Shown here piece by piece: positions 1 to 64,000 of a stretch of 64,000 nucleotides of DNA (the stretch's first letter is position 1; the number at the start of each line of letters is the position of its first letter). The notes under the pieces were generated by a model, which did no database searches, had not been told where the DNA came from, and was given only the letters and a program-made list of their open reading frames with translations. Source of the stretch: Rudanella lutea DSM 19387 (GTDB taxonomy: Bacteria; Bacteroidota; Bacteroidia; Cytophagales; Spirosomataceae). The translations under genes and the position numbers were made by a program. The DNA is taken from assembly GCF_000383955.1 (NCBI RefSeq), contig NZ_KB913013.1:2648694-2712693 (forward strand), read 5' to 3'.

Positions 1-477
1 GTTGACACGGGTCTGGGCAAAGCCGTTGGCATCGAGCCAGGCGTTGATGGCCGCCCCGCCCCCAGCCATGGCCTGGCACCACAGGCTGGCCGTATTGTCG
101 GAGGTGGTTTCCATGAGCATCACCACCTGCGAGAGCGGTAACCGAGCCCCGTCTTTGAGTTGACCCACAATACCATCGTCATAATGCAGCGAGTCTTTGT
201 ACACCAGTTCCGCACTGTATTTGAGTTCACCCCGGTGAATTTTATCGAACAAACCGCACTGGATCGGAATCTTGATCGTACTGGCCGTTGGGAACAAGGT
301 ATCGGCATTGATGGCGACAGTTTCGCCCGTACGCAGGTTGCGGACATACAGGCCCACATCGCCCCGAAACGCGCCCAGCAGGGCACGCAGGTCGCGCTCG
401 AGGATGGCCGTTTTCTGAGCCCATGCCGTACCGAAGCCCCCCAATAAGAACAGGCTGAGTAAAATGGCTTTTTTCAT
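1..477 (-). CDS. Class A beta-lactamase-like serine hydrolase (N-terminal part; cut by window edge)
   Basis: The reading frame is open from an ATG at 475-477 to the window edge (159 codons, no stop seen). A hydrophobic signal peptide (residues 1-20, ending in AWAQ) predicts export. An S-x-x-K motif (STIK, S66-K69) is followed exactly 60 residues later by SDN (S126-N128), the same spacing as Ser70/Ser130 of class A beta-lactamases, so the acyl-serine hydrolase fold is well supported. Many Bacteroidota proteins of this type are not antibiotic-resistance enzymes, so the substrate is open. The Glu166 region and KTG motif lie outside the window. Transcribed divergently from the lipoprotein gene at 514. 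Confidence 0.85.
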   Translation of the reverse strand, partial: MKKAILLSLFLLGGFGTAWAQKTAILERDLRALLGAFRGDVGLYVRNLRTGETVAINADTLFPTASTIKIPIQCGLFDKIHRGELKYSAELVYKDSLHYDDGIVGQLKDGARLPLSQVVMLMETTSDNTASLWCQAMAGGGAAINAWLDANGFAQTRVN

Positions 478-513
478 GAATTTGCGTTACTTGCCCGAAA
501 GATAATCGTTCGT

Positions 514-1419
514 ATGCGTTTGCCCGCTTCTTCCCACGCCTTGTTGCGATGCACCTTTCTCACGCTGTTCATCGGCAGTCTCCTGTTGGCCTGCGGACCT
601 CAGAAAAAAAAGACTGATTCGGCCGAAACCTCGTCGTTACCCAACGAGGCCGTTCCGTACGATCTGGCCAACCCAACCGAACGCTACGCACTGCCCAAAG
701 CGCTACGCGAGGTGTCGGGGCTGAGTTATTACAAGCCGGGTAAGCTGGCAATGATTCAGGACGAGCTGGCGGTAGTTTTTATCTATGATCTCAAGCGCAA
801 ATCCGTCACCGACGAGCACGTGTTTGGCGGCAAGGGAGATTACGAAGGGGTTGAGTTTGTGGATGGCACTCTGTATATGCTCCGCTCCGATGGCGAACTC
901 TACCACTTTAAGCCGACCGATGGCGTGAAAATTCTGGGCGGTGGCGTCGATATTCACCATATCAAAATCGAGTTAGCCGGTAAAAATGATGTGGAAGGAC
1001 TCGGGTACGACCCTAAACTGAATGCCTTACTGCTGGCAACCAAAGACCCATCAGCCAAGGTGCAGCCGGGGGGAGGCAACGACAAACCCATTTATTTCTA
1101 CGACCTCAAACGGGCCACCCTCTGGCGCGGCCCCGTGCTGCGGCAAGCCGTATTGGCCGATATGGCCGGCGATAAGCCCACCGAGCCGGTGAAGCCGTCG
1201 GGCATTGCCGTGCACCCCAAAACCGGTGACTATTACGTTTTGGCGGCCAACGGGCACCGGATGGTAGTGATGGACCGCAACGGTAAACTGCGCTCATCGG
1301 CCGCCCTCGATCCGGAGCTCATGCCTCAGCCCGAAGGCATCTGTTTCGCACCCGATGGCACGCTGTACATAGCGAGCGAAGGCAAAAAAGGCGTACTGCT
1401 TCAATTTGCCAATCGCTAA
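514..1419 (+). CDS. SdiA-regulated-type beta-propeller lipoprotein
   Basis: 301 residues beginning with a lipoprotein signal peptide; the lipobox LLLAC puts the lipidated cysteine at residue 27. The mature part consists of repeated beta-propeller-like segments (LREVSGLSYY, DYEGVEFVDGTLY, NDVEGLGYDP, KPSGIAVHPKTGDYYVL, PEGICFAPDGTLYIASEG). The xxEGxxxDP and PSGIAVHP strings are typical of the SdiA-regulated (YjiK-like) and SMP-30 propeller families. Probably a membrane-anchored periplasmic or surface protein; the ligand or reaction cannot be read from the sequence. It has its own short promoter region between divergent genes. Confidence 0.75.
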   Translation: MRLPASSHALLRCTFLTLFIGSLLLACGPQKKKTDSAETSSLPNEAVPYDLANPTERYALPKALREVSGLSYYKPGKLAMIQDELAVVFIYDLKRKSVTDEHVFGGKGDYEGVEFVDGTLYMLRSDGELYHFKPTDGVKILGGGVDIHHIKIELAGKNDVEGLGYDPKLNALLLATKDPSAKVQPGGGNDKPIYFYDLKRATLWRGPVLRQAVLADMAGDKPTEPVKPSGIAVHPKTGDYYVLAANGHRMVVMDRNGKLRSSAALDPELMPQPEGICFAPDGTLYIASEGKKGVLLQFANR

Positions 1420-1424
1420 ACCAG

Positions 1425-1883
1425 CTATTGGTCGCCCTGTGCCAGCTCCATCACCAGTTTTCGGTGGGAGGCCCGAAAGCCCGCTTGTTCGTAAAACCGG
1501 ATTGTATCGGTCCGGCGGGCATTGGTGGTCACTTCCAGATTAATGAACCCTTCCTGCCGGGCTATCTGGGCCACATCGGCTACTAACTGATGCCCAATCC
1601 GCCGGTTTCGGTAGTCGGGCCGAACGTACAGCTCCTGAATTTCGGCCACCTGCCCAGTATGGTGCAACAGCCATTGCGTGTGGCAACTCACAAACCCGAC
1701 CACCTCGGCTCCCGATTCGGCAACCCGGTACCAAACCGACGGGTTGGCCAGGTTACGCCCAAAAACGGCCTGAAACGCCACCGGGTCGAGGGTTGTCTCT
1801 TCCAGATCACAAAGGAACCGGTACACGACCGGGCAGTCGTCGAGGGTGGCAGGCCGGATACTGACCGATGCGGTTGGTTGCAT
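1425..1883 (-). CDS. GNAT family N-acetyltransferase
   Basis: 152 residues from the ATG at 1881-1883. A longer frame starts upstream, but its first 27 residues are not domain-like, whereas this start gives the usual beta-1 opening (SVSIRPATLDDCPVVYRFL). Motif A is clear near residues 85-105 (ELYVRPDYRNRRIGHQLV, with the R-x-x-G-x acetyl-CoA phosphate loop), followed by a C-terminal FYEQAGF segment typical of GNAT folds. Predicted cytoplasmic acetyl-CoA-dependent acyltransferase of unknown substrate. Convergent with the gene ending at 1419, with a 5-nt gap. Confidence 0.85.
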   Translation of the reverse strand: MQPTASVSIRPATLDDCPVVYRFLCDLEETTLDPVAFQAVFGRNLANPSVWYRVAESGAEVVGFVSCHTQWLLHHTGQVAEIQELYVRPDYRNRRIGHQLVADVAQIARQEGFINLEVTTNARRTDTIRFYEQAGFRASHRKLVMELAQGDQ

Positions 1884-2060
1884 AAGCAGGTGAATAGATA
1901 GCGTCTCCGTTTCTCTTTCAAGATACAACAAGATGCGTAACCGAGTGCCGGGCAGCGTACACAAAGTAAGGATTTTGAAACGCTACAAGAAGTCGTTAGG
2001 CCGCCAAAACACACTTGAACGACCGTTCATATTAAATTTACACTAAAATAGTTAAAAGAT

Positions 2061-4655
2061 ATGTCCTATAAATACAATCGGATGATCTCGGCGCGTAACT
2101 TTGGATATACCGTTTTCACCGTAACTTGTTTATTTCTGATGAATACGCTTTCTGGTGTGGCACAACCGGCAACCGACCGCACCCGTACCTCCTCGACGTT
2201 AGCCTTCAATCCGCCAGCCACCCCGCTGATCACGATTGATCCGTACACCAGCATCTGGTCGTTTGGTTCCAAACTCAACGCCGACCCAACCCGGCACTGG
2301 ACCGGCCGGGCCCATCAGCTCAACGGCCTGATTCGGGTCGATGGGCGGGTGTTTCGGTTTATGGGGAAGCCTACGTTTCCGGGCGATACGCTGGTTCCCT
2401 CGGCCTTGCAGCAACCGTACGAAGCCCGGTACACCACAAAACACCCCGCCGACAATTGGGCCTCGCCCGATTTCGACGACAGCCTGTGGTCGGCCGGAGC
2501 GGGCACGTTTGGCAGCCGCGATACCGACCGCACCCACTGGACCTCGTCGGATATTTGGGTACGTCGGGTCGTTGACCTGCCCTCCATTCCCGACGGTAAT
2601 CTGCTGGTGAGTGCCATCTACAACGACAACTACGAACTGTTTATCAACGGGCAGCGCATCGCCGGGATCGGTGGGGTGTCGCCTAACTACGAGGTTACGG
2701 CCACCCAACGCCGGATTCGGGAGGTGCTGCGGCCCGGCCTGAACCTGATTGCGTTTCACAGCCAGAATTTCAGTGGCCCCGGCTTTGTGGATCTGGGCCT
2801 GCTCTCGGAGCGGGAACTAAACATGGATGTGGCCGAGCAAACGGGTCAGCAGATGACCGCTACGCAGTCGACGTTTACGTTTGCGGCCGGGGGCGTAGAG
2901 CTGACAGTCCGGTTTACGGCTCCTTTGCTGATGGACAACCTCGACGTGCTATCGCGGCCGGTGCAGTACATTACGTACACCGTGCGGGCCACCGATGGCA
3001 AGGCGCATTCGGTACAGCTTTACAGCGATGCCTCCACCGATATTGCCGTCGACTCACCCGATCAACCGGTGGTCTGGCGTCGGGGCCGCACCGCCCAAAA
3101 TGGCCCTACGCTCAACTGGATGCGGGTAGGTTCGGCCGCGCAAAACGTACTGGGCCGCAAAGGCGATAATGTCCGCATCGACTGGGGACATCTGTACGTA
3201 GCCGCCGAGGCTAACGGCCAAACCAGCAACCGGATTGGCTCGCTGGCAGGGGCACTGAACCAATTTGAACGCGAAGGCCGGGTGAGCGATACGCCCGAAG
3301 AAGGCCGCCCGACTATTGCCCTCAACAACCCCACGGTGCTCGCGCTGGCGTTTGATCTGGGCACGGTGACGGCCAAGGCCGAAGAGCGGCACTGGCTATT
3401 GGCCTACGACGACCTAAAGTCTGTCGAATATTTTGGGCAACCCTTGCGAGCGTGGTGGCGTCGGTACAGCAAAGACGCCGACGAACCCGAAGCGGCCATT
3501 GAGCGGGCGTTGCAGGCTGCCGAAGCCGATTACCGGCAGCTACGGAACCAATGCGACAAATTCGACGCCCAACTCTATGCCGACGCCCGGCAGGCAGGTG
3601 GCCGCTCGTACGCCCAACTATGCGTGCTGGCTTATCGGCAGGCTATTGCCGCGCACAAACTCGTCGCCCGCGCCGATGGTACGCCCTTGTTTTTTTCCAA
3701 AGAGAATTTCTCCAACGGTTCCATCGGCACCGTCGATGTGACCTACCCCTCGGCCCCGCTCTTTCTGCTCTACAACCCTATCCTGCTGAAGGGTATGATG
3801 GAGCCTATTTTTGAATACTCCGAAAGCGGCCGCTGGACCAAACCCTTTGCCGCCCACGATGTAGGCACCTATCCGCTGGCCAATGGGCAAACCTACGGCG
3901 AGGATATGCCCGTGGAAGAATGCGGTAATATGCTTATTCTGACGGCGGCACTCGCGGCCGTTGACGGCAACCCCAATTACGCCCGCAAACACTGGCAAGT
4001 ACTCACCACCTGGGTTCACTACCTGAAGGAGCACGGGTTTGACCCCGAAAATCAGCTTTGTACCGACGACTTTGCCGGCCACCTCGCCCGCAATGCTAAC
4101 CTCTCGGTAAAGGCGATTCTAGGCATTGCCAGCTACGGGTACCTGGCCGGGCAGCTGGGTGAGCCGCAAGTTGAAAAAGAGTATCTGGCCCTGGCCCGCG
4201 AGCTGGCCCGTAAATGGATGGTGCTGGCCGATAAAGGCGACCATTACGCGCTGACCTTTAACCCCAACGGGGGCAACACCTGGAGCCAGAAGTACAATCT
4301 GGTCTGGGATAAACTCTTGAAGCTGGACCGTTCGGGCGAGTCAATCTTCCCGAAAGAGGTAGCCCAGCGCGAGGTTTCGTACTACCTGCTCAAACAAATG
4401 CCGTTTGGCTTGCCGCTCGACAGCCGCCGGACCTATACCAAATCGGACTGGATTATCTGGACGGCTACCCTCGCCGATCGGCCTACTCAGTTTGATACCC
4501 TGATTGAGCCCGTACTGCGCTTTGCCAATGAAAGCCCCGACCGGATTCCCCTTTCCGACTGGCACGAAACCACCGACGGACGACACGTTGGCTTCCGGGC
4601 TCGCTCAGTTGTGGGTGGCTATTTCATCAAGATGCTGGAGAAAAAGCTGAAGTAA
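2061..4655 (+). CDS. Exported glutaminase-like protein (DUF4965/DUF5127/DUF1793 family)
   Basis: 864 residues with an N-terminal signal peptide (hydrophobic residues about 14-34). The order of recognisable parts is: an N-terminal segment TPLITIDPYTSIWSF typical of the GtaA-like family, a beta-sandwich insert (about 135-250, DIWVRRVVDLP and NDNYELFINGQRIAG) like sugar-binding jelly-roll domains, a DUF5127-like beta region, then an alpha/alpha-barrel (about 480-860) with AHDVGTYPLANGQ, EDMPVEECGNMLI and CTDDFAGHLARNANLS. These last strings are hallmarks of the DUF4965/DUF1793 family, which includes fungal glutaminase A. Probably a periplasmic or surface hydrolase; glutaminase activity itself is inferred from family names only. 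A T/A-rich segment just before the start (2030-2060) may contain its promoter. Confidence 0.8.
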   Translation: MSYKYNRMISARNFGYTVFTVTCLFLMNTLSGVAQPATDRTRTSSTLAFNPPATPLITIDPYTSIWSFGSKLNADPTRHWTGRAHQLNGLIRVDGRVFRFMGKPTFPGDTLVPSALQQPYEARYTTKHPADNWASPDFDDSLWSAGAGTFGSRDTDRTHWTSSDIWVRRVVDLPSIPDGNLLVSAIYNDNYELFINGQRIAGIGGVSPNYEVTATQRRIREVLRPGLNLIAFHSQNFSGPGFVDLGLLSERELNMDVAEQTGQQMTATQSTFTFAAGGVELTVRFTAPLLMDNLDVLSRPVQYITYTVRATDGKAHSVQLYSDASTDIAVDSPDQPVVWRRGRTAQNGPTLNWMRVGSAAQNVLGRKGDNVRIDWGHLYVAAEANGQTSNRIGSLAGALNQFEREGRVSDTPEEGRPTIALNNPTVLALAFDLGTVTAKAEERHWLLAYDDLKSVEYFGQPLRAWWRRYSKDADEPEAAIERALQAAEADYRQLRNQCDKFDAQLYADARQAGGRSYAQLCVLAYRQAIAAHKLVARADGTPLFFSKENFSNGSIGTVDVTYPSAPLFLLYNPILLKGMMEPIFEYSESGRWTKPFAAHDVGTYPLANGQTYGEDMPVEECGNMLILTAALAAVDGNPNYARKHWQVLTTWVHYLKEHGFDPENQLCTDDFAGHLARNANLSVKAILGIASYGYLAGQLGEPQVEKEYLALARELARKWMVLADKGDHYALTFNPNGGNTWSQKYNLVWDKLLKLDRSGESIFPKEVAQREVSYYLLKQMPFGLPLDSRRTYTKSDWIIWTATLADRPTQFDTLIEPVLRFANESPDRIPLSDWHETTDGRHVGFRARSVVGGYFIKMLEKKLK

Positions 4656-4659
4656 ACGA

Positions 4660-4746
4660 TTACAGGACAAGTTTCTTTTCGGACAGGATTACAGGATGAA
4701 CAGGATTTATTAAAGCCAAAAAAATTCTTGTTTATCCTGTAATCCT
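4660..4746. repeat. Dispersed ACAGGATTACAGGAT hairpin element, copy 1
   Basis: Just after the stop at 4655. GATTACAGGACAAGTTT is followed by a left arm (4685-4708, AGGATTACAGGATGAACAGG) and a right arm (4721-4746, ending TATCCTGTAATCCT) that pair imperfectly around a short A-rich loop. The element shares GGACAAGTTT and the ACAGGATTACAGGATG word with the better-preserved copy at 16204-16361. Unlike a simple terminator, it has internal tandem repetition of ACAGGAT. Confidence 0.75.
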
Positions 4747-4927
4747 CCGGGCCGACGAGCGGTCAGAAAAACGTTTTTGGCAAACCTGTTCGAATGAACT
4801 TTCCTATACCCGAAGCCGACCCGGCAGCCGGTTGAGTAGCCCAAAAATGGCGCCGGGGCGTCCCGAAACAGGATACAAATCCAAATTTGGGAGTCTAGAT
4901 AACCAAGCAGAATTTGCTAGGACCCGA
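4747..4927. other. Non-coding gap
   Basis: The rest of the 4656-4966 gap between convergent genes. No credible open frame or RNA gene is visible between the hairpin element and the terminator at 4928. Confidence 0.5.
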
Positions 4928-4964
4928 AAAATGACATCTCTCTGAACGAGATGTCATTTTTTTT
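4928..4964. terminator. Bidirectional rho-independent terminator
   Basis: A 13-bp perfect stem (AAATGACATCTC family: 4928-4940 with 4948-4960) with a 7-nt loop, flanked by A- and T-runs on both sides. It lies between the convergent genes ending at 4655 and 4967 and can serve both. Confidence 0.85.
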
Positions 4965-4966
4965 CT

Positions 4967-5329
4967 TTACTCTTCAAAGGCAATAGACATCAGCGCATCC
5001 AGCTCGATGTATTGCAGAGCCCGCTCATGCGTGCAGGCCAGTAACACAGGCGGAGCCACGCCTGCCTCGTAGGCTTCACGCCAGCGCAGGGCACACAAGC
5101 ACCAACGGTCGCCGGGTTTGAGGCCGGGAAACTGGTACTCAGGCCGAGGAGTTGAAAGGTCGTTGCCGCGCGAGCGGGTGAATTGCAGGAACGGTTCGGT
5201 CATGATCGCACAGACCACATGCCGACCCTGATCGTATTCGTCGGTACGGCAAAAACCATCCCGGTAGAAACCCGTCATGGGATTAGTGCAGCAACAGGTC
5301 AAAGGGCCACCGAGTACATTTTTAGGCAT
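4967..5329 (-). CDS. DUF2237 family protein
   Basis: 120 residues, matching the DUF2237 family over its full length. The NVLGGPLTCCCTNPMTGFYR opening, RHVVCAIMTEPFL and GNDLSTP strings and the C-terminal GDRWCLCALRWREA are the family's conserved blocks, including a cysteine cluster (CCC) that could bind metal. The function is unknown; no signal peptide is present, so it is probably cytoplasmic. The start ATG at 5327-5329 is the only sensible one. Downstream (on its strand) lies the terminator at 4928-4964. Confidence 0.9.
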   Translation of the reverse strand: MPKNVLGGPLTCCCTNPMTGFYRDGFCRTDEYDQGRHVVCAIMTEPFLQFTRSRGNDLSTPRPEYQFPGLKPGDRWCLCALRWREAYEAGVAPPVLLACTHERALQYIELDALMSIAFEE

Positions 5330-5342
5330 ATAGTAGTTTTAG

Positions 5343-5459
5343 GGTTAGCGTTCTCCGTACTGGACATTCGGACTTCAGACACCAGACGTTAGACTTCTTT
5401 ACAGAATGGTAGTAAGTCTAATGTCCAACGTCTAATGTCCGGTACTGAGGTTAGCGTTC
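5343..5459. repeat. Tandem-repeat hairpin (GACRTTAGAC family) flanked by an 11-bp direct repeat
   Basis: The left arm (5357-5396) and right arm (5413-5444) are built from repeats of GACATTAGAC/CAGACGTTAGAC-like words and pair with each other imperfectly. The whole hairpin sits between two identical 11-bp copies of GGTTAGCGTTC (5343-5353 and 5449-5459), which looks like a target duplication or a slipped repeat. The same words recur in the hairpin at 18118-18184. Confidence 0.75.
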
Positions 5460-5610
5460 ATAATTTTTGCGGTCGGCACTCTGTTTCGGACAGCCAAATC
5501 TGAAACGAACCTTATTAATGAATAGTTGGTAAGCCTCATTCTGCTACTCGCAGCCTCGACCACCAGAAACGATAAACTATGAACTATCAATTGTGTCGCG
5601 TTGATACACA

Positions 5611-5656
5611 AAAAAGAGCCCGGAATCGTAAATAATCAACGATTCCGGGCCTTTTT
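5611..5656 (-). terminator. Rho-independent terminator of the anti-sigma-like gene
   Basis: The 12-bp perfect stem GCCCGGAATCGT (5618-5629) / ACGATTCCGGGC (5639-5650) is followed on the minus strand by a run of T. It lies 16 nt past the stop at 5672. The remaining sequence of the 5330-5671 gap shows no gene. Confidence 0.85.
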
Positions 5657-5671
5657 GTTCCACACCTGAGA

Positions 5672-7234
5672 TTACTGCTTTTTCTTTTTCCAGTCGATCT
5701 GGTAGAACAACCGGGCACCCGCACCGGCCGTTGTTACGTTGAGCCGACTCGGCATACTGCTCATTGGGGTTGATGCATAGGAGCCAAGTTGCAACGCCCA
5801 ATCGCCCCAGTTCTTTTCCAGATAGATCGCCACCGAACCGGCGTGCATCATCTGCTGGGCAGGTCGCCAAACCGTAGTGACGGGCTCTACCATACGAGGA
5901 CCGCGCAAATACGTAAACCGGGTTTCTTCGCGGTTGCTGACACTCAGGGCAACACTCGCCGACGGCACCACCGACCACCCCTTAGCCAGCCCGATTCGGT
6001 AACTCAAACTGATAGGTACCTGCCAGGCGGAGCCACTCAGCTGGATATTCATGATATCGTGACGCGGGTCGATACCGGGCGCGAACTTGCTCCGAAAATC
6101 CTGTTTCATCCGGCGACCGTAATCAACATCGGTCAAAAACGAAGCCCCCTGCAAATCGAGCGCCGTCAGGCCCAGACCAACCCGCCAATGGTTGTTGAGC
6201 CGTAGTTCGCCAAACAAGCCAGCACCCCACTGCCGCCAGCCCACGTTGGCCCCAGTGCCCACGCGTACCTTCCAGTCGTTGTCGGAGCGGTCGGCAATCA
6301 CACCTGCCACAGCCGTGGGTGTAGGAGCGGTCAGGCCAAACAACCGGCGGATCCGACGGTTAGCGCGGGCCATACCTTCCTGATAATAAGCCGTATCGCG
6401 TACAAACGGGCGGCTTTCCAGATACTCCAGTTGCACAACCCGGCTCGCTGATGGCCCATTGGCCTCCGCAGTCGGCTGGGCGCCTACGTACGGGGTCTGC
6501 CCATTACCGACACCAGCACCCGCTGGGCCGGATACGTTGTTTTGCCCGGCAACCGCATAGTCTGTACGGTTAGGCCGCTGCGAATCAGACACACCAGTCG
6601 GAGTAGCTGAACGATTGGGCCGATTAGTCCGGGTTTTACCGCCCAACAGGCGATGGGTTGAAGTAGTCGTTGTTTCGGTAGCGTAAGGCGTTGTAGGTGA
6701 GTTGGTGGTATTCTGGGCCGATGCGGGCGTACTGGCCAAATCAGCTTGCTCGGGGGTGGTACGGGCGGTTTCGGCATGGGCATTCCCTGCCGACTCCGTT
6801 GCCGTTCCGGCTACTTGCTCGGTCGGTGGGGTTACCCCATCCGGGGCTGGCTCACCGGGGCGAACGCGATCTACCGGCACCGCTACATACCGCACCACGT
6901 CGCGGGTGAGGTACACGGTATCGGGCGGCAATGGAGCCGCAGCCACCGTACGTTCGGGGCCGGTTTCGCGGAGCACCTTCACGGTCTGAGTAAGGGTTTT
7001 CACCTCTTCGCGCAGTTCCTGATTGGTCCGGTATTGCTGGTACGCCACACCCCCAAACGCCATCACAGCCACCACACTGGCAGCGGCCATTAAGCCGGCT
7101 TTGGTCCCAATGGCATACACGGGTGTCGAGTGCCCAAGCACCTGTTGCATTCGGGTCCAGTCTTTTTCCCGAAACTCAGGCTCGATACCTTCCAGCTTCT
7201 GCCTGATGCGGTCGGAGAAGTTATCGGGTTTCAT
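5672..7234 (-). CDS. Putative anti-sigma factor / membrane protein with C-terminal beta-barrel-like domain
   Basis: 520 residues from the ATG at 7232-7234; a TTG three codons upstream is less likely. Layout: about 45 cytoplasmic residues (FSDRIRQKLEGIEPEFREKDWTRM), one membrane helix (about 45-65, AGLMAAASVVAVMAFGGVAY), a short coiled coil (QELREEVKTLTQTVKVL), a long Pro/Thr/Gly-rich linker (about 105-265) and a C-terminal region of alternating beta strands (GTGANVGWRQWGAGLFGEL, WALQLGSYAS) resembling outer-membrane barrel proteins. The first codons overlap the end of the ECF sigma gene by 14 nt, implying translational coupling and a sigma/anti-sigma relationship. No zinc-finger anti-sigma motif is seen. 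Function is inferred from context. Confidence 0.6.
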   Translation of the reverse strand: MKPDNFSDRIRQKLEGIEPEFREKDWTRMQQVLGHSTPVYAIGTKAGLMAAASVVAVMAFGGVAYQQYRTNQELREEVKTLTQTVKVLRETGPERTVAAAPLPPDTVYLTRDVVRYVAVPVDRVRPGEPAPDGVTPPTEQVAGTATESAGNAHAETARTTPEQADLASTPASAQNTTNSPTTPYATETTTTSTHRLLGGKTRTNRPNRSATPTGVSDSQRPNRTDYAVAGQNNVSGPAGAGVGNGQTPYVGAQPTAEANGPSASRVVQLEYLESRPFVRDTAYYQEGMARANRRIRRLFGLTAPTPTAVAGVIADRSDNDWKVRVGTGANVGWRQWGAGLFGELRLNNHWRVGLGLTALDLQGASFLTDVDYGRRMKQDFRSKFAPGIDPRHDIMNIQLSGSAWQVPISLSYRIGLAKGWSVVPSASVALSVSNREETRFTYLRGPRMVEPVTTVWRPAQQMMHAGSVAIYLEKNWGDWALQLGSYASTPMSSMPSRLNVTTAGAGARLFYQIDWKKKKQ

Positions 7235-7817
7235 AGTAGCCAAGATTAGATGAAGTTATTTGTGGATAGTGCTGTTTAATGAGTTGTTGGAGCCGTTGAC
7301 GCCCCCGCAGGAAGTGCGACCGAATGGTAGCCTCGTTGGCGTCGAGCATTTCGGCGATTTCGCGGAGGCTGTAGCCATCTACCACATGCAGGTTGAATAC
7401 GGTACGCCAGGCAGAGGGTAGCTGTTGAACAATGGCCAGAATTTCGTCAGCCGTAATCCGATCCACGATTTGATCATCGAAAGGAGCTTCGGGTACGTCT
7501 TCCAGCGCCAGATTGGCCTGATGTTTGTGATACCGTCTGTAATTGCTAATGGCCGTATTGACCATGATGGTCCGTAACCAGGCCTTAAAGGGCAGGCTCG
7601 TGTCGTACTGGTGTAGATGCTGAAATACTTTCAGAAACCCTTCGTTGAGCACCTCTTCGGCTTCTTCGGTAGTTGCCGAATACCGGAGGCAAATGCTTTT
7701 GGCGTAGCTGAAAAATTTCTTGAACAACACCCGTTGCGCCTGAGGATCCTGTAAGCGGCAGGCTTCGACGATGCTCAGCAAATCGTCGTCCGAGAAAGAT
7801 CGCTTCCTGAACAGCAA
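7221..7817 (-). CDS. RNA polymerase ECF-type sigma factor
   Basis: 198 residues. Region 2 (about 24-95) contains LRYSATTEEAEEVLNEGFLKVF and PFKAWLRTIMVNTAISNYRR, the core- and -10-binding helices. Region 4 (about 125-185) contains QLPSAWRTVFNLHVVDGYS and LREIAEMLDANEATIRSHFLRGRQRL, a helix-turn-helix for -35 recognition. No ATG lies between the upstream in-frame stop and region 2, so translation probably begins at the TTG at 7815-7817. The gene overlaps the membrane protein at 7234, its probable antagonist. The inducing signal cannot be read from the sequence. Confidence 0.9.
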   Translation of the reverse strand: MLFRKRSFSDDDLLSIVEACRLQDPQAQRVLFKKFFSYAKSICLRYSATTEEAEEVLNEGFLKVFQHLHQYDTSLPFKAWLRTIMVNTAISNYRRYHKHQANLALEDVPEAPFDDQIVDRITADEILAIVQQLPSAWRTVFNLHVVDGYSLREIAEMLDANEATIRSHFLRGRQRLQQLIKQHYPQITSSNLGYYETR

Positions 7818-8112
7818 CGTTTTATTAGTTAGAGAGTTGAACCCACAAGTAATTTTCGATTTACCTGAAAACTACTTAATAAACTAAGGTACGTGGAAGC
7901 TTAGCCGAATGTTGCAGCGTATGGTCTTTTTAATTTGAAATAAACACAATGGAAAAGACATGGCCGAACAGATATGCACAAGGCTTCATTATTAGTACCT
8001 TTACTCTTTCGATTTGATTGACTAACTATAAATGCACCGGACTGCAACGTAGTTTATCGCCCCGGCGTATAAACAATCGGGCAGATGGGAGCATCGCCAA
8101 ATACACGTGGGA

Positions 8113-8889
8113 ATGAAACAGCAAACAGTGTCGATTTTAATAATCGGGGGCGATGCCTCAGCCGCGATCAACCTGAAATCGCGGCAGGGCTATGTTTCCC
8201 GGTTTGTTCATCAGTTGCAACAGGCGGGTTGGGAGGCTCGGGTCGAATTACACACGCCCGTTAGCCTCGACACGGCACTGCCCTTACTGTACCGTTTAAA
8301 CCTGAATCGATTTGATTTAATTATACTACAGCTCGACCACGCGACCCTGCAACACCCAATTACCCAGAAAGCCATCACGGCTGCAACACCCGCTACCGTT
8401 TCGGGCGTATATGCCGATAATACAATGGCCTCGCAGTATGGTTTTGCATCGGCCCCGGTAGCGGCCCAACCCCGTTGGTGGTCGCCGTGGGTCGAGTGGG
8501 CAACGCTCGGAAAACTAAAGCTCCGCAAAGCACTAAACCGCTCGCAACCACTCGAAACGGTAGAAGCCCGACTCGAAGACCTGCTGTATTATCTCGAACC
8601 GTTCCGGCGTCGGCTAGTGGTCATGACACCCATGCCGCACTTGCACCCCATTAGCGGGTGGCTCCGTCGGCAAGGCCGGTGGCTCTTCAGGCAGTTGGGT
8701 CGGCAACACCTCATTTCAGTGTTCGACTCAGCGAGCGTGATTCAGGAACGGGCCGAATATTTTGATGACAATACCAGAGGGAACCTCAGCTCGGTAGCTC
8801 ATGACCTGCTGGGACAAGCTCTGTACGAATTTATTCAGATCAACGCCTTGCTGCCGGAACGCTCAAAGCGCCACCCACGACAGCATTAA
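8113..8889 (+). CDS. Possible SGNH/GDSL-hydrolase-like protein
   Basis: 258 residues from the ATG at 8113; a GTG two codons earlier is possible. The fold signs are weak but ordered: an N-terminal beta strand and glycine turn (SILIIGGDAS, in the place of a GDS motif), a central RFDLIILQLDHATLQHP strand, LVVMTPMPHLHP and a C-terminal helix DDNTRGNLSSVAHDLLGQALYEF resembling the HLN..GH block of SGNH enzymes. The catalytic histidine position (VAHDLL) is plausible but not certain. No signal peptide, so likely cytoplasmic. It could also be an unrelated Rossmann-like protein. The 295-nt gap before it (7818-8112) holds divergent promoters only. Confidence 0.45.
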   Translation: MKQQTVSILIIGGDASAAINLKSRQGYVSRFVHQLQQAGWEARVELHTPVSLDTALPLLYRLNLNRFDLIILQLDHATLQHPITQKAITAATPATVSGVYADNTMASQYGFASAPVAAQPRWWSPWVEWATLGKLKLRKALNRSQPLETVEARLEDLLYYLEPFRRRLVVMTPMPHLHPISGWLRRQGRWLFRQLGRQHLISVFDSASVIQERAEYFDDNTRGNLSSVAHDLLGQALYEFIQINALLPERSKRHPRQH

Positions 8890-8965
8890 CGTCGACACGT
8901 CGAACCGTCGAACCGTCGAACCCGGAACATGGCTTGATCGTATTACCCAATCGCTCACTTGTGCC

Positions 8966-9367
8966 ATGAACCGATTCCAGTTTTTAAAACATCTGGGGCT
9001 TTCCGGAGCCGCCCTGCTGACAGCGCTCGCAGCCTGCCAAACCGGCGAAGTTGCCCCGGTCGGACCCGTTGATTTTGAGGTTGATCTGAACGATCCGGAC
9101 AGCCTGCCCCTCGCGCGCGTTGGCGGATTCATTGTTCGTAATGGCGTGGTCGTAGCGCATACATCAGCCAATACGTTTGTGGCTGTCACGCATACGTGTA
9201 GCCACGAAGGGCGCGAGCAGGTCACCTGGCGAAACGGCGAATTTTACTGCACCGCGCACGGCGCCCGCTTCGATACGGGCGGCAAAGGCTTGAATAAAGA
9301 AGGGCAACGCGGCCTGACCGTGTATTCGATTGAGCAGAAAGGCAACTTACTGCGTATTCATTCGTAA
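8966..9367 (+). CDS. Rieske [2Fe-2S] lipoprotein
   Basis: 133 residues from the ATG at 8966. The signal peptide ends in a lipobox (LAAC, Cys24). The cluster ligands are intact: C78-x-H80 (TCSHEG) and C95-x2-H98 (CTAHGARFD), giving a two-Cys/two-His Rieske centre; the spacing fits small ferredoxin-like Rieske proteins. Probably a periplasm- or membrane-anchored electron carrier. A longer frame upstream overlaps the previous gene and is not needed. Just upstream (about 8890-8925) is a short tandem repeat of a GTCGAACC-type word. The electron partner is not apparent from the neighbours. Confidence 0.9.
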   Translation: MNRFQFLKHLGLSGAALLTALAACQTGEVAPVGPVDFEVDLNDPDSLPLARVGGFIVRNGVVVAHTSANTFVAVTHTCSHEGREQVTWRNGEFYCTAHGARFDTGGKGLNKEGQRGLTVYSIEQKGNLLRIHS

Positions 9368-9400
9368 CAGGCCCGCCCGATAGCACTGACTATTCATACA

Positions 9401-9424
9401 AAAACCCGCCAATTGGCGGGTTTT
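9401..9424. terminator. Bidirectional terminator
   Basis: Perfect 10-bp stem AAAACCCGCC / GGCGGGTTTT with an AATT loop, lying between the convergent genes ending at 9367 and 9447. Confidence 0.9.
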
Positions 9425-9446
9425 CTGGTTAAACAGGCAGATAGAA

Positions 9447-9824
9447 TTAGTGACTGTGCTGGGTGCGACAGTTCCAGATATTGTAAAGGTGCGAGCCCAC
9501 CAAACCCAGTGAAGCTACGTACGCTGCGTATTCGAACAACTCACTCACATCTTCCAGAATGATACAAACGGCAAACAGGCCTAAAAAGCCCCACAGGGCC
9601 CGGCGTACCCCAACGGGTGCGTGCCGGGTAGCAAAGAAAACCGCCACAATATTGACGCCGATAAAGATGTAATCTAAGCTCAGGTAGCTCGTTCGAACAA
9701 CATCGTTCTTTAGTAATGACGACGTAACGAGCAAGACCGGGGTAATCAGGCAATGAATGAGGCAGAGCACCGAACCGGTGATACCAACGTAATCGGCTCT
9801 ATGGGAGGTAAGACTGCTTTTCAT
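9447..9824 (-). CDS. MerC domain-containing membrane protein
   Basis: 125 residues from the ATG at 9822-9824. Four hydrophobic segments are visible. The first holds the MerC-type motif GSVLCLIHCLITP (C21-x2-H24-C25), the metal-contacting motif of MerC-family transporters. The protein ends in a His/Cys tail (WNCRTQHSH). In Bacteroidota such genes often sit in zinc or metal homeostasis contexts rather than mercury resistance, and no other mer gene is nearby. The 17-bp dyad at 9879-9895, overlapping a possible -7 element, suggests control by a Fur/Zur-type regulator. Metal specificity is inference. Confidence 0.8.
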   Translation of the reverse strand: MKSSLTSHRADYVGITGSVLCLIHCLITPVLLVTSSLLKNDVVRTSYLSLDYIFIGVNIVAVFFATRHAPVGVRRALWGFLGLFAVCIILEDVSELFEYAAYVASLGLVGSHLYNIWNCRTQHSH

Positions 9825-9878
9825 GGACAACAAATTGCGTTCAGCTTGGTCAGACGTGTAGGTGTCTAACCACAATTG

Positions 9879-9895
9879 TTGCAGCAAAGTTGCAA
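9879..9895 (-). promoter_or_regulatory. Putative Fur/Zur-type operator upstream of the MerC gene
   Basis: The plus-strand sequence TTGCAGCAAAGTTGCAA is a 17-bp dyad with one mismatched pair (TTGCAAC-TTT-GcTGCAA on the gene strand). Read on the minus strand it overlaps CAACTTTG, which differs by one base from the -7 consensus TAnnTTTG, so a bound repressor would block transcription. It sits 55 nt upstream of the start at 9824. Confidence 0.5.
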
Positions 9896-9910
9896 AAACT
9901 TACGCACAAT

Positions 9911-10609
9911 TCAGAATATCTTTGTCAGAACGGTGTACCCCATCAGCTTGCCACTTTTGTTGTATGTCTCTGTTCGAACATCGAAAATAGTTTTGTCGCT
10001 GCGGTAATTTACACTTTTCAGGCTCACCGGAATACCGATACCCATGACCCGGTTTTTCATGTCGAAATCCGACGACACTTTGTACACCTCAAACGTACCG
10101 GCCGGGGTGGTCAGCGTCTCCTTCCCGTCGACCTGCCGATTGGTCATCTGAAGGCTCGACTCCATCATGAGCGAGCCGTTGGTATAAAATTCGGCTTCCA
10201 TTTGCCCATCGGTCAGTTTCTGGCCAACACTCATCTGCCGGGGGTACGCTAACTGATTGGCTTTCATCCGCATTTCGGCGTCTTTAAACGCCTGATTTTG
10301 TCCTGATGCCAGCATACCCGACAGGTCGGCTACGAGTTGGTCGCCGGTGCAGGTGTATTTGACTAAGCTGGGTGCCTGTCGGCTTTTACCTTTCTCATCG
10401 AGCGACTGAAACTCCAGCTCGACAATGGTGCTGCTCCCTTCTTTCCGCACATTTTTCACGAGGTACGTCATGCGGCCATTCGGCTTGTCTTTGGCCGTGT
10501 AGCTCTGCATTTCGTAACCCATACCGGGCTTAAACGTCAGGCCGAGGCAGTCTTGCGCCAGCAGTCGAAGGGGCAACAATCCCAGCAGCAGCAGAAGTAG
10601 ATTTTTCAC
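9911..10609 (-). CDS. TapB/DUF3108-like exported protein
   Basis: 232 residues if translation begins at the GTG at 10607-10609, which directly precedes a strong signal peptide (VKNLLLLLLGLLPLRLLAQ). The upstream in-frame extension lacks a sensible start. The mature protein is beta-rich (FKPGMGYEMQSYTAKDKPNG, LVKNVRKEGSSTIVELEF, LTTPAGTFEVYKVSSDF, ETYNKSGKLMGYTVLTKI) and matches the layout of TapB/DUF3108-like periplasmic proteins, which end with the polypeptide reporting a 'gave structure to' a beta-barrel-like fold. Biochemical role unknown. It follows the UbiA gene in the same direction with an 80-nt gap and may be cotranscribed. Confidence 0.6.
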   Translation of the reverse strand: MKNLLLLLLGLLPLRLLAQDCLGLTFKPGMGYEMQSYTAKDKPNGRMTYLVKNVRKEGSSTIVELEFQSLDEKGKSRQAPSLVKYTCTGDQLVADLSGMLASGQNQAFKDAEMRMKANQLAYPRQMSVGQKLTDGQMEAEFYTNGSLMMESSLQMTNRQVDGKETLTTPAGTFEVYKVSSDFDMKNRVMGIGIPVSLKSVNYRSDKTIFDVRTETYNKSGKLMGYTVLTKIF

Positions 10610-10689
10610 GATACAGTACGGGTTTGCGTTTAAATAGCTAAAGCTATACAACCCGCCCGAATGGAACGTAAAGCTTTGAGCCAACGGCC

Positions 10690-11562
10690 TCAAACCCAGA
10701 TCATACTGCTCACGCCCATAAGCATGATAGCCTTGCAGAGCTGGCTCAGAAACGCAAAGTCGCGTTTGGTATCAGCCCGGACCAGCCGGTACACCAGTCC
10801 CGTAATGGGCACCAGCATGACGAAAAAGATAACGTTCAGGTTGGGGTTTTTCAGGTCACCGGCTACAATGAACAGGGTAGCGATAAAACTGGCAATGAGT
10901 ACGTACAAAAACGCTTTGGTTCGGCGGATGCCCCAAACAATAGGCAAGGTTCGGCAACCAAAACGAGCATCGCCCCGCACATCTTCCATGTCTTTGATGA
11001 TTTCCCGCACGAGCGTAATCACAAACGCAAACGACGCATAAATGAGCAACAGATCTACGTTTTGCCGGTAATAAACCGCCAGCACCAGCAACGACAGGGC
11101 CGTCAGAAACGATACGATCAGGTTACCAATAAACGGTTGCCGCTTAAACTGAGCCGAGTAAAACCAGAGCAACGTAGCTGATAATACGTTGACCACAAAC
11201 ACCCATTTGTCAACGTACAGACCTACAGCGCATCCCGCCAGATTGAGCAGTTGGTGCGCCCCCATGGCTACCCGTCGCTTCAGGTAACGCCCGATTACTA
11301 CGCGCTCCGGCTTGTTGATGATGTCGATCTTGATGTCGAAATAGTCATTGATAATGTAACCTGCTGCGGCAATGCAAACCGTGGAGAAACAAAGCAGCAG
11401 AATGACCGGATCGAGCAGAGCCTCCCGCAATGGGGCCCCGGTGGGGGCAATGATGCACAGGCGGGCCAGATACTGGGTCAGCACGATAATCAGCAGGTTT
11501 CGGACGCGGATCAGGCGCACGAACCCCAGCAAAAACGCCCAAAATGGCAGACGACGGGTCAT
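10690..11562 (-). CDS. UbiA-family prenyltransferase
   Basis: 290 residues from the ATG at 11560-11562; the exact -7 element TACCTTTG at 11593-11600 lies just upstream, which argues against the earlier ATG at 11592. About eight membrane helices. The two aspartate-rich motifs of UbiA enzymes are present: NDYFDIKID (N72-D80) and KDMEDVRGD in the later cytosolic loop. These bind the polyprenyl diphosphate through Mg2+. Bacteroidota members of this type are often annotated as geranylgeranylglycerol-phosphate geranylgeranyltransferases, but the acceptor cannot be decided here. Divergent from bshA. Confidence 0.85.
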   Translation of the reverse strand: MTRRLPFWAFLLGFVRLIRVRNLLIIVLTQYLARLCIIAPTGAPLREALLDPVILLLCFSTVCIAAAGYIINDYFDIKIDIINKPERVVIGRYLKRRVAMGAHQLLNLAGCAVGLYVDKWVFVVNVLSATLLWFYSAQFKRQPFIGNLIVSFLTALSLLVLAVYYRQNVDLLLIYASFAFVITLVREIIKDMEDVRGDARFGCRTLPIVWGIRRTKAFLYVLIASFIATLFIVAGDLKNPNLNVIFFVMLVPITGLVYRLVRADTKRDFAFLSQLCKAIMLMGVSSMIWV

Positions 11563-11592
11563 GATCGGTTTATAAGGGCTCGTTAAGGGCAT

Positions 11593-11600
11593 CAAAGGTA
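11593..11600 (-). promoter_or_regulatory. -7 promoter element of the UbiA gene
   Basis: The minus strand reads TACCTTTG, an exact TAnnTTTG match, about 31 nt before the ATG. No convincing -33 TTG partner is visible. Confidence 0.5.
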
Positions 11601-11732
11601 GAAAGTTTCGGTACGTTGGTAAACCCCGTTTTATTAGCTGGACACAATGTTTTGCCCGTTGCGGGAAATCATTTGCGGGAGAAACGATGTTGTCGTGTAA
11701 AACCGTTCGCACAAGCGGCCCATTCGTTCTCC

Positions 11733-12881
11733 ATGAAAATAGGTATAGTCTGTTATCCCACGTTTGGGGGCAGTGGCGTTGTCGCCACTGAATTAGGTAA
11801 AGCGCTGGCCCAGAATGGCCACCAGATTCACTTCATTACCTACCAGCAACCCCCCAGGCTGGATTTTTTCAACGAGAACGTTTTCTACCACGAGGTCAAT
11901 ATTCCCTCGTACCCACTGTTTCAGTTTCCACCCTACGAAACGGCTTTGGCCAGCGAAATGGTCAATGTGGTGCTGAACGAGAACGTCGATCTGCTGCACG
12001 TACACTACGCCATTCCGCACGCATCGGCGGCCTACATGGCGAAAATGATTCTGCGGTCGCAGGGGCGGCATGTGCCCGTTGTGACTACCCTGCACGGTAC
12101 CGACATTACGCTGGTGGGCAAAGATGCCTCCTACGAACCGGTCGTAACGTTTAGTATCAACGAATCGGACGGGGTCACGGCGGTTTCCGAAAATCTGCGG
12201 CAAGACACCTACGCCCACTTCAACATCACCCGCGAGGTGGAGGTAATTCCGAACTTCATTGACCTGACCCGGTTTAAACGGCAGAACAAAGACCATTTCA
12301 AAACGGCCATTTGCCCCAACGGCGAGAAGCTGGTGGTGCACACCTCCAACTTTCGGCGGGTGAAACGTATCGACGATGCCGTGATGACGTTTTACCACCT
12401 CCGTCAGCAGATTCCGGTGAAGCTACTCCTGGCCGGCGACGGCCCCGAGCGGACTCGTATTCAGCAACTGTGTCGCGAACTCGGTATCAGCGACGATGTC
12501 CGGTTTTTGGGTAAACTCGATGCCGTCGAGGAGATCTTGTCGGTGGCCGATTTGTTTCTGATGCCTTCCGAAAACGAAAGCTTCGGGTTGGCGGCTCTCG
12601 AAGCACTGGCCTGCGAGGTGCCCCTGATCACGTCGAACGCGGGGGGTCTGCCGGAGCTGAACATTGGGGGAGTTACGGGTTTTCTGAGCCCCGTAGGCGA
12701 CGTAGCCGACATGGTCAAAAACGCCCTGTACGTACTTGATGACGAGAATCTGCCCCGTTTCAAGGAAAATGCTCTGGCCCGCGCCCGCGAATTCGAACTG
12801 TCGAAAATTCTGCCTTTGTATGAGCAACATTACGAGCGCGTTTTAACAACCAGCAGTGGACAATTGACAACGAACAACTGA
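11733..12881 (+). CDS. bshA: N-acetyl-alpha-D-glucosaminyl L-malate synthase
   Basis: 382 residues from the ATG at 11733. A GT4-family glycosyltransferase that joins UDP-GlcNAc and L-malate in the first step of bacillithiol synthesis. The BshA-specific opening MKIGIVCYPTFGGSGVVATE is intact, followed by HFITYQQPPR, LLHVHYAIPHASAAYMAK and VTTLHGTDITLVG. The C-terminal half carries the nucleotide-sugar loop (PSENESFGLAALEALACEVP). The last codons (TTSSGQLTTNN) are written in the same tandem-repeat DNA that forms the following hairpin, so the native C-terminus may have been replaced. Links to the bacilliredoxin at 52641. Confidence 0.93.
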   Translation: MKIGIVCYPTFGGSGVVATELGKALAQNGHQIHFITYQQPPRLDFFNENVFYHEVNIPSYPLFQFPPYETALASEMVNVVLNENVDLLHVHYAIPHASAAYMAKMILRSQGRHVPVVTTLHGTDITLVGKDASYEPVVTFSINESDGVTAVSENLRQDTYAHFNITREVEVIPNFIDLTRFKRQNKDHFKTAICPNGEKLVVHTSNFRRVKRIDDAVMTFYHLRQQIPVKLLLAGDGPERTRIQQLCRELGISDDVRFLGKLDAVEEILSVADLFLMPSENESFGLAALEALACEVPLITSNAGGLPELNIGGVTGFLSPVGDVADMVKNALYVLDDENLPRFKENALARAREFELSKILPLYEQHYERVLTTSSGQLTTNN

Positions 12882-13033
12882 CAACGAACAACGAGCAGCG
12901 AACAACTGACAACGAACAACTGACAACCAGCAACGAACAGTTAATAACTATCTGCAGTTCACCGCTAACTGTTCGTTGTTAACTGATACCTGTTCGTTGT
13001 TCACTGGTAACTGTTCATTGTTCACCCATAACT
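12850..13033. repeat. Tandem-repeat hairpin (GAACAACTGACAAC family)
   Basis: The left half is a degenerate tandem repeat of AACGAACAACTGAC words and the right half repeats GTTCGTTGTTAACTG words, so the halves are complementary. The core pairs 12929-12943 with 12966-12980 (14 of 15 bases). The left arm overlaps the last 11 codons of bshA and the right arm ends 7 nt before the ndh start codon. Not CRISPR: units are short, degenerate and inverted. Confidence 0.8.
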
Positions 13034-13039
13034 GAATTT

Positions 13040-14383
<1,344 letters not shown>

Positions 14384-14411
14384 CCTATTTTTTTCACTAA
14401 AATAAGTTCTG

Positions 14412-14441
14412 TTTGTATGTTCTGCCCATTCCATAATCTTA
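14412..14441 (+). promoter_or_regulatory. Possible promoter of the lipid hydroxylase gene
   Basis: TTTG (14412-14415), 18 nt, then TAATCTTA (14434-14441), a near match to TAnnTTTG. It would leave a leader of about 165 nt, in which nothing else is recognised. Confidence 0.3.
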
Positions 14442-14614
14442 GCTGAACCCAGAGGTGGTCAAGTGAGTTTACCACATAGTTTTGCGCACTATTCTACTGT
14501 ACCAAGCATGTGCAGAAGGGCCGTTGCGAGCGCATAACCGTGTTACAACCTCTTGTTCAACCGGTTAGCCTCGTTTATCGACCAGCCTGCATACGAATCA
14601 ACAACAACCTTATT

Positions 14615-15253
14615 ATGCAAGCTAAAATAGACGATTTCCGCCCGGGTTACCATGCCCGTCCTAAAAACAACGGTACCAAACAACTTTTCGACAACCCCAT
14701 TCTGGAGGCCCTTTCGCGCACCCACATTATGGTGCCCATCAGCATGTGGCTGGTTTCGTCGGCCGTACTGATGTGGTATGCCTTCACCTACACCGATATG
14801 TCGAATGGCGCCATTGGCGGGTTGTTTGTCGGTGGCTTTTTCATCTTCACCCTGTTCGAGTACATTCTGCACCGGTTTTTGTACCACCTGGAGCCGAAAA
14901 CTCCGCAGCGGGCTAAAATTCAGTACACGTTTCACGGCGTACACCACGAGTACCCGAAGGATAAAACCCGTTTGGCCATGCCTCCAGCGCTGGCAATCTT
15001 TATGTGGCTGGCCTTTTTCGGCTTTTTCTTCCTGATTATGGGCGAGGCCTCGTATGCGTTCTTTCCGGGATTTCTGGTAGGCTACTCGGGTTATCTGGCC
15101 ATCCACTTCATTGTGCACGCCTACGCTCCACCTAAAAACTTCTTTAAGTGGCTCTGGATCAACCATAGCATCCACCACTACAAGAACGAAGATAGCAACT
15201 ACGGGGTATCATCGCCCCTGTGGGACCACATCTTCGGGACGTATCAGAAATAG
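14615..15253 (+). CDS. Fatty acid 2-hydroxylase-like membrane di-iron enzyme (sterol desaturase superfamily)
   Basis: 212 residues from the ATG at 14615. Four membrane helices with the histidine clusters of the fatty-acid-hydroxylase superfamily in order: HRFLYH (about 90), HGVHHEYP (about 108), HFIVHAY (about 167) and HSIHHYKNEDSNYGVSSPLWD (about 187-205; the final block is close to those of Scs7/FA2H). These ligate a di-iron centre that hydroxylates acyl chains using O2. In Bacteroidota sphingolipid or sulfonolipid hydroxylation is a plausible role (inference). A longer frame upstream is not supported. The stop codon abuts a hairpin. Confidence 0.85.
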   Translation: MQAKIDDFRPGYHARPKNNGTKQLFDNPILEALSRTHIMVPISMWLVSSAVLMWYAFTYTDMSNGAIGGLFVGGFFIFTLFEYILHRFLYHLEPKTPQRAKIQYTFHGVHHEYPKDKTRLAMPPALAIFMWLAFFGFFFLIMGEASYAFFPGFLVGYSGYLAIHFIVHAYAPPKNFFKWLWINHSIHHYKNEDSNYGVSSPLWDHIFGTYQK

Positions 15254-15347
15254 AGGAGGAAGGAGAAAGCAATAAAAGGAGAAGGGAGGCTGACACACTG
15301 GATATGTTGCGTCAGCCTCCCTTTTCCCTTTCCCCCCTTCGCCCTTT
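15253..15347. repeat. Purine-tract hairpin (GGAGAAGGGA family)
   Basis: The left arm (15253-15292) is a run of AGGAGAAGGGAGG-like purine words and the right arm (15311-15347) its pyrimidine complement; the core GGGAGGCTGAC / GTCAGCCTCCC is perfect. It fills the whole gap between the convergent genes ending at 15253 and 15346 and probably terminates both. Confidence 0.85.
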
Positions 15348-16119
15348 AATTTATATACGACTCCCCTGCCTGCCCAAACAGAACCGGCACCGATACGTAC
15401 GCGTCGAGTTGCTCATTGAGCACCAGTACGCTGATGATCGAGTCGGCGCTGGCCAATAAAGGCCGTTGGGCGTCGGCCAGCTTGCGCGCACCGGCTCGGG
15501 TTACGGCATAGGCGTGAGTACAATCATGCAGCCCCGCCCGACGAAGATTGGCCGAGTACGTCCGGGGCAGGTAATTACGGGCCTCCCGGCGCGACCACCG
15601 CAGCACCCCCAGCGGACTCACCAGGTTATAAAACCACTGCTTGCGCCGTTGCGCCGTGTTTAGCTCTTCGTTTTTGGTGTATCCCAAATAAAGCAGGTCC
15701 CAACGGGCGGGCAGCTGTTCGAGCACCCGGGGCAGTTGGTTGAGTCGGTCAATGCAGGGCACCACATCGTCCTCAAAAATCAAAACCCGCTCATACCCTT
15801 CCCGAACCATCTCCTCGTAAATAGCCCGGTGCGACAGCGCACAGGCAATTTCACCCGTCATCAGCCCTTCGGGATGAATGTACCGGGGTTCGCGCACGGT
15901 CACATCGTCAATCAGCCCCTGCCGGATCATATCGTCTCGGTCGATATCCAGCTTATCGACAGCCCAGTAAATATCGTAGTTAAGCCCCCGGAGAAGCTCC
16001 CGAAAACGAGCGTGCCGGTCGGTAGCCCGACGCAGGCTAATCACGTATATTTTGTCGAAATAATCGTTCAATGCCGCCCAGGCATCACGCGTTTCAGACG
16101 CAACAGATTCAACAGCCAT
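15346..16119 (-). CDS. Glycosyltransferase family 25 protein
   Basis: 257 residues. The GT25 signature is visible in order: DKIYVISLRRATDRHARF (about 23-40), GEIACALSHRAIYEEMV (about 88-104), RVLIFEDDVVP (about 109-119, with the D-D of the metal/nucleotide site) and the C-terminal DSIISVLVLNEQLDAYV region. The family includes LPS beta-1,4-galactosyltransferases and collagen glucosyltransferases; here a role in surface polysaccharide is likely but the sugar is unknown. An exact -7 element (TAAGTTTG) lies at 16148-16155. No other cell-surface genes are next to it. Confidence 0.85.
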   Translation of the reverse strand: MAVESVASETRDAWAALNDYFDKIYVISLRRATDRHARFRELLRGLNYDIYWAVDKLDIDRDDMIRQGLIDDVTVREPRYIHPEGLMTGEIACALSHRAIYEEMVREGYERVLIFEDDVVPCIDRLNQLPRVLEQLPARWDLLYLGYTKNEELNTAQRRKQWFYNLVSPLGVLRWSRREARNYLPRTYSANLRRAGLHDCTHAYAVTRAGARKLADAQRPLLASADSIISVLVLNEQLDAYVSVPVLFGQAGESYIN

Positions 16120-16147
16120 TAGAGCGTTTTTGATAGAGTGTAACCGA

Positions 16148-16155
16148 CAAACTTA
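16148..16155 (-). promoter_or_regulatory. -7 promoter element of the GT25 gene
   Basis: The minus strand reads TAAGTTTG, an exact TAnnTTTG match, 29 nt before the ATG at 16119. Confidence 0.5.
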
Positions 16156-16203
16156 CGACAATTGGCGCGGATCATTCTAAACTCTCGACTCAACCATGTA
16201 CGA

Positions 16204-16361
16204 CAGGGTGTAGGACAAGTTTAATTTTTCGACCGCCCGGCGGCCCGGAAGATTACAGGATGTACAGGATTATTTATAGGGAAGAAAATCCTGTACATCC
16301 TGTAATCCTGTCGAAAAGACCTTCCGTCGAGCTTATCACAAAGAACTTGTCCTACACCCTG
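16204..16361. repeat. Dispersed ACAGGATTACAGGAT hairpin element, copy 2 (nested inverted repeat)
   Basis: The outer arms are perfect over 18 bp: CAGGGTGTAGGACAAGTT (16204-16221) and its complement (16344-16361). Nested inside is a perfect 21-bp inverted repeat (16251-16271 with 16287-16307) whose word is GATTACAGGATGTACAGG. It shares sequence with the copy at 4660-4746. It occupies the gap between two minus-strand genes. Confidence 0.85.
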
Positions 16362-16368
16362 GCTCGAA

Positions 16369-18006
16369 CTACCGCAGCAGTCGGTCGATCAATTTGGTGA
16401 GTTGCGCGTTGTCGTCGGGCAGAAACGTATTCGCCCGGGCGGTTTTTCCGTCGCGATTTAGCAGAAACGCCCCCGTAAATTGCCCGGCACCCAGCCGCAT
16501 CATTAGCTCCTGAAGCTGACCGGCGGTAGCCAGGATATGGTCGCCCCGTAGGTTGTTTCGGATCAGGTATTCGAGCAACTGCTCACGCTCGGCGGCATCG
16601 CCCTGAGCCGTAACGTACAGTAGCGACAGTTCGCTCGGTGCGTACTGCTCACGCAGTTGCTGAGCCAAAGCCGCCAGCCGCCGGTTTTCTTCGTCGCTAA
16701 GCGTCCACAAAAATACATACACCAACCGGCTTCGGTTGCGGCTAAGCCAGGTATCGAGCAGGGCACCACCCTTCTGCGTGCTGTTTTCCGAAATCAGAAT
16801 CCCCGTGGCCAGTTCGGCATTGTCGTTGGTTTTGGGGTTGAGCCCCGCAATGGCCCGCCGAAACCGGGCGCTGTCGGCTACGGCCAGGGTGTACAGCTCA
16901 TCGAGCGACTGAATCACCCGCGTATCCGTGAGCTGCGGGCGACCATACTCGTACAGAAGTCGGCTGTTTCGGATGCTCGATGTCTGAAACCCGTTAGCGA
17001 GCCAGGTAGCCATCACCATCTGCACCGATGGCGTATCAATGAGGCTCCGGGCTTTGTCGGCCATGGTCTCAAAACTGACCAGCCGTTGCAGGGTATCAGG
17101 GCTACGTTGCAAAATCCGTTGCAGATACCGCATATCCGAAGCCCGCGCTGAGTTAGCCGCCTGCCAGCCTTCCAGGCGGCTTTTTTCTTCGGCGGTCAGG
17201 TCACGGCCGTACCGCAACATAAGCGACGCCAACCGCCCTACCGGTAGCGAGTAGGTCTGAAACGGGTCGTGCTGCACCACGTAACTCGCCAACCGACCCA
17301 CCGACACAGCGCGGGCTGCCGTCAGAATCGGGTCAGCGGCCGGGCGCAGGCTATCGGTTAGCGTTGGGGGTAGCTTCCGGTTTTCGGCGCTTGCCATATC
17401 GTACACAAACGAAGCCGCGTTGTAGCGGTTGGTATTGCCGATCCACTGCTCCACCAGCGGAAACACGGCCTCGCCCCCCTGCTGCCGAAACTTCCGGAAC
17501 GCGGCCGCATAGGCCGTGTACACCCGGCTGAACACCGACGCGGGCGACTGCCCCGATACCTGCTCGGAAAGCCGCGTGGCATCGACCGGGTTCTGCCGGG
17601 CTTCGAAGGCTTTGTAGCGGGCAAATTGCCGGTTTACCTGCGCATTGACACCCCCAAACGTAAACGGCACCGCCGACCGGAAGAGCGAGTCAGCGTCGAG
17701 GGTAATGGTCAGGGTACCGGGTGCTGCCAGAAACGCCGTGCGCACCGGTCCAAATGCGAGCGACATTTCTTCCTGACCTAAAATGAGGGGCATTTTTACG
17801 GCAAACGTACCGTCGGGGTTAAGCGGAGCCGGCCGGATGAGCTCGGCCTCTGACCGAAGCATATTGTTGCGGCTGATGAGCACATTGGGCGACTGCCGGT
17901 AGAGCTGAGGGGTCAGATTACGGATGCGGCCCGAAATCAGAACCGAGTCGGTCTGAGCCCAGGCTGCCGGTGCCAGTAACCAGATGAAAAGCAGATAACG
18001 GAGCAT
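16369..18006 (-). CDS. Exported protein with degenerate thioredoxin-like C-terminal domain
   Basis: 545 residues from the ATG at 18004-18006; a consensus promoter just upstream supports this start. Signal peptide LRYLLFIWLLAPAAWAQ. An N-terminal beta domain (about 20-130, VLISGRIRNLTPQLY... TLTITLDADSLF) and a helical middle resemble DUF4369/TlpA-type periplasmic proteins. The C-terminal part (RLVYVFLWTLSDEENRRLAAL ... FTGAFLLNRDGKTARANTFLP) has the thioredoxin-fold strand order, but the W-C-x-x-C motif is replaced by LWTLSDE, so it cannot be a disulfide oxidoreductase. Probably periplasmic and structural or ligand-binding; function unknown. Confidence 0.6.
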   Translation of the reverse strand: MLRYLLFIWLLAPAAWAQTDSVLISGRIRNLTPQLYRQSPNVLISRNNMLRSEAELIRPAPLNPDGTFAVKMPLILGQEEMSLAFGPVRTAFLAAPGTLTITLDADSLFRSAVPFTFGGVNAQVNRQFARYKAFEARQNPVDATRLSEQVSGQSPASVFSRVYTAYAAAFRKFRQQGGEAVFPLVEQWIGNTNRYNAASFVYDMASAENRKLPPTLTDSLRPAADPILTAARAVSVGRLASYVVQHDPFQTYSLPVGRLASLMLRYGRDLTAEEKSRLEGWQAANSARASDMRYLQRILQRSPDTLQRLVSFETMADKARSLIDTPSVQMVMATWLANGFQTSSIRNSRLLYEYGRPQLTDTRVIQSLDELYTLAVADSARFRRAIAGLNPKTNDNAELATGILISENSTQKGGALLDTWLSRNRSRLVYVFLWTLSDEENRRLAALAQQLREQYAPSELSLLYVTAQGDAAEREQLLEYLIRNNLRGDHILATAGQLQELMMRLGAGQFTGAFLLNRDGKTARANTFLPDDNAQLTKLIDRLLR

Positions 18007-18053
18007 GAGTTGTTGAAACGTTGAACAGATACCTGTTCGGGAAAGACAGGCCT

Positions 18054-18083
18054 CAAAAATAGACAAGTGCCACCTATTCACAA
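18054..18083 (-). promoter_or_regulatory. Promoter of the thioredoxin-like gene
   Basis: On the minus strand, TTG (18081-18083), a 19-nt spacer and TATTTTTG (18054-18061), an exact TAnnTTTG. This is the best-matched Bacteroidota promoter in the window; predicted leader about 40 nt. Confidence 0.6.
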
Positions 18084-18101
18084 GGTGCCAACAGAAATGG
18101 T

Positions 18102-18109
18102 TATCTTTG
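18102..18109 (+). promoter_or_regulatory. -7 promoter element of ffh
   Basis: TATCTTTG, an exact TAnnTTTG match. Transcription would begin near 18116, so the following hairpin would form nearly the whole ffh leader. Confidence 0.5.
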
Positions 18110-18117
18110 CAGAAATA

Positions 18118-18184
18118 CAGACGTTAGATAGTCAGACAATAGACGTTAGACTCGCTGTTGTCTAATGTCCAGTGTCTATTGTCG
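18118..18184. repeat. Tandem-repeat hairpin in the predicted ffh leader (GACRTTAGAC family)
   Basis: The left arm (18118-18151) repeats CAGACGTTAGA/CAGACAATAGACG words, and the right arm (18159-18184, GTCTAATGTCC then GTGTCTATTGTC) is its imperfect complement, with a short loop. It ends 8 nt before the ATG. Same word family as 5343-5459. Confidence 0.75.
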
Positions 18185-18192
18185 CAAAGACC

Positions 18193-19512
18193 ATGTTCGA
18201 AAATCTTCAGGATAAACTCAATAAGGCCATCAAGACCCTCAAAGGGCAAGGCCGGATTACCGACATCAACGTAGCCGCCACCATCAAAGAGGTGCGCCGG
18301 GCCCTGACCGATGCCGACGTAAACTATAAGGTAGCCAAGGAAGTAACCGACCGGGTAAAGGAAAAAGCCCTCGACCGCAAGGTACTCATTGCCGTGGAGC
18401 CGGGGCAGTTGTTTGTTAAAATCGTACAGGAAGAACTGACCGAACTGATGGGCGGTCAGGCGGAGTCGATCAATACCAAAGGAGACCCCGCCGTTATTCT
18501 GATTGCGGGTTTGCAGGGTTCGGGTAAAACCACGTTCTCAGGCAAACTATCGGCTTATCTCAAAAAACAGGGCCGGGGTGTGCTGCTCGTAGCCGCCGAC
18601 ATTTACCGCCCGGCTGCTATCGATCAGCTCAAAGTGCTGGGTGAGCAGGTTGGTGTGGAGGTGTACGCCGAGCCAGAAAATAAAAATGCAGTCGAAATTG
18701 CCCGCAACGCCATTGCCCACGCGAAGAAAACCGGCAAGAAAATCGTCATCGTTGACACCGCCGGTCGTTTGGCCGTCGATGAGCAGATGATGCAGGAAAT
18801 TGAGAACGTAAAAGCGGCCATCAACCCCTCAGAAACTCTGTTTGTGGTGGATTCGATGACGGGTCAGGATGCCGTGAATACGGCCAAGACCTTCAACGAC
18901 CGCCTGAATTTCGACGGGGTGGTGCTGACTAAACTCGACGGCGACGCCCGCGGTGGGGCTGCCCTCTCGATTCGGTCGGTGGTGGAGAAGCCGATCAAGT
19001 TTATCAGCACGGGCGAGAAAATGGAAGCCCTCGACGTGTTTTACCCCGACCGGATGGCAAGCCGGATTCTGGGCATGGGCGACGTGATTTCGCTCGTTGA
19101 AAAAGCCCAGCAGGCGTTCGACGAAGACGAAGCCAAGCGGATCAACGCCAAAATGCGGGCGAACAAATTCGACTTCTCGGACTTTCTCTCGCAGTTGCAG
19201 CAGATCAAGAAGATGGGTAACATCAAAGATCTGCTCGGCATGATTCCGGGCATGGGTAAGATGATCAAAGACCTCGACATCGACAACAACTCGTTTGCCC
19301 CCATCGAGGCCATCATCAACTCCATGACTCCTAAGGAGCGTTCGAACCCCGACCTGATCGACGCAAGCCGGAAGAAGCGGATTGCGGCCGGTAGCGGCAC
19401 TACCATTCAGCAGGTAAACAACCTTCTGAAGCAGTTCGACGAGATGCGAAAGATGATGAAGAAAATGAACACCATGCAGGCGTCTGGCAAGCTGAATAAG
19501 ATGATGAAATAA
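18193..19512 (+). CDS. ffh: Signal recognition particle protein Ffh (SRP54)
   Basis: 439 residues from the ATG at 18193 (MFENLQDKLNKAIKTLKGQG, the standard start); an upstream GTG lies inside the hairpin. N domain (about 1-90), then the GTPase G domain with GLQGSGKTT (G1), DTAGR (G3), TKLDGDARGG (G4 region) and the C-terminal methionine-rich M domain (from about 300) with MGNIKDLLGMIPGMGKM, which binds 4.5S RNA and signal sequences. It delivers nascent membrane proteins to FtsY/SecYEG. Complete and well conserved. Confidence 0.97.
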   Translation: MFENLQDKLNKAIKTLKGQGRITDINVAATIKEVRRALTDADVNYKVAKEVTDRVKEKALDRKVLIAVEPGQLFVKIVQEELTELMGGQAESINTKGDPAVILIAGLQGSGKTTFSGKLSAYLKKQGRGVLLVAADIYRPAAIDQLKVLGEQVGVEVYAEPENKNAVEIARNAIAHAKKTGKKIVIVDTAGRLAVDEQMMQEIENVKAAINPSETLFVVDSMTGQDAVNTAKTFNDRLNFDGVVLTKLDGDARGGAALSIRSVVEKPIKFISTGEKMEALDVFYPDRMASRILGMGDVISLVEKAQQAFDEDEAKRINAKMRANKFDFSDFLSQLQQIKKMGNIKDLLGMIPGMGKMIKDLDIDNNSFAPIEAIINSMTPKERSNPDLIDASRKKRIAAGSGTTIQQVNNLLKQFDEMRKMMKKMNTMQASGKLNKMMK

Positions 19513-19518
19513 TTAATG

Positions 19519-19607
19519 GTGAAAGAGTGAAAGAGCGAAAGAGTGATTAGGCAGTAACTGACAGGCTTGCATCACTCTTTCGCTCTTTCGCTCTTTCGCT
19601 CTTTCGA
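19519..19607. repeat. Tandem-repeat hairpin (GAAAGAGY family)
   Basis: The left arm (19519-19547) repeats GAAAGAGTGAAAGAGC and the right arm (19571-19607) repeats CTCTTTCGCTCTTTCG. The right arm ends directly before the ATG at 19609. Same words as the perfect hairpin at 59512-59587. Confidence 0.85.
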
Positions 19608-19608
19608 T

Positions 19609-20061
19609 ATGAAATCAATCGCCCTTTCCCTGTTTCTGTTTTGCCCATTCATCGCCTTTGGTCAGGCTTCGGTTGCGTACTATCCGTTCAACTCGTTTTT
19701 GTCGGTGAGCAGCAATCCGAACAAGCCGGTTTGGTTTGATGCGCGGGTGCAAACCAACACCTTGTTTGGTTCGCTGAGTACTACGCTGGCGCCCATGATC
19801 AACGTTCGGCGGACCACCACAGCCAATTATTACGTTGGCGCCAGCGCGCGGTTCAACGCCCTCAATTCGTTGGCTGATACCGACGTGCTCGAAGGCTATG
19901 CCCTGCACGTGGGTGTGCGGGTAGTGCCCCTTACGATTCTGCCCAATGTTCGGGTAGCGTTTGAGCTGTCGCCCTTTGCCCGGTCTAATTTCAAAAGCGG
20001 TATTTTCTATTCTTATCTGGGGGTAGCCTACCAGTTTAACAAACGGGTAAAAAACCAATAA
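19609..20061 (+). CDS. Small exported beta-rich protein of unknown function
   Basis: 150 residues from the ATG at 19609. The longer frame from a TTG would translate the hairpin arm as HHSFALSLFRSFD and is rejected. A signal peptide (MKSIALSLFLFCPFIAFGQ) is followed by alternating hydrophobic strands (YYVGASARFNAL, YALHVGVRVVPLTILPNVRVAFELSPF, GIFYSYLGVAYQFN) suggesting a small outer-membrane barrel; the terminal aromatic pattern YQFNK is compatible. No family recognised. It follows ffh across a hairpin and precedes a strong terminator. Confidence 0.65.
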   Translation: MKSIALSLFLFCPFIAFGQASVAYYPFNSFLSVSSNPNKPVWFDARVQTNTLFGSLSTTLAPMINVRRTTTANYYVGASARFNALNSLADTDVLEGYALHVGVRVVPLTILPNVRVAFELSPFARSNFKSGIFYSYLGVAYQFNKRVKNQ

Positions 20062-20101
20062 ACTCCGGGCTGAGCATTCGATCTGCTTCGTTTGATACGA
20101 T

Positions 20102-20145
20102 AAACCCGCCCGAAGTCAGTTAACAGGCTGACTTCGGGCGGGTTT
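20102..20145. terminator. Bidirectional terminator
   Basis: An 18-bp perfect stem (AAACCCGCCCGAAGTCAG and complement, 20102-20119/20128-20145) with an 8-nt loop lies between convergent genes ending at 20061 and 20163. Confidence 0.92.
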
Positions 20146-20162
20146 CGTTTGAAGCGGTCTCC

Positions 20163-23100
20163 TTAACGAGCCAGCACGAGTTTGGCTCCACTTCCAAAGC
20201 GTAGCAGCCCGCCCGCTTCATACCGAATCTGAAGCGCTTCGCCCACCCCACGATCCGGAATCATGACTGCGTGCCGGATCAACACTGGATCACTAACGAG
20301 AGGTACCCGATCGCATGACCAGATGGCAGGGTTTGTCCAATCACCAGCCTGAATGGTTACCATTCCGTTGCACGGAGGAGCAACGCCCAAGGTACGGAAG
20401 GTAAGAGACTGATTGTTGCTGGGCGCTACGTTGCCATTAGCACAATCATAGAAAATCATCCACTCATAGGTAGTTCGGGGACTCAGATTAGTTAATGTGT
20501 AAGAAACAGGGTCGTACGTAGCCTGGCTCGAAACGAGTACAGTAGTCCAGGAACCACTCCCGGCAACGCGATATTTAATGACAGGAAGAATACCCGTTGG
20601 CCGGGGCGAACTGGCGTGGCTCCAGGTTAACCGAGCGGCTGTTTCACTAATTCTATCCGCATATACCCGGTTTAAAACCGGGCAAGACGTTGTTACATAG
20701 CGCGACGGAGACCAATCTGAATATATATCATTACCACAGGCATTTCTAAACTGGAGCTCATAGGTCGTGTTGGGCATCAGCCCAGCTAAGCTATTAACAG
20801 CCCCTGTAAACGCCCGCGTTGCCCACGCATCCCTGCCAATCCGATACCGAACTTCGTATGTATTGGGCTGCGCGATATACAGCTTAATGGTATCGGCCAG
20901 CGCCTGAATGGATGTAATGAAAACAGTTCCACTACAGCGTGTCCGGAAGAATGAGACAGGACTAAAGTCATTTGAACCAGCACATGTGCTGCGCACTTTC
21001 CATTCAACCAGACTATTGTTGGCAAGCCCGCCAAGTGTAAAATTCGTGCCCGACACCACAACCCTGTTCCAGTTCCCGCCTATCACCCGCCATTGCAGCT
21101 CTGATGTCGCATTCGTAGTGCGCCAGTTGAGCACCGCCTGATTAACCGACACTGTTTGATCCAGATCGCTGACCAAGGTACAGGAAGCAGGCCCCGGACA
21201 GGCTGAGGCCGGAAACTGATACGTATTTGACGTACTGGAACTGATACCATTACAATTGCTCTGCACATAATACTCAATCCAGGCCCCAGAGGGCAGGTTA
21301 TACAGGTAGTACGAATTGTACGGTGTTGAATACGCTGTCCATTGACCATAATTTACCCGAACCCAAACCGTATACGTGGTTCCGGGCGAACAGCCCCCTC
21401 GCCATTCAAGGGCAGTAGAATTACAATCTGAGCGAGCCGTGAGTGCTGTTGGCTGGCTGCACTGTGTGTAAAAGGTTTGCGGTTGACTAAAGGCCGCGTT
21501 GGCCGACGTCGAACAAACCGCCCGTACCCGCCATTCATAGTTGGTAGCCGGCGCTAAGCCCGTCAGCGAGTGGATGTATGTTTCGACTTGTGTGCTCGAC
21601 CAGTTAGCCGCCCCAATAGCGCGCCAGCTTACTTCATACTGACCATACACAAAGTCGCCTACGGGGCCCGCCCAGGCTACCGAGGCCTGATTTGTCCCCA
21701 CGCAAAGGGTACTTAGTCGGCTCGGGGGCGCACAGGTCGTGGTGAACGATTGCAGCGGCCCATACGATGGAGCCTGACCACTCAGACAGTGTACCGCAAC
21801 CTGCCATTCGTAGGCCGTGTTCTCGGTTAAGCCTTCCAGACTGACAACGCTTTGGACGTTCACATTAGCGATGGTATTCCAGACCGATGCCCCTGCCGGT
21901 CGCCAGCGTACGTCTGCGTTAACGAATGCCGAGTAAGACAGCAACGCCCGATTCGCTTCGGCAACGGTTTTGTAACTGATATAGCCCGTTTCGCAGTCGT
22001 TTACTGTGAATGATTTGCCGCCAACAAAAGGGCTGGTTGTCCCGTTGACACACACCGACTGCACCTGCCATTCGTACGTTCCGGCAGTAGCAAAAAACTG
22101 CCGCGAACTGGGTTGAACATCGTTGGCTACCTGCCATTCTGTTAGGCTCTTGTTATCGGCCGTAATGGGTCGCCAACGAAGATTGTAACTTGTGTTTTGT
22201 GCGGTGGTCCAAGAAAAATTCTGATATGGCACCGATTCGTAGCTGTAAAACCCTGTAGCCGACAAACCCGTTGGGGCCGAGCATATCGTTTGAAACGAAC
22301 TAACAGAAGAATAACCCGACTGGAGATTATTGCATTGTGCCTGTAGCTGCACCTCGTACGATGTATTGTCGACTAATCCGGTCAGAATGTAGGGTGACTG
22401 CGGCAGGTCTGCTACGGTATTCCAGAATGTACCACCGGCAGGTCGCCATTGCAACGTGTAACGGGCATTGGTTACCCCGCTGGGATTCCAGGCGATTGTG
22501 GCAGCATATGAGCTACCGGCCGTTATGGACGTAACCGTCGGGGTAGAGCAGTACGTACTAAAGGTTTGAATAGGAGAAAAATCTGAGTTGAGCCCGCCGA
22601 AACAGCCAGTGGCCACCCGCCATTCGTAGCGACCTGCCAATCCGGCTACATTGATCGACGACGCCCCCGGAACCGCAACCGAACTCCAGTTGGTTGTCCC
22701 CTGCAATCGATATTGCAACGTAAATCCGGCCACATTCCGGTTCTCCTTCCAATAAAAATACGTCGATGTCCCACCGGTAGAAACGTTCAGGTCAGTAGGC
22801 ACAAAACAATCAGAATTGAACCGCTGGCTCGGAGAAAAATCACTCATCACGTCGCTTGAGCAGAAAGAAGCCACCTGCCATTCATAAGCTGTGTATGGCG
22901 TTAAACCCGTGAGTGCATACGGCTGGTAGGCAAAAGCAGGAACCAAAATCCAGTCAGCAGCTCCTACTACCCGATATCGAATCTGATATTTGTACCGATA
23001 GTCACTGTCTGAAAAATTCAGATCGGCCCGGGTAGGCGTAACATTCTGGCTGGCAAACCCGTAAAGTCCATTTCGGCAGGTTGTTGAAAACGAACTACCA

Positions 23101-25136
23101 CTGGTAAATGTACTGCTGTTACTCGCCGAACACTGGTAGGCCACACCCCACTCGTACACCGTATTCGACAGTAATCCTGTCAGACTCACAACTGGCGAGT
23201 ACGAGTTAGTACTGATCGGTACTGTAGTCCATTCGGCCCCCTGTGGTCGGTAGCGCACCGTATAAGTACGGACGAACCAGTCACTGGAATAGTAATTGTC
23301 CCAGCGCAACTCAATCGACTGCATGGTATTGTTGTTTGTCCGCAAATACGAGGCTGGATTCGGGCAGGCTGTGGTAAATGTCTGCGGAGCCGTGTACGAG
23401 AAGGACGTAGGCGATTCGCTACAAACAGGCGAAACCTGCCATTCATACCCTGTTTTTTCCTGCAATCCCGTCAGGCTCAGATATTGACTAGTTTGCGGTG
23501 GCAAGGTTGTATAAGTAGCCGTTCCAAGCGGGCGGTAGCGAACCAAGTACAGACCAACCACCGGACTGATCTCAGACCAGTTTAATCGGGCCGATGTATT
23601 TTCTACTTGCGCAGTATATGGGTTCACAATTCGGTTCAACGCACAGGCAGCCGTTGTGAAACTCTCGGTGCTCGAGGGTGCAGAAGCACTGGTTGAAACC
23701 GTACAGTAGGTAATCACACGCCACTCATAAACGGTCTCCGGTTTTAAATTCTGTATCTCCTGCGACGAATTACCAGCATAGACAGATGGCCCAATCGTAC
23801 TCCAGGAGGCAACTCCAGAGGGTCTGATTTGTACAGCGTAGTAATGATCGTAAGCGGCATTCCAGCTAAGGTAAGCAGCCTTAAAAGTATAGGTTGCCGA
23901 CGACCGTAGGTTAGTAGCTGTGTTTGTGCAGCTTTGCGTTGCAAAACTAACCGGGGGATTTGTGTACCCAGATACACTTGTATTTTGGCAGGTAGTCTGC
24001 ACACGAACTTCATATTCAGTCTCCGGTGTAAGCCCAGTCAGATTTATTGAATAGTCGTAAAGCGTGTTGTAGCTGGGGTTGTAGAACGACGAGGAGGTTA
24101 TCCAGGGAGAATCAGCCGGTGTTTTTCGTCGGTACTGCGTCTGGTAGGCGTATCCGTAATCAGCCAGATTATAGGCGCTTTTCCAAACCACCGTAGCCTG
24201 CGTGGCCGAAGAGGCCAGCAAACTCAGAGACCCGGGCGGGTTGCAGCTTGCCGTAAATGAGAGTGGGGTTGTAAACGAGCCTGTCGTACTACCACAGACG
24301 GCCTGAGCCCGCCATTCATACATTGAGTTAGGTGTTAATCCGGTCAACGAATAGCTCATTGTGGAAGCATACGGCTCCGGCCGTAACGCCGGAACTGTTG
24401 CCCAATCTCCTCCCTGTGGCCGCCATTGCAGCGTATAGGACGCACCGAGCGTTACTGGCCAGCGTAACAGAGCCTGCGTCGGCTGCGGTTCCTGCCGGGG
24501 GTTCGATATCGTACAGGCTGGTGTGGCAAACGTAGCGGTTGTGGAATAGGGCGAACAAACCGACCTAACCCGGTATGTGTAGGTTGTTCCCGGTGTCAGA
24601 CCCGATAATGTGTAGTAAGTGGTAGACCCAGAGGAGCCCGTTATACCGCTCACACTGGACCACGATGCCGAGTCACTCGTTTTCAGGTCCACTGTAAACT
24701 GCGTAGTTCCTGTTGAGCCACTGTAAAAATACCAGCTCAGTGGAGCTGCCGTAACGGATACACTATAGGGCGTGTTGAGAGAAGGGGGCGAACAACTATA
24801 GGTAGTTGTGAATGACACGGGGCCACCGTACCACGTTGCTGACCCGGTCGGACGCATCTGCCATTCATAAGCCTGCCCGTCGCTCAGGCCGGTTAAGCCG
24901 AAAGTAGTCGTAGGGATTTCGGACGTGATAATCCAAATGGAGGCCCCCTGCTCTCGCCAGCGAATGTCGTACGTAGTTGGCGAGGACGCAGCCGTCCAGT
25001 TTAGCTGGGCTGAGGTAGAACTGATAGCACTCGTGAACGGATTGTGTGGAGAGCTTTGCGCTGATGTGTGCTCCAGACGGAGCAAGACCAACGCTAAAAT
25101 TAAGCAATATGTCAGGTGTGTAAAAAGTTTCTGCAT
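20163..25136 (-). CDS. Giant secreted protein with 17 fibronectin type III-like repeats
   Basis: 1657 residues with a signal peptide (MQKLFTHLTYCLILALVLLR). About 17 tandem units of 85-105 residues follow. Each has an FN3 pattern: an ALLRW-type B strand, a YxLQWRPxG C strand, LTGLTPxTxYEWRV at the E-F turn, then a cysteine, and a final Cys closing the unit (SFTTxC). The paired cysteines in nearly every unit suggest one disulfide per repeat, unlike ordinary FN3 domains. A distinct C-terminal module (about 1590-1657) starts GDWTNPAIWSC and ends RFGSGAKLVLAR; no T9SS sorting domain is evident. A surface adhesin or matrix protein is likely (inference). Partner unknown. Confidence 0.85.
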   Translation of the reverse strand: MQKLFTHLTYCLILALVLLRLEHTSAQSSPHNPFTSAISSTSAQLNWTAASSPTTYDIRWREQGASIWIITSEIPTTTFGLTGLSDGQAYEWQMRPTGSATWYGGPVSFTTTYSCSPPSLNTPYSVSVTAAPLSWYFYSGSTGTTQFTVDLKTSDSASWSSVSGITGSSGSTTYYTLSGLTPGTTYTYRVRSVCSPYSTTATFATPACTISNPRQEPQPTQALLRWPVTLGASYTLQWRPQGGDWATVPALRPEPYASTMSYSLTGLTPNSMYEWRAQAVCGSTTGSFTTPLSFTASCNPPGSLSLLASSATQATVVWKSAYNLADYGYAYQTQYRRKTPADSPWITSSSFYNPSYNTLYDYSINLTGLTPETEYEVRVQTTCQNTSVSGYTNPPVSFATQSCTNTATNLRSSATYTFKAAYLSWNAAYDHYYAVQIRPSGVASWSTIGPSVYAGNSSQEIQNLKPETVYEWRVITYCTVSTSASAPSSTESFTTAACALNRIVNPYTAQVENTSARLNWSEISPVVGLYLVRYRPLGTATYTTLPPQTSQYLSLTGLQEKTGYEWQVSPVCSESPTSFSYTAPQTFTTACPNPASYLRTNNNTMQSIELRWDNYYSSDWFVRTYTVRYRPQGAEWTTVPISTNSYSPVVSLTGLLSNTVYEWGVAYQCSASNSSTFTSGSSFSTTCRNGLYGFASQNVTPTRADLNFSDSDYRYKYQIRYRVVGAADWILVPAFAYQPYALTGLTPYTAYEWQVASFCSSDVMSDFSPSQRFNSDCFVPTDLNVSTGGTSTYFYWKENRNVAGFTLQYRLQGTTNWSSVAVPGASSINVAGLAGRYEWRVATGCFGGLNSDFSPIQTFSTYCSTPTVTSITAGSSYAATIAWNPSGVTNARYTLQWRPAGGTFWNTVADLPQSPYILTGLVDNTSYEVQLQAQCNNLQSGYSSVSSFQTICSAPTGLSATGFYSYESVPYQNFSWTTAQNTSYNLRWRPITADNKSLTEWQVANDVQPSSRQFFATAGTYEWQVQSVCVNGTTSPFVGGKSFTVNDCETGYISYKTVAEANRALLSYSAFVNADVRWRPAGASVWNTIANVNVQSVVSLEGLTENTAYEWQVAVHCLSGQAPSYGPLQSFTTTCAPPSRLSTLCVGTNQASVAWAGPVGDFVYGQYEVSWRAIGAANWSSTQVETYIHSLTGLAPATNYEWRVRAVCSTSANAAFSQPQTFYTQCSQPTALTARSDCNSTALEWRGGCSPGTTYTVWVRVNYGQWTAYSTPYNSYYLYNLPSGAWIEYYVQSNCNGISSSTSNTYQFPASACPGPASCTLVSDLDQTVSVNQAVLNWRTTNATSELQWRVIGGNWNRVVVSGTNFTLGGLANNSLVEWKVRSTCAGSNDFSPVSFFRTRCSGTVFITSIQALADTIKLYIAQPNTYEVRYRIGRDAWATRAFTGAVNSLAGLMPNTTYELQFRNACGNDIYSDWSPSRYVTTSCPVLNRVYADRISETAARLTWSHASSPRPTGILPVIKYRVAGSGSWTTVLVSSQATYDPVSYTLTNLSPRTTYEWMIFYDCANGNVAPSNNQSLTFRTLGVAPPCNGMVTIQAGDWTNPAIWSCDRVPLVSDPVLIRHAVMIPDRGVGEALQIRYEAGGLLRFGSGAKLVLAR

Positions 25137-25170
25137 GCAGAAGGGTTCGGTTACTGTAGTAGCTATACGG

Positions 25171-25233
25171 AAAGAGCACGAATGGCTGAAAATTGAGAAT
25201 TAATTTCTCAACATTCAACCATTCGTGCTCTTT
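25171..25233. terminator. Long hairpin, likely terminator of the PfkB kinase gene
   Basis: A 30-bp stem with about three mismatches (25171-25200 with 25203-25233) built from AAAGAGCACGAATGG and its complement, with a 2-nt turn. It lies 20 nt downstream of the kinase stop and upstream of the FN3-repeat gene. Confidence 0.75.
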
Positions 25234-25252
25234 AGGTAAAAATAAAGTCTAC

Positions 25253-26188
25253 TTACAAATCCACCGAAAAGGCCGACAGTTTGACAAACTGCCCAACCCG
25301 GTCCTGAATTTCTTCGGGCGTGAGGTCAATGATACGCTCGGCACCAAATTTCTCTACGCAGAAGCTCGCCATAGCCGAGCCATAAATCACCGCCCGCTTC
25401 ATGTTGTCGAACGAGGTGTCGTCGGTTTTGGCGAGGTAGCCGATAAAGCCACCGGCAAACGTATCGCCCGCGCCCGTGGGGTCAAATACCTCTTCGAGCG
25501 GCAGGGCCGGTGCAAAGAAGATGCGGCCGCTCTGGGTTGGGTCGTCCTGAAACAGCAGGGCACCGTGCTCACCTTTCTTGATAATCACCGTTTTAGGCCC
25601 CATTTTCTGGATGGTGGCAGCCGCCCGTACCAGCGCGTAGTCGCCGGTGAGTTGGCGGGCCTCTTCGTCGTTCAACACCAGCACATCAACCAGGGGCAGC
25701 AACGCCTTCAGGTCGTCGTTGGCAATGTCGATCCAGAGGTTCATGGTATCGAGCACAATCAGCTTGGGTCGCTTGGTCAGTCGGTCAACCACCATTTTCT
25801 GAATAGCGGGCGAGGTATTGCCCAGCATCAGGTACTCGCAATTCTGGTAAGCTGCGGGGATAACAGGGTCAAAATCACCCATTACGTTCAGCTGCACCTC
25901 CACCGTATCGCGGGTGTTCATGTCATTGTGGTACTTGCCCGACCAGAAAAACGTTTTTTCACCCTGCCGAATCTGAAGGCCCTCGGTATCTACACCGTGG
26001 CTCTGGAGAATGTCGATCATCGACTGCGGGAAATCGTCGCCCACAACGGCCACCAGATTATTGGGCCGCACAAAGTACGAAGCCGAGAGGGTGATGTAGG
26101 TGGCGGCTCCGCCAATGATTTTATCTGTTTTGCCAAAAGGGGTTTCGAGTGCGTCGAACGCAACGGACCCGACCGTTAGTAAACTCAT
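25253..26188 (-). CDS. PfkB-family carbohydrate kinase
   Basis: 311 residues from the ATG at 26186-26188. The ribokinase-fold signatures are present: an N-terminal GGAATYITLSASYF block (about 26-39) that contacts the sugar and the C-terminal DPTGAGDTFAGGFIGYL (about 236-252) with the catalytic Asp and anion hole. LVLNDEEARQLTG and VIIKKGEHGALLF are also typical. ATP-dependent phosphorylation of a sugar or nucleoside in the cytoplasm; substrate not determinable. An exact -7 element (TATCTTTG) lies at 26211-26218. Confidence 0.88.
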   Translation of the reverse strand: MSLLTVGSVAFDALETPFGKTDKIIGGAATYITLSASYFVRPNNLVAVVGDDFPQSMIDILQSHGVDTEGLQIRQGEKTFFWSGKYHNDMNTRDTVEVQLNVMGDFDPVIPAAYQNCEYLMLGNTSPAIQKMVVDRLTKRPKLIVLDTMNLWIDIANDDLKALLPLVDVLVLNDEEARQLTGDYALVRAAATIQKMGPKTVIIKKGEHGALLFQDDPTQSGRIFFAPALPLEEVFDPTGAGDTFAGGFIGYLAKTDDTSFDNMKRAVIYGSAMASFCVEKFGAERIIDLTPEEIQDRVGQFVKLSAFSVDL

Positions 26189-26210
26189 CCGTTTCTTGCT
26201 GTTAAAGCGA

Positions 26211-26218
26211 CAAAGATA
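26211..26218 (-). promoter_or_regulatory. -7 promoter element of the PfkB kinase gene
   Basis: The minus strand reads TATCTTTG, an exact TAnnTTTG match, 23 nt before the start codon. Confidence 0.5.
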
Positions 26219-26381
26219 GGGATAGAATCAACCTGTTCACCGACACCCGTTTAGGAGCCGGTTGGCAGCCGTGTCTCCAACCCGTATAAAGGCCCGCCGG
26301 TTGTCAGTATTTCCGGTGGTCAATCCTCTTTTTCGTTCACAACCTACGGGTGCCCCACGGCCCCTCAACTATTTCTCTCCT

Positions 26382-27773
26382 ATGCCCCAATTCTCGTTTA
26401 ACCGGCGTCAGTTTTTACAGGGAACATCGGCCTCCCTGGCCCTGACGGCCTTGGGTTTCGATGGCCCAGCCATGCCCCTGTCACCCAATGCCAAAACCTA
26501 CCGGGTATCGCTCATCGGCACCGGTTGGTACGGAAAAAGTGATTTGTTCCGCCTGATTCAGGTAGCACCCGTTGAGGTAGTTGCCCTCTGCGACCCCGAC
26601 CGGAATCAGCTCGAAAAGGCGGGCGAGCTGGTGAGTCAGCGTCAGGCATCGAAAAAAGTACCCAAGCTCTACGGCGACTACCGCAAGATGCTGGCCGAGC
26701 AACCCGCCGACATTGTCCTGATTGGCTCACCCGACCACTGGCATGCCCTTCAGGCTATTGATGCCGTGAAAGCCGGGTCGCACGTGTACGTGCAGAAACC
26801 CATCAGCGTCGACGTGATCGAGGGCGAGGCCATGGTAGCCGCAGCCCGCAAATACAACAAAGTAGTGCAGGTGGGTACGCAGCGGAAAAGCACTCCTCAC
26901 CTGATCGACGCTAAGAAGAACATTGTAGATGCCGGTTTGCTGGGCAACATTTCGCACGTGGAAATGTGCTGCTACTTCCACATGCGCGCCAATGGCAACC
27001 CTCCTACCGAGCCGGTTCCCGCCTTTTTCGACTACGAAATGTGGACCGGCCCCGCTCCCATGCGCCCCTACGATGGGCTACCGCACATCCGCTGGTGGCG
27101 TACCTTCAATGAGTACGGCAACGGGATTATGGGCGACATGTGCATTCACATGTTCGATACCGTCCGGTGGATGCTCAAGCTCGGCTGGCCCAAGCGCATT
27201 ACCTCAACGGGTGGCATTTTTGTGCAGAAAGAAGGCAAGTCGAACATTGCCGATACACAGTCGGCGGTATTTGAATACGACAACCTCAACTGTGTTTGGC
27301 AGCACCGTAGCTGGGGCACCCCGAACAACCCCGAGTACCCCTGGTCGTTTACACTATACGGCGACAAGGGTACGCTCTGGGCCAGCACCATGCAGTACGA
27401 CTTTGTGCCCGTCGATAAAAACGGCCCCACCAAAGGTGAGAAGATCCACAAAGACGTAGTGTACGAAAAGGAAAAGTACCCAGAAGACCTGAAAGAAGAG
27501 CGTATTGAGCTCAATGCGGCCCCGGCCACCCGCCTGCATATGCTCGACTTTATCAAGGCCATTGAGAACAACAGCCGCCCAGTAGCCGACATTGAAGAAG
27601 GGCACATCTCAACGGCAAGCTGCCTGTTGGCCAATATTTCGATGAATCTGGCTGGTCGGCCACTTGTGTACGACCCCAAAAAGCGGGTTGTTGTGGGCGA
27701 CAAAGAGGCTACCGCTATGTTGCAGCGCCCCTACCGCAAGCCCTGGCAGCACCCCGACCCCAACCGGGTGTAA
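26382..27773 (+). CDS. Tat-exported Gfo/Idh/MocA-family oxidoreductase
   Basis: 463 residues from the ATG at 26382; the earlier in-frame start adds 40 non-signal residues. A twin-arginine signal is present (NRRQFLQGTSASLALTALGF). The Rossmann domain begins YRVSLIGTGWYGKSD (GxGxxG type), with ADIVLIGSPDHWHALQA and GSHVYVQKPISVDVIEG, where Lys of the QKP motif is the family's catalytic lysine. The C-terminal half is the usual alpha/beta dehydrogenase domain (NGIMGDMCIHMFDTVRWML). It probably acts on sugars with a tightly bound NAD(P) in the periplasm; this subgroup is common in Bacteroidota carbohydrate metabolism. Divergent from the kinase. Confidence 0.88.
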   Translation: MPQFSFNRRQFLQGTSASLALTALGFDGPAMPLSPNAKTYRVSLIGTGWYGKSDLFRLIQVAPVEVVALCDPDRNQLEKAGELVSQRQASKKVPKLYGDYRKMLAEQPADIVLIGSPDHWHALQAIDAVKAGSHVYVQKPISVDVIEGEAMVAAARKYNKVVQVGTQRKSTPHLIDAKKNIVDAGLLGNISHVEMCCYFHMRANGNPPTEPVPAFFDYEMWTGPAPMRPYDGLPHIRWWRTFNEYGNGIMGDMCIHMFDTVRWMLKLGWPKRITSTGGIFVQKEGKSNIADTQSAVFEYDNLNCVWQHRSWGTPNNPEYPWSFTLYGDKGTLWASTMQYDFVPVDKNGPTKGEKIHKDVVYEKEKYPEDLKEERIELNAAPATRLHMLDFIKAIENNSRPVADIEEGHISTASCLLANISMNLAGRPLVYDPKKRVVVGDKEATAMLQRPYRKPWQHPDPNRV

Positions 27774-27816
27774 ACGGGTTTTCACAACTGAACGTGGGTT
27801 TGTAAACAGGAGCGGG

Positions 27817-27824
27817 TAACTTTG
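27817..27824 (+). promoter_or_regulatory. -7 promoter element of murQ
   Basis: TAACTTTG, an exact TAnnTTTG match, 48 nt before the murQ ATG. A TTTG 14 nt upstream is closer than the usual spacing. Confidence 0.45.
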
Positions 27825-27871
27825 TGGTGGCTGATAAAGCCAATAGAGCCGCAACGTTACCCGCTCAATTT

Positions 27872-28675
27872 ATGATCACAGAAACCCCTTCCCACTACGA
27901 CCACCTGGAGCAGATGTCGGTACACGACCTGCTGGTTGGGATCAACAACGAAGACAAAACGGTACCCTTAGCCGTTGAGAAAGCCATTCCGCAGATCGAA
28001 GCACTCGTGGCCGCCACCGTCGAACGGATGCGGGCCGGAGGGCGGTTGTTCTACATCGGAGCAGGTACAAGCGGCCGGTTGGGCGTGGTCGATGCATCGG
28101 AGTGCCCCCCTACGTATGGCGTACCGTTCGACATGGTCATTGGCCTGATTGCCGGGGGCGACGGTGCCATCCGAAAAGCCGTTGAATTTGCCGAAGACGA
28201 CCCCGAACAAGCCTGGCACGACATGCAGGCTTACAACCTGACCCCGCAGGATGTGGTGGTGGGTATTGCGGCTTCGGGCCGTACGCCCTACGTCATTGGC
28301 GGGTTGCAGCAGGCCCGTGCGGCCGGTTGCGTTACGGGTTGCGTGGTATGTAATCCGGGCTCGGCGGTGGCAGCTGCCTGCGAGTTTCCGGTGGAGGTGG
28401 TAGTAGGCCCCGAATTTGTAACGGGCAGCACCCGCATGAAATCGGGCACGGCTCAGAAACTGGTGCTCAACATGCTGTCGACAAGTGTGATGATTCGGCT
28501 TGGCCGCGTGAAAGGCAACAAAATGATTGATATGCAGCTGAGCAACCATAAGCTGCAGGACCGGGCCGCCCGTATGGTCGAGAACGAGCTGGGCGTATCG
28601 CGCGACGAAGCCGAAGCCCTGCTGGCCCAGTTTGGCAACGTTCGGGGGGCTATTGAAGGGTATCAGCAAGGGTAA
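27872..28675 (+). CDS. murQ: N-acetylmuramic acid 6-phosphate etherase
   Basis: 267 residues from the ATG at 27872. The SIS domain carries the MurQ signatures: RLFYIGAGTSGRLGVVDASE (about 63-82), CPPTYGVP, GIAASGRTPYVIGGLQ and the hallmark EFVTGSTRMKSGTAQKLVLN (about 177-196), ending with the helical LSNHKLQDRAARMV. It cleaves the lactyl ether of MurNAc-6-P to GlcNAc-6-P and D-lactate in cell-wall recycling, in the cytoplasm. Slightly shorter than proteobacterial MurQ, lacking the extra C-terminal helices. No anmK or transporter nearby. Confidence 0.95.
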   Translation: MITETPSHYDHLEQMSVHDLLVGINNEDKTVPLAVEKAIPQIEALVAATVERMRAGGRLFYIGAGTSGRLGVVDASECPPTYGVPFDMVIGLIAGGDGAIRKAVEFAEDDPEQAWHDMQAYNLTPQDVVVGIAASGRTPYVIGGLQQARAAGCVTGCVVCNPGSAVAAACEFPVEVVVGPEFVTGSTRMKSGTAQKLVLNMLSTSVMIRLGRVKGNKMIDMQLSNHKLQDRAARMVENELGVSRDEAEALLAQFGNVRGAIEGYQQG

Positions 28676-28757
28676 GTCAAAAGTTTGTAGTTTATCGTTT
28701 TTGGTTTTTGGTTAGAGAGTCACCATTCTGTATTCCCCCAACAACAAACTATTCAGC

Positions 28758-29771
28758 ATGAAAGCCATCCGACTGACCGAAGTTCATCAGCCCGCAGCAC
28801 TGACCGACCTGCCCACGCCCGAAGCGGGGCCGGGTACGGTTTTGATCAGGCTTAAAGCGGCTGCCCTTAATCACCGCGACGTGTTTGTGCAACAGGGTCT
28901 TTACCCCGGCATGAAACTCCCCGTAACGCCCGGTTCCGACGGGGCGGGCGTGGTTGAAGCCGTGGGCGACGGGGTTGATGCGCAACTGGTTGGTCAGGCG
29001 GTGGTGATTAACCCCGGTCTCAACTGGGGCAACAATCCCCATTTTTACGGTCGGGACTTTCGGATTCTGGGTATGCCCGACGACGGCACCTTTGCCGAGT
29101 ACATCGCCGTACCCGCGCAATATGTGTACCCGAAACCCGCACACCTGTCGTTTACCGAAGCGGCTGCCCTCCCTCTGGCGGCCCTTACGGCCTGGCGGGC
29201 CCTCATGACGCGGGCTGCCCTGCAACCGGGCGAGCGGGTTCTGGTAACGGGCATCGGGGGCGGGGCTGCTTTGTACGCTCTCCAACTGGCCGTAGCGGCC
29301 GGGGCCGAGGTGTGGGTCACGTCGGGGTCGGATGAGAAACTGGCGCGGGCCCAATCTATGGGTGCAAAGGGGGGCGTTAACTATCGCGACGCCAACTGGC
29401 ACAAAACCCTGATGGAAACCACCGGGGGCGGCAAAACAGGCTACTTCGACGTGACCATCGACAGTGCCTCAGGACCCGACTTCGCCAAGCTGCTCGACAC
29501 CGCTACGCCGGGCGGCCGCATTGCCGTGTTTGGCGGCACCACCGGTAACATTACCAACGTGCCGCCTTCAAAGCTTTTCTTCAAACAACTGAACATTTTC
29601 GGGAGCACCATGGGCAGCGACGCCGAGTTTGCCGCCATGCTTGCCTTTGTCAATCAACATGGGCTACAACCTACCGTAGATGAGGTGTTTGCCCTAGCCG
29701 ATGCCGAGCAAGCCCTCCGAAAAATGGAGTCGGGTAAGCAGTTTGGCAAAATTATTCTGGCCACCGAGTAA
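28758..29771 (+). CDS. Zinc-less medium-chain dehydrogenase/quinone oxidoreductase-like protein
   Basis: 337 residues. MDR superfamily: N-terminal GroES-like domain (LKAAALNHRDVFVQQGLYPG, LPVTPGSDGAGVVEAVGDGV) and a nucleotide-binding domain with ERVLVTGIGGGAALYALQLA (about 155-174), VWVTSGSDEKLARAQSMGA and PGGRIAVFGGTTGN. The catalytic zinc ligands of alcohol dehydrogenases are absent (HRD replaces the Cys site), pointing to NADPH-dependent reductase activity on quinones or enones. Substrate unknown. The T-rich 80-nt gap before the start has words resembling one arm of the hairpin family but no matching second arm. Confidence 0.88.
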   Translation: MKAIRLTEVHQPAALTDLPTPEAGPGTVLIRLKAAALNHRDVFVQQGLYPGMKLPVTPGSDGAGVVEAVGDGVDAQLVGQAVVINPGLNWGNNPHFYGRDFRILGMPDDGTFAEYIAVPAQYVYPKPAHLSFTEAAALPLAALTAWRALMTRAALQPGERVLVTGIGGGAALYALQLAVAAGAEVWVTSGSDEKLARAQSMGAKGGVNYRDANWHKTLMETTGGGKTGYFDVTIDSASGPDFAKLLDTATPGGRIAVFGGTTGNITNVPPSKLFFKQLNIFGSTMGSDAEFAAMLAFVNQHGLQPTVDEVFALADAEQALRKMESGKQFGKIILATE

Positions 29772-29807
29772 GGTTTTGCCTACTTTTTTTGTATGAGTTG
29801 TACACAT

Positions 29808-29849
29808 AATGGGCAGTTATCCACATCAACCCTGTGGATAACTGCCATT
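29808..29849. repeat. Hairpin with two inverted perfect DnaA-box sequences
   Basis: The arms AATGGGCAGTTATCCACA (29808-29825) and TGTGGATAACTGCCATT (29833-29849) pair with one bulged G. Each arm includes TTATCCACA, the consensus DnaA box, in opposite orientation and 7 bp apart. It could be a transcription terminator of the gene ending at 29771 or a DnaA-binding site. Confidence 0.6.
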
Positions 29850-29952
29850 TTCTATGGAAATAGAGGAGATTAAGCACCATCAATGAAGGTACGGACACTT
29901 GTAGGAGCAAACCCTGCCAAAACATATTGCCGCCAAACGCGTTGCTATACAA

Positions 29953-29998
29953 GACAGCCGCCCGGCTCCTTTGTTGAGGAGCCGGGCGGCTGTCATTT
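29953..29998. terminator. Strong terminator between the MDR gene and uvrB
   Basis: Perfect 18-bp stem GACAGCCGCCCGGCTCCT with its complement (29953-29970/29977-29994) and a 6-nt loop, followed on the plus strand by ATTTT. Serves the convergent gene pair. The rest of the gap shows nothing else. Confidence 0.88.
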
Positions 29999-30016
29999 TA
30001 ACACCTTGAGTCAGAC

Positions 30017-32038
30017 TCAGGCCTTCTCCTTCTTCAACTTATCGCGTAGCTGAAACAACTCGTCGCGCAGGCGGGCCGCTTCCATGAAGTCGAGTTCCTT
30101 TGCGGCTTTCTCCATGCGGGTTTGCGTCTCGCGGATGAGCTGCTCCAAATCGCTTTTGCCCATGTACTGCACCACGGGGTCGGCGGCAATCCGAATTTCT
30201 TCGGGCTCCACATAAAACTGCTTCGGCTTCGAATCGGCCACTTTGGTTTGACCCAGAATCGACTCGCGCGATTTGAGCACCGTAGTCGGCGTAATACCGT
30301 GTTCCTCGTTATACGCCATCTGGATAGCCCGACGCCGATTGGTCTCGTCGATGGCCTTCTGCATGGAGCCCGTAATGGTATCGGCATACATGAGCACCTT
30401 ACCGTTGGCGTTTCGGGCGGCCCGGCCGATAGTCTGAATCAACGACCGGATGTCGCGCAGGAACCCTTCTTTGTCGGCATCCATAATCGCTACCAGCGAC
30501 ACCTCAGGTAAGTCGAGACCCTCGCGCAACAAGTTTACCCCCACGAGTACATCGAACGCACCGAGCCGGAGGTCGCGCAGAATCTCGACCCGATCGAGGG
30601 TTTTGACCTCGGAGTGAATGTAGCGGGTTTTGATACCCACCCGCTCCAGGTACTTACTCAGCTCCTCGGCCATACGCTTGGTAAGCGTGGTCACCAGCAC
30701 CCGCTCCTGCCGTTTGATGCGGGCGTCGATTTCTTCGAGCAGATCATCAATCTGGTTCAGGCTGGGGCGTACCTGAATTTCGGGGTCGAGCAGTCCCGTT
30801 GGTCGAATGAGCTGCTCAACCACTACACCCTCACTTTTGCGGAGTTCGTAGTCCGATGGCGTAGCCGACACGTAAATGGTTTGGCCGGCCAGATCTTCAA
30901 ACTCCTGAAACGTCAGCGGTCGGTTATCCATGGCGCTCGGCAGCCGGAAGCCGTAGTCGACCAGGGCGGTTTTGCGGGAGCGGTCGCCCCCCCACATGGC
31001 CCGGATCTGCGGGATGGTCACGTGGCTCTCGTCTACCACGAGCAGAAAATCGTCGGGGAAATAATCGAGCAAACAGAACGGGCGTTGGCCGGGTTTGCGC
31101 CGGTCAAAGTAACGCGAATAGTTTTCGATGCCGGAGCAGTAGCCCAACTCGCGCATCATTTCGAGGTCGAACTCCGTACGCTCTTTGATACGCTCAGCCT
31201 CCTGCTCGCGAAACTCGCTCTCGAAATACCGAATCTGCGCCACCAAATCGTCCTGAATTTCATGAATAGCCCCATTGAGCGTGTCGCGGCCGGTCACAAA
31301 CAGGTTGGCCGGAAAAATGGTCACCAGCCGCTCTTCGGAGATTTTTTTACCCGATGCCGGGTCGATCCGCTGAATAGTTTCGATTTCGTCGCCGAAGAAG
31401 ATAATGCGGTAGGCAAAATCGGCGTAGGCCACAAATACGTCGACGGTATCGCCTTTGACCCGAAAGTTACCCCGTTGAAATTCGCCCTCGGTACGGCTAT
31501 ACAGAATCTCGACGAGCTTATGCAAAAACTGGTTGCGGCTCATGGTCTCGCCCACCCCGATCCGAACCACGTTGTTTTTAAACTCTTCCGGGTTGCCCAT
31601 ACCGTAAATGCACGACACCGACGCCACCACCACCACATCGCGCCGGCCACTCATCAGAGCCGACGTAGCCGCCAACCGCAGCTTGTCGATTTCCTCGTTA
31701 ATGGCCAAGTCCTTCTCGATGTACGTATTGGTGGTCGCGATATACGCTTCGGGCTGGTAGTAGTCGTAGTATGAGATAAAGTACTCGACGGCATTGTTGG
31801 GAAAAAACTGTTTGAATTCGCCGTAGAGCTGAGCCGCCAGGGTTTTGTTGTGGCTCAGTATGAGCGTAGGTCTATTTAATTGCTGGATCACATTGGCTAC
31901 TGTAAATGTTTTGCCCGACCCCGTGACCCCCAGCAATACCTGAGCGGGTTCACCTTCCCGAATCCCTTTGATCAGTTCGCTAATTGCTTTGGGCTGATCG
32001 CCGGTGGGTTGAAATTCAGAAGTTAGTTCAAAGTTCAT
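30017..32038 (-). CDS. uvrB: Excinuclease ABC subunit B
   Basis: 673 residues from the ATG at 32036-32038 (MNFELTSEFQPTGDQPKAI, the usual UvrB start); an upstream in-frame extension is not conserved. Helicase motif I is LLGVTGSGKTFTVANV, the beta-hairpin region reads YYDYYQPEAYIATTNTYIEKD, then DEIDKLR-type and LVVDESHVTIPQIRAMWGGD, VSATPSDYEL and a C-terminal helicase lobe with IMDADKEGFLRDIRSLIQTIGRAARN. The final UVR domain (EQLIRETQTRMEKAAKELDF) binds UvrC. Damage verification in nucleotide excision repair. Complete. Confidence 0.97.
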   Translation of the reverse strand: MNFELTSEFQPTGDQPKAISELIKGIREGEPAQVLLGVTGSGKTFTVANVIQQLNRPTLILSHNKTLAAQLYGEFKQFFPNNAVEYFISYYDYYQPEAYIATTNTYIEKDLAINEEIDKLRLAATSALMSGRRDVVVVASVSCIYGMGNPEEFKNNVVRIGVGETMSRNQFLHKLVEILYSRTEGEFQRGNFRVKGDTVDVFVAYADFAYRIIFFGDEIETIQRIDPASGKKISEERLVTIFPANLFVTGRDTLNGAIHEIQDDLVAQIRYFESEFREQEAERIKERTEFDLEMMRELGYCSGIENYSRYFDRRKPGQRPFCLLDYFPDDFLLVVDESHVTIPQIRAMWGGDRSRKTALVDYGFRLPSAMDNRPLTFQEFEDLAGQTIYVSATPSDYELRKSEGVVVEQLIRPTGLLDPEIQVRPSLNQIDDLLEEIDARIKRQERVLVTTLTKRMAEELSKYLERVGIKTRYIHSEVKTLDRVEILRDLRLGAFDVLVGVNLLREGLDLPEVSLVAIMDADKEGFLRDIRSLIQTIGRAARNANGKVLMYADTITGSMQKAIDETNRRRAIQMAYNEEHGITPTTVLKSRESILGQTKVADSKPKQFYVEPEEIRIAADPVVQYMGKSDLEQLIRETQTRMEKAAKELDFMEAARLRDELFQLRDKLKKEKA

Positions 32039-32217
32039 CAGCGTTGGTTGTCGTTCAGCCCCGCTTTTCGTTCGCGGGGAGAATCTGGCTAATTTACGAA
32101 AAAACCCCTTTTTTGCCAAAGGGGTTTTCGAAATACGGGCACCGTACCGAGTGGCCTGGCTTCCTTACCAAAACCTTATTTTCGACGAACCAACCCATCT
32201 GCCGACGCGCATTGGCA

Positions 32218-32457
32218 TCAGACGGGTAAACAAATAGTAAAGGTGGTCCCCTGCCCGGCGGTGCTTTCTACATCCATAGTGCCTCCGTGCCCTTTGGTCA
32301 CAATATCATAGCTTAAACTCAGGCCCAGGCCGTTTCGGCTTTTTGCCGCTGCGCGCTGATCTCGTCACGTTGTTTCTGAAGCAACCCATTCGCTTTTTGT
32401 TTGTGTCGATTGTTTCGGAACAGAATCAGGGCAATCAGCTGGAGCAGCGGGTAATCG
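32218..32457 (-). pseudogene. Remnant of a sensor histidine kinase with internal deletion
   Basis: The 3' end translates as [17 protein letters not shown] followed by [17 protein letters not shown] and a stop at 32218-32220: the G2 box and end of a HATPase domain. Directly upstream (about 32341-32457), in a different frame, is LLQLIALILFRNN plus the coiled coil [19 protein letters not shown], the membrane helix and signalling helix of the same type of kinase. The phospho-His, N and G1 boxes are missing between them, so this is a kinase collapsed by an internal deletion and frameshift. It abuts the transposase fragment at 32458. Confidence 0.8.
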
Positions 32458-32606
32458 ATGAGAATTTGTACGCTGATCGCAACAAGATTGAACGCTATTT
32501 TAACCGCTTAAAACAGTATCGCCGGGTAGCAACTCGCTACGAAAAAACAGCCGGCAGCTTCTTGGCGATTGTTCATATGGCTTCAAGTATGATTTTGTTG
32601 CTCTGA
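32458..32606 (+). pseudogene. 3' fragment of an IS5-type transposase
   Basis: The last 49 codons of a DDE transposase: NKIERYFNRLKQYRRVATRY, EKTAGSFLAIVHMASSMILL then a stop. The E in (N)xIERxFN...R is the last catalytic residue of IS5-family enzymes. Everything upstream is replaced by the kinase remnant. No terminal inverted repeat or target duplication could be identified by eye. The remainder of the 32039-32647 gap shows no other gene. Confidence 0.8.
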
Positions 32607-32647
32607 TTGTCCACACACTCTAAAGGTATAAAACTTAAGTAAAAGCA

Positions 32648-33535
32648 TCACTCATCGACTACCAGAGCCAGCAGCCCGCCTTTTACGGCCATGCGTGATA
32701 CCTTCCGATGGGGCAGGTTGTCGGGGAGTTGTACCTCGCGCCATTGCCTGGTTTTAGCGTCGAACGACCAGAGCTCGGTGCCCCGGCTTTCGAGCAGGGT
32801 GCCGGTGGCTGTCCAGGCGTTGTAGTGTTCGCAGTCGGGGTCGCTTTCGGTCAGGTCGCGCACCTGTCGGCGGGTAGGATCGTACAGCCGGATCAGCCAT
32901 TTCGGGCCCACCTGCTGCACAAAACTCAGGGCTTTTCGGCCCGGCACCGGGTGCAGCGAACGGCCAATTTGCGTGGCCAGAACGGTATCTTGCCCGGTTT
33001 TGAGATTTTTGTAGTGGAGCGTGTTTGGTTCGCCAGGGCGCGGGGCTGCGAGCACAAACAGGGCCACCTCGGTTGGGCTCAGCCAGGCCTGATACCCAAT
33101 TTTACCTGTTTGCTGCGACGCCAGAATAAGGGCCTCTTTGGTCGGGTCGGCGAGGGTATAGCGTACCAGATCCTGATCGCCGTTGGCTTTGCGCTGCACA
33201 ATGCACGACAGGTACGTGCCCCCCGGCACCACCGTAGGCGAATACTCCAGATCGGGCGTGCGGGTGATTTGGGTACGGGTGCTGGTGGGCACATCGTACG
33301 CCCAAATGTCGGTTTGCCCGTCGGGCATCATCGAGGTGTAATACAGCCGGGATTGCGTCGGATGAAAAAACGGCTGATTATCATAACCGGGCTTCGCCGA
33401 TATGTTGCGCGGATTCGATAGGGTAACCCGACCCGCCTGCTCGCTCAGGTCGAGCAGATAAATGTCGGTGCCGGGTTGGGCGAGAGCCGCCACTGCCAGT
33501 AAGCAAAGAAAAGAGGTGAGTACCGGTTTATGCAT
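32648..33535 (-). CDS. Exported TolB/PD40-type beta-propeller protein
   Basis: 295 residues from the ATG at 33533-33535, which is directly followed by a signal peptide (HKPVLTSFLCLLAVAALAQ); the longer frame starts 17 codons earlier. Repeated blades follow: DNQPFFHPTQSRLYYTSM (PD40/WD40-like), TDIWAYDVPTSTRTQITRTP, LEYSPTVVPGGTYLSC, RSLHPVPGRKALSFVQQ, KWLIRLYDPTRRQVRDLTES. The order matches TolB-family propellers but without the OmpA/Pal partner region. Periplasmic; substrate or partner unknown. Same direction as, and 84 nt from, the S9 peptidase, which also has propeller blades. Confidence 0.75.
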   Translation of the reverse strand: MHKPVLTSFLCLLAVAALAQPGTDIYLLDLSEQAGRVTLSNPRNISAKPGYDNQPFFHPTQSRLYYTSMMPDGQTDIWAYDVPTSTRTQITRTPDLEYSPTVVPGGTYLSCIVQRKANGDQDLVRYTLADPTKEALILASQQTGKIGYQAWLSPTEVALFVLAAPRPGEPNTLHYKNLKTGQDTVLATQIGRSLHPVPGRKALSFVQQVGPKWLIRLYDPTRRQVRDLTESDPDCEHYNAWTATGTLLESRGTELWSFDAKTRQWREVQLPDNLPHRKVSRMAVKGGLLALVVDE

Positions 33536-33619
33536 GAGCGGGGGGATACGTTTAGCGGTTTCGAGGGTAGGGCAGTTTACGTGCATTGTCCGAATGAGCA
33601 GAGCGCCATCAAGTAGCCC

Positions 33620-35920
33620 TCAACGGCCTCCTGACTGCCCATTCGTACTCACTAGCTGGGCCGACCAGGCAGGCGGCTCCACACCCAGCAGATGCCGCAC
33701 GAAGAAATCCCGGCGTTTGCGTTCGCCGTACTCACCGCCCATCGAATGCCCCATGTTGGGCACCATCAGAAAATCAAAGTCTTTGTTTGCCTTAACAAGC
33801 GCATTGACCAGCTGCATGGTCGAGGCCGGATCCACGTTGTCGTCTACTTCACCCAGAATCAGCAATAGTTTACCCTGAAGCTTATCGGCATGAGTCACGT
33901 TCGACGACTCGGCGTAGTGCGGACCAATGGGGTAGCCCATCCACTGTTCGTTCCACCAGATTTTGTCCATCCGGTTATCGTGGCATCCGCTCGACGACAC
34001 CCCTACTTTGTAAAATTCCGGGTGAAACAGCAGTCCCCCCACTGTACTCTGCCCGCCCGCCGAGTTGCCGTAAATACCCACGCGGCTCAGGTCCATGGCC
34101 GGGTCTTTGCGGGCCGCAGCCTGCATCCACCGAATCCGGTCGGGGAAACCGGCATCTTTCAGGTTTTGCCAGCAAACGTCATGAAAGGCTTTGGAACGGT
34201 GCGAGGTGCCCATACCGTCGAGCTGCACCACAATGAAGCCCAGCTCGGCCAGTTCGAACATACCCCGGGCGCGTTCGCCGGTGATAAATGATTTTGGGGC
34301 AAACGCGCTGTGCGGACCGGCATAGATGTATTCAATGACCGGGTATTTCTTTTTGGGATTGAAATGGGTGGGCCGAACAATTACCCCCCAAATATCGGTT
34401 TTGCCATCGCGGGCTTTCGCCGTGAATACTTCCGGGGCCCGCCAGCCTGCCTGCGCATAGGCCGTGATGTCGGCTTTTTCCAGGTTCATCACAACCGAGC
34501 CATCCCGCGCCGAGCGTAGCACGGTAACCGGGGCCATATCGACCCGCGAGTAGCTGTCGATAAAATACTGCCTGTCGGGTGAGAAGGTAGCTATGTGGTT
34601 GGCGTTTTCGGGTGTAAGGGCGGTCAGGCCGGTGCCGTCGAAATTGATGCGGTAATACTGAACGAAATACGGGTCCAGCTTCGGATCAACGCCCCCGGCC
34701 GCAAACAGAATGGTGCGGGCCTGCTCATTCACCTGAATCACATTGCGCACCACCCATTCGCCTTTGGTGATCTGATTTTTGACCGTACCGGTCGTTCCGT
34801 CGTAGAGGTACAGATGATTCCAGCCATCGCGCTCCGACATCCAGATAATCTCGCGCCCATCGGCCAGATCCTGCCGGAACCGCTTGCCATCATTGCCCAC
34901 CGGCAGGTAGTAGAAAAACGTTTTGGGCTGTTCGTCGATAATAGCCCGGGCCTTGCCGGTTACGGCATCAACCTCCAGCACCCGGTACACCTGATGCCCC
35001 CGTTGGTTGTATTCGAACGTAAACACCCGGCTATCGGCCCGCCATTCGGGGCGGGTCAGTTCGTATTGCTGCTTAAACAGCGCATCATCGACCACGATGT
35101 GTTTCCGCTCCGAAATCAGAAACAGATGGGGTGTTCGCACGGGCAGGGCATCGCCCGGTTTCAGGTATTCCCGGCTTTCGAGTTTGGGTTGCAGCTGATC
35201 GTCGGGTGAGGAGCGCACGAAATAAATCTGTCGCTTCTGCCCAGGGCGTACTTTGTTAGCTACCAGCTTTTTCGAGTCGGGTGACCACTGTACGTACCCG
35301 GAGTAGTACTCTCCCTCGGCCCCATCAAAACTCAAGGGTATTTCCTCCTTCGTGTTGACCGACCGGATGTAGAGATTATGATTTTTGATAAATGCCTGCC
35401 AGTTGCCATCCGGCGACGGCACTGGTCGGTCGGTTTGGTCGCCCCCTCGTTCGCCCCAGTAACGTTCCCGCAGAACCGGCACCGGGTCGTTTTTAGTCAG
35501 GGTATTCGTGGTCAGATCAAACGACCAATTGAAGTCGTACGCCCGAAACCGAATGTTGCGGTCGCCGGGGCCGTACACAAAGGTCGAAAAAGGTAATTGA
35601 TAAGGCTCCGTCGGTTTATTGATCGCCTGCGCGAGTTGGCGGGCCAGTTGCTCCTGATCAAACGCGGGCTTTTTGGTCTTCTGCGCCGGATTGACCGCCA
35701 TAAACTCCATACCGCGTGGGGTCTGCATCGAATACCAGGCCAACTGCCCACTCTCCGACCAGGTTACCGTTGCCGGTGCGTAATAGAGCTTGTTCATGGC
35801 GGCCCTGAGCCGGTTGGCCCGCGCGTAGTCTACCAGCCGACCCTGCGCGAGAGCAATGGAAACAACCCATAAACAGAGTAAGCCCGTGTACAGAAAGGGC
35901 CAAGTAAACAAACGTGTCAT
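33620..35920 (-). CDS. S9 family prolyl oligopeptidase (dipeptidyl peptidase IV-like)
   Basis: 766 residues from the ATG at 35918-35920, with a signal peptide (RLFTWPFLYTGLLCLWVVSIALAQ). An N-terminal eight-blade propeller (about 40-490, such as SPDGNWQAFIKNHNLYIR and TFSPDRQYFIDSYSR) is followed by an alpha/beta-hydrolase domain: FIVVQLDGMGTSHRSKAFHD, nucleophile Ser in GIYGNSAGGQSTVGGLL, catalytic Asp in LGEVDDNVDP and His in VPNMGHSMGG. All three catalytic residues are present, so an active periplasmic peptidase releasing N-terminal dipeptides or similar is expected. Exact specificity unknown. Confidence 0.92.
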   Translation of the reverse strand: MTRLFTWPFLYTGLLCLWVVSIALAQGRLVDYARANRLRAAMNKLYYAPATVTWSESGQLAWYSMQTPRGMEFMAVNPAQKTKKPAFDQEQLARQLAQAINKPTEPYQLPFSTFVYGPGDRNIRFRAYDFNWSFDLTTNTLTKNDPVPVLRERYWGERGGDQTDRPVPSPDGNWQAFIKNHNLYIRSVNTKEEIPLSFDGAEGEYYSGYVQWSPDSKKLVANKVRPGQKRQIYFVRSSPDDQLQPKLESREYLKPGDALPVRTPHLFLISERKHIVVDDALFKQQYELTRPEWRADSRVFTFEYNQRGHQVYRVLEVDAVTGKARAIIDEQPKTFFYYLPVGNDGKRFRQDLADGREIIWMSERDGWNHLYLYDGTTGTVKNQITKGEWVVRNVIQVNEQARTILFAAGGVDPKLDPYFVQYYRINFDGTGLTALTPENANHIATFSPDRQYFIDSYSRVDMAPVTVLRSARDGSVVMNLEKADITAYAQAGWRAPEVFTAKARDGKTDIWGVIVRPTHFNPKKKYPVIEYIYAGPHSAFAPKSFITGERARGMFELAELGFIVVQLDGMGTSHRSKAFHDVCWQNLKDAGFPDRIRWMQAAARKDPAMDLSRVGIYGNSAGGQSTVGGLLFHPEFYKVGVSSSGCHDNRMDKIWWNEQWMGYPIGPHYAESSNVTHADKLQGKLLLILGEVDDNVDPASTMQLVNALVKANKDFDFLMVPNMGHSMGGEYGERKRRDFFVRHLLGVEPPAWSAQLVSTNGQSGGR

Positions 35921-36035
35921 AACCGGAACAAGGCAGAGTTGCGTAACATCTGGCAAAGTAAGAATTTACCCGGTTCACTCCGCCTTGTTCCGTTCATTAT
36001 CGGGCAACCAGCCGCCCCAACGACCGACGCCCTCC

Positions 36036-36233
36036 TTACTCCAGCTCGCGCTTGAGCATCAGCAGCAAACCACGCGACCCACCCCCGTAAATTTCGGTAT
36101 CAACGGTCGATACCAGTTCCCAGCCCTCACGGCCCAACTCATTGAGTTTATTCGTCAGCGCCTGCTCATCAACCCGGCCACCCCAAAAGCCACCGGCTTT
36201 TACGTCCAGAATACGGTACTCAAATTTTTTCAT
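36036..36233 (-). CDS. DUF4177 family small protein
   Basis: 65 residues from the ATG at 36231-36233; the longer frame would translate the upstream tandem repeat (FTVHCSLFVVHCPLF) and is rejected. The sequence MKKFEYRILDV, LTNKLNELGREGWELVSTVD and LLLMLKRELE matches DUF4177 (N-terminal strand, EGWELV turn, C-terminal strand). Function unknown; cytoplasmic. It lies between the S9 peptidase and GH2 genes, all on the minus strand. Confidence 0.85.
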   Translation of the reverse strand: MKKFEYRILDVKAGGFWGGRVDEQALTNKLNELGREGWELVSTVDTEIYGGGSRGLLLMLKRELE

Positions 36234-36261
36234 TGTACGATCGTTTTGAACACCCAATGTA

Positions 36262-36386
36262 ACAATGAACAGTGGACAGTGAACAACGAACAGTGAACAA
36301 TGAACAGTGAACAATGAACAGTGGATAATGAGTAATCAGGCAAATGCCTCATTATCCACTATCCATTACTAATTATCCATTATCCT
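36262..36386. repeat. Tandem-repeat hairpin (GAACAATGAACAGT family)
   Basis: A degenerate tandem run of GAACAATGAACAGTG words (36262-36325) leads into a perfect 13-bp inverted repeat AGTGGATAATGAG (36320-36332) / CTCATTATCCACT (36348-36360), then complementary ATCCATTAC words up to the GH2 stop at 36385. Only the inner part pairs well. Confidence 0.7.
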
Positions 36387-38226
36387 ACCGGGGGCGCGAG
36401 CGCAACAACCCCTCGGGTACGCTCAGCTCGCCCGTGTGCGGGTCAATGAGCCCATTGCGTTCGTCCTCGATATTGGTGGCCTGCGTGTACACATCGCCCG
36501 CAATCGACCTTGCCCGGAGCTCTTCTTTAAACTGCCGGATTCGGTCGGCCCGATCGTCGGAATCGGTTGGGCCGCCATAATCGGCAAAGCCAAAGCCGCC
36601 CCACTCGCTCACAATCAGGGGCACCTGTTTGCGAAAAAAGAACGGGTCGCCCACTACCAGCGGATGCACGGCTACGCCTTCATTGTCGCCCCGTTCGAGC
36701 CGGTCGAGCAGGGTACGCCAATGGTCGATTTCGGGCGTGTAAAGGTGCGCCGTGAGCAAGTCTGACTTCAGCCGTCCTTCGAGCGAAATGTGCTTCCAGC
36801 CATCGTTATCGACCACCAGAAACTGCGGGTGGTTAATGTGCATGTAGTGGTATGTATCAATAATATACCGCTGGGTGTCGGGATTAGTGGCAATGTCTTC
36901 GGCCCCCCAGTCTTCGTTGTACAGGCTCCAGATTACCACCGATGGGTGTGTTTCGATCAGGGCCAGCATCCGGTCGAGTTCGGCGCGGTGGTTCTGCCGG
37001 CTTTGCGGATTGGAGCGGTGCGGACTCGGTACTTCTACCCACAATAGCAGGCCCAGCTCATCGGCGAGGTTGTAAAGGCGGGGGTCGATACCGGCAATAT
37101 GCACCCGGACCAGGTTACACCCCAGCTTTTGCATGGCGTAAAAGTGCCGTTCGATCTCCTCAAACGTAGAGGTGCCGGGCTGGTACAAAATCCCGTCGAG
37201 ATACACCGACTTGCCATTGAGATACACGCAGCAACCCCGAGCCTCCACTTTGCGCAGGCCAAAATGCGCTTCGATCTGTGAGGTATGCCCCGCTTCGTCG
37301 ATCAGTTGCGCTACCAGCCGGTACAGGTGCGGGTCGTCAGGCGACCAAAGCCGGGCCTTGGGCAGCTCCACCACCACGCGCTGGTTTTTCTGGCCTGCTT
37401 CGAGCCGTAACGGGAAGTCTTCGGTGGCCAGCGGAGCGTCGGTATCGGTACCATTTTTTTCAAACACCCGAAGCCGTAGGGTGTACAAACCGGGGTCATG
37501 AATCCGGGTGGTCAGGTTGAACCGCACCAGTTCATCCTCCACAATACTCACCACCCCCACCCGCGACCGCAGCCGGTTTCGCTCCACGGTTTCGAGCCAA
37601 ACCGACCGCACCGCACCCGTGTACGTCTGGTACCAGATTCCCCCGCGCTTGTACACCAGCGACTCCTGCTTACCTCGAGGTATGTCGGCATCCATCGTAT
37701 CGGCAATGCGCACCGTCAGCCGGTTATTGGTGCGCAGGAGATTGTCGCCCAACTCGTACGAAAACGAGGTGTATTCGCCGTAGTGGATATCTTCGTTTTC
37801 AACTGTTCGCAATAGCTGTCCGTTGAGCCATACCCGGGTTTCGTAGCCACAGGCCCCGAAGGTGATCTGAAACAGGGTCTGGGCCAGGCCCGTTCCGTTC
37901 TGGTCGCGCTCGGGCAGGGTAAAATCCCGCTCGTACCAAACCACCACCTTATCGTGCCAGGAGGTTGTTTGCACCTGCTCATGCGCCTGCCGGATATGCT
38001 CTTCCACCGAACCGGGCCAATGGGCCATGTGCGCGTACGTATGCCCAAGGTGCCAGTTTTCGCGCAGCCCCCGGTCGTCGATATCCAGCGCAAACCGCCA
38101 CTCGCCATCGAGCAGCATATAGGTATTGGGCCGCAGCACCGCCCTGGGCAACGGGTTGATGGGTTGCGCCCGATGGGCATCGGTATGGCTTTCGGTGAGG
38201 TTGAAATTACAATAGGTCGGGTGCAT
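36385..38226 (-). CDS. Glycoside hydrolase family 2 enzyme
   Basis: 613 residues. Three-domain GH2 layout: sugar-binding jelly roll (about 30-200, LLDGEWRFALDIDDRG, WYERDFTLPE, ETRVWLNGQLL), an immunoglobulin-like middle (about 210-310) and a TIM barrel. The catalytic acid is Glu in WSLYNEDWG and the nucleophile Glu in LIVSEWGGFG, both present. No signal peptide, so probably cytoplasmic. A beta-glucuronidase or beta-galactosidase activity is plausible; the specificity cannot be fixed by eye. The 3' end abuts the hairpin at 36262-36386. Confidence 0.9.
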   Translation of the reverse strand: MHPTYCNFNLTESHTDAHRAQPINPLPRAVLRPNTYMLLDGEWRFALDIDDRGLRENWHLGHTYAHMAHWPGSVEEHIRQAHEQVQTTSWHDKVVVWYERDFTLPERDQNGTGLAQTLFQITFGACGYETRVWLNGQLLRTVENEDIHYGEYTSFSYELGDNLLRTNNRLTVRIADTMDADIPRGKQESLVYKRGGIWYQTYTGAVRSVWLETVERNRLRSRVGVVSIVEDELVRFNLTTRIHDPGLYTLRLRVFEKNGTDTDAPLATEDFPLRLEAGQKNQRVVVELPKARLWSPDDPHLYRLVAQLIDEAGHTSQIEAHFGLRKVEARGCCVYLNGKSVYLDGILYQPGTSTFEEIERHFYAMQKLGCNLVRVHIAGIDPRLYNLADELGLLLWVEVPSPHRSNPQSRQNHRAELDRMLALIETHPSVVIWSLYNEDWGAEDIATNPDTQRYIIDTYHYMHINHPQFLVVDNDGWKHISLEGRLKSDLLTAHLYTPEIDHWRTLLDRLERGDNEGVAVHPLVVGDPFFFRKQVPLIVSEWGGFGFADYGGPTDSDDRADRIRQFKEELRARSIAGDVYTQATNIEDERNGLIDPHTGELSVPEGLLRSRPR

Positions 38227-38449
38227 AGGTTCAGTTGGTTGAGCAGTATGCCTTGTTTAACGCCCTATCGGAGCCTCAGTTTATCAATTGACCAAAAACT
38301 GATTGAATGTGCTTTTGCCCCCGTTACCTCGTTCGGCTGGCAAATCTTTTCGGGGTCCGGTAGCCGATAAGAACGGTATCGTTTTTAGTTTTGGTGAACG
38401 AGTGGCGCGTCAATCGGCCTGCCACCCAACCACTACCCTATTTTCCCGT

Positions 38450-39235
38450 ATGAACTGGCTTACTGACAAACGAATTGTAATCATTGGTGGCACCACCGGC
38501 ATGGGTCTTTCGGCCGCTCAGGCTTTTGTGCGCGAAGGCGCCCGCGTGGTGGTGGTTGGGCGCAACCCCGAAAGCTGCACGGCCGCCGAAGCACAACTGG
38601 ATGGCAACGGACTGGCCATGTCGGGCGATGCCGCCGACCCCAAAACCGCCGTTACCGCTATCGACCTCTGCCAGAATATCTTCGGTGGGTTCGATGGGCT
38701 GTACCACGTAGCCGGGGGCAGCGGTCGGCGCTTCGGCGACGGCCCCCTCCACGAGCTGACGATTGAGGGCTGGAACGCCACCATCCAACTGAATATCACC
38801 TCGCTCATGCTGTCTAATCAGGCCGCCGTGCGGGCCTTTCGGGAGCAGGGTCAGGGGGGGGCTATTCTGAACATGGGCTCTGTGCTGGGTTACTCGCCTT
38901 CGCCCAAGCACTTCGTAACACACTCCTACGCAGCGGCCAAGTCGGCTGTTATTGGCTTCACCCGGTCCATAGCCGCCTACTATGCCGCCGACAATATTCG
39001 GGTCAATGCCCTGTTGCCCGCCCTGGTCGAAACCCCCATGTCGCAGCGAGCCACTACCGACGACGCCATCATGTCCTTCGTAAAAACCAAGCAGCCGCTG
39101 GAAGGGGGCCGCATTGGCCAACCCGACGACCTCGACGGGGCTGCCGTGTATTTTCTTTCCGATCAATCGCGGTTTACAACGGGGCAGATTCTGACCATCG
39201 ACGGCGGCTGGGACCTCAGCGAAGGCCAGTATTAG
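38450..39235 (+). CDS. Short-chain dehydrogenase/reductase
   Basis: 261 residues from the ATG at 38450; a 49-residue upstream extension lacks SDR similarity. Classical SDR: the TGxxxGxG-like loop is IIGGTTGMGLSAAQAF (about 10-25), with GLYHVAGGSG, catalytic Ser in NMGSVLG, the YxxxK pair in HSYAAAKSAVIGF and the C-terminal GQPDDLDGAAVYFLSDQSRF then GQILTIDGGW. NAD(P)H-dependent oxidoreductase in the cytoplasm; substrate unknown. Confidence 0.9.
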   Translation: MNWLTDKRIVIIGGTTGMGLSAAQAFVREGARVVVVGRNPESCTAAEAQLDGNGLAMSGDAADPKTAVTAIDLCQNIFGGFDGLYHVAGGSGRRFGDGPLHELTIEGWNATIQLNITSLMLSNQAAVRAFREQGQGGAILNMGSVLGYSPSPKHFVTHSYAAAKSAVIGFTRSIAAYYAADNIRVNALLPALVETPMSQRATTDDAIMSFVKTKQPLEGGRIGQPDDLDGAAVYFLSDQSRFTTGQILTIDGGWDLSEGQY

Positions 39236-39404
39236 CCACTAACCCAACGCCCATTTACCGAAACCGACCCGTTGTTCGTTGTTTATTTGGGGCGGCAGGA
39301 TGACGGAGCGCCCCAATTTACGTATAACTAATGACGCACCGCCAACTACTCCATCAAAAGAAACCGACAACCTCAGCAAGAAACGATCGGGCATAAACTA
39401 TCGA

Positions 39405-40391
39405 ATGACACGTATCCTGGTAATTCAGACCGCTTTTATTGGTGATGTAATTCTGGCCACTGCCCTGTTGGAACAGATCAGGCAGCAACGGCCCGAAGCT
39501 CAAATTGACATGCTGCTGCGAAAAGGCAATGAAAGCCTGCTGGCCAATCACCCGTTTCTGCACTCGGTTCTGATCTGGGACAAAAAAGGGGGCAAATACA
39601 AAAACCTCTGGAACCTGCTGGGGCAAATTCGCCAAAACGAGTACGATGTGGTAATTAACCTGCAGCGGTTTGGCGCAACGGGCCTGCTTACGGCCCTCTC
39701 AGGAGCGCGCCAAACAATTGGGTACGACAAAAATCCGTTCAGCCGGTTTTTCAAATACCGCATCGAACACCGCATTGAGCCAGGTATTCACGAAGTTGAC
39801 CGCAATGCCGCCCTGCTTGGTCCCATGGGTATCGGCACGTTTGTGGCACCCCGGCCCCGCCTGTACCCCAGCCCGGCCGACCGGCAGGCCGTTGCGCCGT
39901 ATCAGGAGAAGCCTTACCTCTGCATTGCTCCTACCTCGGTCTGGTTCACCAAGCAATACCCAGCCGAAAAATGGGTTGAATTTATCCGGCAAAACCCCGC
40001 CGATACAACCATCTACCTCCTCGGCGCCCCGACCGATATCGACGCCTGTGCCTATATTCGGCAGCAGGTGCTTGCTACCCACCCCCATGTGCAGAACCTG
40101 GCGGGCAAACTTTCGTTTTTGCAGTCGGCCGCACTGATGCAGGGGGCCATTATGAATTACGTGAACGATTCGGCCCCGATGCACCTCTGCTCGGCCGTCA
40201 ATGCCCCCACCACGGCTGTTTTCTGCTCCACGATTCCGGCCTTTGGGTTCGGGCCGCTCGCCGACGATGCCCGGATTGTGCAAACCCCCGAACCCCTCGA
40301 CTGCCGGCCGTGTGGCCTTCACGGGTACCGAGCCTGCCCACTGGGGCATTTCCGGTGTGCTACTACTATCGAAATAGCCTCTAACCGATAG
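39405..40391 (+). CDS. Glycosyltransferase family 9 (heptosyltransferase-like)
   Basis: 328 residues from the ATG at 39405, which gives the typical start MTRILVIQTAFIGDVILAT; the earlier frame adds 42 unrelated residues. The N-terminal lobe has IDMLLRKGNESLLANHPF and YDVVINLQRFGATGLL, and the C-terminal lobe has the nucleotide-sugar region YVNDSAPMHLCSAVNAPTTAVF and a Cys-rich end (CRPCGLHGYRACPLGHFRC). GT9 enzymes add heptose or similar sugars to the LPS inner core. Donor and acceptor are not predictable here. Confidence 0.88.
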   Translation: MTRILVIQTAFIGDVILATALLEQIRQQRPEAQIDMLLRKGNESLLANHPFLHSVLIWDKKGGKYKNLWNLLGQIRQNEYDVVINLQRFGATGLLTALSGARQTIGYDKNPFSRFFKYRIEHRIEPGIHEVDRNAALLGPMGIGTFVAPRPRLYPSPADRQAVAPYQEKPYLCIAPTSVWFTKQYPAEKWVEFIRQNPADTTIYLLGAPTDIDACAYIRQQVLATHPHVQNLAGKLSFLQSAALMQGAIMNYVNDSAPMHLCSAVNAPTTAVFCSTIPAFGFGPLADDARIVQTPEPLDCRPCGLHGYRACPLGHFRCATTIEIASNR

Positions 40392-40508
40392 AGAATAGAA
40401 TTCATCTAACAATTTTACCGTTTATACAGGCGGATAAAAACGTTGTGGCGTAAAATTTTATACTTTGTATGAGACTTTTGACCATACATAGTACCAGTAT
40501 TATTCGCC

Positions 40509-41699
40509 ATGACAAAACTATCTTCTATCAGTCGGCGCGACTGGTTACGCGCCAGTGGCCTACTGGCAGCCGGTCTGACCAGCTTCGGCAGGCCCCCACT
40601 CAGCATGGCCGCCCCCCTCGCGGGTAGTCAGCAGGCCTTCGCGCGGGAGTTCTACCTGACGGCTCCGCCCGAGACCATGCCGAAGCTGAAAGCCCGGCTT
40701 ATGGCCAACGAAAATCCCTACGGCATATCGCCCAAAGCCCGCGAAGCTCTGGTAAAAGCCGTAGACCTGAGCAACCGCTACGCCTGGATGGAGTTTGGCG
40801 AACTGGCCAACCGCATTGGCGAGCAGGAAGGGGTGGCACGCAAGAACATCCTGTTCAGCCCCGGCTCGTCGGATATACTGATGGCTGCGGCTGCATACTA
40901 CACCCAAAACGGCGACCCATCGAAACCCGGAACCATTCTGACCTGCCGCCCTACGTACGACGATCTGCTGGAACGGTCTGAAGCCTTCGGGGCCAACATT
41001 GAAGCCGTTCCGCTTACCCCTCAGTACGAGTACGACCTCGACGCCATGAAGGCCCGCATTGGACCCAATACCAAAATGGTGTACATCGTGAACCCCAACA
41101 ACCCAACCGGCACCATTGTGAATCCGCAGAAACTCGAAGCGTTTGTGCGGGAGGTAGCGCCCAAAGTGCCGGTCTTTCTCGACGAAGCGTACATTGATTT
41201 TCTGGCCCCGGCCGAACGCCCAAACACCGGCAAGCTGGTTGCCGAGGGCCTGAACGTGATTGTAGCCCGGACGTTCTCCAAGATTCACGCGTTTGCGGGA
41301 TTACGACTGGGATATGGCCTTGCCCAACCCGAGGTGCTCAAAGCCCTACGCCAGTACACCAACAATAATTTTGGGGTCAGCATCACCACCCTCATGGCCG
41401 GGATTGCCGCCTACGAAGACCGCGAATGGCAAACCTACTGCCGCACCGAAAACGCGAAAGTGCGCGATTACACCACCAAAGCCCTCAAAGGCATGGGATA
41501 CGAGGTAATTCCATCGTACGCCAACTTCCTGTTATTCCCGATCCGTATGAAGCCCAAAACGTTTGAGAACCAGATGTGGGCAAACGGTATTGGCATTCAA
41601 ACCCGCGAATTTGGCGGGCAACCCTGGTGCCGGGTAAGCATTGGCACACAGGCCGAAATGGAGGCTTTTCTGGCAGAGTTTAAGAAAGTAGTTGGTTAA
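40509..41699 (+). CDS. Tat-exported PLP-dependent aminotransferase (HisC-like)
   Basis: 396 residues. A twin-arginine signal (SRRDWLRASGLLAAGLTSFG) means a folded, cofactor-loaded enzyme is exported, which is unusual for this fold. The class I/II motifs are intact: LMANENPYGISPKA, FSPGSSDILMAAA, NPNNPTGTIV, FLDEAYIDF and the PLP-binding lysine in RTFSKIHAFAGLRLG. Closest in shape to histidinol-phosphate aminotransferases, but location and context argue against histidine synthesis. It begins a row of three exported proteins (next start 53 nt after the stop). Confidence 0.85.
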   Translation: MTKLSSISRRDWLRASGLLAAGLTSFGRPPLSMAAPLAGSQQAFAREFYLTAPPETMPKLKARLMANENPYGISPKAREALVKAVDLSNRYAWMEFGELANRIGEQEGVARKNILFSPGSSDILMAAAAYYTQNGDPSKPGTILTCRPTYDDLLERSEAFGANIEAVPLTPQYEYDLDAMKARIGPNTKMVYIVNPNNPTGTIVNPQKLEAFVREVAPKVPVFLDEAYIDFLAPAERPNTGKLVAEGLNVIVARTFSKIHAFAGLRLGYGLAQPEVLKALRQYTNNNFGVSITTLMAGIAAYEDREWQTYCRTENAKVRDYTTKALKGMGYEVIPSYANFLLFPIRMKPKTFENQMWANGIGIQTREFGGQPWCRVSIGTQAEMEAFLAEFKKVVG

Positions 41700-41752
41700 C
41701 CCCGGTCCGACGCGGGCCGTTAGGGCTCGCGTCAGACCCCTACCCCTTTTTT

Positions 41753-43339
41753 ATGACCCGACGCGACTTTATCAATCGGACCAGCGCTGCCTACGCGGGC
41801 CTGTCGGCCTGGGGCCTGCTGCAACCAGCACCCGCTCAGGCGTTCGACCTTCCTCCCCTCGACTCGGCACAGGGGCGAAAAGTGCTTATTTTGGGAGCCG
41901 GGCTGGCGGGCTTATCGGCCGCTTACGAACTCGGCAAACTGGGTTACGACTGTACCGTACTCGAAGCACGCGCACGTTCGGGCGGCCGGGTCTGGACGGT
42001 ACGGGGCGGCACCACCGAAACCGAACAGGGTGGCCCTACCCAAACCAGTCAGTTTGCCAATGGCCTCTATTTCAACGGAGGGGCAGCCCGCATTCCGCAC
42101 AACCACCAGCTCACACTCCAGTACTGCCGGGAGCTGGGGGTGCCGCTCGAAGTGTTTGTGGGTGCCAACGAAGCCGCTTACCTGTTCAACGAAAAAGCAC
42201 AGGGCCCGCTCAACAACCGCCGGATGCGGATTCGGGATTACCACAATGACATGCGCGGCTATACTTCCGAGCTGCTGGCCAAAGCCCTTGACCAGTCGGC
42301 GCTGGATGAGAAGCTAACGAAAGAGGACATTGAAAAGCTGATCGACTTCCTAAAGAACGAGGGCGATCTCAACACAGCGCATCTGTACAAAGGCACCAAC
42401 CGGCGCGGCTACAAAATAGATCCCAGCCGCCCCGTGTATGCCGACGGCGGCCCCGGTGCCGGTGCTAACCCCGGAACCCTCACCGACCCTTACGGCCTTA
42501 CCGATCTGCTCCGGTCGGGCTTTATGCAGCCCGTGTTTTACAACGTGGGCGAGTACACCTACGAGCAGCAAACGACGCTGCTGCAACCCGTGGGGGGGAT
42601 GGATGCCATAGCCAAAGCCCTCGAAAAGAAGCTGGCGGGCAAACTGGTGTTCAATGCACCCGTGAAGCAGTTGCGCAAAACCGAAACCGGCGTGCGGGTA
42701 GTGTACGAACGCGACGGCAAACCCACCGAACTAACGGCCGAGTTCTGCGTATGTACCATTCCGTTACCCGTACTGAAAAACATCGACTCCGACCTGTCGG
42801 GGCCGGTGAAGCGAGCCGCCGATTTTGTACCGTACATCAAAACCGGCAAGATCGGGCTCCAGTTTAAGCGCCGGTTCTGGGAAGAAGACGATGGCATTTA
42901 CGGCGGCATCTCGCGCACCGACATGGACATCAACCAGATCTGGTACCCGTCGTTTGGGTTTATGGGGGGCAAAGGCGTGCTGATCGGGTACTACAACTTT
43001 TATAGCCGTGCCGAAGCCGTAGCCAGTTTGTCTGTTGCCGAGCGGCAAAAGATAGCGCTGGAGCAGGGAGCCAAAATCCACCCGCAGTACCCTACCGAGT
43101 TTGAAAACAGTTTTTCGCTGGCCTGGCACCGGATTCCGTACAGCGAAGGAGGCTGGGCCTTGTACGACGATGCATCGCGCCGGAAGTTCTACCCCGCCCT
43201 GCTCGAACCCGACGGCAACATTTACTTTGCCGGCGAACACACCACCTACCTCACGGCCTGGATGGCAGGGGCCTTTACCTCGGCCCGGCGCGCTGTCGAT
43301 GCTATTCACAGCCGGGTGGGCCAATATACCCAAAAGTAA
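41753..43339 (+). CDS. Exported flavin amine oxidase (monoamine / L-amino-acid oxidase family)
   Basis: 528 residues. A twin-arginine-type signal (TRRDFINRTSAAYAGLSAW) is followed by the FAD motif VLILGAGLAGLSAAYELGKLG (about 44-64) and ARSGGRVWTV (the RxGGR motif), GGAARIPHNHQLTLQYCRELG, and the C-terminal FAD-binding NIYFAGEHTTYLTAWMAGAF. Flavin-dependent oxidation of primary amines or L-amino acids, probably periplasmic, producing H2O2. Between an exported aminotransferase and a Hint-domain protein at 50-nt spacings, so probably cotranscribed. Confidence 0.9.
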   Translation: MTRRDFINRTSAAYAGLSAWGLLQPAPAQAFDLPPLDSAQGRKVLILGAGLAGLSAAYELGKLGYDCTVLEARARSGGRVWTVRGGTTETEQGGPTQTSQFANGLYFNGGAARIPHNHQLTLQYCRELGVPLEVFVGANEAAYLFNEKAQGPLNNRRMRIRDYHNDMRGYTSELLAKALDQSALDEKLTKEDIEKLIDFLKNEGDLNTAHLYKGTNRRGYKIDPSRPVYADGGPGAGANPGTLTDPYGLTDLLRSGFMQPVFYNVGEYTYEQQTTLLQPVGGMDAIAKALEKKLAGKLVFNAPVKQLRKTETGVRVVYERDGKPTELTAEFCVCTIPLPVLKNIDSDLSGPVKRAADFVPYIKTGKIGLQFKRRFWEEDDGIYGGISRTDMDINQIWYPSFGFMGGKGVLIGYYNFYSRAEAVASLSVAERQKIALEQGAKIHPQYPTEFENSFSLAWHRIPYSEGGWALYDDASRRKFYPALLEPDGNIYFAGEHTTYLTAWMAGAFTSARRAVDAIHSRVGQYTQK

Positions 43340-43390
43340 GGCTACGCTTCGGCGGCCTCCCATATTTTACGTCCAATCATGCAAACCTGA

Positions 43391-44401
43391 ATGTCTATGA
43401 ATCGTCATTTTCTCTCCTTTTTGTTTGTGCTGGCTTCGGCCATAGCCACCAACTTTTTTGCGCAGCGCGTGTGGGCGCAGGCCCCGGCTCCGGGCGTTAT
43501 GACGGCAACCGACGTTGCCACCATCAAATCGATCAAGATTGGCAACCTCGACAAAGACACGTATTTCAAATCGGGCAACTTTATTCTGGATCGGTACGAA
43601 GAACGCCCGCCCTATGTGTTCAATTACAGCGACGGTATCAGTCGGAAAATATACCTCTACAAGGTGTATGCCGCTGCCGACACCAGGGAGCTGGGTTTGC
43701 TGGCCGTTTACCAGAACGGCAAAACAGGCGACCTGAAACCCTTTGTGATTCCGGGTGCCAATGCCGACCGTAAAGCCTGGGATCTGTACATCGACGACCT
43801 GAAGTACGTAGGCGAAAAAGAACCCGGCCTGATGTCGGCGCTGGGGTTTGTGCTCTCTCGTGAAATGGCCACACTACTGGCCGGTGGAGCCGGTGCCAAA
43901 ACCGACGACGGTAAAAAGAAAGAGGAGTATAACTTCTGCTTTGCGCCCGAAGCGCCCGTAACACTCCCCAACGGCACGACCAAAGCCATTGCCGAGCTGA
44001 ACGTGGGGGATGTGATTTTGGGTTACGACGCTCCCACGCATACCCTTGTCCCTACCCGCATTACGGGCGTGCAGGCCCATGCCCCCGTAGCACCGGCCAC
44101 GCAAATTGGCCTGAGCGGGGTATGGCTTACCCCGGCCGAAGGGCTCACAGCCGCCCGCACCCTTCCTGAGCCAATGCTTTTTGAAGCCACGCCCAACCAC
44201 CCGGTCCTGACAGCTACGGGTCGTAAACCCCTGGCCGAGGTACATACCGGCGAGACCCTCTACCGCCACGAATTAGGTGCGCTGGTTCCCTACCGCGTCG
44301 TACGTACGAGCAAAATCACCCGGTTTGCCGATACTGTATATACGCTTTCTACCGATCGGGGTGCTTTTCTGATCGACGATACGCTGGTGCTCGATAAATA
44401 G
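43391..44401 (+). CDS. Secreted Hint-domain protein (hedgehog/intein-like)
   Basis: 336 residues; a second ATG at 43397 is possible. Signal peptide (FLSFLFVLASAIATNFFAQ). The N-terminal domain (about 31-180) matches no family I recognise. A Hint domain begins at Cys183 with CFAPEAPVTLPNGTTKAIAE and LNVGDVILGYD, has the block-B motif TPNHPVLT with its histidine and ends with VYTLSTDRGAFLIDDTLVL. The usual intein end (His-Asn then a nucleophile) is missing; the protein ends LDK. It could cleave at Cys183 like hedgehog or bacterial intein-like proteins, but not splice. Follows the amine oxidase with a 51-nt gap. Confidence 0.78.
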   Translation: MSMNRHFLSFLFVLASAIATNFFAQRVWAQAPAPGVMTATDVATIKSIKIGNLDKDTYFKSGNFILDRYEERPPYVFNYSDGISRKIYLYKVYAAADTRELGLLAVYQNGKTGDLKPFVIPGANADRKAWDLYIDDLKYVGEKEPGLMSALGFVLSREMATLLAGGAGAKTDDGKKKEEYNFCFAPEAPVTLPNGTTKAIAELNVGDVILGYDAPTHTLVPTRITGVQAHAPVAPATQIGLSGVWLTPAEGLTAARTLPEPMLFEATPNHPVLTATGRKPLAEVHTGETLYRHELGALVPYRVVRTSKITRFADTVYTLSTDRGAFLIDDTLVLDK

Positions 44402-44433
44402 CACCCGACCTCACTATTCCCGAATCCTTTTTC

Positions 44434-44470
44434 AGGCCCCGTGTACTACCTTGTACATTGGGGCCTTTTT
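44434..44470 (+). terminator. Terminator after the Hint-domain gene
   Basis: AGGCCCCGTGTAC pairs with GTACATTGGGGCCT around a 6-nt loop and is followed by TTTT. It ends the aminotransferase-oxidase-Hint row. Confidence 0.85.
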
Positions 44471-44534
44471 AGTACCCTGCTTATTTGCACTGTCTTCACT
44501 ATCCCTCTACAGCACAGCCCTTTGCCCGAAACCC

Positions 44535-45506
44535 ATGAAGTCACTGATTCAGAGCCTGCGCGAGTATCTCCGTGCCGATTTTCACCCCCGTCTGTATCTG
44601 GCTACGGCCATGTGGCTTGGGCTTCTGATTATACTCAATTACACACTCGACTTCGAAGATGTGTACATCGACTCATTGCGGGGTAGCTGGAAACGACCGG
44701 TTCTGTATATACTTCTGTACACAACGGTATATTACGTGGCTATGGGACTCTGGACGTACTACCACCACCGGCCCGACCTCTGGCGCAATCGCCGATTTTG
44801 GCTCCATACGAGCGTTGGTTGGGTAACGTACGGGTTTTATGCGGGATTTTACGGGTACAACCGCTGGAGCGAGCAACTGCTCGATGGACAAATTTACCTG
44901 TTCGCTTATTACTGCCTCAGCAACCTGCATTCACTGGTGACGCTGGTGTTGCCTCTGTACCTGTACTACCGATTCTTTGATAATGGGGCCGAACCTTTTT
45001 ACGGCCTGAAACCCAAGCGCGACGGGTTGGCGGTGTACGCCCTGTTGCTGTTAGTTATGGTACCTTTGATTGCCTTTGCGTCGTTTCAGCCCCATTTTCT
45101 CGACTTTTACCCAACCTACAAAGACACCACGGCCAATGAGTTTTTGGGGGTGCCAGAATGGGTCACGGCCCTGGTTTACGAACTTTGCTACGGCTGGGAC
45201 TTTGTACCGACGGAGCTGATGTTTCGCGGATTTATGGTCATTGGGCTAAGCCGAATTACAGCCACTGACAAGAACCAGTCGGGTGTGATTTTGCCGATGG
45301 TTGTGGCCTATGCCAGCATTCACTTTGGCAAGCCTCTGGGCGAAACCCTCTCGTCGATACTAGGCGGTTATCTATTGGGTGTACTGGCCCTTTCCACACA
45401 GAGCATTTGGGGTGGTCTGCTGATTCATCTGAGCATAGCCTGGCTCATGGATGGGGCCGCTTTTGTACAACAGTGGGTGCAACAACCGGCCGCAGTAACT
45501 CCTTAG
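44535..45506 (+). CDS. CPBP family intramembrane metalloprotease
   Basis: 323 residues from the ATG at 44535; the longer frame crosses the terminator. Six to eight hydrophobic helices. The CPBP (Abi) motifs are recognisable: FVPTELMFRGFMVIG (the E-x-x-x-R motif, with the first Glu of EE replaced by Thr), AYASIHFGKP (histidine) and GGLLIHLSIAWLMD. Site-2-type glutamyl/metallo-proteases of this family process prenylated or membrane substrates, and some are bacteriocin immunity proteins. Its stop codon overlaps the stop of the convergent response regulator. Confidence 0.8.
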   Translation: MKSLIQSLREYLRADFHPRLYLATAMWLGLLIILNYTLDFEDVYIDSLRGSWKRPVLYILLYTTVYYVAMGLWTYYHHRPDLWRNRRFWLHTSVGWVTYGFYAGFYGYNRWSEQLLDGQIYLFAYYCLSNLHSLVTLVLPLYLYYRFFDNGAEPFYGLKPKRDGLAVYALLLLVMVPLIAFASFQPHFLDFYPTYKDTTANEFLGVPEWVTALVYELCYGWDFVPTELMFRGFMVIGLSRITATDKNQSGVILPMVVAYASIHFGKPLGETLSSILGGYLLGVLALSTQSIWGGLLIHLSIAWLMDGAAFVQQWVQQPAAVTP

Positions 45507-45901
45507 TGCGCCCACCGTTGTAGCATACCACGCACCAGCTCCACCATTTCTTTAAAATCGCTCGGTTTTACGTAGAACTCATTGGCGCCCATAATCTCCG
45601 AGCGGAACCGATCGTCGGGGTTAAACGAAGTAGTGAGGACCACAATTTTGAGTTCTCGCTGCGGAAAATGCTGGCGGATTTCCCGCAGGGCTTGCATACC
45701 ACTAAGCCGATCCATGTTGAGATCAAGGACAACAAAACTCGGACGTTCGGGACTGTTGTTGAGTCGGTCAACTAATTCCTCGCCATCGTGCATCGTTTCC
45801 AAACGAACCGACTCATCGACCCGTTGAAAGGCGGATTCAAGGAGTATCAAATCATCGTCATCGTCATCGACTAACCATACAGTGGTTTTTAGGGCTGTCA
45901 T
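45503..45901 (-). CDS. Single-domain response regulator (receiver only)
   Basis: 132 residues consisting only of a receiver domain: acidic pocket VDDDDDDLILLE near the N-terminus, the phospho-acceptor Asp60 in FVVLDLNMDRLSG, the Thr/Ser switch in IVVLTTSF and the Lys in YVKPSDFKEMVELV. No DNA-binding or enzymatic output domain, so it acts by protein contact, as CheY- or Rcp1-like proteins do. The cognate kinase is not adjacent. The final codons overlap those of the convergent CPBP gene by 4 nt. Confidence 0.9.
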   Translation of the reverse strand: MTALKTTVWLVDDDDDDLILLESAFQRVDESVRLETMHDGEELVDRLNNSPERPSFVVLDLNMDRLSGMQALREIRQHFPQRELKIVVLTTSFNPDDRFRSEIMGANEFYVKPSDFKEMVELVRGMLQRWAH

Positions 45902-46489
45902 TCAGGTAAAACGTCTATCAAACAATAAGGTTTGGGTGGCTTTTAAACTATACTACAATGCGCCATATGGGTTAAGACGACTTTATAGCGAAAGGTGACA
46001 AGCTTACTACAAATTCAGCACATTTCAACTATAGTTACAAGCCTTTTTGGGTACAAAAGTTATTTAACAGACCGGTACCTCTATCCTACTTTAGAACGTA
46101 GGCACTGTATTTTACAGGGCTAAATATCGTATTGATTAGGCTCCATATTTATTAAAATCTTAAATAATTTACACGACAAAAAACACAAACAATTGACTTT
46201 CAAAGTATTATAAAATTACCATCTGGACCACCAGCCAGCATCAGGCACAAAACAACCCCTCCTTCGCTATAGAGATTGTTTATATCGGGCATGTAGTTAG
46301 CAACAACTATCCAGATTGACGTTACATAGAATCTAAATCGTGTTTTAATTGCCAACCAAACCCGGCGCGTTTTCCTAATCATTTCATACCGCTGGCTTTC
46401 CGGATACCGTTTACCCAGTACACCCGATACCATTAGCCGTACTCGACCAAAAATCCGTAGTATTGCGCCATTACCGACTGCCAACAGCC
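45902..46489. other. AT-rich non-coding gap preceding the ATPase cassette
   Basis: About 590 nt between divergent genes, markedly AT-richer than the surroundings. Open frames in it look random and match nothing recognisable. It presumably holds both promoters and may be a boundary of the inserted cassette; no tRNA, terminal repeats or attachment site could be made out. Confidence 0.5.
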
Positions 46490-47575
46490 ATGCTTAAGCG
46501 TGTTTCGATTCAGAATTTTAAGAGCCTTAAGGACGTCACCCTCGATCTTCAGAAGGTGAACCTGCTCATTGGCCCAAACAACTCCGGTAAAACGAATTTT
46601 TTGAAGGCGCTGGAGTTGATACGAGAAGGTGAGAATCAACCAAATTACAATCCGAACGAAATAGCATTTGGGAAACGCCTTTCAAAAGAAATCAGCGTTA
46701 ACCTACTGTGGCCGTCCGACAGAGAGGAATTTGACTGGCGGATATTCAAACTCTATTATGATTTGAATACACTAACAAGTGCTACCGGATATTTCAAAAA
46801 TGATTTACCAGATGAAATAATCACGGGACGAGTCTCAATACCTGATTTTCAACGCTATCAATATAGTTCTCTAAAAATTTATAAACTCGACCCGAACAAG
46901 TTAGCCCAACCAGGCCCTGTTGGGATTGGAGAGGAGATTGTCAGCGCTGATGGTTCGAACCTTGTCGGATTTTTGGATTTGATGCTCGGGAAGTATAGAA
47001 AATCTGTCTTCAATCGTACTGAAAATGATTTACACACCTGTATTCCTGAGTTTGACGAGATTAACCTCGACGATGCTCCGGCTACTGAAGAACTCAAAAA
47101 ACAGTATGGCGATAAGTCCTTCAAACGCCTAGGCTTGAGCAATAGCAAACAGGGTATCACGTATTGGGCTGACGAACTCTCCGAGGGTACGCTTTACTTC
47201 CTCGCTCTGCTCTGTATCATCAACCAGCCTAACCCGCCCAAGCTGCTGTTGTTGGAGGAACCCGAGAAGGGCATTCACCCACGCCGGTTATTTGAGGTAA
47301 TGCAGTTTATCCTGACGCTGGTTGAAGAGAAAGATGTGCAGGTCATTATGACCACGCACAGTCCCGCAATCGTTGATATGTTTAAAGACATGCCGGAATC
47401 GGTCTTTATCTTCGATAAGGATGAAGAAGGCGCAACGCACGTCAAAAATTTATTACATGATGTAATCGAACCGGAAACAGAGAGAAGTAAAGAGTTAGGC
47501 ATTGAACCACCGCACTACACCGACTCTCTTGGCGATGCCTGGACGGTTGGCTTTCTAGGGGGAGTACCAAAATGA
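46490..47575 (+). CDS. AAA15/OLD-like ATPase of a two-gene cassette
   Basis: 361 residues from the ATG at 46490 (MLKRVSIQNFKSLKDVTLDL). ABC/SMC-type ATPase head: Walker A GPNNSGKT (28-35), signature-like ADELSEGTLYFLAL, Walker B LLLLEEPEKGIHP and switch histidine VIMTTHSPAIVD. The short insertion between the motifs is not a coiled coil of SMC length. Such ATPases are the sensor or motor half of OLD-, PARIS- and Septu-type defence modules. The stop overlaps the start of the next gene by 4 nt (ATGA). Base composition is clearly AT-richer than the neighbours, suggesting transfer. Function in this organism is inferred. Confidence 0.85.
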   Translation: MLKRVSIQNFKSLKDVTLDLQKVNLLIGPNNSGKTNFLKALELIREGENQPNYNPNEIAFGKRLSKEISVNLLWPSDREEFDWRIFKLYYDLNTLTSATGYFKNDLPDEIITGRVSIPDFQRYQYSSLKIYKLDPNKLAQPGPVGIGEEIVSADGSNLVGFLDLMLGKYRKSVFNRTENDLHTCIPEFDEINLDDAPATEELKKQYGDKSFKRLGLSNSKQGITYWADELSEGTLYFLALLCIINQPNPPKLLLLEEPEKGIHPRRLFEVMQFILTLVEEKDVQVIMTTHSPAIVDMFKDMPESVFIFDKDEEGATHVKNLLHDVIEPETERSKELGIEPPHYTDSLGDAWTVGFLGGVPK

Positions 47576-48144
47576 GCCAGATTGTTACCTACGCTTTTTT
47601 CGGAGAAGACGACGCTCAACGCAACTTTCTAGAAAAATACCTGCACCAGGAATTCCCCGACACGTTCATTGAGGACGAAAATGAGCGTTGGCGTTTCAAA
47701 GCAACGAACGATAAGCAGGTAGATAAACTTCTACCAGAAGCATTACGGCAAATCAGGTTGCTCGAGCTGGATGTTCTGTTTATTAGTCGGGACATTGACA
47801 CCGATCAAACGCCCAAAATTTTAGAAAAACAGGCAGACTTTGCCAAAACTTGTCAGGGACACCCTGCTATTGTAATGCTACCCGTTCAGTGTATTGAGTA
47901 CTGGCTCTGGTATATCAAGCGACACCACGAGGAACCGGGGAAAAATACACCTTTGGAATCGCAAACTCGAGCAACTGCCAAACGGGCCGTTTACGACAAC
48001 ACAAAAGTGGTAGCTAAACAAATAGCGTTAGCGAATGACATTTTGCTACATCTGGATGTTAACTGGCTAACTACCCGCTCTCCTAGTTTCAACCATTTTC
48101 ATAAACAAGTACAAGCGTTTCTGAGTGAGTACGCAAAAACGTGA
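47572..48144 (+). CDS. Putative TOPRIM/DUF4276-like effector partner of the ATPase
   Basis: 190 residues with ATG overlapping the upstream TGA. The layout looks like a TOPRIM-type fold: FFGEDDAQRNFLEKYLHQEFP (acidic Glu in the first strand turn), LDVLFISRDIDTDQ (D-x-D) and MLPVQCIEYWLWYIKRHH (an Ile-Glu-x-Trp motif typical of DUF4276/RloB-like proteins). No recognised nuclease name can be assigned with certainty. Tight coupling to the ATPase suggests that it is the effector of the pair. Same AT-rich composition as the ATPase. It ends 35 nt before the cystathionine beta-synthase gene. Confidence 0.5.
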   Translation: MSQIVTYAFFGEDDAQRNFLEKYLHQEFPDTFIEDENERWRFKATNDKQVDKLLPEALRQIRLLELDVLFISRDIDTDQTPKILEKQADFAKTCQGHPAIVMLPVQCIEYWLWYIKRHHEEPGKNTPLESQTRATAKRAVYDNTKVVAKQIALANDILLHLDVNWLTTRSPSFNHFHKQVQAFLSEYAKT

Positions 48145-48179
48145 GTGATGTAAAACCAATCCTTCATCAACCATCCCCA

Positions 48180-49556
48180 ATGAAATACTACAATTCTATC
48201 GTCGACACCATCGGCAACACGCCCCTGGTTAAGCTCAACAAAGTAACCAAAGGCATCCGGGGCACCGTGCTGGCCAAAGTGGAATACTTCAACCCCGGCA
48301 ACTCCGTCAAAGACCGGATTGCCGTGAGCATGATCGAAGACGCCGAACAGCGGGGCATCCTGAAGCCCGGCGGCACCATTATTGAGGGCACAAGCGGAAA
48401 CACCGGCATGGGCCTTGCCCTGGCGGCTATCGGCAAAGGCTACAAGTGCATTTTCACGATGGCCGACAAACAGTCTAAAGAGAAAATGGACATTCTGCGG
48501 GCTGTAGGTGCCGAGGTCATTGTGTGCCCCACCAACGTGGCCCCCGACGATCCCCGCTCCTACTACTCCGTGGCCAAACGGCTCAATCAGGAAATTCCGA
48601 ACTCGCTCTACCCCAATCAGTACGACAACTTAGCCAATACCCAGGCGCATTACGTAGGCACCGGCCCCGAAATCTGGCGCGATACCGACGGCCGCATTAC
48701 GCATTTTGCAGCCTCGGTCGGCACGGGCGGTACCATTAGTGGTACATCGCGGTTCCTGAAAGAGCAAAACCCGCAGCTGTTTACACTCGGCCTGGATACG
48801 TATGGCTCAGTATTCAAAAAATATAAGGAAACGGGCGTTTTCGATACGGGCGAAATTTATCCCTACCTGACCGAGGGCATCGGCGAGGATATTCTGCCCC
48901 AGAACGTCGATTTTGACGTGATCGACCAGTTTATCAAGGTCACCGACAAAGACGCTGCGATCATGGCCCGGAGACTGTCGCGGGAGGAAGGTCTGTTTGT
49001 AGGATGGTCGTGCGGGACAGCCGTGCATGGCGCGCTCGAATGGGCCCGCGAGCACCTGACCGACGACGATGTGCTGGTTATTTTGCTGCCCGACCACGGC
49101 ACCCGTTACCTCGCCAAAATCTATAACGACACTTGGATGAACGACCACGGTTTTCTGGAAAATCGCCAGTTTAAAACCGCCCGCGATATTATCACGAGTA
49201 AAAATGGAGCTGGCGTACTAACCACTCTGGGACGCGACGTTACCGTTTCGCAGGCCATTCAGGTGCTCAACCGGCAGGGCATTTCGCAGATTCCGGTTAC
49301 CGACGCCGAGGGCCATATTGTGGGTAGCCTGACCGACTCGACCATTTTGAACCGGCTCATCGACGACCCGGCCGTGAAAGACAAAGCCGTGAGCGAGGTG
49401 ATGGATAAGCCATTCAAATTTGTGGGGCTCGACAATACGGTCGACGTGCTTTCGTCGCTTATCGACCGCGAGAATAAGGCCCTGCTCGTGCGCGACGAAA
49501 CCCAGCAGGTACACATCATTACGCAGGCCGATTTGCTGGCAGCCATGACCAACTGA
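48180..49556 (+). CDS. Cystathionine beta-synthase-like PLP enzyme with CBS domains
   Basis: 458 residues from the ATG at 48180; an upstream GTG frame adds 13 residues. Fold type II PLP enzyme: NTPLVKLNKV, VEYFNPGNSVKDRIAVSMIE with the PLP lysine, GTSGNTGMGLALAAIG, SVGTGGTISGTSRFL and GWSCGTAVHGALEWA. The C-terminal 110 residues form two CBS motifs (GRDVTVSQAIQVLNRQGISQ, VGSLTDSTILNRL and MDKPFKFVGLDNTVDVL). Condenses serine (or O-acetylserine) with homocysteine or sulfide; cystathionine beta-synthase is the best fit for the two-part architecture. High-GC again after the AT-rich cassette. Confidence 0.9.
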   Translation: MKYYNSIVDTIGNTPLVKLNKVTKGIRGTVLAKVEYFNPGNSVKDRIAVSMIEDAEQRGILKPGGTIIEGTSGNTGMGLALAAIGKGYKCIFTMADKQSKEKMDILRAVGAEVIVCPTNVAPDDPRSYYSVAKRLNQEIPNSLYPNQYDNLANTQAHYVGTGPEIWRDTDGRITHFAASVGTGGTISGTSRFLKEQNPQLFTLGLDTYGSVFKKYKETGVFDTGEIYPYLTEGIGEDILPQNVDFDVIDQFIKVTDKDAAIMARRLSREEGLFVGWSCGTAVHGALEWAREHLTDDDVLVILLPDHGTRYLAKIYNDTWMNDHGFLENRQFKTARDIITSKNGAGVLTTLGRDVTVSQAIQVLNRQGISQIPVTDAEGHIVGSLTDSTILNRLIDDPAVKDKAVSEVMDKPFKFVGLDNTVDVLSSLIDRENKALLVRDETQQVHIITQADLLAAMTN

Positions 49557-49595
49557 CCCGAAGAATTTCGTATCTTGTCTGAAAATAACCCGGTT

Positions 49596-50198
49596 ATGAG
49601 CATCCAAACGCAAGCGCTCGACACGCCGACTGAGTCGATACCGTCTTACCTGGTTTACGAAACACTCAACGGCCGCCCTCTGTATCGGAAGGGCTATAAG
49701 GATGTATTAGCCAAGCGAAAAACCGCCAGTGAGATTATGGGGTGCAGCGACCTTCAGGCCATTATTGTCTCAGCCTTATTTGCGTATTTGTACAATCAAA
49801 CCAACCGAAAAGTCTACTGGGTTGTGACAAATGAGCCGGGATTACACCTGAAACTGGGCGATAATCTGGCCAACGACATTGCCTTTTACGAAAAAGAGAA
49901 GGTAACCATCCGGGGTAAGTTTTTCGATGTAGCCCCCAAAGTTGTTGTGGAAGTCGACATCAAAGTGGACCCGGAGGCTTACCCCGGCAAAGAACAGGAG
50001 TATATCTACGAGAAAACCGAAGCCATGCTGGCCTTTGGCACCGAACGCGTTATCTGGATCACTACCAAAACCCGCAAGGTGCTGGTGGCCACCCCCAACG
50101 AACCCTGGCTCACGTTCAATTGGGATGCTACGGTTCCGGTCATGGATGGCCTCACGCTAAACGTTCTGGCATTACTAACCGACGAAGGGATTCTTTAA
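49596..50198 (+). CDS. Uma2 family (DUF820) putative restriction-like endonuclease
   Basis: 200 residues from the ATG at 49596. The Uma2 core is visible: GDNLANDIAFYEKEKV (the conserved Asp of the PD motif), VVVEVDIKVDPEA (the E-x-D/K-type strand) and YIYEKTEAMLAFGTERVIWI. PD-(D/E)xK fold assumed from the family. Cellular role unknown, though members are numerous in cyanobacteria and Cytophagales. The 3' end overlaps convergent rsgA by 4 nt. Confidence 0.8.
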   Translation: MSIQTQALDTPTESIPSYLVYETLNGRPLYRKGYKDVLAKRKTASEIMGCSDLQAIIVSALFAYLYNQTNRKVYWVVTNEPGLHLKLGDNLANDIAFYEKEKVTIRGKFFDVAPKVVVEVDIKVDPEAYPGKEQEYIYEKTEAMLAFGTERVIWITTKTRKVLVATPNEPWLTFNWDATVPVMDGLTLNVLALLTDEGIL

Positions 50199-51121
50199 CG
50201 CCGGTTATCTCCGCCATCGAGCATACTGAGGTAGCTCATATAGCGCGATTCGGCAATGTCGCCTTCGCCAACCGCTTCTTTTACCGCGCAACCCGGCTCA
50301 TTCACGTGCAGGCAATTATTAAAGCGGCACTGATTGAGCCGGTCGCGCATTTCGGGGAAATAATGGCTTATTTCTTCCTTCGCCATATCGACCAGCCCCA
50401 GCTCTTTAATGCCCGGCGTGTCGATAATAAACGTGTCGGGCGCCAGCTCAAACATCTCGGCAAAGGTGGTTGTGTGTACCCCTTTGTTGGCAAACGTTGA
50501 CACCTCGTTGGTACGCAGATTCAGGTCCGGGGCAATAGCGTTGACAAGCGACGACTTACCCACCCCCGAATGCCCCGACAGAAGCGTGATTTTATGGTCG
50601 AGCAACTGCCGAAAAGCTTCTACGCCATCTCCTTCCGTGGCCGAGGTGGCCATACAACGGTACCCAATCGACTCGTACATATCCATGATTTCCTGCTGGT
50701 AAGCCAGCCCCTCATCGTTCAGTATGTCGGTCTTGTTAAACACCACCGTGGTTGGAATGCGGAAAGCCTCGGCCGTAACCAGAAACCGGTCGATGAAACC
50801 AAGTGAGGTGCGGGGCAGCGTGAGCGTGGCCAACATAACGGCCTGATCGATATTGGCCGCCAGAATATGCCCGTGGGCCGTTTTGTGCACCGACTGCCGG
50901 ATGATATAGTTTTCGCGCGGGTCGATGTCCAGAATAACGGCCGTATTCTCAGTTATATCTTCAACCTCAAACTGCACCCGATCGCCCACGGCAATGGGGT
51001 TAGTTACTTTGAGACCTTTGATCTTAAACTTCCCTTTCAGCCGCCCCTGATACACATGTCCATCCTCGTTGCGGATGTCATACCACGAGCCCGTTGAGCG
51101 AATTACTAATCCTTTTTGCAA
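50195..51121 (-). CDS. rsgA: Ribosome small subunit-dependent GTPase A
   Basis: 308 residues from the TTG at 51119-51121 (LQKGLVIRSTGSWYDIR), the only start that places the OB-fold domain correctly; no ATG precedes it. The OB domain is followed by a circularly permuted GTPase: VVFNKTDIL (G4), ATSATEGDG (G5), LLSGHSGVGKSSLVNAI (G1), TTTFAEMFEL and DTPGIKELGL (G3). The C-terminal zinc finger is present (CRFNNCLHVNEPGCAV). It matures the 30S subunit and is stress-responsive. Confidence 0.93.
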   Translation of the reverse strand: MQKGLVIRSTGSWYDIRNEDGHVYQGRLKGKFKIKGLKVTNPIAVGDRVQFEVEDITENTAVILDIDPRENYIIRQSVHKTAHGHILAANIDQAVMLATLTLPRTSLGFIDRFLVTAEAFRIPTTVVFNKTDILNDEGLAYQQEIMDMYESIGYRCMATSATEGDGVEAFRQLLDHKITLLSGHSGVGKSSLVNAIAPDLNLRTNEVSTFANKGVHTTTFAEMFELAPDTFIIDTPGIKELGLVDMAKEEISHYFPEMRDRLNQCRFNNCLHVNEPGCAVKEAVGEGDIAESRYMSYLSMLDGGDNRR

Positions 51122-51198
51122 GTGCGAAAGAGTAAAAAAGTGAAATGAAGCCGCCAACGTCGAGCGACAGCGTGAACAGATAGCCCGCAAGGTGCGTG

Positions 51199-52476
51199 TT
51201 ACTCGTTAGCCCGTTTGCGCATTATGGTAGCGACCACCTCCATAACCTTCGCCGTAGCGCCAATGTTCCGCTCCACGTAGGCCCGGCTGATTTGAGCCGC
51301 CTGCGATGGATTGGCGTATTGACGGGCAAAGACCTCGGTCAGGGTTGGGGTGTCTGTCACTGAAAATGCTCCGCCCTCGGCAACCAGATCCACAGCTTCC
51401 TGAAACTTGCGGTAATTAGGCCCAAAAAAGATGGGCACGCCAAAGGTGGCAGCTTCCAGAATGTTATGCAGCCCCTTGCCGAATGCCCCGCCGATATAAG
51501 CAAACTCGCCGTACTGGTACAGCGACGAAAGCAAGCCGATGTTGTCGATAAAAAGCGTTTGCACGGTGTTGTCGGCGGCATCGGCCGTCTGATTCAGCAA
51601 AGCCGAGTACCGCACCGACGGCCGCTTGAGCTGTACCCGCCACCGCTCAATCTCGTCTTCGTGGATTTCGTGCGGGGCTACAATCACCTTCAGCGGCTGT
51701 TCAAACGCGTTCAGAAACGGAATCAGCACCTGCATATCGGCCTGCCACGCGCTCCCCACCACCAACAGCGGCTGACCAGCCTTAAACGTTGCCGCCAACG
51801 GAATCGCTTTGCGGGCGGCCGCGACCTGCGCTACCCGGTCGAAGCGGGTGTCGCCCGCCCGTGTCACGTTCGTAATTCCGATTTGCCGGAGCAGTTGCAC
51901 CGACTCTTCATTCTGCACCAGAATATGGTCAAAACAGGTCAGAATCTTCTGGTAAAATCGCTGCGCCGATTCCACTCCCCATGATTTGAAGAAGAGCTGG
52001 CTCGGCCGGAAAATAGCCGAAAACGACAGCGTGGGTACGCCAGCCGTCCGCAACTCGTGCAGGTAGTTGGCCCAAAATTCGTATTTGATAAAAAACGCCA
52101 TTTTGGGCTGTACAAACCGCACAAAATCGCGGGCGTTTGCAGGCGTATCGGCGGGCAGGTACAGGATAAAATCAGCCCCGGCGTAGTTTTTCCGCACTTC
52201 GTAGCCAGAAGGCGAAAAAAAGGTAAGCAAAACCTTGTAGGCCGGATACTGCGCCCGAAAAGCTTCAATTACAGGGCGGCCCTGCTCAAACTCACCCAGC
52301 GAGGCCGCATGAAACCACACCAGCGAAGCCGTGTTGCCGGCCAGTTTTTGCGCGAGTTGCGCCCGCCAGTCCTGCCGACCTACTACCCACTGCCGGGCCT
52401 TGGGGTTGAAGGGGGCCACCAGCCGCAACAAACCGGCATACAGCCGAATCGATGTGTTATAAAGAGGAGAAAACAA
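51199..52476 (-). CDS. kdtA: 3-deoxy-D-manno-octulosonic acid transferase
   Basis: 425 residues from a TTG at 52474-52476 (no ATG in the first 40 codons that would suit). Family GT30: N-terminal anchor LYNTSIRLYAGLLRLVAPFNPKAR, then WFHAASLGEFEQGRPVIEAF (with the catalytic Glu), YLPADTPANARDFVRFVQPK, KYEFWANYLHELRTAGVP, LVVGSAWQADMQVLIPFL, VIVAPHEIHEDEIERW, YIGGAFGKGLHNILEAATFGVP. Adds Kdo to lipid A at the inner membrane. An exact -7 element (TACCTTTG) lies 30 nt upstream. Confidence 0.95.
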   Translation of the reverse strand: MFSPLYNTSIRLYAGLLRLVAPFNPKARQWVVGRQDWRAQLAQKLAGNTASLVWFHAASLGEFEQGRPVIEAFRAQYPAYKVLLTFFSPSGYEVRKNYAGADFILYLPADTPANARDFVRFVQPKMAFFIKYEFWANYLHELRTAGVPTLSFSAIFRPSQLFFKSWGVESAQRFYQKILTCFDHILVQNEESVQLLRQIGITNVTRAGDTRFDRVAQVAAARKAIPLAATFKAGQPLLVVGSAWQADMQVLIPFLNAFEQPLKVIVAPHEIHEDEIERWRVQLKRPSVRYSALLNQTADAADNTVQTLFIDNIGLLSSLYQYGEFAYIGGAFGKGLHNILEAATFGVPIFFGPNYRKFQEAVDLVAEGGAFSVTDTPTLTEVFARQYANPSQAAQISRAYVERNIGATAKVMEVVATIMRKRANE

Positions 52477-52505
52477 GCCTCAAATCCGATTGGTTAATGA
52501 AGCGA

Positions 52506-52513
52506 CAAAGGTA
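52506..52513 (-). promoter_or_regulatory. -7 promoter element of kdtA
   Basis: The minus strand reads TACCTTTG, an exact TAnnTTTG match, about 30 nt before the TTG start. Confidence 0.5.
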
Positions 52514-52640
52514 CACCAATCAGACTCCCCGACAGTACGCCCACCAACGAAACCGATAACAGCCAGTTGGCCCGGTGGCTCGACCGTCGAACTTTTCAAG
52601 CCCGAAAACCTTTTTTAGTGCAAATAAGCATCACGTTCGT

Positions 52641-52970
52641 ATGAACTGGAATAAACTAACCGACGAAAGTCAATTAGCCATTATCAAAGAAGAATCGGCT
52701 CAGCAGCCGGTGCTGATTTTCAAGCACAGTACAACCTGCTCCATCAGTGCCATGGCTTACAGCCGGCTCGAACGCAACTGGAACGATGCCGCCGGTATTA
52801 AGCCGTACTATCTGGATTTGCTCCAGTACCGGGCCATCTCCAACAAGATTGCGGGTGAATTTGGGGTCGAACACGAGTCGCCCCAGGCGCTGCTGATCCA
52901 CAACGGCGAATGCGTGTACGATGCCTCGCACATGGCTATTTCATTCCAGGCGCTGCAACAGGCGGTATAA
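52641..52970 (+). CDS. ytxJ: Monothiol bacilliredoxin (YtxJ/BrxC family)
   Basis: 109 residues from the ATG at 52641. Characteristic opening MNWNKLTDESQLAIIKEESA and the family motif FKHSTTCSIS with the single active cysteine (Cys33), followed by YLDLLQYRAISNKIAGEFGV and SPQALLIHNGECVYDASH. The thioredoxin-like fold removes bacillithiol from protein thiols. Matches the presence of bshA at 11733. Cytoplasmic. The stop abuts a hairpin at 52976. Confidence 0.92.
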   Translation: MNWNKLTDESQLAIIKEESAQQPVLIFKHSTTCSISAMAYSRLERNWNDAAGIKPYYLDLLQYRAISNKIAGEFGVEHESPQALLIHNGECVYDASHMAISFQALQQAV

Positions 52971-52975
52971 TATCT

Positions 52976-53077
52976 GAAAGGAGAAGGGAGAACAGGGAAA
53001 AGGGAGAAAAGGTTTGTAATACAACGTTCCTTTCCTCTCTTTTCCCTGTTCTCCCTTCTCCTTTTTCCCTTTATCCC
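52976..53077. repeat. Purine-tract hairpin (GGAGAAGGGA family)
   Basis: The left arm (52976-53012) contains GGAGAAGGGAGAACAGGG and the right arm (53029-53077) its exact complement across about 22 bp, with a 16-nt loop. It fills the gap between the convergent ytxJ and folB genes. Confidence 0.88.
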
Positions 53078-53421
53078 CTCAGGGTAATTCGGGCGCGGTG
53101 ACAGACTCCCCCAACCGGCGGGTTGAATTTAGAGACACTCACCTCCACATCGGCCACGGTTGGGTACACCTGCCGAATCTCGGTAATGATACTGTGGGCA
53201 ATATGCTCCAGCAAACGGGCCGGGCGTTGCATCACCCGGGTCGTAATCCGGTACAACTCCTCGTAGTTGACGGTTGCACTGAGCCGGTCTTGCCGGGCTG
53301 CTTCCGAAAAGTCGACGGTAACAACAATGTCGACGGAGTATTTATTTCCAATTTTCTGCTCCTCGTCGTAAAAGCCGTGGTAGGCAAAAAACTCAAGTCC
53401 TTCTAACGCGATGGTTCCCAT
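53071..53421 (-). CDS. folB: Dihydroneopterin aldolase
   Basis: 116 residues. The family's strands and motifs are present: IALEGLEFFAYHGFYDEEQK (HGxxxxE), YSVDIVVTVDFSEAARQDRL, TVNYEELYRITTRVM, RLLEHIAHSIITEI and the C-terminal VSVSKFNPPVGGVC. Converts dihydroneopterin to 6-hydroxymethyl-dihydropterin in folate synthesis. Lies 18 nt after the DivIVA-like gene in the same direction, likely cotranscribed. Confidence 0.93.
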   Translation of the reverse strand: MGTIALEGLEFFAYHGFYDEEQKIGNKYSVDIVVTVDFSEAARQDRLSATVNYEELYRITTRVMQRPARLLEHIAHSIITEIRQVYPTVADVEVSVSKFNPPVGGVCHRARITLRG

Positions 53422-53439
53422 GCGGGTGGCCCAAAGGCC

Positions 53440-54333
53440 TTAAATCTGGTCAAAAAATGATCCGCCCTGTTTGGTCTCGGCGGGTGGTTGCGGGGTGGTT
53501 TCGGGTGTCACTTCGGCAGCGGTGATCTGTACGGCTTCATCTACCTGCTGCACCAGCTCGGCAGAGGGCTCAACCTCCGGCCCGCGCGACGTTGGCGGCT
53601 CTACCAGCTCGTCGCCGGTAGGCATATCCGCCGTTTCAGCAATAGCTTCCCGCCCGGTTTCAGAGGCAGCGGTCGGCGTACCTGATTCGGTGTCGGCAGC
53701 GAGTCCGTCAGCGGCTTGTTGGGGCTCGGCAGCCTGCGCCTGTTTTTCGGCTTCGCGCTGTTCTTCCTTAATTTGCGTAGCCACCTCGTCGATTTTACCC
53801 TTAAACGATTGCTTGGCAAACTTCTTCTCAAACCGATCAACGCTATCCATGGCGTTGGCCGACAGCGTTTTGATCTGCGCCACCAGGGTGTCCTTGTAGC
53901 GCTCCATGGCCTTGAAGTCGTGCTCCATAGCCTTGAGGTCGTTCAGAATGTTGTCTTTCAGATACCGGGCCTGATTTTGCGCGTCCTGAATCATCATGGA
54001 TGATTTTTTCTTCGCATCGGCCAGCATATCGTCGGCTTTTCGGCGGGCTTCGGCCAGATGCTGCTCGGCCGCCTTGGTGGCCTGATCGGTAATCTGACTG
54101 CTGGTATCTTCGGCGGTTTTGAGCGTCTTAAACAGGGTCAGCTCTACCTCTTTTAACTTATTGAGCTCTTTTTCAGCCAGTTCAAGCTGCATTTTCAGCA
54201 TCTTCTGCTCGCCAACCACCCGCTCCCATTCCTGCGAGAGCGACGACAGGAAAGCGTCTACCTCGTCGGTACGGTAGCCGCGTAAACCCTTTTCAAAGGT
54301 GTGTTGCCGAATCTCTATGGGCGTGATTTTCAT
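53440..54333 (-). CDS. DivIVA-domain coiled-coil protein
   Basis: 297 residues. The first 60 residues match the DivIVA N-terminal domain (MKITPIEIRQHTFEKGLRGY, RTDEVDAFLSSLSQEW). A long coiled coil follows (about 45-190, KELNKLKEVELTLFKTLKTAE; EARRKADDMLADAKKKSSMM). The C-terminal third is acidic and Pro/Thr/Glu-rich, likely disordered. Probable cell-pole or membrane-curvature organiser; in Bacteroidota its role is not settled. Upstream of folB with an 18-nt gap. Confidence 0.88.
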   Translation of the reverse strand: MKITPIEIRQHTFEKGLRGYRTDEVDAFLSSLSQEWERVVGEQKMLKMQLELAEKELNKLKEVELTLFKTLKTAEDTSSQITDQATKAAEQHLAEARRKADDMLADAKKKSSMMIQDAQNQARYLKDNILNDLKAMEHDFKAMERYKDTLVAQIKTLSANAMDSVDRFEKKFAKQSFKGKIDEVATQIKEEQREAEKQAQAAEPQQAADGLAADTESGTPTAASETGREAIAETADMPTGDELVEPPTSRGPEVEPSAELVQQVDEAVQITAAEVTPETTPQPPAETKQGGSFFDQI

Positions 54334-54484
54334 ACGATGCGCCTAATTGATGTAGGGTCGAAAGCAATTGTGTCAGCGTGAAAGTAAAGTTCTTTACGCG
54401 TAATTGAAAAGTATTAGGCATAAAATGTGCCAAAGGAACGCGCCCGCCCACAAGACCGCCGGTCGGCCTGAAATCCAGATTACC

Positions 54485-55387
54485 TTACTTTACGACCTGC
54501 CAGACCGAAATCGTCCGGTCGTCGCTTGCCGAAAGGAGCGTATTCTGGTACGCACTCCACAGCAGCCGATTTACCGAGGTGCCGTGGCCGGCATGGCGCG
54601 CCCGATCTACCACTTTCAGCAGTCGCAGAGTCGGCGTATCCCAAATCTTAATCGATTTATCCATGCTTGCCGTGGCCATCAGCTGACCGTCGGGGCTGAA
54701 GGCAACATGATTGATGGCAAACATATGGGCCACGACTTCCTGCCGAAGCGCGTACCCATTTTCCACATCCCAGCTTTTGAGCCGGGCATCGCGGCTACCC
54801 GTGATAAGTGTCTGAAAATCGGGGGTGTAGGCCACCGTAAACACCGAGTTGACGTGCGCCGATAGTGTTTGCTTGAGCGCCAGCGTATGCAGATCGAAAA
54901 TGCGGACCTGATGGTCGCTGTAGCCCACGGCCAATTCGCGTTCGACCGGATTGATGGCCATACAACGCGCACTTTGGTCGGAGGCCTTCAAATGCCGACG
55001 CACGGCCAGCTGATTGGCATCGAGCACCACCACCACCCCATCCGACAGGGCCACAAAAACCGTATCGGCATACTGCTTTATATCGAAAATAGCTGCGTTG
55101 GTCAGCTTCAGCGATCCTACCTCCACGCGGTTTGCGGGGTCAATCAGGTGCAGGCCCTCGTAGTTTTGCCCCACCCAAAGCCGGTTACGCTCCTGCTCGT
55201 AATGCAGGGCGTACACCGACGCGGGCACCTGCGCAACCAGGCTACCCAGATCGGGCCGGTCGAGCTGCCAGCGCACCACCATGCCGTCTCCGCCCGCCGA
55301 AAAAAAACTGTCGGCCGTTGGTCCCGCTTCAAGGGCATACACCCCATCGCGGTGGCCGCCAAATGTATCAAGTTTATGAACGTTCAT
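54485..55387 (-). CDS. WD40 repeat protein
   Basis: 300 residues from the ATG at 55385-55387; the longer frame adds a 68-residue basic tail that is not WD40-like. Repeats with the GH...WD pattern: GHRDGVYALEAG, SVFTVAYTPDFQTLITGSRD ending LKSWD, INHVAFSPDGQLMATASMDK ending IKIWD, and VNRLLWSAYQNTLLSASDDR ending ISVWQV. Seven blades fit the length. No signal peptide; a cytoplasmic scaffold of unknown partner. Divergent from the phosphopantetheinyl transferase gene. Confidence 0.85.
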   Translation of the reverse strand: MNVHKLDTFGGHRDGVYALEAGPTADSFFSAGGDGMVVRWQLDRPDLGSLVAQVPASVYALHYEQERNRLWVGQNYEGLHLIDPANRVEVGSLKLTNAAIFDIKQYADTVFVALSDGVVVVLDANQLAVRRHLKASDQSARCMAINPVERELAVGYSDHQVRIFDLHTLALKQTLSAHVNSVFTVAYTPDFQTLITGSRDARLKSWDVENGYALRQEVVAHMFAINHVAFSPDGQLMATASMDKSIKIWDTPTLRLLKVVDRARHAGHGTSVNRLLWSAYQNTLLSASDDRTISVWQVVK

Positions 55388-55514
55388 GGGTAATCTGCGC
55401 GATGCGGTCGTTCGGAGCCTTCTCTCCTTTTTTCTGCTACCGTTCCCGAACGACTTACCCGACAAAGGTCGGCAAACCTTTCTTTTTCCCATACAGACTT
55501 CCGACTTTTGCCCC

Positions 55515-56165
55515 ATGCCCCTCCACACAACGTTTGCCCTCAATCCCGACTGCCGGGTGGTTCTCTGGCGCATTGAGGAAGATGAGCCCACGCTGCGCGC
55601 TCATCTGGTGCTTACTGCCCCCGAACAGGCCGATCTGGACGGCATCACCCACCCCAATCAGCGGGTCGAGTGGCTTGCCTGCCGGGTGGCAGTTCAGACG
55701 CTCGCACAGGCACACCATTATCTGTACCGGGGTCTGGTTAAAGATGAATACGGCAAGCCGCACCTCCTCCAGCCCGAATCGGCGGGGAGCCCGGCGCATA
55801 TTTCTATTTCGCATACAGGCGGCTGGGCGGCTGCCGTATGGCACCAAAACCGCCCCGTGGGTATCGACATTGAGCCCATCCGGGCCCAGTTTACCCGGGT
55901 AGTGCCGCGCGTACTGTCGGAAGCCGAAATTGAGCACGCAGCCGGCCGCGCCGACCGGTTGGCGGTGTACTGGTGCGCCAAAGAGTGCCTCTACAAACTC
56001 TACGGGAAACGGCAGCTTACCTTCCGCGAGCATCTCCACATTGAGCCCTTCGCCGACGGGGCCGAGCGCCTGACGGGACATGTGCGCCTGCCCGACCATG
56101 AAGAAACCTTACAGATTCACTGCTGGGCCATTGGGCCGGGCCTGCTGGCCGTGGCCTGTCCGTAA
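55515..56165 (+). CDS. 4'-phosphopantetheinyl transferase superfamily protein
   Basis: 216 residues from the ATG at 55515. The Mg2+/CoA-binding motif is VGIDIEPIRAQF (about 114-125), upstream SPAHISISHTGGWAA (SHT motif) and catalytic YWCAKECLYKLYGK (about 152-165). Sfp-type family; transfers the pantetheine arm of CoA onto carrier proteins such as ACP, and could equally serve a PKS/NRPS carrier elsewhere in the genome. The upstream in-frame extension is not conserved-looking. Ends before a hairpin. Confidence 0.9.
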   Translation: MPLHTTFALNPDCRVVLWRIEEDEPTLRAHLVLTAPEQADLDGITHPNQRVEWLACRVAVQTLAQAHHYLYRGLVKDEYGKPHLLQPESAGSPAHISISHTGGWAAAVWHQNRPVGIDIEPIRAQFTRVVPRVLSEAEIEHAAGRADRLAVYWCAKECLYKLYGKRQLTFREHLHIEPFADGAERLTGHVRLPDHEETLQIHCWAIGPGLLAVACP

Positions 56166-56172
56166 AGCAACG

Positions 56173-56290
56173 CACGGGCCCAGATGAATGTACAATGAAC
56201 AGTGTAAAGTGCATAATGAAAACCCTGATTATCAACAGATAACACAATCCTGAATCATGCATTTTACATTGTACATTCACGTAGGCCCGT
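56173..56290. repeat. Tandem-repeat hairpin (GAACAATGAACAGT-like words)
   Basis: The left arm (56173-56218: ACGGGCC, ATGAATGTACAATGAACAG, AAGTGCAT) and right arm (56256-56290: ATGCATTTTACATTGTACATTCAC, GGCCCGT by pieces) pair in blocks separated by short mismatches. It fills most of the gap between two convergent genes. Confidence 0.7.
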
Positions 56291-56315
56291 TTGGTTAAAG
56301 TTGCACGGCGTACGT

Positions 56316-57191
56316 TTACCGCTGCGAATAATCAGACAGGGGCATACCATCGCCCTCGTCCTGTACGGCATCCAGAATAGCTTCGACCTCTTTGACCCGG
56401 TCAGAATCGCCTTTTTTCTCAAACGCCAGCATGAGGTTGCGGAGCGTCCGGCGGACGATGTCGATGTTGGAACAGGGCTGGTAAAAAATCTCGTTCGGTT
56501 TCAGGTTCAGCTGACCTATGTAGTGATCGATGTCGTTTTTCGAAAACACCAGCCCCCGCGTAAACACATTGATGTAAAACTGCACCCCGTTGGGCTGCTT
56601 GTAAGTCAGCACAAACAGGTTGGGCAGGTTTACGCCGTAAATGGGCATGCCAATTTTACGGGCCATCAGCATGTAAATCACGCACAACGAGATAGGATTA
56701 CCCCGGCGCGACTCCAGCACCTGGTTGATCATCGAGTTGGCAGGCGAATGAAAATGCTTCGAGTTGGGTGCAAACCCGAGGGTATTAAAAAAGGCATTAT
56801 TCAGGGCCTTTACCTGATCCACGGGGTGCATATCCGTACCCACGTCGAGCCACACTTTGTAATACAGTTGGTTGAGGTCTTGCCGCAACTTTTCAAGCGA
56901 AAGATCAGGATACTGATACGTAGCCACAATCCAGAGACCTTCGAGCAGGTCCATACCGCCCCCGTTACGCCAGTCGCGGATGCGCTCAAGCACCGATTGG
57001 TACTGAAGATCATGAATCAGCTCCTCAATCTTCTTTTGAAAATGCGGGTTAAAGCTACCTTCCCATTCCGATTCCAGATACGGGATTAACCGACCGCCCA
57101 ACTCCCGAATTCGCTGCTCTACATGATCGGCCACTTCGCGGTCCTCATCGTCCAGAAGGGATATAAGCGCTTTAATCTCGCTGTCGTTCAT
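56316..57191 (-). CDS. SirB1-like transglutaminase-superfamily protein
   Basis: 291 residues. An N-terminal helical part (MNDSEIKALISLLDDEDREVADHV) is followed by the SirB1/transglutaminase-like core: NSMINQVLESRRGNPISLCV, IYMLMARKIGMPIYGVNLPN, and a C-terminal helical region FEKKGDSDRVKEVEAILDAV. In related SirB1 proteins a PGHF-type motif supplies a histidine; here the sequence reads NLPNLFVL, so the catalytic pair may be incomplete and the protein non-enzymatic. Function unknown; in other bacteria next to prmC or kdsA. Cytoplasmic. Confidence 0.75.
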   Translation of the reverse strand: MNDSEIKALISLLDDEDREVADHVEQRIRELGGRLIPYLESEWEGSFNPHFQKKIEELIHDLQYQSVLERIRDWRNGGGMDLLEGLWIVATYQYPDLSLEKLRQDLNQLYYKVWLDVGTDMHPVDQVKALNNAFFNTLGFAPNSKHFHSPANSMINQVLESRRGNPISLCVIYMLMARKIGMPIYGVNLPNLFVLTYKQPNGVQFYINVFTRGLVFSKNDIDHYIGQLNLKPNEIFYQPCSNIDIVRRTLRNLMLAFEKKGDSDRVKEVEAILDAVQDEGDGMPLSDYSQR

Positions 57192-57257
57192 ATACGTTTG
57201 GTACTCAGTCTGTCTGACACAGGATAAATACTCCTTTCAGAAAGAAACTGAATTTTA

Positions 57258-57265
57258 TAGTTTTG
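57258..57265 (+). promoter_or_regulatory. -7 promoter element of galE
   Basis: TAGTTTTG, an exact TAnnTTTG match, about 70 nt before the galE start; probably transcribes galE and possibly rfbBA. Confidence 0.45.
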
Positions 57266-57331
57266 TCCGATTTTTGGGTCGCTCTGCTGGGCGCTACCCT
57301 AAATTAAGAACAAAATTTTACAAAAAACGAT

Positions 57332-58366
57332 TTGACTCCCGCAGACAATACAGTGTCGAAAATTGTGGTGACAGGCGGTGCCGGCTTTATCGGTTCGCAC
57401 ACAGCTGTCTCCCTGGTTGCAGCCGGTTTTGAACCAATTATCGTTGATAATTTCTCGAACTCCGAGAAGAACATACTCAACGGCCTGGAACAAATTTTGG
57501 GGCGCCGACTTACCTGTTACGAAGCCGACTGCAACGACGCCGATGCGATGGAGACGATCTTCGCCAGCGAGCGCCCCATCGGCATTATTCACTTTGCGGC
57601 CTCCAAGGCCGTGGGTGAGTCGGTTCAGAAACCCCTGCTCTACTACCGGAATAACCTCAACTCACTGATGGTTATGCTGGAACTGATGCCCAAGTATCAG
57701 GTACACAATCTGGTGTTCTCATCGTCGTGCACGGTATATGGCCAACCCGAGCGGCTCCCCGTCACCGAGGCTACGCCCCGGCTACCGGCATCGTCGCCCT
57801 ACGGCAATACCAAAGCCATGTGCGAAGATATTATCCGCGACTGTGTGGCGGCCGTGATGCCTGTTAAGGCCATTTCGCTGCGGTACTTCAACCCGATCGG
57901 GGCGCACCCTTCAGCCCTCATTGGGGAGCTACCCCGGGGCGTACCGGCCAATCTGGTCCCTTACCTGTTGCAGGTTGCCGCCGGGCAGCGCGAAAGCCTG
58001 ACCATTCACGGTAACGACTACAATACGCCCGATGGTACGGCTATCCGTGACTATATTCACGTTATGGACCTGGCCGATGCCCACGTGAGTGCCCTGCAGT
58101 TGCTCAGCCAGAAAAATACCGACTCGTTCTACGACATTTTCAACATCGGCACGGGGCGGGGTGCTTCGGTACTGGAGTTGATCAATACCTTTGAAGAAAT
58201 CAACGGTATCAAGCTACCATACACGCTGGGCCCCCGTCGGCCGGGCGATATTGAGCAGATATATGCGGACGTCAGTAAAGCCACCGAAGGCCTCCGCTGG
58301 ACCGCCAAGCGATCATTGGCCAATGCCTTGCAGGATGCCTGGCGCTGGCAGCAAACTTTGAGTTAG
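57332..58366 (+). CDS. galE: UDP-glucose 4-epimerase
   Basis: 344 residues with a TTG start; a GTG at 57353 would begin SKIVVTGGAGF and is equally possible, and no ATG is available. Extended SDR: TGGAGFIGSHTAVSLV (NAD-binding), FAASKAVGESVQKPLLYY, FSSSCTVYGQP and the catalytic YxxxK (SPYGNTKAMCED), SLRYFNPIGAHPSALIGE, DGTAIRDYIHVMDLADAHV. Interconverts UDP-glucose and UDP-galactose for surface polysaccharide. First of three nucleotide-sugar genes, each separated from the next by a hairpin. Confidence 0.93.
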   Translation: MTPADNTVSKIVVTGGAGFIGSHTAVSLVAAGFEPIIVDNFSNSEKNILNGLEQILGRRLTCYEADCNDADAMETIFASERPIGIIHFAASKAVGESVQKPLLYYRNNLNSLMVMLELMPKYQVHNLVFSSSCTVYGQPERLPVTEATPRLPASSPYGNTKAMCEDIIRDCVAAVMPVKAISLRYFNPIGAHPSALIGELPRGVPANLVPYLLQVAAGQRESLTIHGNDYNTPDGTAIRDYIHVMDLADAHVSALQLLSQKNTDSFYDIFNIGTGRGASVLELINTFEEINGIKLPYTLGPRRPGDIEQIYADVSKATEGLRWTAKRSLANALQDAWRWQQTLS

Positions 58367-58443
58367 TTTATGGTTCATTGTTGGTGGTTTATGGTAGCCT
58401 ATGCCCAATAAACCACAAACGATACACCATAAACCACAAACTA
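58364..58443. repeat. Tandem-repeat hairpin between galE and rfbB (GTTTATGGTT family)
   Basis: The left arm (58364-58396) repeats TTTATGGTT words beginning in the galE stop codon, and the right arm (58411-58443) repeats AACCATAAACCACAAAC-type words; imperfect stem, loop of 14 nt. It ends 5 nt before the rfbB ATG. Confidence 0.75.
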
Positions 58444-58448
58444 CTACC

Positions 58449-59513
58449 ATGAAAACAATTGTAATTACCGGCGGTGCCGGCTTCATCGGCTCTCACGTAG
58501 TCCGGCTTTTTGTGACCAAGTACCCTGAGTACCGCATTGTCAACCTCGACAAGCTGACGTACGCGGGCAATCTGGCCAACCTTACTGATATTGAGCACGC
58601 GCCCAATTATACATTCGTCAAAGGCGACATTACGGACGCTGCGTTTCTCGACGCCATGTTCGCCGAAATTCAGCCGGATGGCGTGATTCACCTCGCGGCC
58701 GAGTCGCACGTAGACCGGTCGATTACCGACCCTATGTCGTTTGTGATGACCAACGTGGTGGGCACGGTGAATCTGCTCAACGCGGCCAAAAACTGCTGGA
58801 AAGAGTCGGCAACGGCCTTTGAAGGCAAGCGTTTTTACCACGTCTCGACCGATGAGGTGTACGGCTCACTGCACAACCCCGAAGATTTTTTCCTCGAAAC
58901 AACGCCCTACGATCCCCAATCGCCCTATTCGGCCTCTAAAGCGGCATCGGACCATTTTGTGCGGGCCTACGGCAATACATACAAAATGCCCGTCGTGTTG
59001 AGCAACTGCTCGAACAACTACGGCCCCAATCACTTCCCCGAGAAGCTGATTCCGCTCATGATCCACAACATTCAGACGAACAAACCCCTGCCTGTGTACG
59101 GCAAGGGCGAGAACGTGCGCGACTGGCTGTACGTGGTGGATCATGCACGGGCTATCGATACCATTTTCCACAACGGTACGCTGGGAGACACCTACAACAT
59201 TGGCGGTTTCAACGAGTGGAAAAACATTGATCTGGTTCATCTGCTATGCTCCATCATGGACCGCAAGCTGGGCCGTGAAGAGGGCACATCGGCCAAGCTG
59301 ATTACCTACGTCACCGACCGGGCCGGGCACGACCTGCGCTATGCTATCGACGCCAGCAAGATTATGAACGAACTGGGCTGGAAACCGTCGCTTCAGTTTG
59401 AAGAGGGCCTCGAAAAAACAGTGGATTGGTTCCTGGCCAATCAGGAGTGGCTCGACAACGTTACGTCGGGGAATTATCAGAAGTATTACGAAGACATGTA
59501 CGCAAACCGGTAA
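58449..59513 (+). CDS. rfbB: dTDP-glucose 4,6-dehydratase
   Basis: 354 residues from the ATG at 58449; the longer frame would translate the hairpin arm (HHKPQTTT) and is rejected. TGGAGFIGSHVVRLFV, YTFVKGDITD, HLAAESHVDRSI (RfbB signature), HVSTDEVYGSL, YSASKAASDHFVRAY (catalytic Tyr and Lys) and NCSNNYGPNHFPEKLIP. Converts dTDP-glucose to dTDP-4-keto-6-deoxyglucose for rhamnose and related sugars. Its stop codon is the first base triplet of the following perfect hairpin. Confidence 0.96.
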   Translation: MKTIVITGGAGFIGSHVVRLFVTKYPEYRIVNLDKLTYAGNLANLTDIEHAPNYTFVKGDITDAAFLDAMFAEIQPDGVIHLAAESHVDRSITDPMSFVMTNVVGTVNLLNAAKNCWKESATAFEGKRFYHVSTDEVYGSLHNPEDFFLETTPYDPQSPYSASKAASDHFVRAYGNTYKMPVVLSNCSNNYGPNHFPEKLIPLMIHNIQTNKPLPVYGKGENVRDWLYVVDHARAIDTIFHNGTLGDTYNIGGFNEWKNIDLVHLLCSIMDRKLGREEGTSAKLITYVTDRAGHDLRYAIDASKIMNELGWKPSLQFEEGLEKTVDWFLANQEWLDNVTSGNYQKYYEDMYANR

Positions 59514-59587
59514 AGAGCGAAAGAGCGAACGAGTGAAAGTGCACAACTGGAATTTTGCACTTTCACTCGTTCGCTCTTTCGCTCTTT
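59512..59587. repeat. Perfect 32-bp hairpin between rfbB and rfbA (GAAAGAGY family)
   Basis: The left arm (59512-59543) and right arm (59556-59587) are perfectly complementary over 32 bp, with a 12-nt loop. Arms are tandem repeats of AAAGAGCGAAAGAGCG then ACGAGTGAAAGTGCA. The left arm starts at the second base of the rfbB TAA. Same words as 19519-19607. Confidence 0.95.
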
Positions 59588-59603
59588 CACTCTTTAATTA
59601 AAG

Positions 59604-60461
59604 ATGAAAGGAATCATCCTGGCCGGAGGCTCCGGCACCCGCCTTCACCCCCTGACGCTTGCCGTTTCGAAACAGCTGATGCCTGTGTACGACAAGCCCA
59701 TGATTTACTACCCGCTTTCGATTCTGATGCTGGCGGGCATTCGCGAAATCCTGATTATCTCGACCCCGCACGATCTGCCGCATTTCGAGAAACTACTGGG
59801 CGATGGCTCGCGGATTGGGTGCTCGTTCAGCTACGCCGAACAACCCAGCCCCGACGGTCTGGCGCAGGCGTTTATCATCGGCGAGGAGTTTATTGGCGAT
59901 GATAAAGTGGCCCTGGTTCTGGGCGATAACATTTTCTACGGCTCCGGCCTGTCGAAGTTATTGCAGGCTAACAATGACCCCGACGGGGGCGTGGTGTACG
60001 CCTATCAGGTGCACGACCCCGAACGCTACGGGGTGGTAGAGTTCGATGAGCAGTTTAACGTACTCTCTATCGAAGAGAAGCCAACCGAGCCCAAATCAAA
60101 CTACGCCGTACCCGGTCTGTATTTCTACGACAACGACGTGGTCGAGATCGCCAAGAATATTCAGCCCTCGCCCCGGGGTGAGCTGGAAATTACCGACGTA
60201 AACCGGGTATACCTGGAGCGCGGTAAGCTGAAAGTCGGCGTATTGGACCGCGGCACCGCCTGGCTCGATACCGGCACGTTTGCCTCGCTGATGCAAGCCG
60301 GTCAGTTTGTGCAGGTAATAGAAGAGCGGCAGGGCCTGAAGATCGGCTGCATCGAAGAGATTGCCTACCGCATGAAGTTTATTGACAAGGAGCAGCTTTG
60401 CGAAATCGCCAAGCCTCTGGTGAAAAGCGGGTACGGTCAGTACCTGCTTTCGATTGCCTAA
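59604..60461 (+). CDS. rfbA: Glucose-1-phosphate thymidylyltransferase
   Basis: 285 residues. The nucleotidyltransferase signature [36 protein letters not shown] (dTTP site), [44 protein letters not shown] and [13 protein letters not shown] are all intact. Joins dTTP and glucose-1-phosphate to make dTDP-glucose, the substrate of RfbB. Lies 17 nt after the hairpin; rfbC and rfbD are not in the window. Followed by a terminator. Confidence 0.96.
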
Positions 60462-60493
60462 GGGCGACTACTCACCACTATTTGTGAAAATAA

Positions 60494-60522
60494 GAAAAGC
60501 CGGGGCAATGCTCCGGCTTTTT
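60494..60522 (+). terminator. Terminator of the galE-rfbB-rfbA cluster
   Basis: GAAAAGCCGGGG pairs with CTCCGGCTTTTTC around a short loop and is followed by a T-run. It lies about 35 nt after the rfbA stop. Confidence 0.9.
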
Positions 60523-60783
60523 CATACCTAACCTATGAGATGAGAAAAACGTAATGTCGTGCTGTTAGGCATTGACCTTACAAAGGTCTGCAAGGTGAGC
60601 CAGTGTTAATAGCGCATAATTACGCAATCGCAAAAATGGGGGATTGTTGCGGATTCTGATAGCGTAGAACTACGTATTCTTGCCCGTAGATGCCCCCATT
60701 TTGGGGATCTCTTGGGCATCGGCTATTCGGCCTAGCCTATAAAAAGGCTAACTTGCCTATCTGGAACCTTGCTCTATTTGTTC
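60523..60783. other. Regulatory gap with small dyads before the two-component cluster
   Basis: About 260 nt without a gene. It holds the perfect palindrome CGTAGAACTACG (60663-60674), a similar but weaker dyad near 60612-60625, and a wide inverted repeat of AAAAATGGGGG (60632-60642) with CCCCCATTTT (60692-60701). Any of these might be operators of the downstream response regulator. Confidence 0.35.
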
Positions 60784-61143
60784 ATGAAAAAACCGTTTCC
60801 GTTTGAGAAGTGTGGCCGAGAAATGAACCACGATGAAGCCCGGGTTTGGGTAGATGCCTACCGGAAACAATGCGAAACACAAACGAAGCCCGTTCATGCC
60901 GAAGCCTTCAGCAAAGAGTTGCTGCTGAAAATATTAGCCGACGACGATTGTACGGGTATCCGAATCTACCATGGGCATTGCGAGGGCGAACCCCGACTTC
61001 TGCTGGTGGGCATGAACAAACAGGGGAACGACAGACATCGGGCCCCCAGAGGATTGAAGGATGATATGCCCGACAACGGCGCCCAAACGGGAATATACGG
61101 CGATGGTGCCCGGTGCCCCGATCAATGTGACCAATCGAATTAA
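60784..61143 (+). CDS. Conserved small protein of unknown function linked to a two-component system
   Basis: 119 residues from the ATG at 60784. No signal peptide or membrane segment. It contains the string LLLKILADDDCTGIRIYHGH and LLLVGMNKQGNDR, which resemble a family of Bacteroidota proteins with a C-terminal CP..C motif (here CPDQCD). Function unknown. The stop TAA overlaps the ATG of the next gene by one base, so translation is coupled; the pair may form a module with the downstream sensor kinase. Confidence 0.7.
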   Translation: MKKPFPFEKCGREMNHDEARVWVDAYRKQCETQTKPVHAEAFSKELLLKILADDDCTGIRIYHGHCEGEPRLLLVGMNKQGNDRHRAPRGLKDDMPDNGAQTGIYGDGARCPDQCDQSN

Positions 61144-61838
61144 TGGTGAGTTTTGTTGAAGCTCTTTTACGACATACGCTGAAGTTTCCGCTGACGGTAG
61201 CCACCGAGTTATCGATTTTGCTACCTCTGCTATTTGTGCGAGGCTACAAAGGTCAACCGACTTACCTGCGCTGGGTGGTCATTTTTATTGGCTGGACTAC
61301 GTTTCGTAACCTCACCAGCATTGTGACCTCCAGTTACCGCATCAATAACCTGATGCTATTCAACGCGGACTTGCTCGTACGGGCGTTGTTGTTGCTGGCG
61401 ATGTTTTACCACACGTTTCCGTACTCGTATGAGAAGAGAGCAATTGTTGTTGTTGGCGTGCTGTTTACACTATTTTTTGGATTTGATTTCGTCTGGTCAA
61501 ATCCGGCTCTGAGCGACTGGCAGAATCACCGACTCAACCGGTATTCGTACGTGGTCGAGAATGTGTTGATGCTCACGCTGGTATTGCGTTTCTTTCTGTA
61601 TCTGGTTCGTGAGTTACCGGTCGACAATCTGCTGGAATACCCCATATTCTGGATTTGTTGCGGATTGCTGATTGCCCATGCCGGGAGTGTTTTTCTGAGC
61701 CCGTTTATCCACTACACCTTTGTATGGAATGGCACCTTCAAACTTCCCGTTATGGTCATTATTGAACAATGCGTAGAAATTACCCGAAATATTGGTTTAG
61801 CCATTGCGCTGTCTCATGCCCGACGCTTAACGCCTTAA
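61143..61838 (+). CDS. Seven-helix membrane protein of unknown function
   Basis: 231 residues with about seven membrane helices (for example VATELSILLPLLFV, YLRWVVIFIGWTT, ADLLVRALLLLAMFYHTF, AIVVVGVLFTLFFGFDFVW, VENVLMLTLVLRFFLYLV, YPIFWICCGLLIAHAG, VMVIIEQCVEITRNIGLAIAL). No enzyme motif. Its place between a coupled small protein and a single-helix histidine kinase suggests that it provides the sensing part of the system (inference). The ATG overlaps the previous stop. Confidence 0.7.
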   Translation: MVSFVEALLRHTLKFPLTVATELSILLPLLFVRGYKGQPTYLRWVVIFIGWTTFRNLTSIVTSSYRINNLMLFNADLLVRALLLLAMFYHTFPYSYEKRAIVVVGVLFTLFFGFDFVWSNPALSDWQNHRLNRYSYVVENVLMLTLVLRFFLYLVRELPVDNLLEYPIFWICCGLLIAHAGSVFLSPFIHYTFVWNGTFKLPVMVIIEQCVEITRNIGLAIALSHARRLTP

Positions 61839-61848
61839 CAAACCACCC

Positions 61849-62658
61849 ATGGAAACGCCCCCTGATGGTCTGCTGATTGCGACAATAGCTATGCTGATTA
61901 TGGCTATCTTCATTGTTATTTTCGTGGCTTACTATCAGCATCGGCAGTCGCATCATCAGCTTACCGTGAAGGAAATGCTGGAGCGGCACCGGCAGGAGCT
62001 GATGGCGGCCATGTTTCGGGGGCAGGAAGCCGAACGCCGACGGCTGGCGCAGGATCTGCACGACGACATTGGCACGATGCTATCCGTAGCCAAAATGACC
62101 CTCAACCAACTCGAACGCAGCCTCGACCGGTACTCGCCCGAGCGCGCCCAAGCCTACAAAACCCGCCAACTGCTCGACGATACCCTCAAGAATGTCCGGC
62201 GGATCAGCCGTGACCTGGTGCCTACCACGCTCGAACGCTTCGGGCTTTTGGCCGCGCTGGAAGAATTGGTCGGCAATGCCACCAATGATCAGGTGCGGGT
62301 GCAGCTGGAAGGGCACGACAGCTTCGAGTTTGTAGCACCCTCGCTGGAGGTCATGCTGTACCGTATTGTGCAGGAGTTGGTCACCAACGCCATTCGGCAC
62401 TCGGGGGCCAGCCAGATTGTGATTCAGTTTTTCCGGCACGATGATGAGCTACGCGTGGCTGTACTCGACAACGGCCGGGGCTTCGACATCGACGAGGTGC
62501 TCCAAAACCGGCAACGGGGCCTTGGGCTACGTAACATCGAAAGCCGGCTCAGCATAGTTGAGGGGCACGTTACGTTTGATGTGGCGCCCGGCCGGGGCTC
62601 CCGTGTCATTGTACAGGTTCCGCTCGAAAATCCTAAATTGGCCTCCCTTCTTATTTAA
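61849..62658 (+). CDS. NarL-type sensor histidine kinase (HisKA_3)
   Basis: 269 residues. One N-terminal membrane helix (about 8-30), no periplasmic sensor domain, then a coiled coil and the HisKA_3 box EAERRRLAQDLHDDIGTML with phospho-acceptor His71. The HATPase part has the N box (LYRIVQELVTNAIRHSGA), VLDNGRGFDI (G1) and GLGLRNIESRLSIVEGHV (G2 area). Autophosphorylates and passes the phosphate to the adjacent regulator. The minimal sensor region fits a partner protein such as the 7-helix protein just upstream. Confidence 0.93.
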   Translation: METPPDGLLIATIAMLIMAIFIVIFVAYYQHRQSHHQLTVKEMLERHRQELMAAMFRGQEAERRRLAQDLHDDIGTMLSVAKMTLNQLERSLDRYSPERAQAYKTRQLLDDTLKNVRRISRDLVPTTLERFGLLAALEELVGNATNDQVRVQLEGHDSFEFVAPSLEVMLYRIVQELVTNAIRHSGASQIVIQFFRHDDELRVAVLDNGRGFDIDEVLQNRQRGLGLRNIESRLSIVEGHVTFDVAPGRGSRVIVQVPLENPKLASLLI

Positions 62659-62671
62659 CGACCCTTAACCA

Positions 62672-63331
62672 ATGCGTAAGATCAAACTGGCGCTCTGCGA
62701 CGACCATAACCTGTTTCGGGTAGGTATGGCTTCCATTTTGACGCAAATCCCCGACTTCGACCTGATTCTGGAAGCCGCCAACGGGCAGGAACTGATCGAC
62801 AAGATTGCGCGTCGTATGCCCGACGTCGTTCTGCTCGATCTGCAAATGCCTGTTCTCGACGGTACAGCTACGGCCGATTACCTGCGCGAACACCACCCAC
62901 TGGTTAAAATTGTGGTGCTTACCATGCACGACGAAGACCGGATGGTGCTGCACCTGCTCGAAAAGGGCGTTAGCGGCTACCTGCTGAAAGACTCCGACCC
63001 CGAAGAAGTCGAGAAAGCTGTTCGGAAGGTGATCGACGAAGGGGTTTATCTGAACGAGTTTGTGTCGCGGGCTATGCTGCGCAAAATGACCAACGCAGCG
63101 GCTGCTGCCAAGCCAGCCTCTACGCTGTACAACAGCAAGATTCTCCTATCGGAACGCGAAAAAGAGGTTCTCAAGCTCATTTGCGAGGGCCTGTCGACCG
63201 CCGAAATCAGCGAAAAGATATTCCTCAGCCCCCGCACCGTTGAGGGGCACCGGCTCCGCATTCTGGAAAAAACAGGCACCAAAAACACCGCCGGTATGGT
63301 TGCCTACGCGTTTAAGAATAATTTGGTTTAA
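62672..63331 (+). CDS. NarL/LuxR-type response regulator
   Basis: 219 residues. Receiver domain with acidic pair CDDHN, phospho-acceptor Asp56 (VVLLDLQMPVLDG), Thr in VVLTMHDE and Lys in LLKDSDPEE. The C-terminal LuxR helix-turn-helix (about 150-215) is LSEREKEVLKLICEGLST, AEISEKIFLSPRTVEGHRLR. Binds DNA when phosphorylated, presumably including its own promoter. 13 nt after the kinase gene. Confidence 0.94.
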   Translation: MRKIKLALCDDHNLFRVGMASILTQIPDFDLILEAANGQELIDKIARRMPDVVLLDLQMPVLDGTATADYLREHHPLVKIVVLTMHDEDRMVLHLLEKGVSGYLLKDSDPEEVEKAVRKVIDEGVYLNEFVSRAMLRKMTNAAAAAKPASTLYNSKILLSEREKEVLKLICEGLSTAEISEKIFLSPRTVEGHRLRILEKTGTKNTAGMVAYAFKNNLV

Positions 63332-63440
63332 AGGGGGAGAAAAGTGGGAAAGGGAGGAAAGGGACGCAAGCGCGGCAAACCCTTCCTCCCTTTCCTCCCT
63401 TCTCCCTTTCCTCCTTTCCTCCCCCCTTCCTACCTTTCCT
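63331..63440. repeat. Purine-tract hairpin (GGAAAGGGAGG family)
   Basis: The left arm (63331-63363) is a purine run GGGGGAGAAAAGTGGGAAAG and the right arm (63380-63432) pyrimidine words CCTCCCTTTCCTCCC and CTTCTCCCTTTCC; imperfect pairing, loop about 16 nt. It fills the gap between convergent genes ending at 63331 and 63430. Confidence 0.8.
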
Positions 63441-63831
63441 GACACAATTCAACCAACACCCCGTTGGTGCCTTTGGGATGCAGAAAGCAAACCAGCTTGT
63501 TGTCGGCTCCGAGCTTGGGGGTTTCGTTGAGCAGCGTAAAGCCCTCGTTCCGAAGCCGTTCCATCTCAGCCACAATATCATCGACCTCAAAGGCGATGTG
63601 ATGAATTCCCTCGCCTTTTTTCTCGATAAACCTGGCGATAGGACTGCTGGGATCAGTGGCTTCGAGCAGCTCTATCTTGGTTTGGTTGACCCGAAAAAAT
63701 GAAGTCGTTACGTTTTCTGACTCTACCGTTTCTGCTTTGTAGGGGGCTACATTGAGCAACTTCTGAAAGAGTTCGTTGGACTGGGTCAGACTCCGGACGG
63801 CAATGCCAATATGTTCGACGTTGGTCAGCAT
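63430..63831 (-). CDS. mce: Methylmalonyl-CoA epimerase
   Basis: 133 residues. Glyoxalase/bleomycin-fold: NVEHIGIAVRSLTQSNELFQ (His metal ligand), LLEATDPSSPIARFIEKKGEG, HHIAFEVDDIVAEMERL and a Glu-bearing C-terminal GVLVELCQER. The order of His/Gln/His/Glu ligands fits the family. Converts S- to R-methylmalonyl-CoA for the propionate pathway; the mutase genes are not in the window. Confidence 0.93.
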   Translation of the reverse strand: MLTNVEHIGIAVRSLTQSNELFQKLLNVAPYKAETVESENVTTSFFRVNQTKIELLEATDPSSPIARFIEKKGEGIHHIAFEVDDIVAEMERLRNEGFTLLNETPKLGADNKLVCFLHPKGTNGVLVELCQER

Positions 63832-63980
63832 GTTTCGTTTTCAAAAAATAGATAAAACCGGACTGTGCGTTCGGTAATGAACTTTACAAGCCGGGCAAAA
63901 GTTAGTATTTTGAGACTGGATAACGAATTCCGGCAGGAGCTTTATCCCGTCTACACGTTTCATAATTCATTGACACAGCG

Positions 63981-64000
63981 ATGGTAACTGTATCAGAAAG
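63981..64000 (+). CDS. Possible start of a downstream gene (six codons only)
   Basis: ATG at 63981 opens a frame (M-V-T-V-S-E) that runs off the window. Divergent from mce. Too short to identify. Confidence 0.2.

Follow-up and report, generated by a model that had tools for sequence, protein, structure and literature searches.

The bacterial Hint proteins known so far are mostly inteins, domains that release toxins, or BILs residing in variable proteins. The window analysed here, a stretch of 64,000 nucleotides from Rudanella lutea DSM 19387, holds a gene for a secreted Hint protein next to genes for an exported aminotransferase (AT) and an exported oxidase (AO), and this raises the question of whether the three belong together and what they would do in the cell envelope. 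The interest of the locus lies in a putatively autoprocessing Hint domain that is co-inherited with its own amino-acid oxidase and transaminase, both predicted to be exported. No paper combining a Hint domain with an amine oxidase was found in the open-access literature, and neither an LAAO/aminotransferase/Hint locus nor an exported LAAO occurred there among the matches listed.

Layout of the locus and export signals

The row consists of AT (40509–41699, 396 aa), AO (41753–43339, 528 aa), and the Hint protein gene (43391–44401, 336 aa), all on the + strand. The gaps are 53 nt between AT and AO and 51 nt between AO and the Hint gene, which agrees with the spacing of about 50 nt given in a preliminary description of the sequence. 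The single terminator described at the end of the row is likewise present: a strong intrinsic hairpin at 44434–44466 (+ strand), followed by a T run, has a folding energy of −22.3 kcal/mol (z −4.94), and none of 200 shuffles is as low. It is absent from the output of a simple terminator scan, probably because of a one-base bulge in the hairpin. The claim that all three products bear export signals also holds as far as can be read from the sequence by eye rather than from predictor scores. AT and AO have twin-arginine N-termini, SRRDWL and TRRDFI, respectively, each followed by a hydrophobic stretch, and the Hint protein has a putative Sec-type leader at about residues 1 to 30 (43391–43480, + strand), with a predicted helix at residues 6 to 30. 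The twin Arg is kept in 63 of 65 AO rows, the other two having RK, and in 87 of 90 AT rows, a set that takes in ATs outside the module; here RK occurs in two rows, and one ORF call starts too far upstream. TatC is encoded in the source genome and in 35 of 35 genomes tested. The leaders of AT and AO, together with the presence of TatC, make both enzymes predicted Tat substrates.

The aminotransferase and the oxidase

AT is a HisC-like PLP aminotransferase that scores 136 bits on Pfam PF00155 (Aminotran_1_2). Its best NCBIfam model is NF006580/PRK09105 with 252.8 bits, under the cut-off of 444. On HisC (TIGR01141), AT reaches 221.4 bits against a curated cut-off of 276.55, and on the pyoverdine transaminase PtaA (NF051461) 202.2 bits against a curated cut-off of 500, so that it is assigned to neither family. 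Lys258, Asn198, Asp225, and Arg375 are unchanged in 14 aligned sequences. In the lineage of the source organism, the position of AT is occupied by another exported AT clade. A folded PLP enzyme with a Tat signal had been regarded as unusual; this view needs revising, since the available text of PMC6206403 describes two such enzymes in pseudomonads, PvdN and PtaA. AT resembles these two in its predicted Tat-type export and its PLP chemistry but differs from them in phylum and gene neighbors.

AO is an FAD L-amino-acid-oxidase-like protein that scores 198 bits on Pfam PF01593 (Amino_oxidase). It is closest to the L-amino-acid oxidase of Rhodococcus opacus (PDB 2JAE; E 3e-106), to which it aligns over the full length. 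The label "exported amine oxidase" given to it earlier is narrowed to the L-amino-acid-oxidase type. Arg113 and Tyr414 are unchanged in 15 aligned sequences and align with an Arg and a Tyr of the R. opacus enzyme, which we take to be carboxylate-binding residues. By full-length homology and retention of this pair, AO would be an oxidase of the R. opacus type, and the retained pair suggests that its substrates are L-amino acids in free form and not amines of proteins or peptides. What sets AO apart from its R. opacus counterpart are the twin-arginine leader and the link to AT and the Hint protein. No paper on the role of Arg84 in the R. opacus enzyme was found in the open-access literature.

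The Hint protein

The Hint protein features, behind its leader, an N-terminal domain of residues 34 to 166 (43490–43888, + strand; model pLDDT 84.8) and a Hint domain of residues 183 to 336 (43937–44398, + strand), which reaches the protein end. The Pfam Hint model gives 25.2 bits for this protein, under its cut-off of 29.7, which is passed by eight of 14 related Hint proteins (4/6 and 4/8 in two scans). Despite this score, the predicted fold of the C-terminal domain is clearly that of Hint and agrees with Hedgehog and inteins: VIA yields a Z of 19.9 to both 4o1r and Hedgehog 1at0, with residues 183 to 336 superposed on 258 to 401 of 1at0 at an rmsd of 1.8, and Foldseek matches the domain model to BIL2 6y75 (E 9e-9). 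Cys183 (codon 43937–43939, + strand), the predicted nucleophile of an N–S acyl shift, is located where the preliminary description had put it. Together with Thr267 and His270 of the block B motif TxxH (T267-P-N-H270; 44189–44200, + strand), it is invariant in 75 of 75 full-length Hint proteins; within alignment A1, identity over the entire protein falls to 26%. The features that define the Hint/intein superfamily—fold, position-1 Cys or Ser, and block B TxxH—are hence all present. A Lys at the C-terminal end, Lys336 (codon 44396–44398, + strand), is conserved in 74 of the 75; it is the last residue in 65, is followed by one more in nine, and is missing only from L125, whose contig ends inside the protein. 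None of the 75 ends in His-Asn.

For the N-terminal domain, Foldseek returned no match in the PDB at E ≤ 0.001 (best E 0.13), VIA gave a Z of 4.8 at most, and no Pfam family lies above its cut-off there, neither in the protein of this window nor in 14 related ones; this lack of matches does not in itself make the fold a novel one. The domain has no invariant Cys among the aligned relatives.

Conservation of the module

The preliminary description had proposed conservation of the gene order in relatives as a check and relatives in which the three genes are always unlinked as the refuting case. In all 30 named loci that could be assessed, AT, AO, and Hint lie on one strand in that order, which upholds the former and contradicts the latter; L057, whose sequence begins with the Hint gene, is outside this count. 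Among 390 genomes of the order, AO occurs in 51 and a full-length Hint protein in 57; all 51 genomes with AO have the Hint protein, which is linked to AO in 45 and lies apart from it or on a different contig in six. Outside the order, AO, AT, and Hint form one block in seven of seven sampled genomes with a full-length Hint protein. Within a single phylum, co-inheritance extends over several families and reaches two classes or more. Between lineages, the order and strand of the three genes vary; the grouping is therefore not merely a frozen inherited order.

Chance adjacency was judged by the other genes of the window. In sister genera, AT and AO are each present in 28 of 29 loci. Across four locus sets beyond the genus (29, 11, 17, and 7 loci), the counts of AT/AO are 28/28, 10/10, 11/14, and 7/7, and any other gene of the window recurs in at most 4/29, 1/11, 1/17, and 0/7—the last set being the loci outside the order. 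In this control, every locus was found through its Hint gene, the flanks hold 7 to 10 kb, and about 15 of the 29 other genes of the window are within reach. Three loci of the order in which neither enzyme gene adjoins Hint (L124–L126) are outside the set of 17; in the 20 full-length Hint loci from other families of the order, the fetched stretch contains AO in 14 and AT in 11. Because AT and AO recur beyond the genus and other neighbors within flank reach do so rarely, chance neighborhood is rejected, and the data support the three genes as a conserved exported unit, a real module.

The module is not uniform. AO or Hint often has no AT at its side. In six genomes of one genus (g31), AT lies beside Hint and AO is absent, one of them (G094) having a partial, distant AO-like match elsewhere in the genome. 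Fragmented copies of AT and AO occur in some lineages (L128; AO in L035). The ORF caller loses genes under longer antisense ORFs; it missed AO in both L071 and L157 as well as the Hint protein of L131, all of which profile searches place.

Relation to known Hint systems and other candidates

The Hint protein is no intein, as it lacks a C-terminal His-Asn and a C-extein and ends at Lys336. The conserved C-terminal His-Asn by which the available text of PMC7765530 defines A-type BILs is absent from the 75 rows. B-type BILs, described there as keeping the motifs for N-terminal cleavage but lacking a C-terminal His-Asn and as residing in hypervariable regions of non-conserved proteins, share with the Hint protein the intein motifs minus that His-Asn; it is set apart from this description as one conserved protein with conserved partners, ended by its Hint domain. 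Secreted bacterial proteins with a divergent C-terminal Hint-like domain, some with a signal peptide, were described in Stigmatella, Myxococcus, Reinekea, Photorhabdus, Serratia, and Yersinia (Burglin 2008, PMC2362128). They are similar in these traits but share two upstream Cys, of which the N-terminal domain here has no invariant counterpart, and the available text mentions no enzyme partners for them. In PT-HINT polymorphic toxins, which are likewise secreted, the Hint domain stands just before a C-terminal toxin according to the available text of PMC3482391; no toxin domain follows Hint in the present family, with zero residues past Lys336 in 65 of 75, one in nine, and one protein cut by its contig. 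A defense system is rejected: PADLOC gives weak scores on AT (14–15 bits), a generic flavoenzyme model on AO (152 bits), and none on the Hint protein. Carriage on plasmids is rejected too, since no match to the Hint protein was found in 72,556 plasmid records.

Proposed function and rival explanations

A peptide- or amine-modifying envelope system had been suggested for the row and is possible. The best explanation, whose chances we consider about even, is periplasmic amino-acid oxidation and transamination coupled to protein self-cutting at Phe182–Cys183. AT and AO would be exported by Tat in folded form, carrying PLP and FAD, and the Hint protein by Sec. In the periplasm, AO would turn free L-amino acids into keto acids by oxidation, with NH3 and H2O2 as further products, and AT would swap amino groups, so that the pair might run as a transdeamination cycle, as their family membership and active sites suggest. 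The Hint protein would be a precursor in which Cys183 attacks the carbonyl of Phe182, an N–S acyl shift aided by Thr267 and His270. Resolution of the thioester by a small nucleophile, either water or an amine, would free the N-terminal domain, which may then act together with the oxidase and the transaminase. The proposal builds on what the sequences show, namely the arrangement and shared inheritance of the genes, the invariance of the catalytic residues, and the fold prediction. A stable enzyme-linked Hint precursor would offer a simple in vitro route to ask if bacteria release or conjugate protein by Hint chemistry, and the same precursor would bear on whether such chemistry controls periplasmic H2O2-producing enzymes.

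A rival is a Hedgehog-like conjugation, in which a specific amine or lipid nucleophile resolves the thioester and ends up on the new C-terminus of the N-terminal domain; the role of AO and AT would be to produce, edit, or remove this nucleophile. With the Hint/Hog domain (1AT0) that matures Hedgehog, a signal protein of animals, the Hint protein shares the fold, the position-1 Cys, a TxxH in register in a multiple alignment, and the C-terminal location of the domain within a secreted protein. Since the Hint domain ends the protein, chemistry is possible only at its N-terminal junction, as in Hedgehog, and both partner enzymes act on amino groups. On the other hand, the sterol or adduct recognition region that follows Hint in Hog domains is lacking—the protein stops where the Hedgehog Hint fragment stops, residue 336 aligning with Hedgehog 401—and no lipid-binding part is seen. 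The N-terminal domain is a different one, and the setting is a bacterial gene module. The Hog general base D46/D303 (Asp or His) aligns with residue 228, which varies across the family, with D in 20 of 75; in favor of conjugation, a near-invariant His230 (73 of 75) lies two residues further on. This assignment comes from profile and multiple alignments, in which the register between 228 and 230 is not fixed structurally. We regard conjugation as improbable on balance. Its more specific form, a bacterial counterpart of Hedgehog maturation in which Hint would move the N-terminal domain from Cys183 to a specific amine (an aminolipid, some free amino compound, or the conserved Lys336) and the periplasmic LAAO and transaminase would control or trim the adduct, is unlikely. 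Lys336 should be near the active site, as both ends of a Hint fold are known to lie close together. A Hedgehog-like system, if true, would mean protein conjugation spread over a phylum.

Self-cutting itself would be dispensable if the Hint protein were a scaffold or chaperone of the exported enzymes that uses its compact β-fold for binding only. Short Hint paralogues beside another exported AT persist though six of eight checked have lost the Cys, so the fold can outlast its chemistry; the invariance of Cys, Thr, and His in the full-length proteins despite their divergence makes such a role rather doubtful. A third rival, in which the enzymes tailor some secreted peptide or a siderophore within the periplasm, in the manner of PvdN and PtaA on pyoverdine and with the Hint protein as peptide carrier or processing factor, would suit the score of AT on the PtaA model and the Tat-type export described for PtaA in the available text of PMC6206403. 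It is very unlikely, the score being below the PtaA cut-off and no further gene being conserved around the module in more than four of 29 loci beyond the genus. Very unlikely as well is a locus for the breakdown of amino-acid compounds that are imported through SusC/SusD and handled by the exported AT and the oxidase, with the Hint protein incidental. Close homologues of one SusC/SusD pair share the locus in many relatives and, in the source genome, stand next to an AT paralogue (L092), but that SusD exceeds 500 bits in only 26 of 58 tested genomes with AO and is also present in AO-negative ones. SusC/SusD was therefore rejected as an obligatory fourth part and is not counted in the module; Hint accompanies AO more faithfully than any other partner.

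Gene row and terminator

The row consists of three plus-strand genes: the HisC-like class I/II PLP aminotransferase AT at 40509-41699, assigned by family match; the flavin amine oxidase AO at 41753-43339, assigned by family and structure-database matches; and the Hint protein at 43391-44401, for which sequence and model indicate a Sec-type leader, an N-terminal domain, a linker and a Hint domain. The gaps are 53 nt (AT/AO) and 51 nt (AO/Hint), and folding places a hairpin at 44434-44466 (-22.3 kcal/mol, z -4.94), with a T run after it. This bears out the preliminary description of a row with gaps of about 50 nt and one terminator. The nearest named relative, Rudanella paleaurantiibacter, shares 98% identity in AT, 98% in AO and 91% in the Hint protein. 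At 46463-48144, an AAA ATPase-like gene overlaps a small second gene, which, as read from the sequence, recalls two-gene ATPase/nuclease pairs.

Linkage and co-occurrence

Scanning genomes with the Hint protein as query yielded 31 named loci. In all 30 that reach far enough, AT, AO and Hint are consecutive on one strand. As a neighbour control, 32 window genes (24-62 kb) were compared with five sets of loci, the fetched flanks covering only about 15 of the 29 genes outside the row. Since the Hint gene served to find the loci, its counts are true by construction; those of AT and AO are not. Among 29 loci of Spirosoma, Fibrella, Fibrivirga, Fibrisoma and Larkinella (L033-L061), AT and AO each occur in 28, the miss being the truncated L057, and other genes in at most 4 each. 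Eleven loci from other genera carry AT in 10 and AO in 10 (in L071, AO was missed but found at its place by profile search), and 17 from other families carry AT in 11 and AO in 14, every other gene occurring at most once in either set; L124-L126, with neither AT nor AO, stood outside the 17. Seven loci outside the order Cytophagales all carry both enzymes and none of the other genes. The evidence for a module of conserved exported genes is strong.

A CPBP/Rce1-type membrane protease gene (44451-45506), just 3' of the terminator, recurs in one of the two loci from the same genus and is absent from the remaining sets. In Spirosoma telluris (L035:8340-9912), AO is split into three ORFs, which may reflect a pseudogene or an assembly error; in L128 (G312), Hint is one ORF, and AT and AO are each fragmented. 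The record of L032 (NZ_JAPQNS010000003.1), titled Flavobacterium sp. SUN052, contains a module whose closest counterpart is that of Rudanella; its AT groups with a same-genus genome in the AT tree, so this label may be wrong.

The Hint profile at 1e-8 matches 88 of 390 genomes of the order, 57 over nearly its whole length, and the AO profile at 1e-100 matches 51, all within these 57. The six full-length Hint genomes without AO (G074, G085, G094, G031, G050, G063) belong to one genus, g31, in which AT directly adjoins Hint and no AO occurs at that place. AO and Hint lie less than 2 kb apart in 45 of the 51 AO genomes and far apart in G172, G187, G214 and G455; G165 and G239 have them on separate short contigs, so distance cannot be judged. 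In a 150-genome family sample, the Hint protein accompanies AO in 53 of 54 genomes; in the remaining one, G054, AO is truncated where a 3.65 kb contig ends. Of 395 phylum genomes, 13 match Hint at 1e-10, and the seven full-length Hint genomes outside the order all have AO, with AO-AT-Hint in one block. Ten genomes of the class that lack Hint gave no AO match at 1e-30. The order AT-AO-Hint belongs to the window's family, G217 and G329; AO-AT-Hint to most fetched family-12 loci and those outside the order; G315 has AO-Hint, and G226, G153, G201 and G319 have opposite-strand arrangements. The counts are not independent, because the genomes are related; rearranged orders and unlinked cases argue for function.

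The two enzymes and their export

The putative chemistry of each part is deduced from family and conserved residues. AT scores below the NCBIfam cut-off for every family among the best 25 of 74 matched. Among solved structures, AO matches Rhodococcus opacus L-amino acid oxidase best by a wide margin (2JAE, E 3e-106; second best 6e-39). AO residues Arg113 and Tyr414, invariant in 15 aligned sequences, align with what we take to be the carboxylate-binding Arg84 and Tyr371 of 2JAE. Both AO and AT look like enzymes acting on free amino acids, and together could deaminate these in the periplasm.

Twin-arginine leaders are read at both N-termini. RR is found in 63 of 65 collected AO rows (RK in two) and in 87 of 90 AT rows, which take in non-module ATs; of the other three AT rows, two have RK and one stems from an ORF call starting too far upstream. 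All 35 genomes examined for TatC encode it, the window's genome among them; as Hint-negative genomes carry it too, this indicates the possibility of Tat export, not an association. Tat export of PLP enzymes with cofactor has precedents in PvdN and PtaA, according to PMC6206403.

The AT tree comprises 68 of 93 AT hits, leaving out pieces below 330 aa and most named loci. The window's AT sits in a clade (100/100) also holding non-module ATs of G029, G048, G068 and G079, and the module AT of G029 and G048 belongs to another clade. Hence, the module AT in the window's lineage has apparently been replaced by another exported AT; deep branching among AT clades is poorly supported (88/86). Besides the module AT, the window's genome encodes one more exported AT, placed in a SusC-SusD-lipoprotein-AT row (L092, G000:C1:4896000-4914000), and homologous SusC/SusD pairs sit inside the AT/AO/Hint locus of many relatives.

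The Hint protein and its possible role

The Hint protein was modelled from 27 sequences (mean pLDDT 82.4, pTM 0.47). The N-terminal domain of about 130 residues reaches pLDDT 84.8 when modelled alone, and the linker 165-177 has low confidence. This domain gave no Foldseek match at E 0.001 and VIA Z of at most 4.8; across the 390 order and 395 phylum genomes scanned it was found without Hint only in G252, at a contig end. In the model, the Hint domain runs from Cys183, the predicted nucleophile, through Lys336, the last residue, and its residues 183-336 superpose on 258-401 of the Hint domain from Hedgehog (Z 19.9, rmsd 1.8); inteins are matched as well. Cys183, Phe184, Thr267, His270, Pro271 and Gly277 are invariant in 75 distinct full-length Hint proteins, 73 of which have His230. 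Lys336 is found in 74, the exception, L125, being cut by a contig end; this Lys ends the protein in 65, and nine have one extra residue. According to PMC9163320, Cys and TxxH are common to Hedgehog and inteins, H329A abolishes activity, and about 6 Å separate the two ends of the Hint fold. As the protein has neither His-Asn nor a C-extein, chemistry is possible at the N-terminal junction only.

The preferred reading, to which we give even chances, is a self-cleaving precursor whose N-terminal domain works with the AO and AT enzymes. The boldest alternative is Hedgehog-like conjugation. The loss of the Cys in six of eight checked shorter Hint paralogues, whose neighbours include another exported AT as well as a permease and a SusC/SusD pair, counts against universal processing. 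Of the three partners, the Hint protein is the most constant, AO never occurring without it in the order sample; a pure maturation factor for AO is disfavoured by its retention without AO in g31 and, elsewhere, with no AT close by, which argues for a shared pathway. Both enzymes and the Hint domain fall in known superfamilies; no description of their combination, the conserved C-terminal Lys, the N-terminal domain or the enzyme partnership was found in the open-access literature searched. The nearest described bacterial group, secreted proteins that carry a Hint-like domain at the C-terminus, has two conserved upstream Cys (PMC2362128), unlike the Hint protein of the module.

Short secreted Hint proteins end a SusC-SusD-lipoprotein-exported AT-membrane permease row in L077-L085, and in L078 (6772-7830) a gene of the peptidylarginine/agmatine deiminase family (PF04371, 381 bits) adjoins the short Hint gene. 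A related Hint domain occurs in open frames of about 566-609 aa (L132:7865-9616, G377, G426, G177, G391), C-terminal in L132 behind a different N-terminal part. A 1383-aa protein at L151:2375-6526 matches Hint weakly close to its end, and this stretch has a His-Asn motif.
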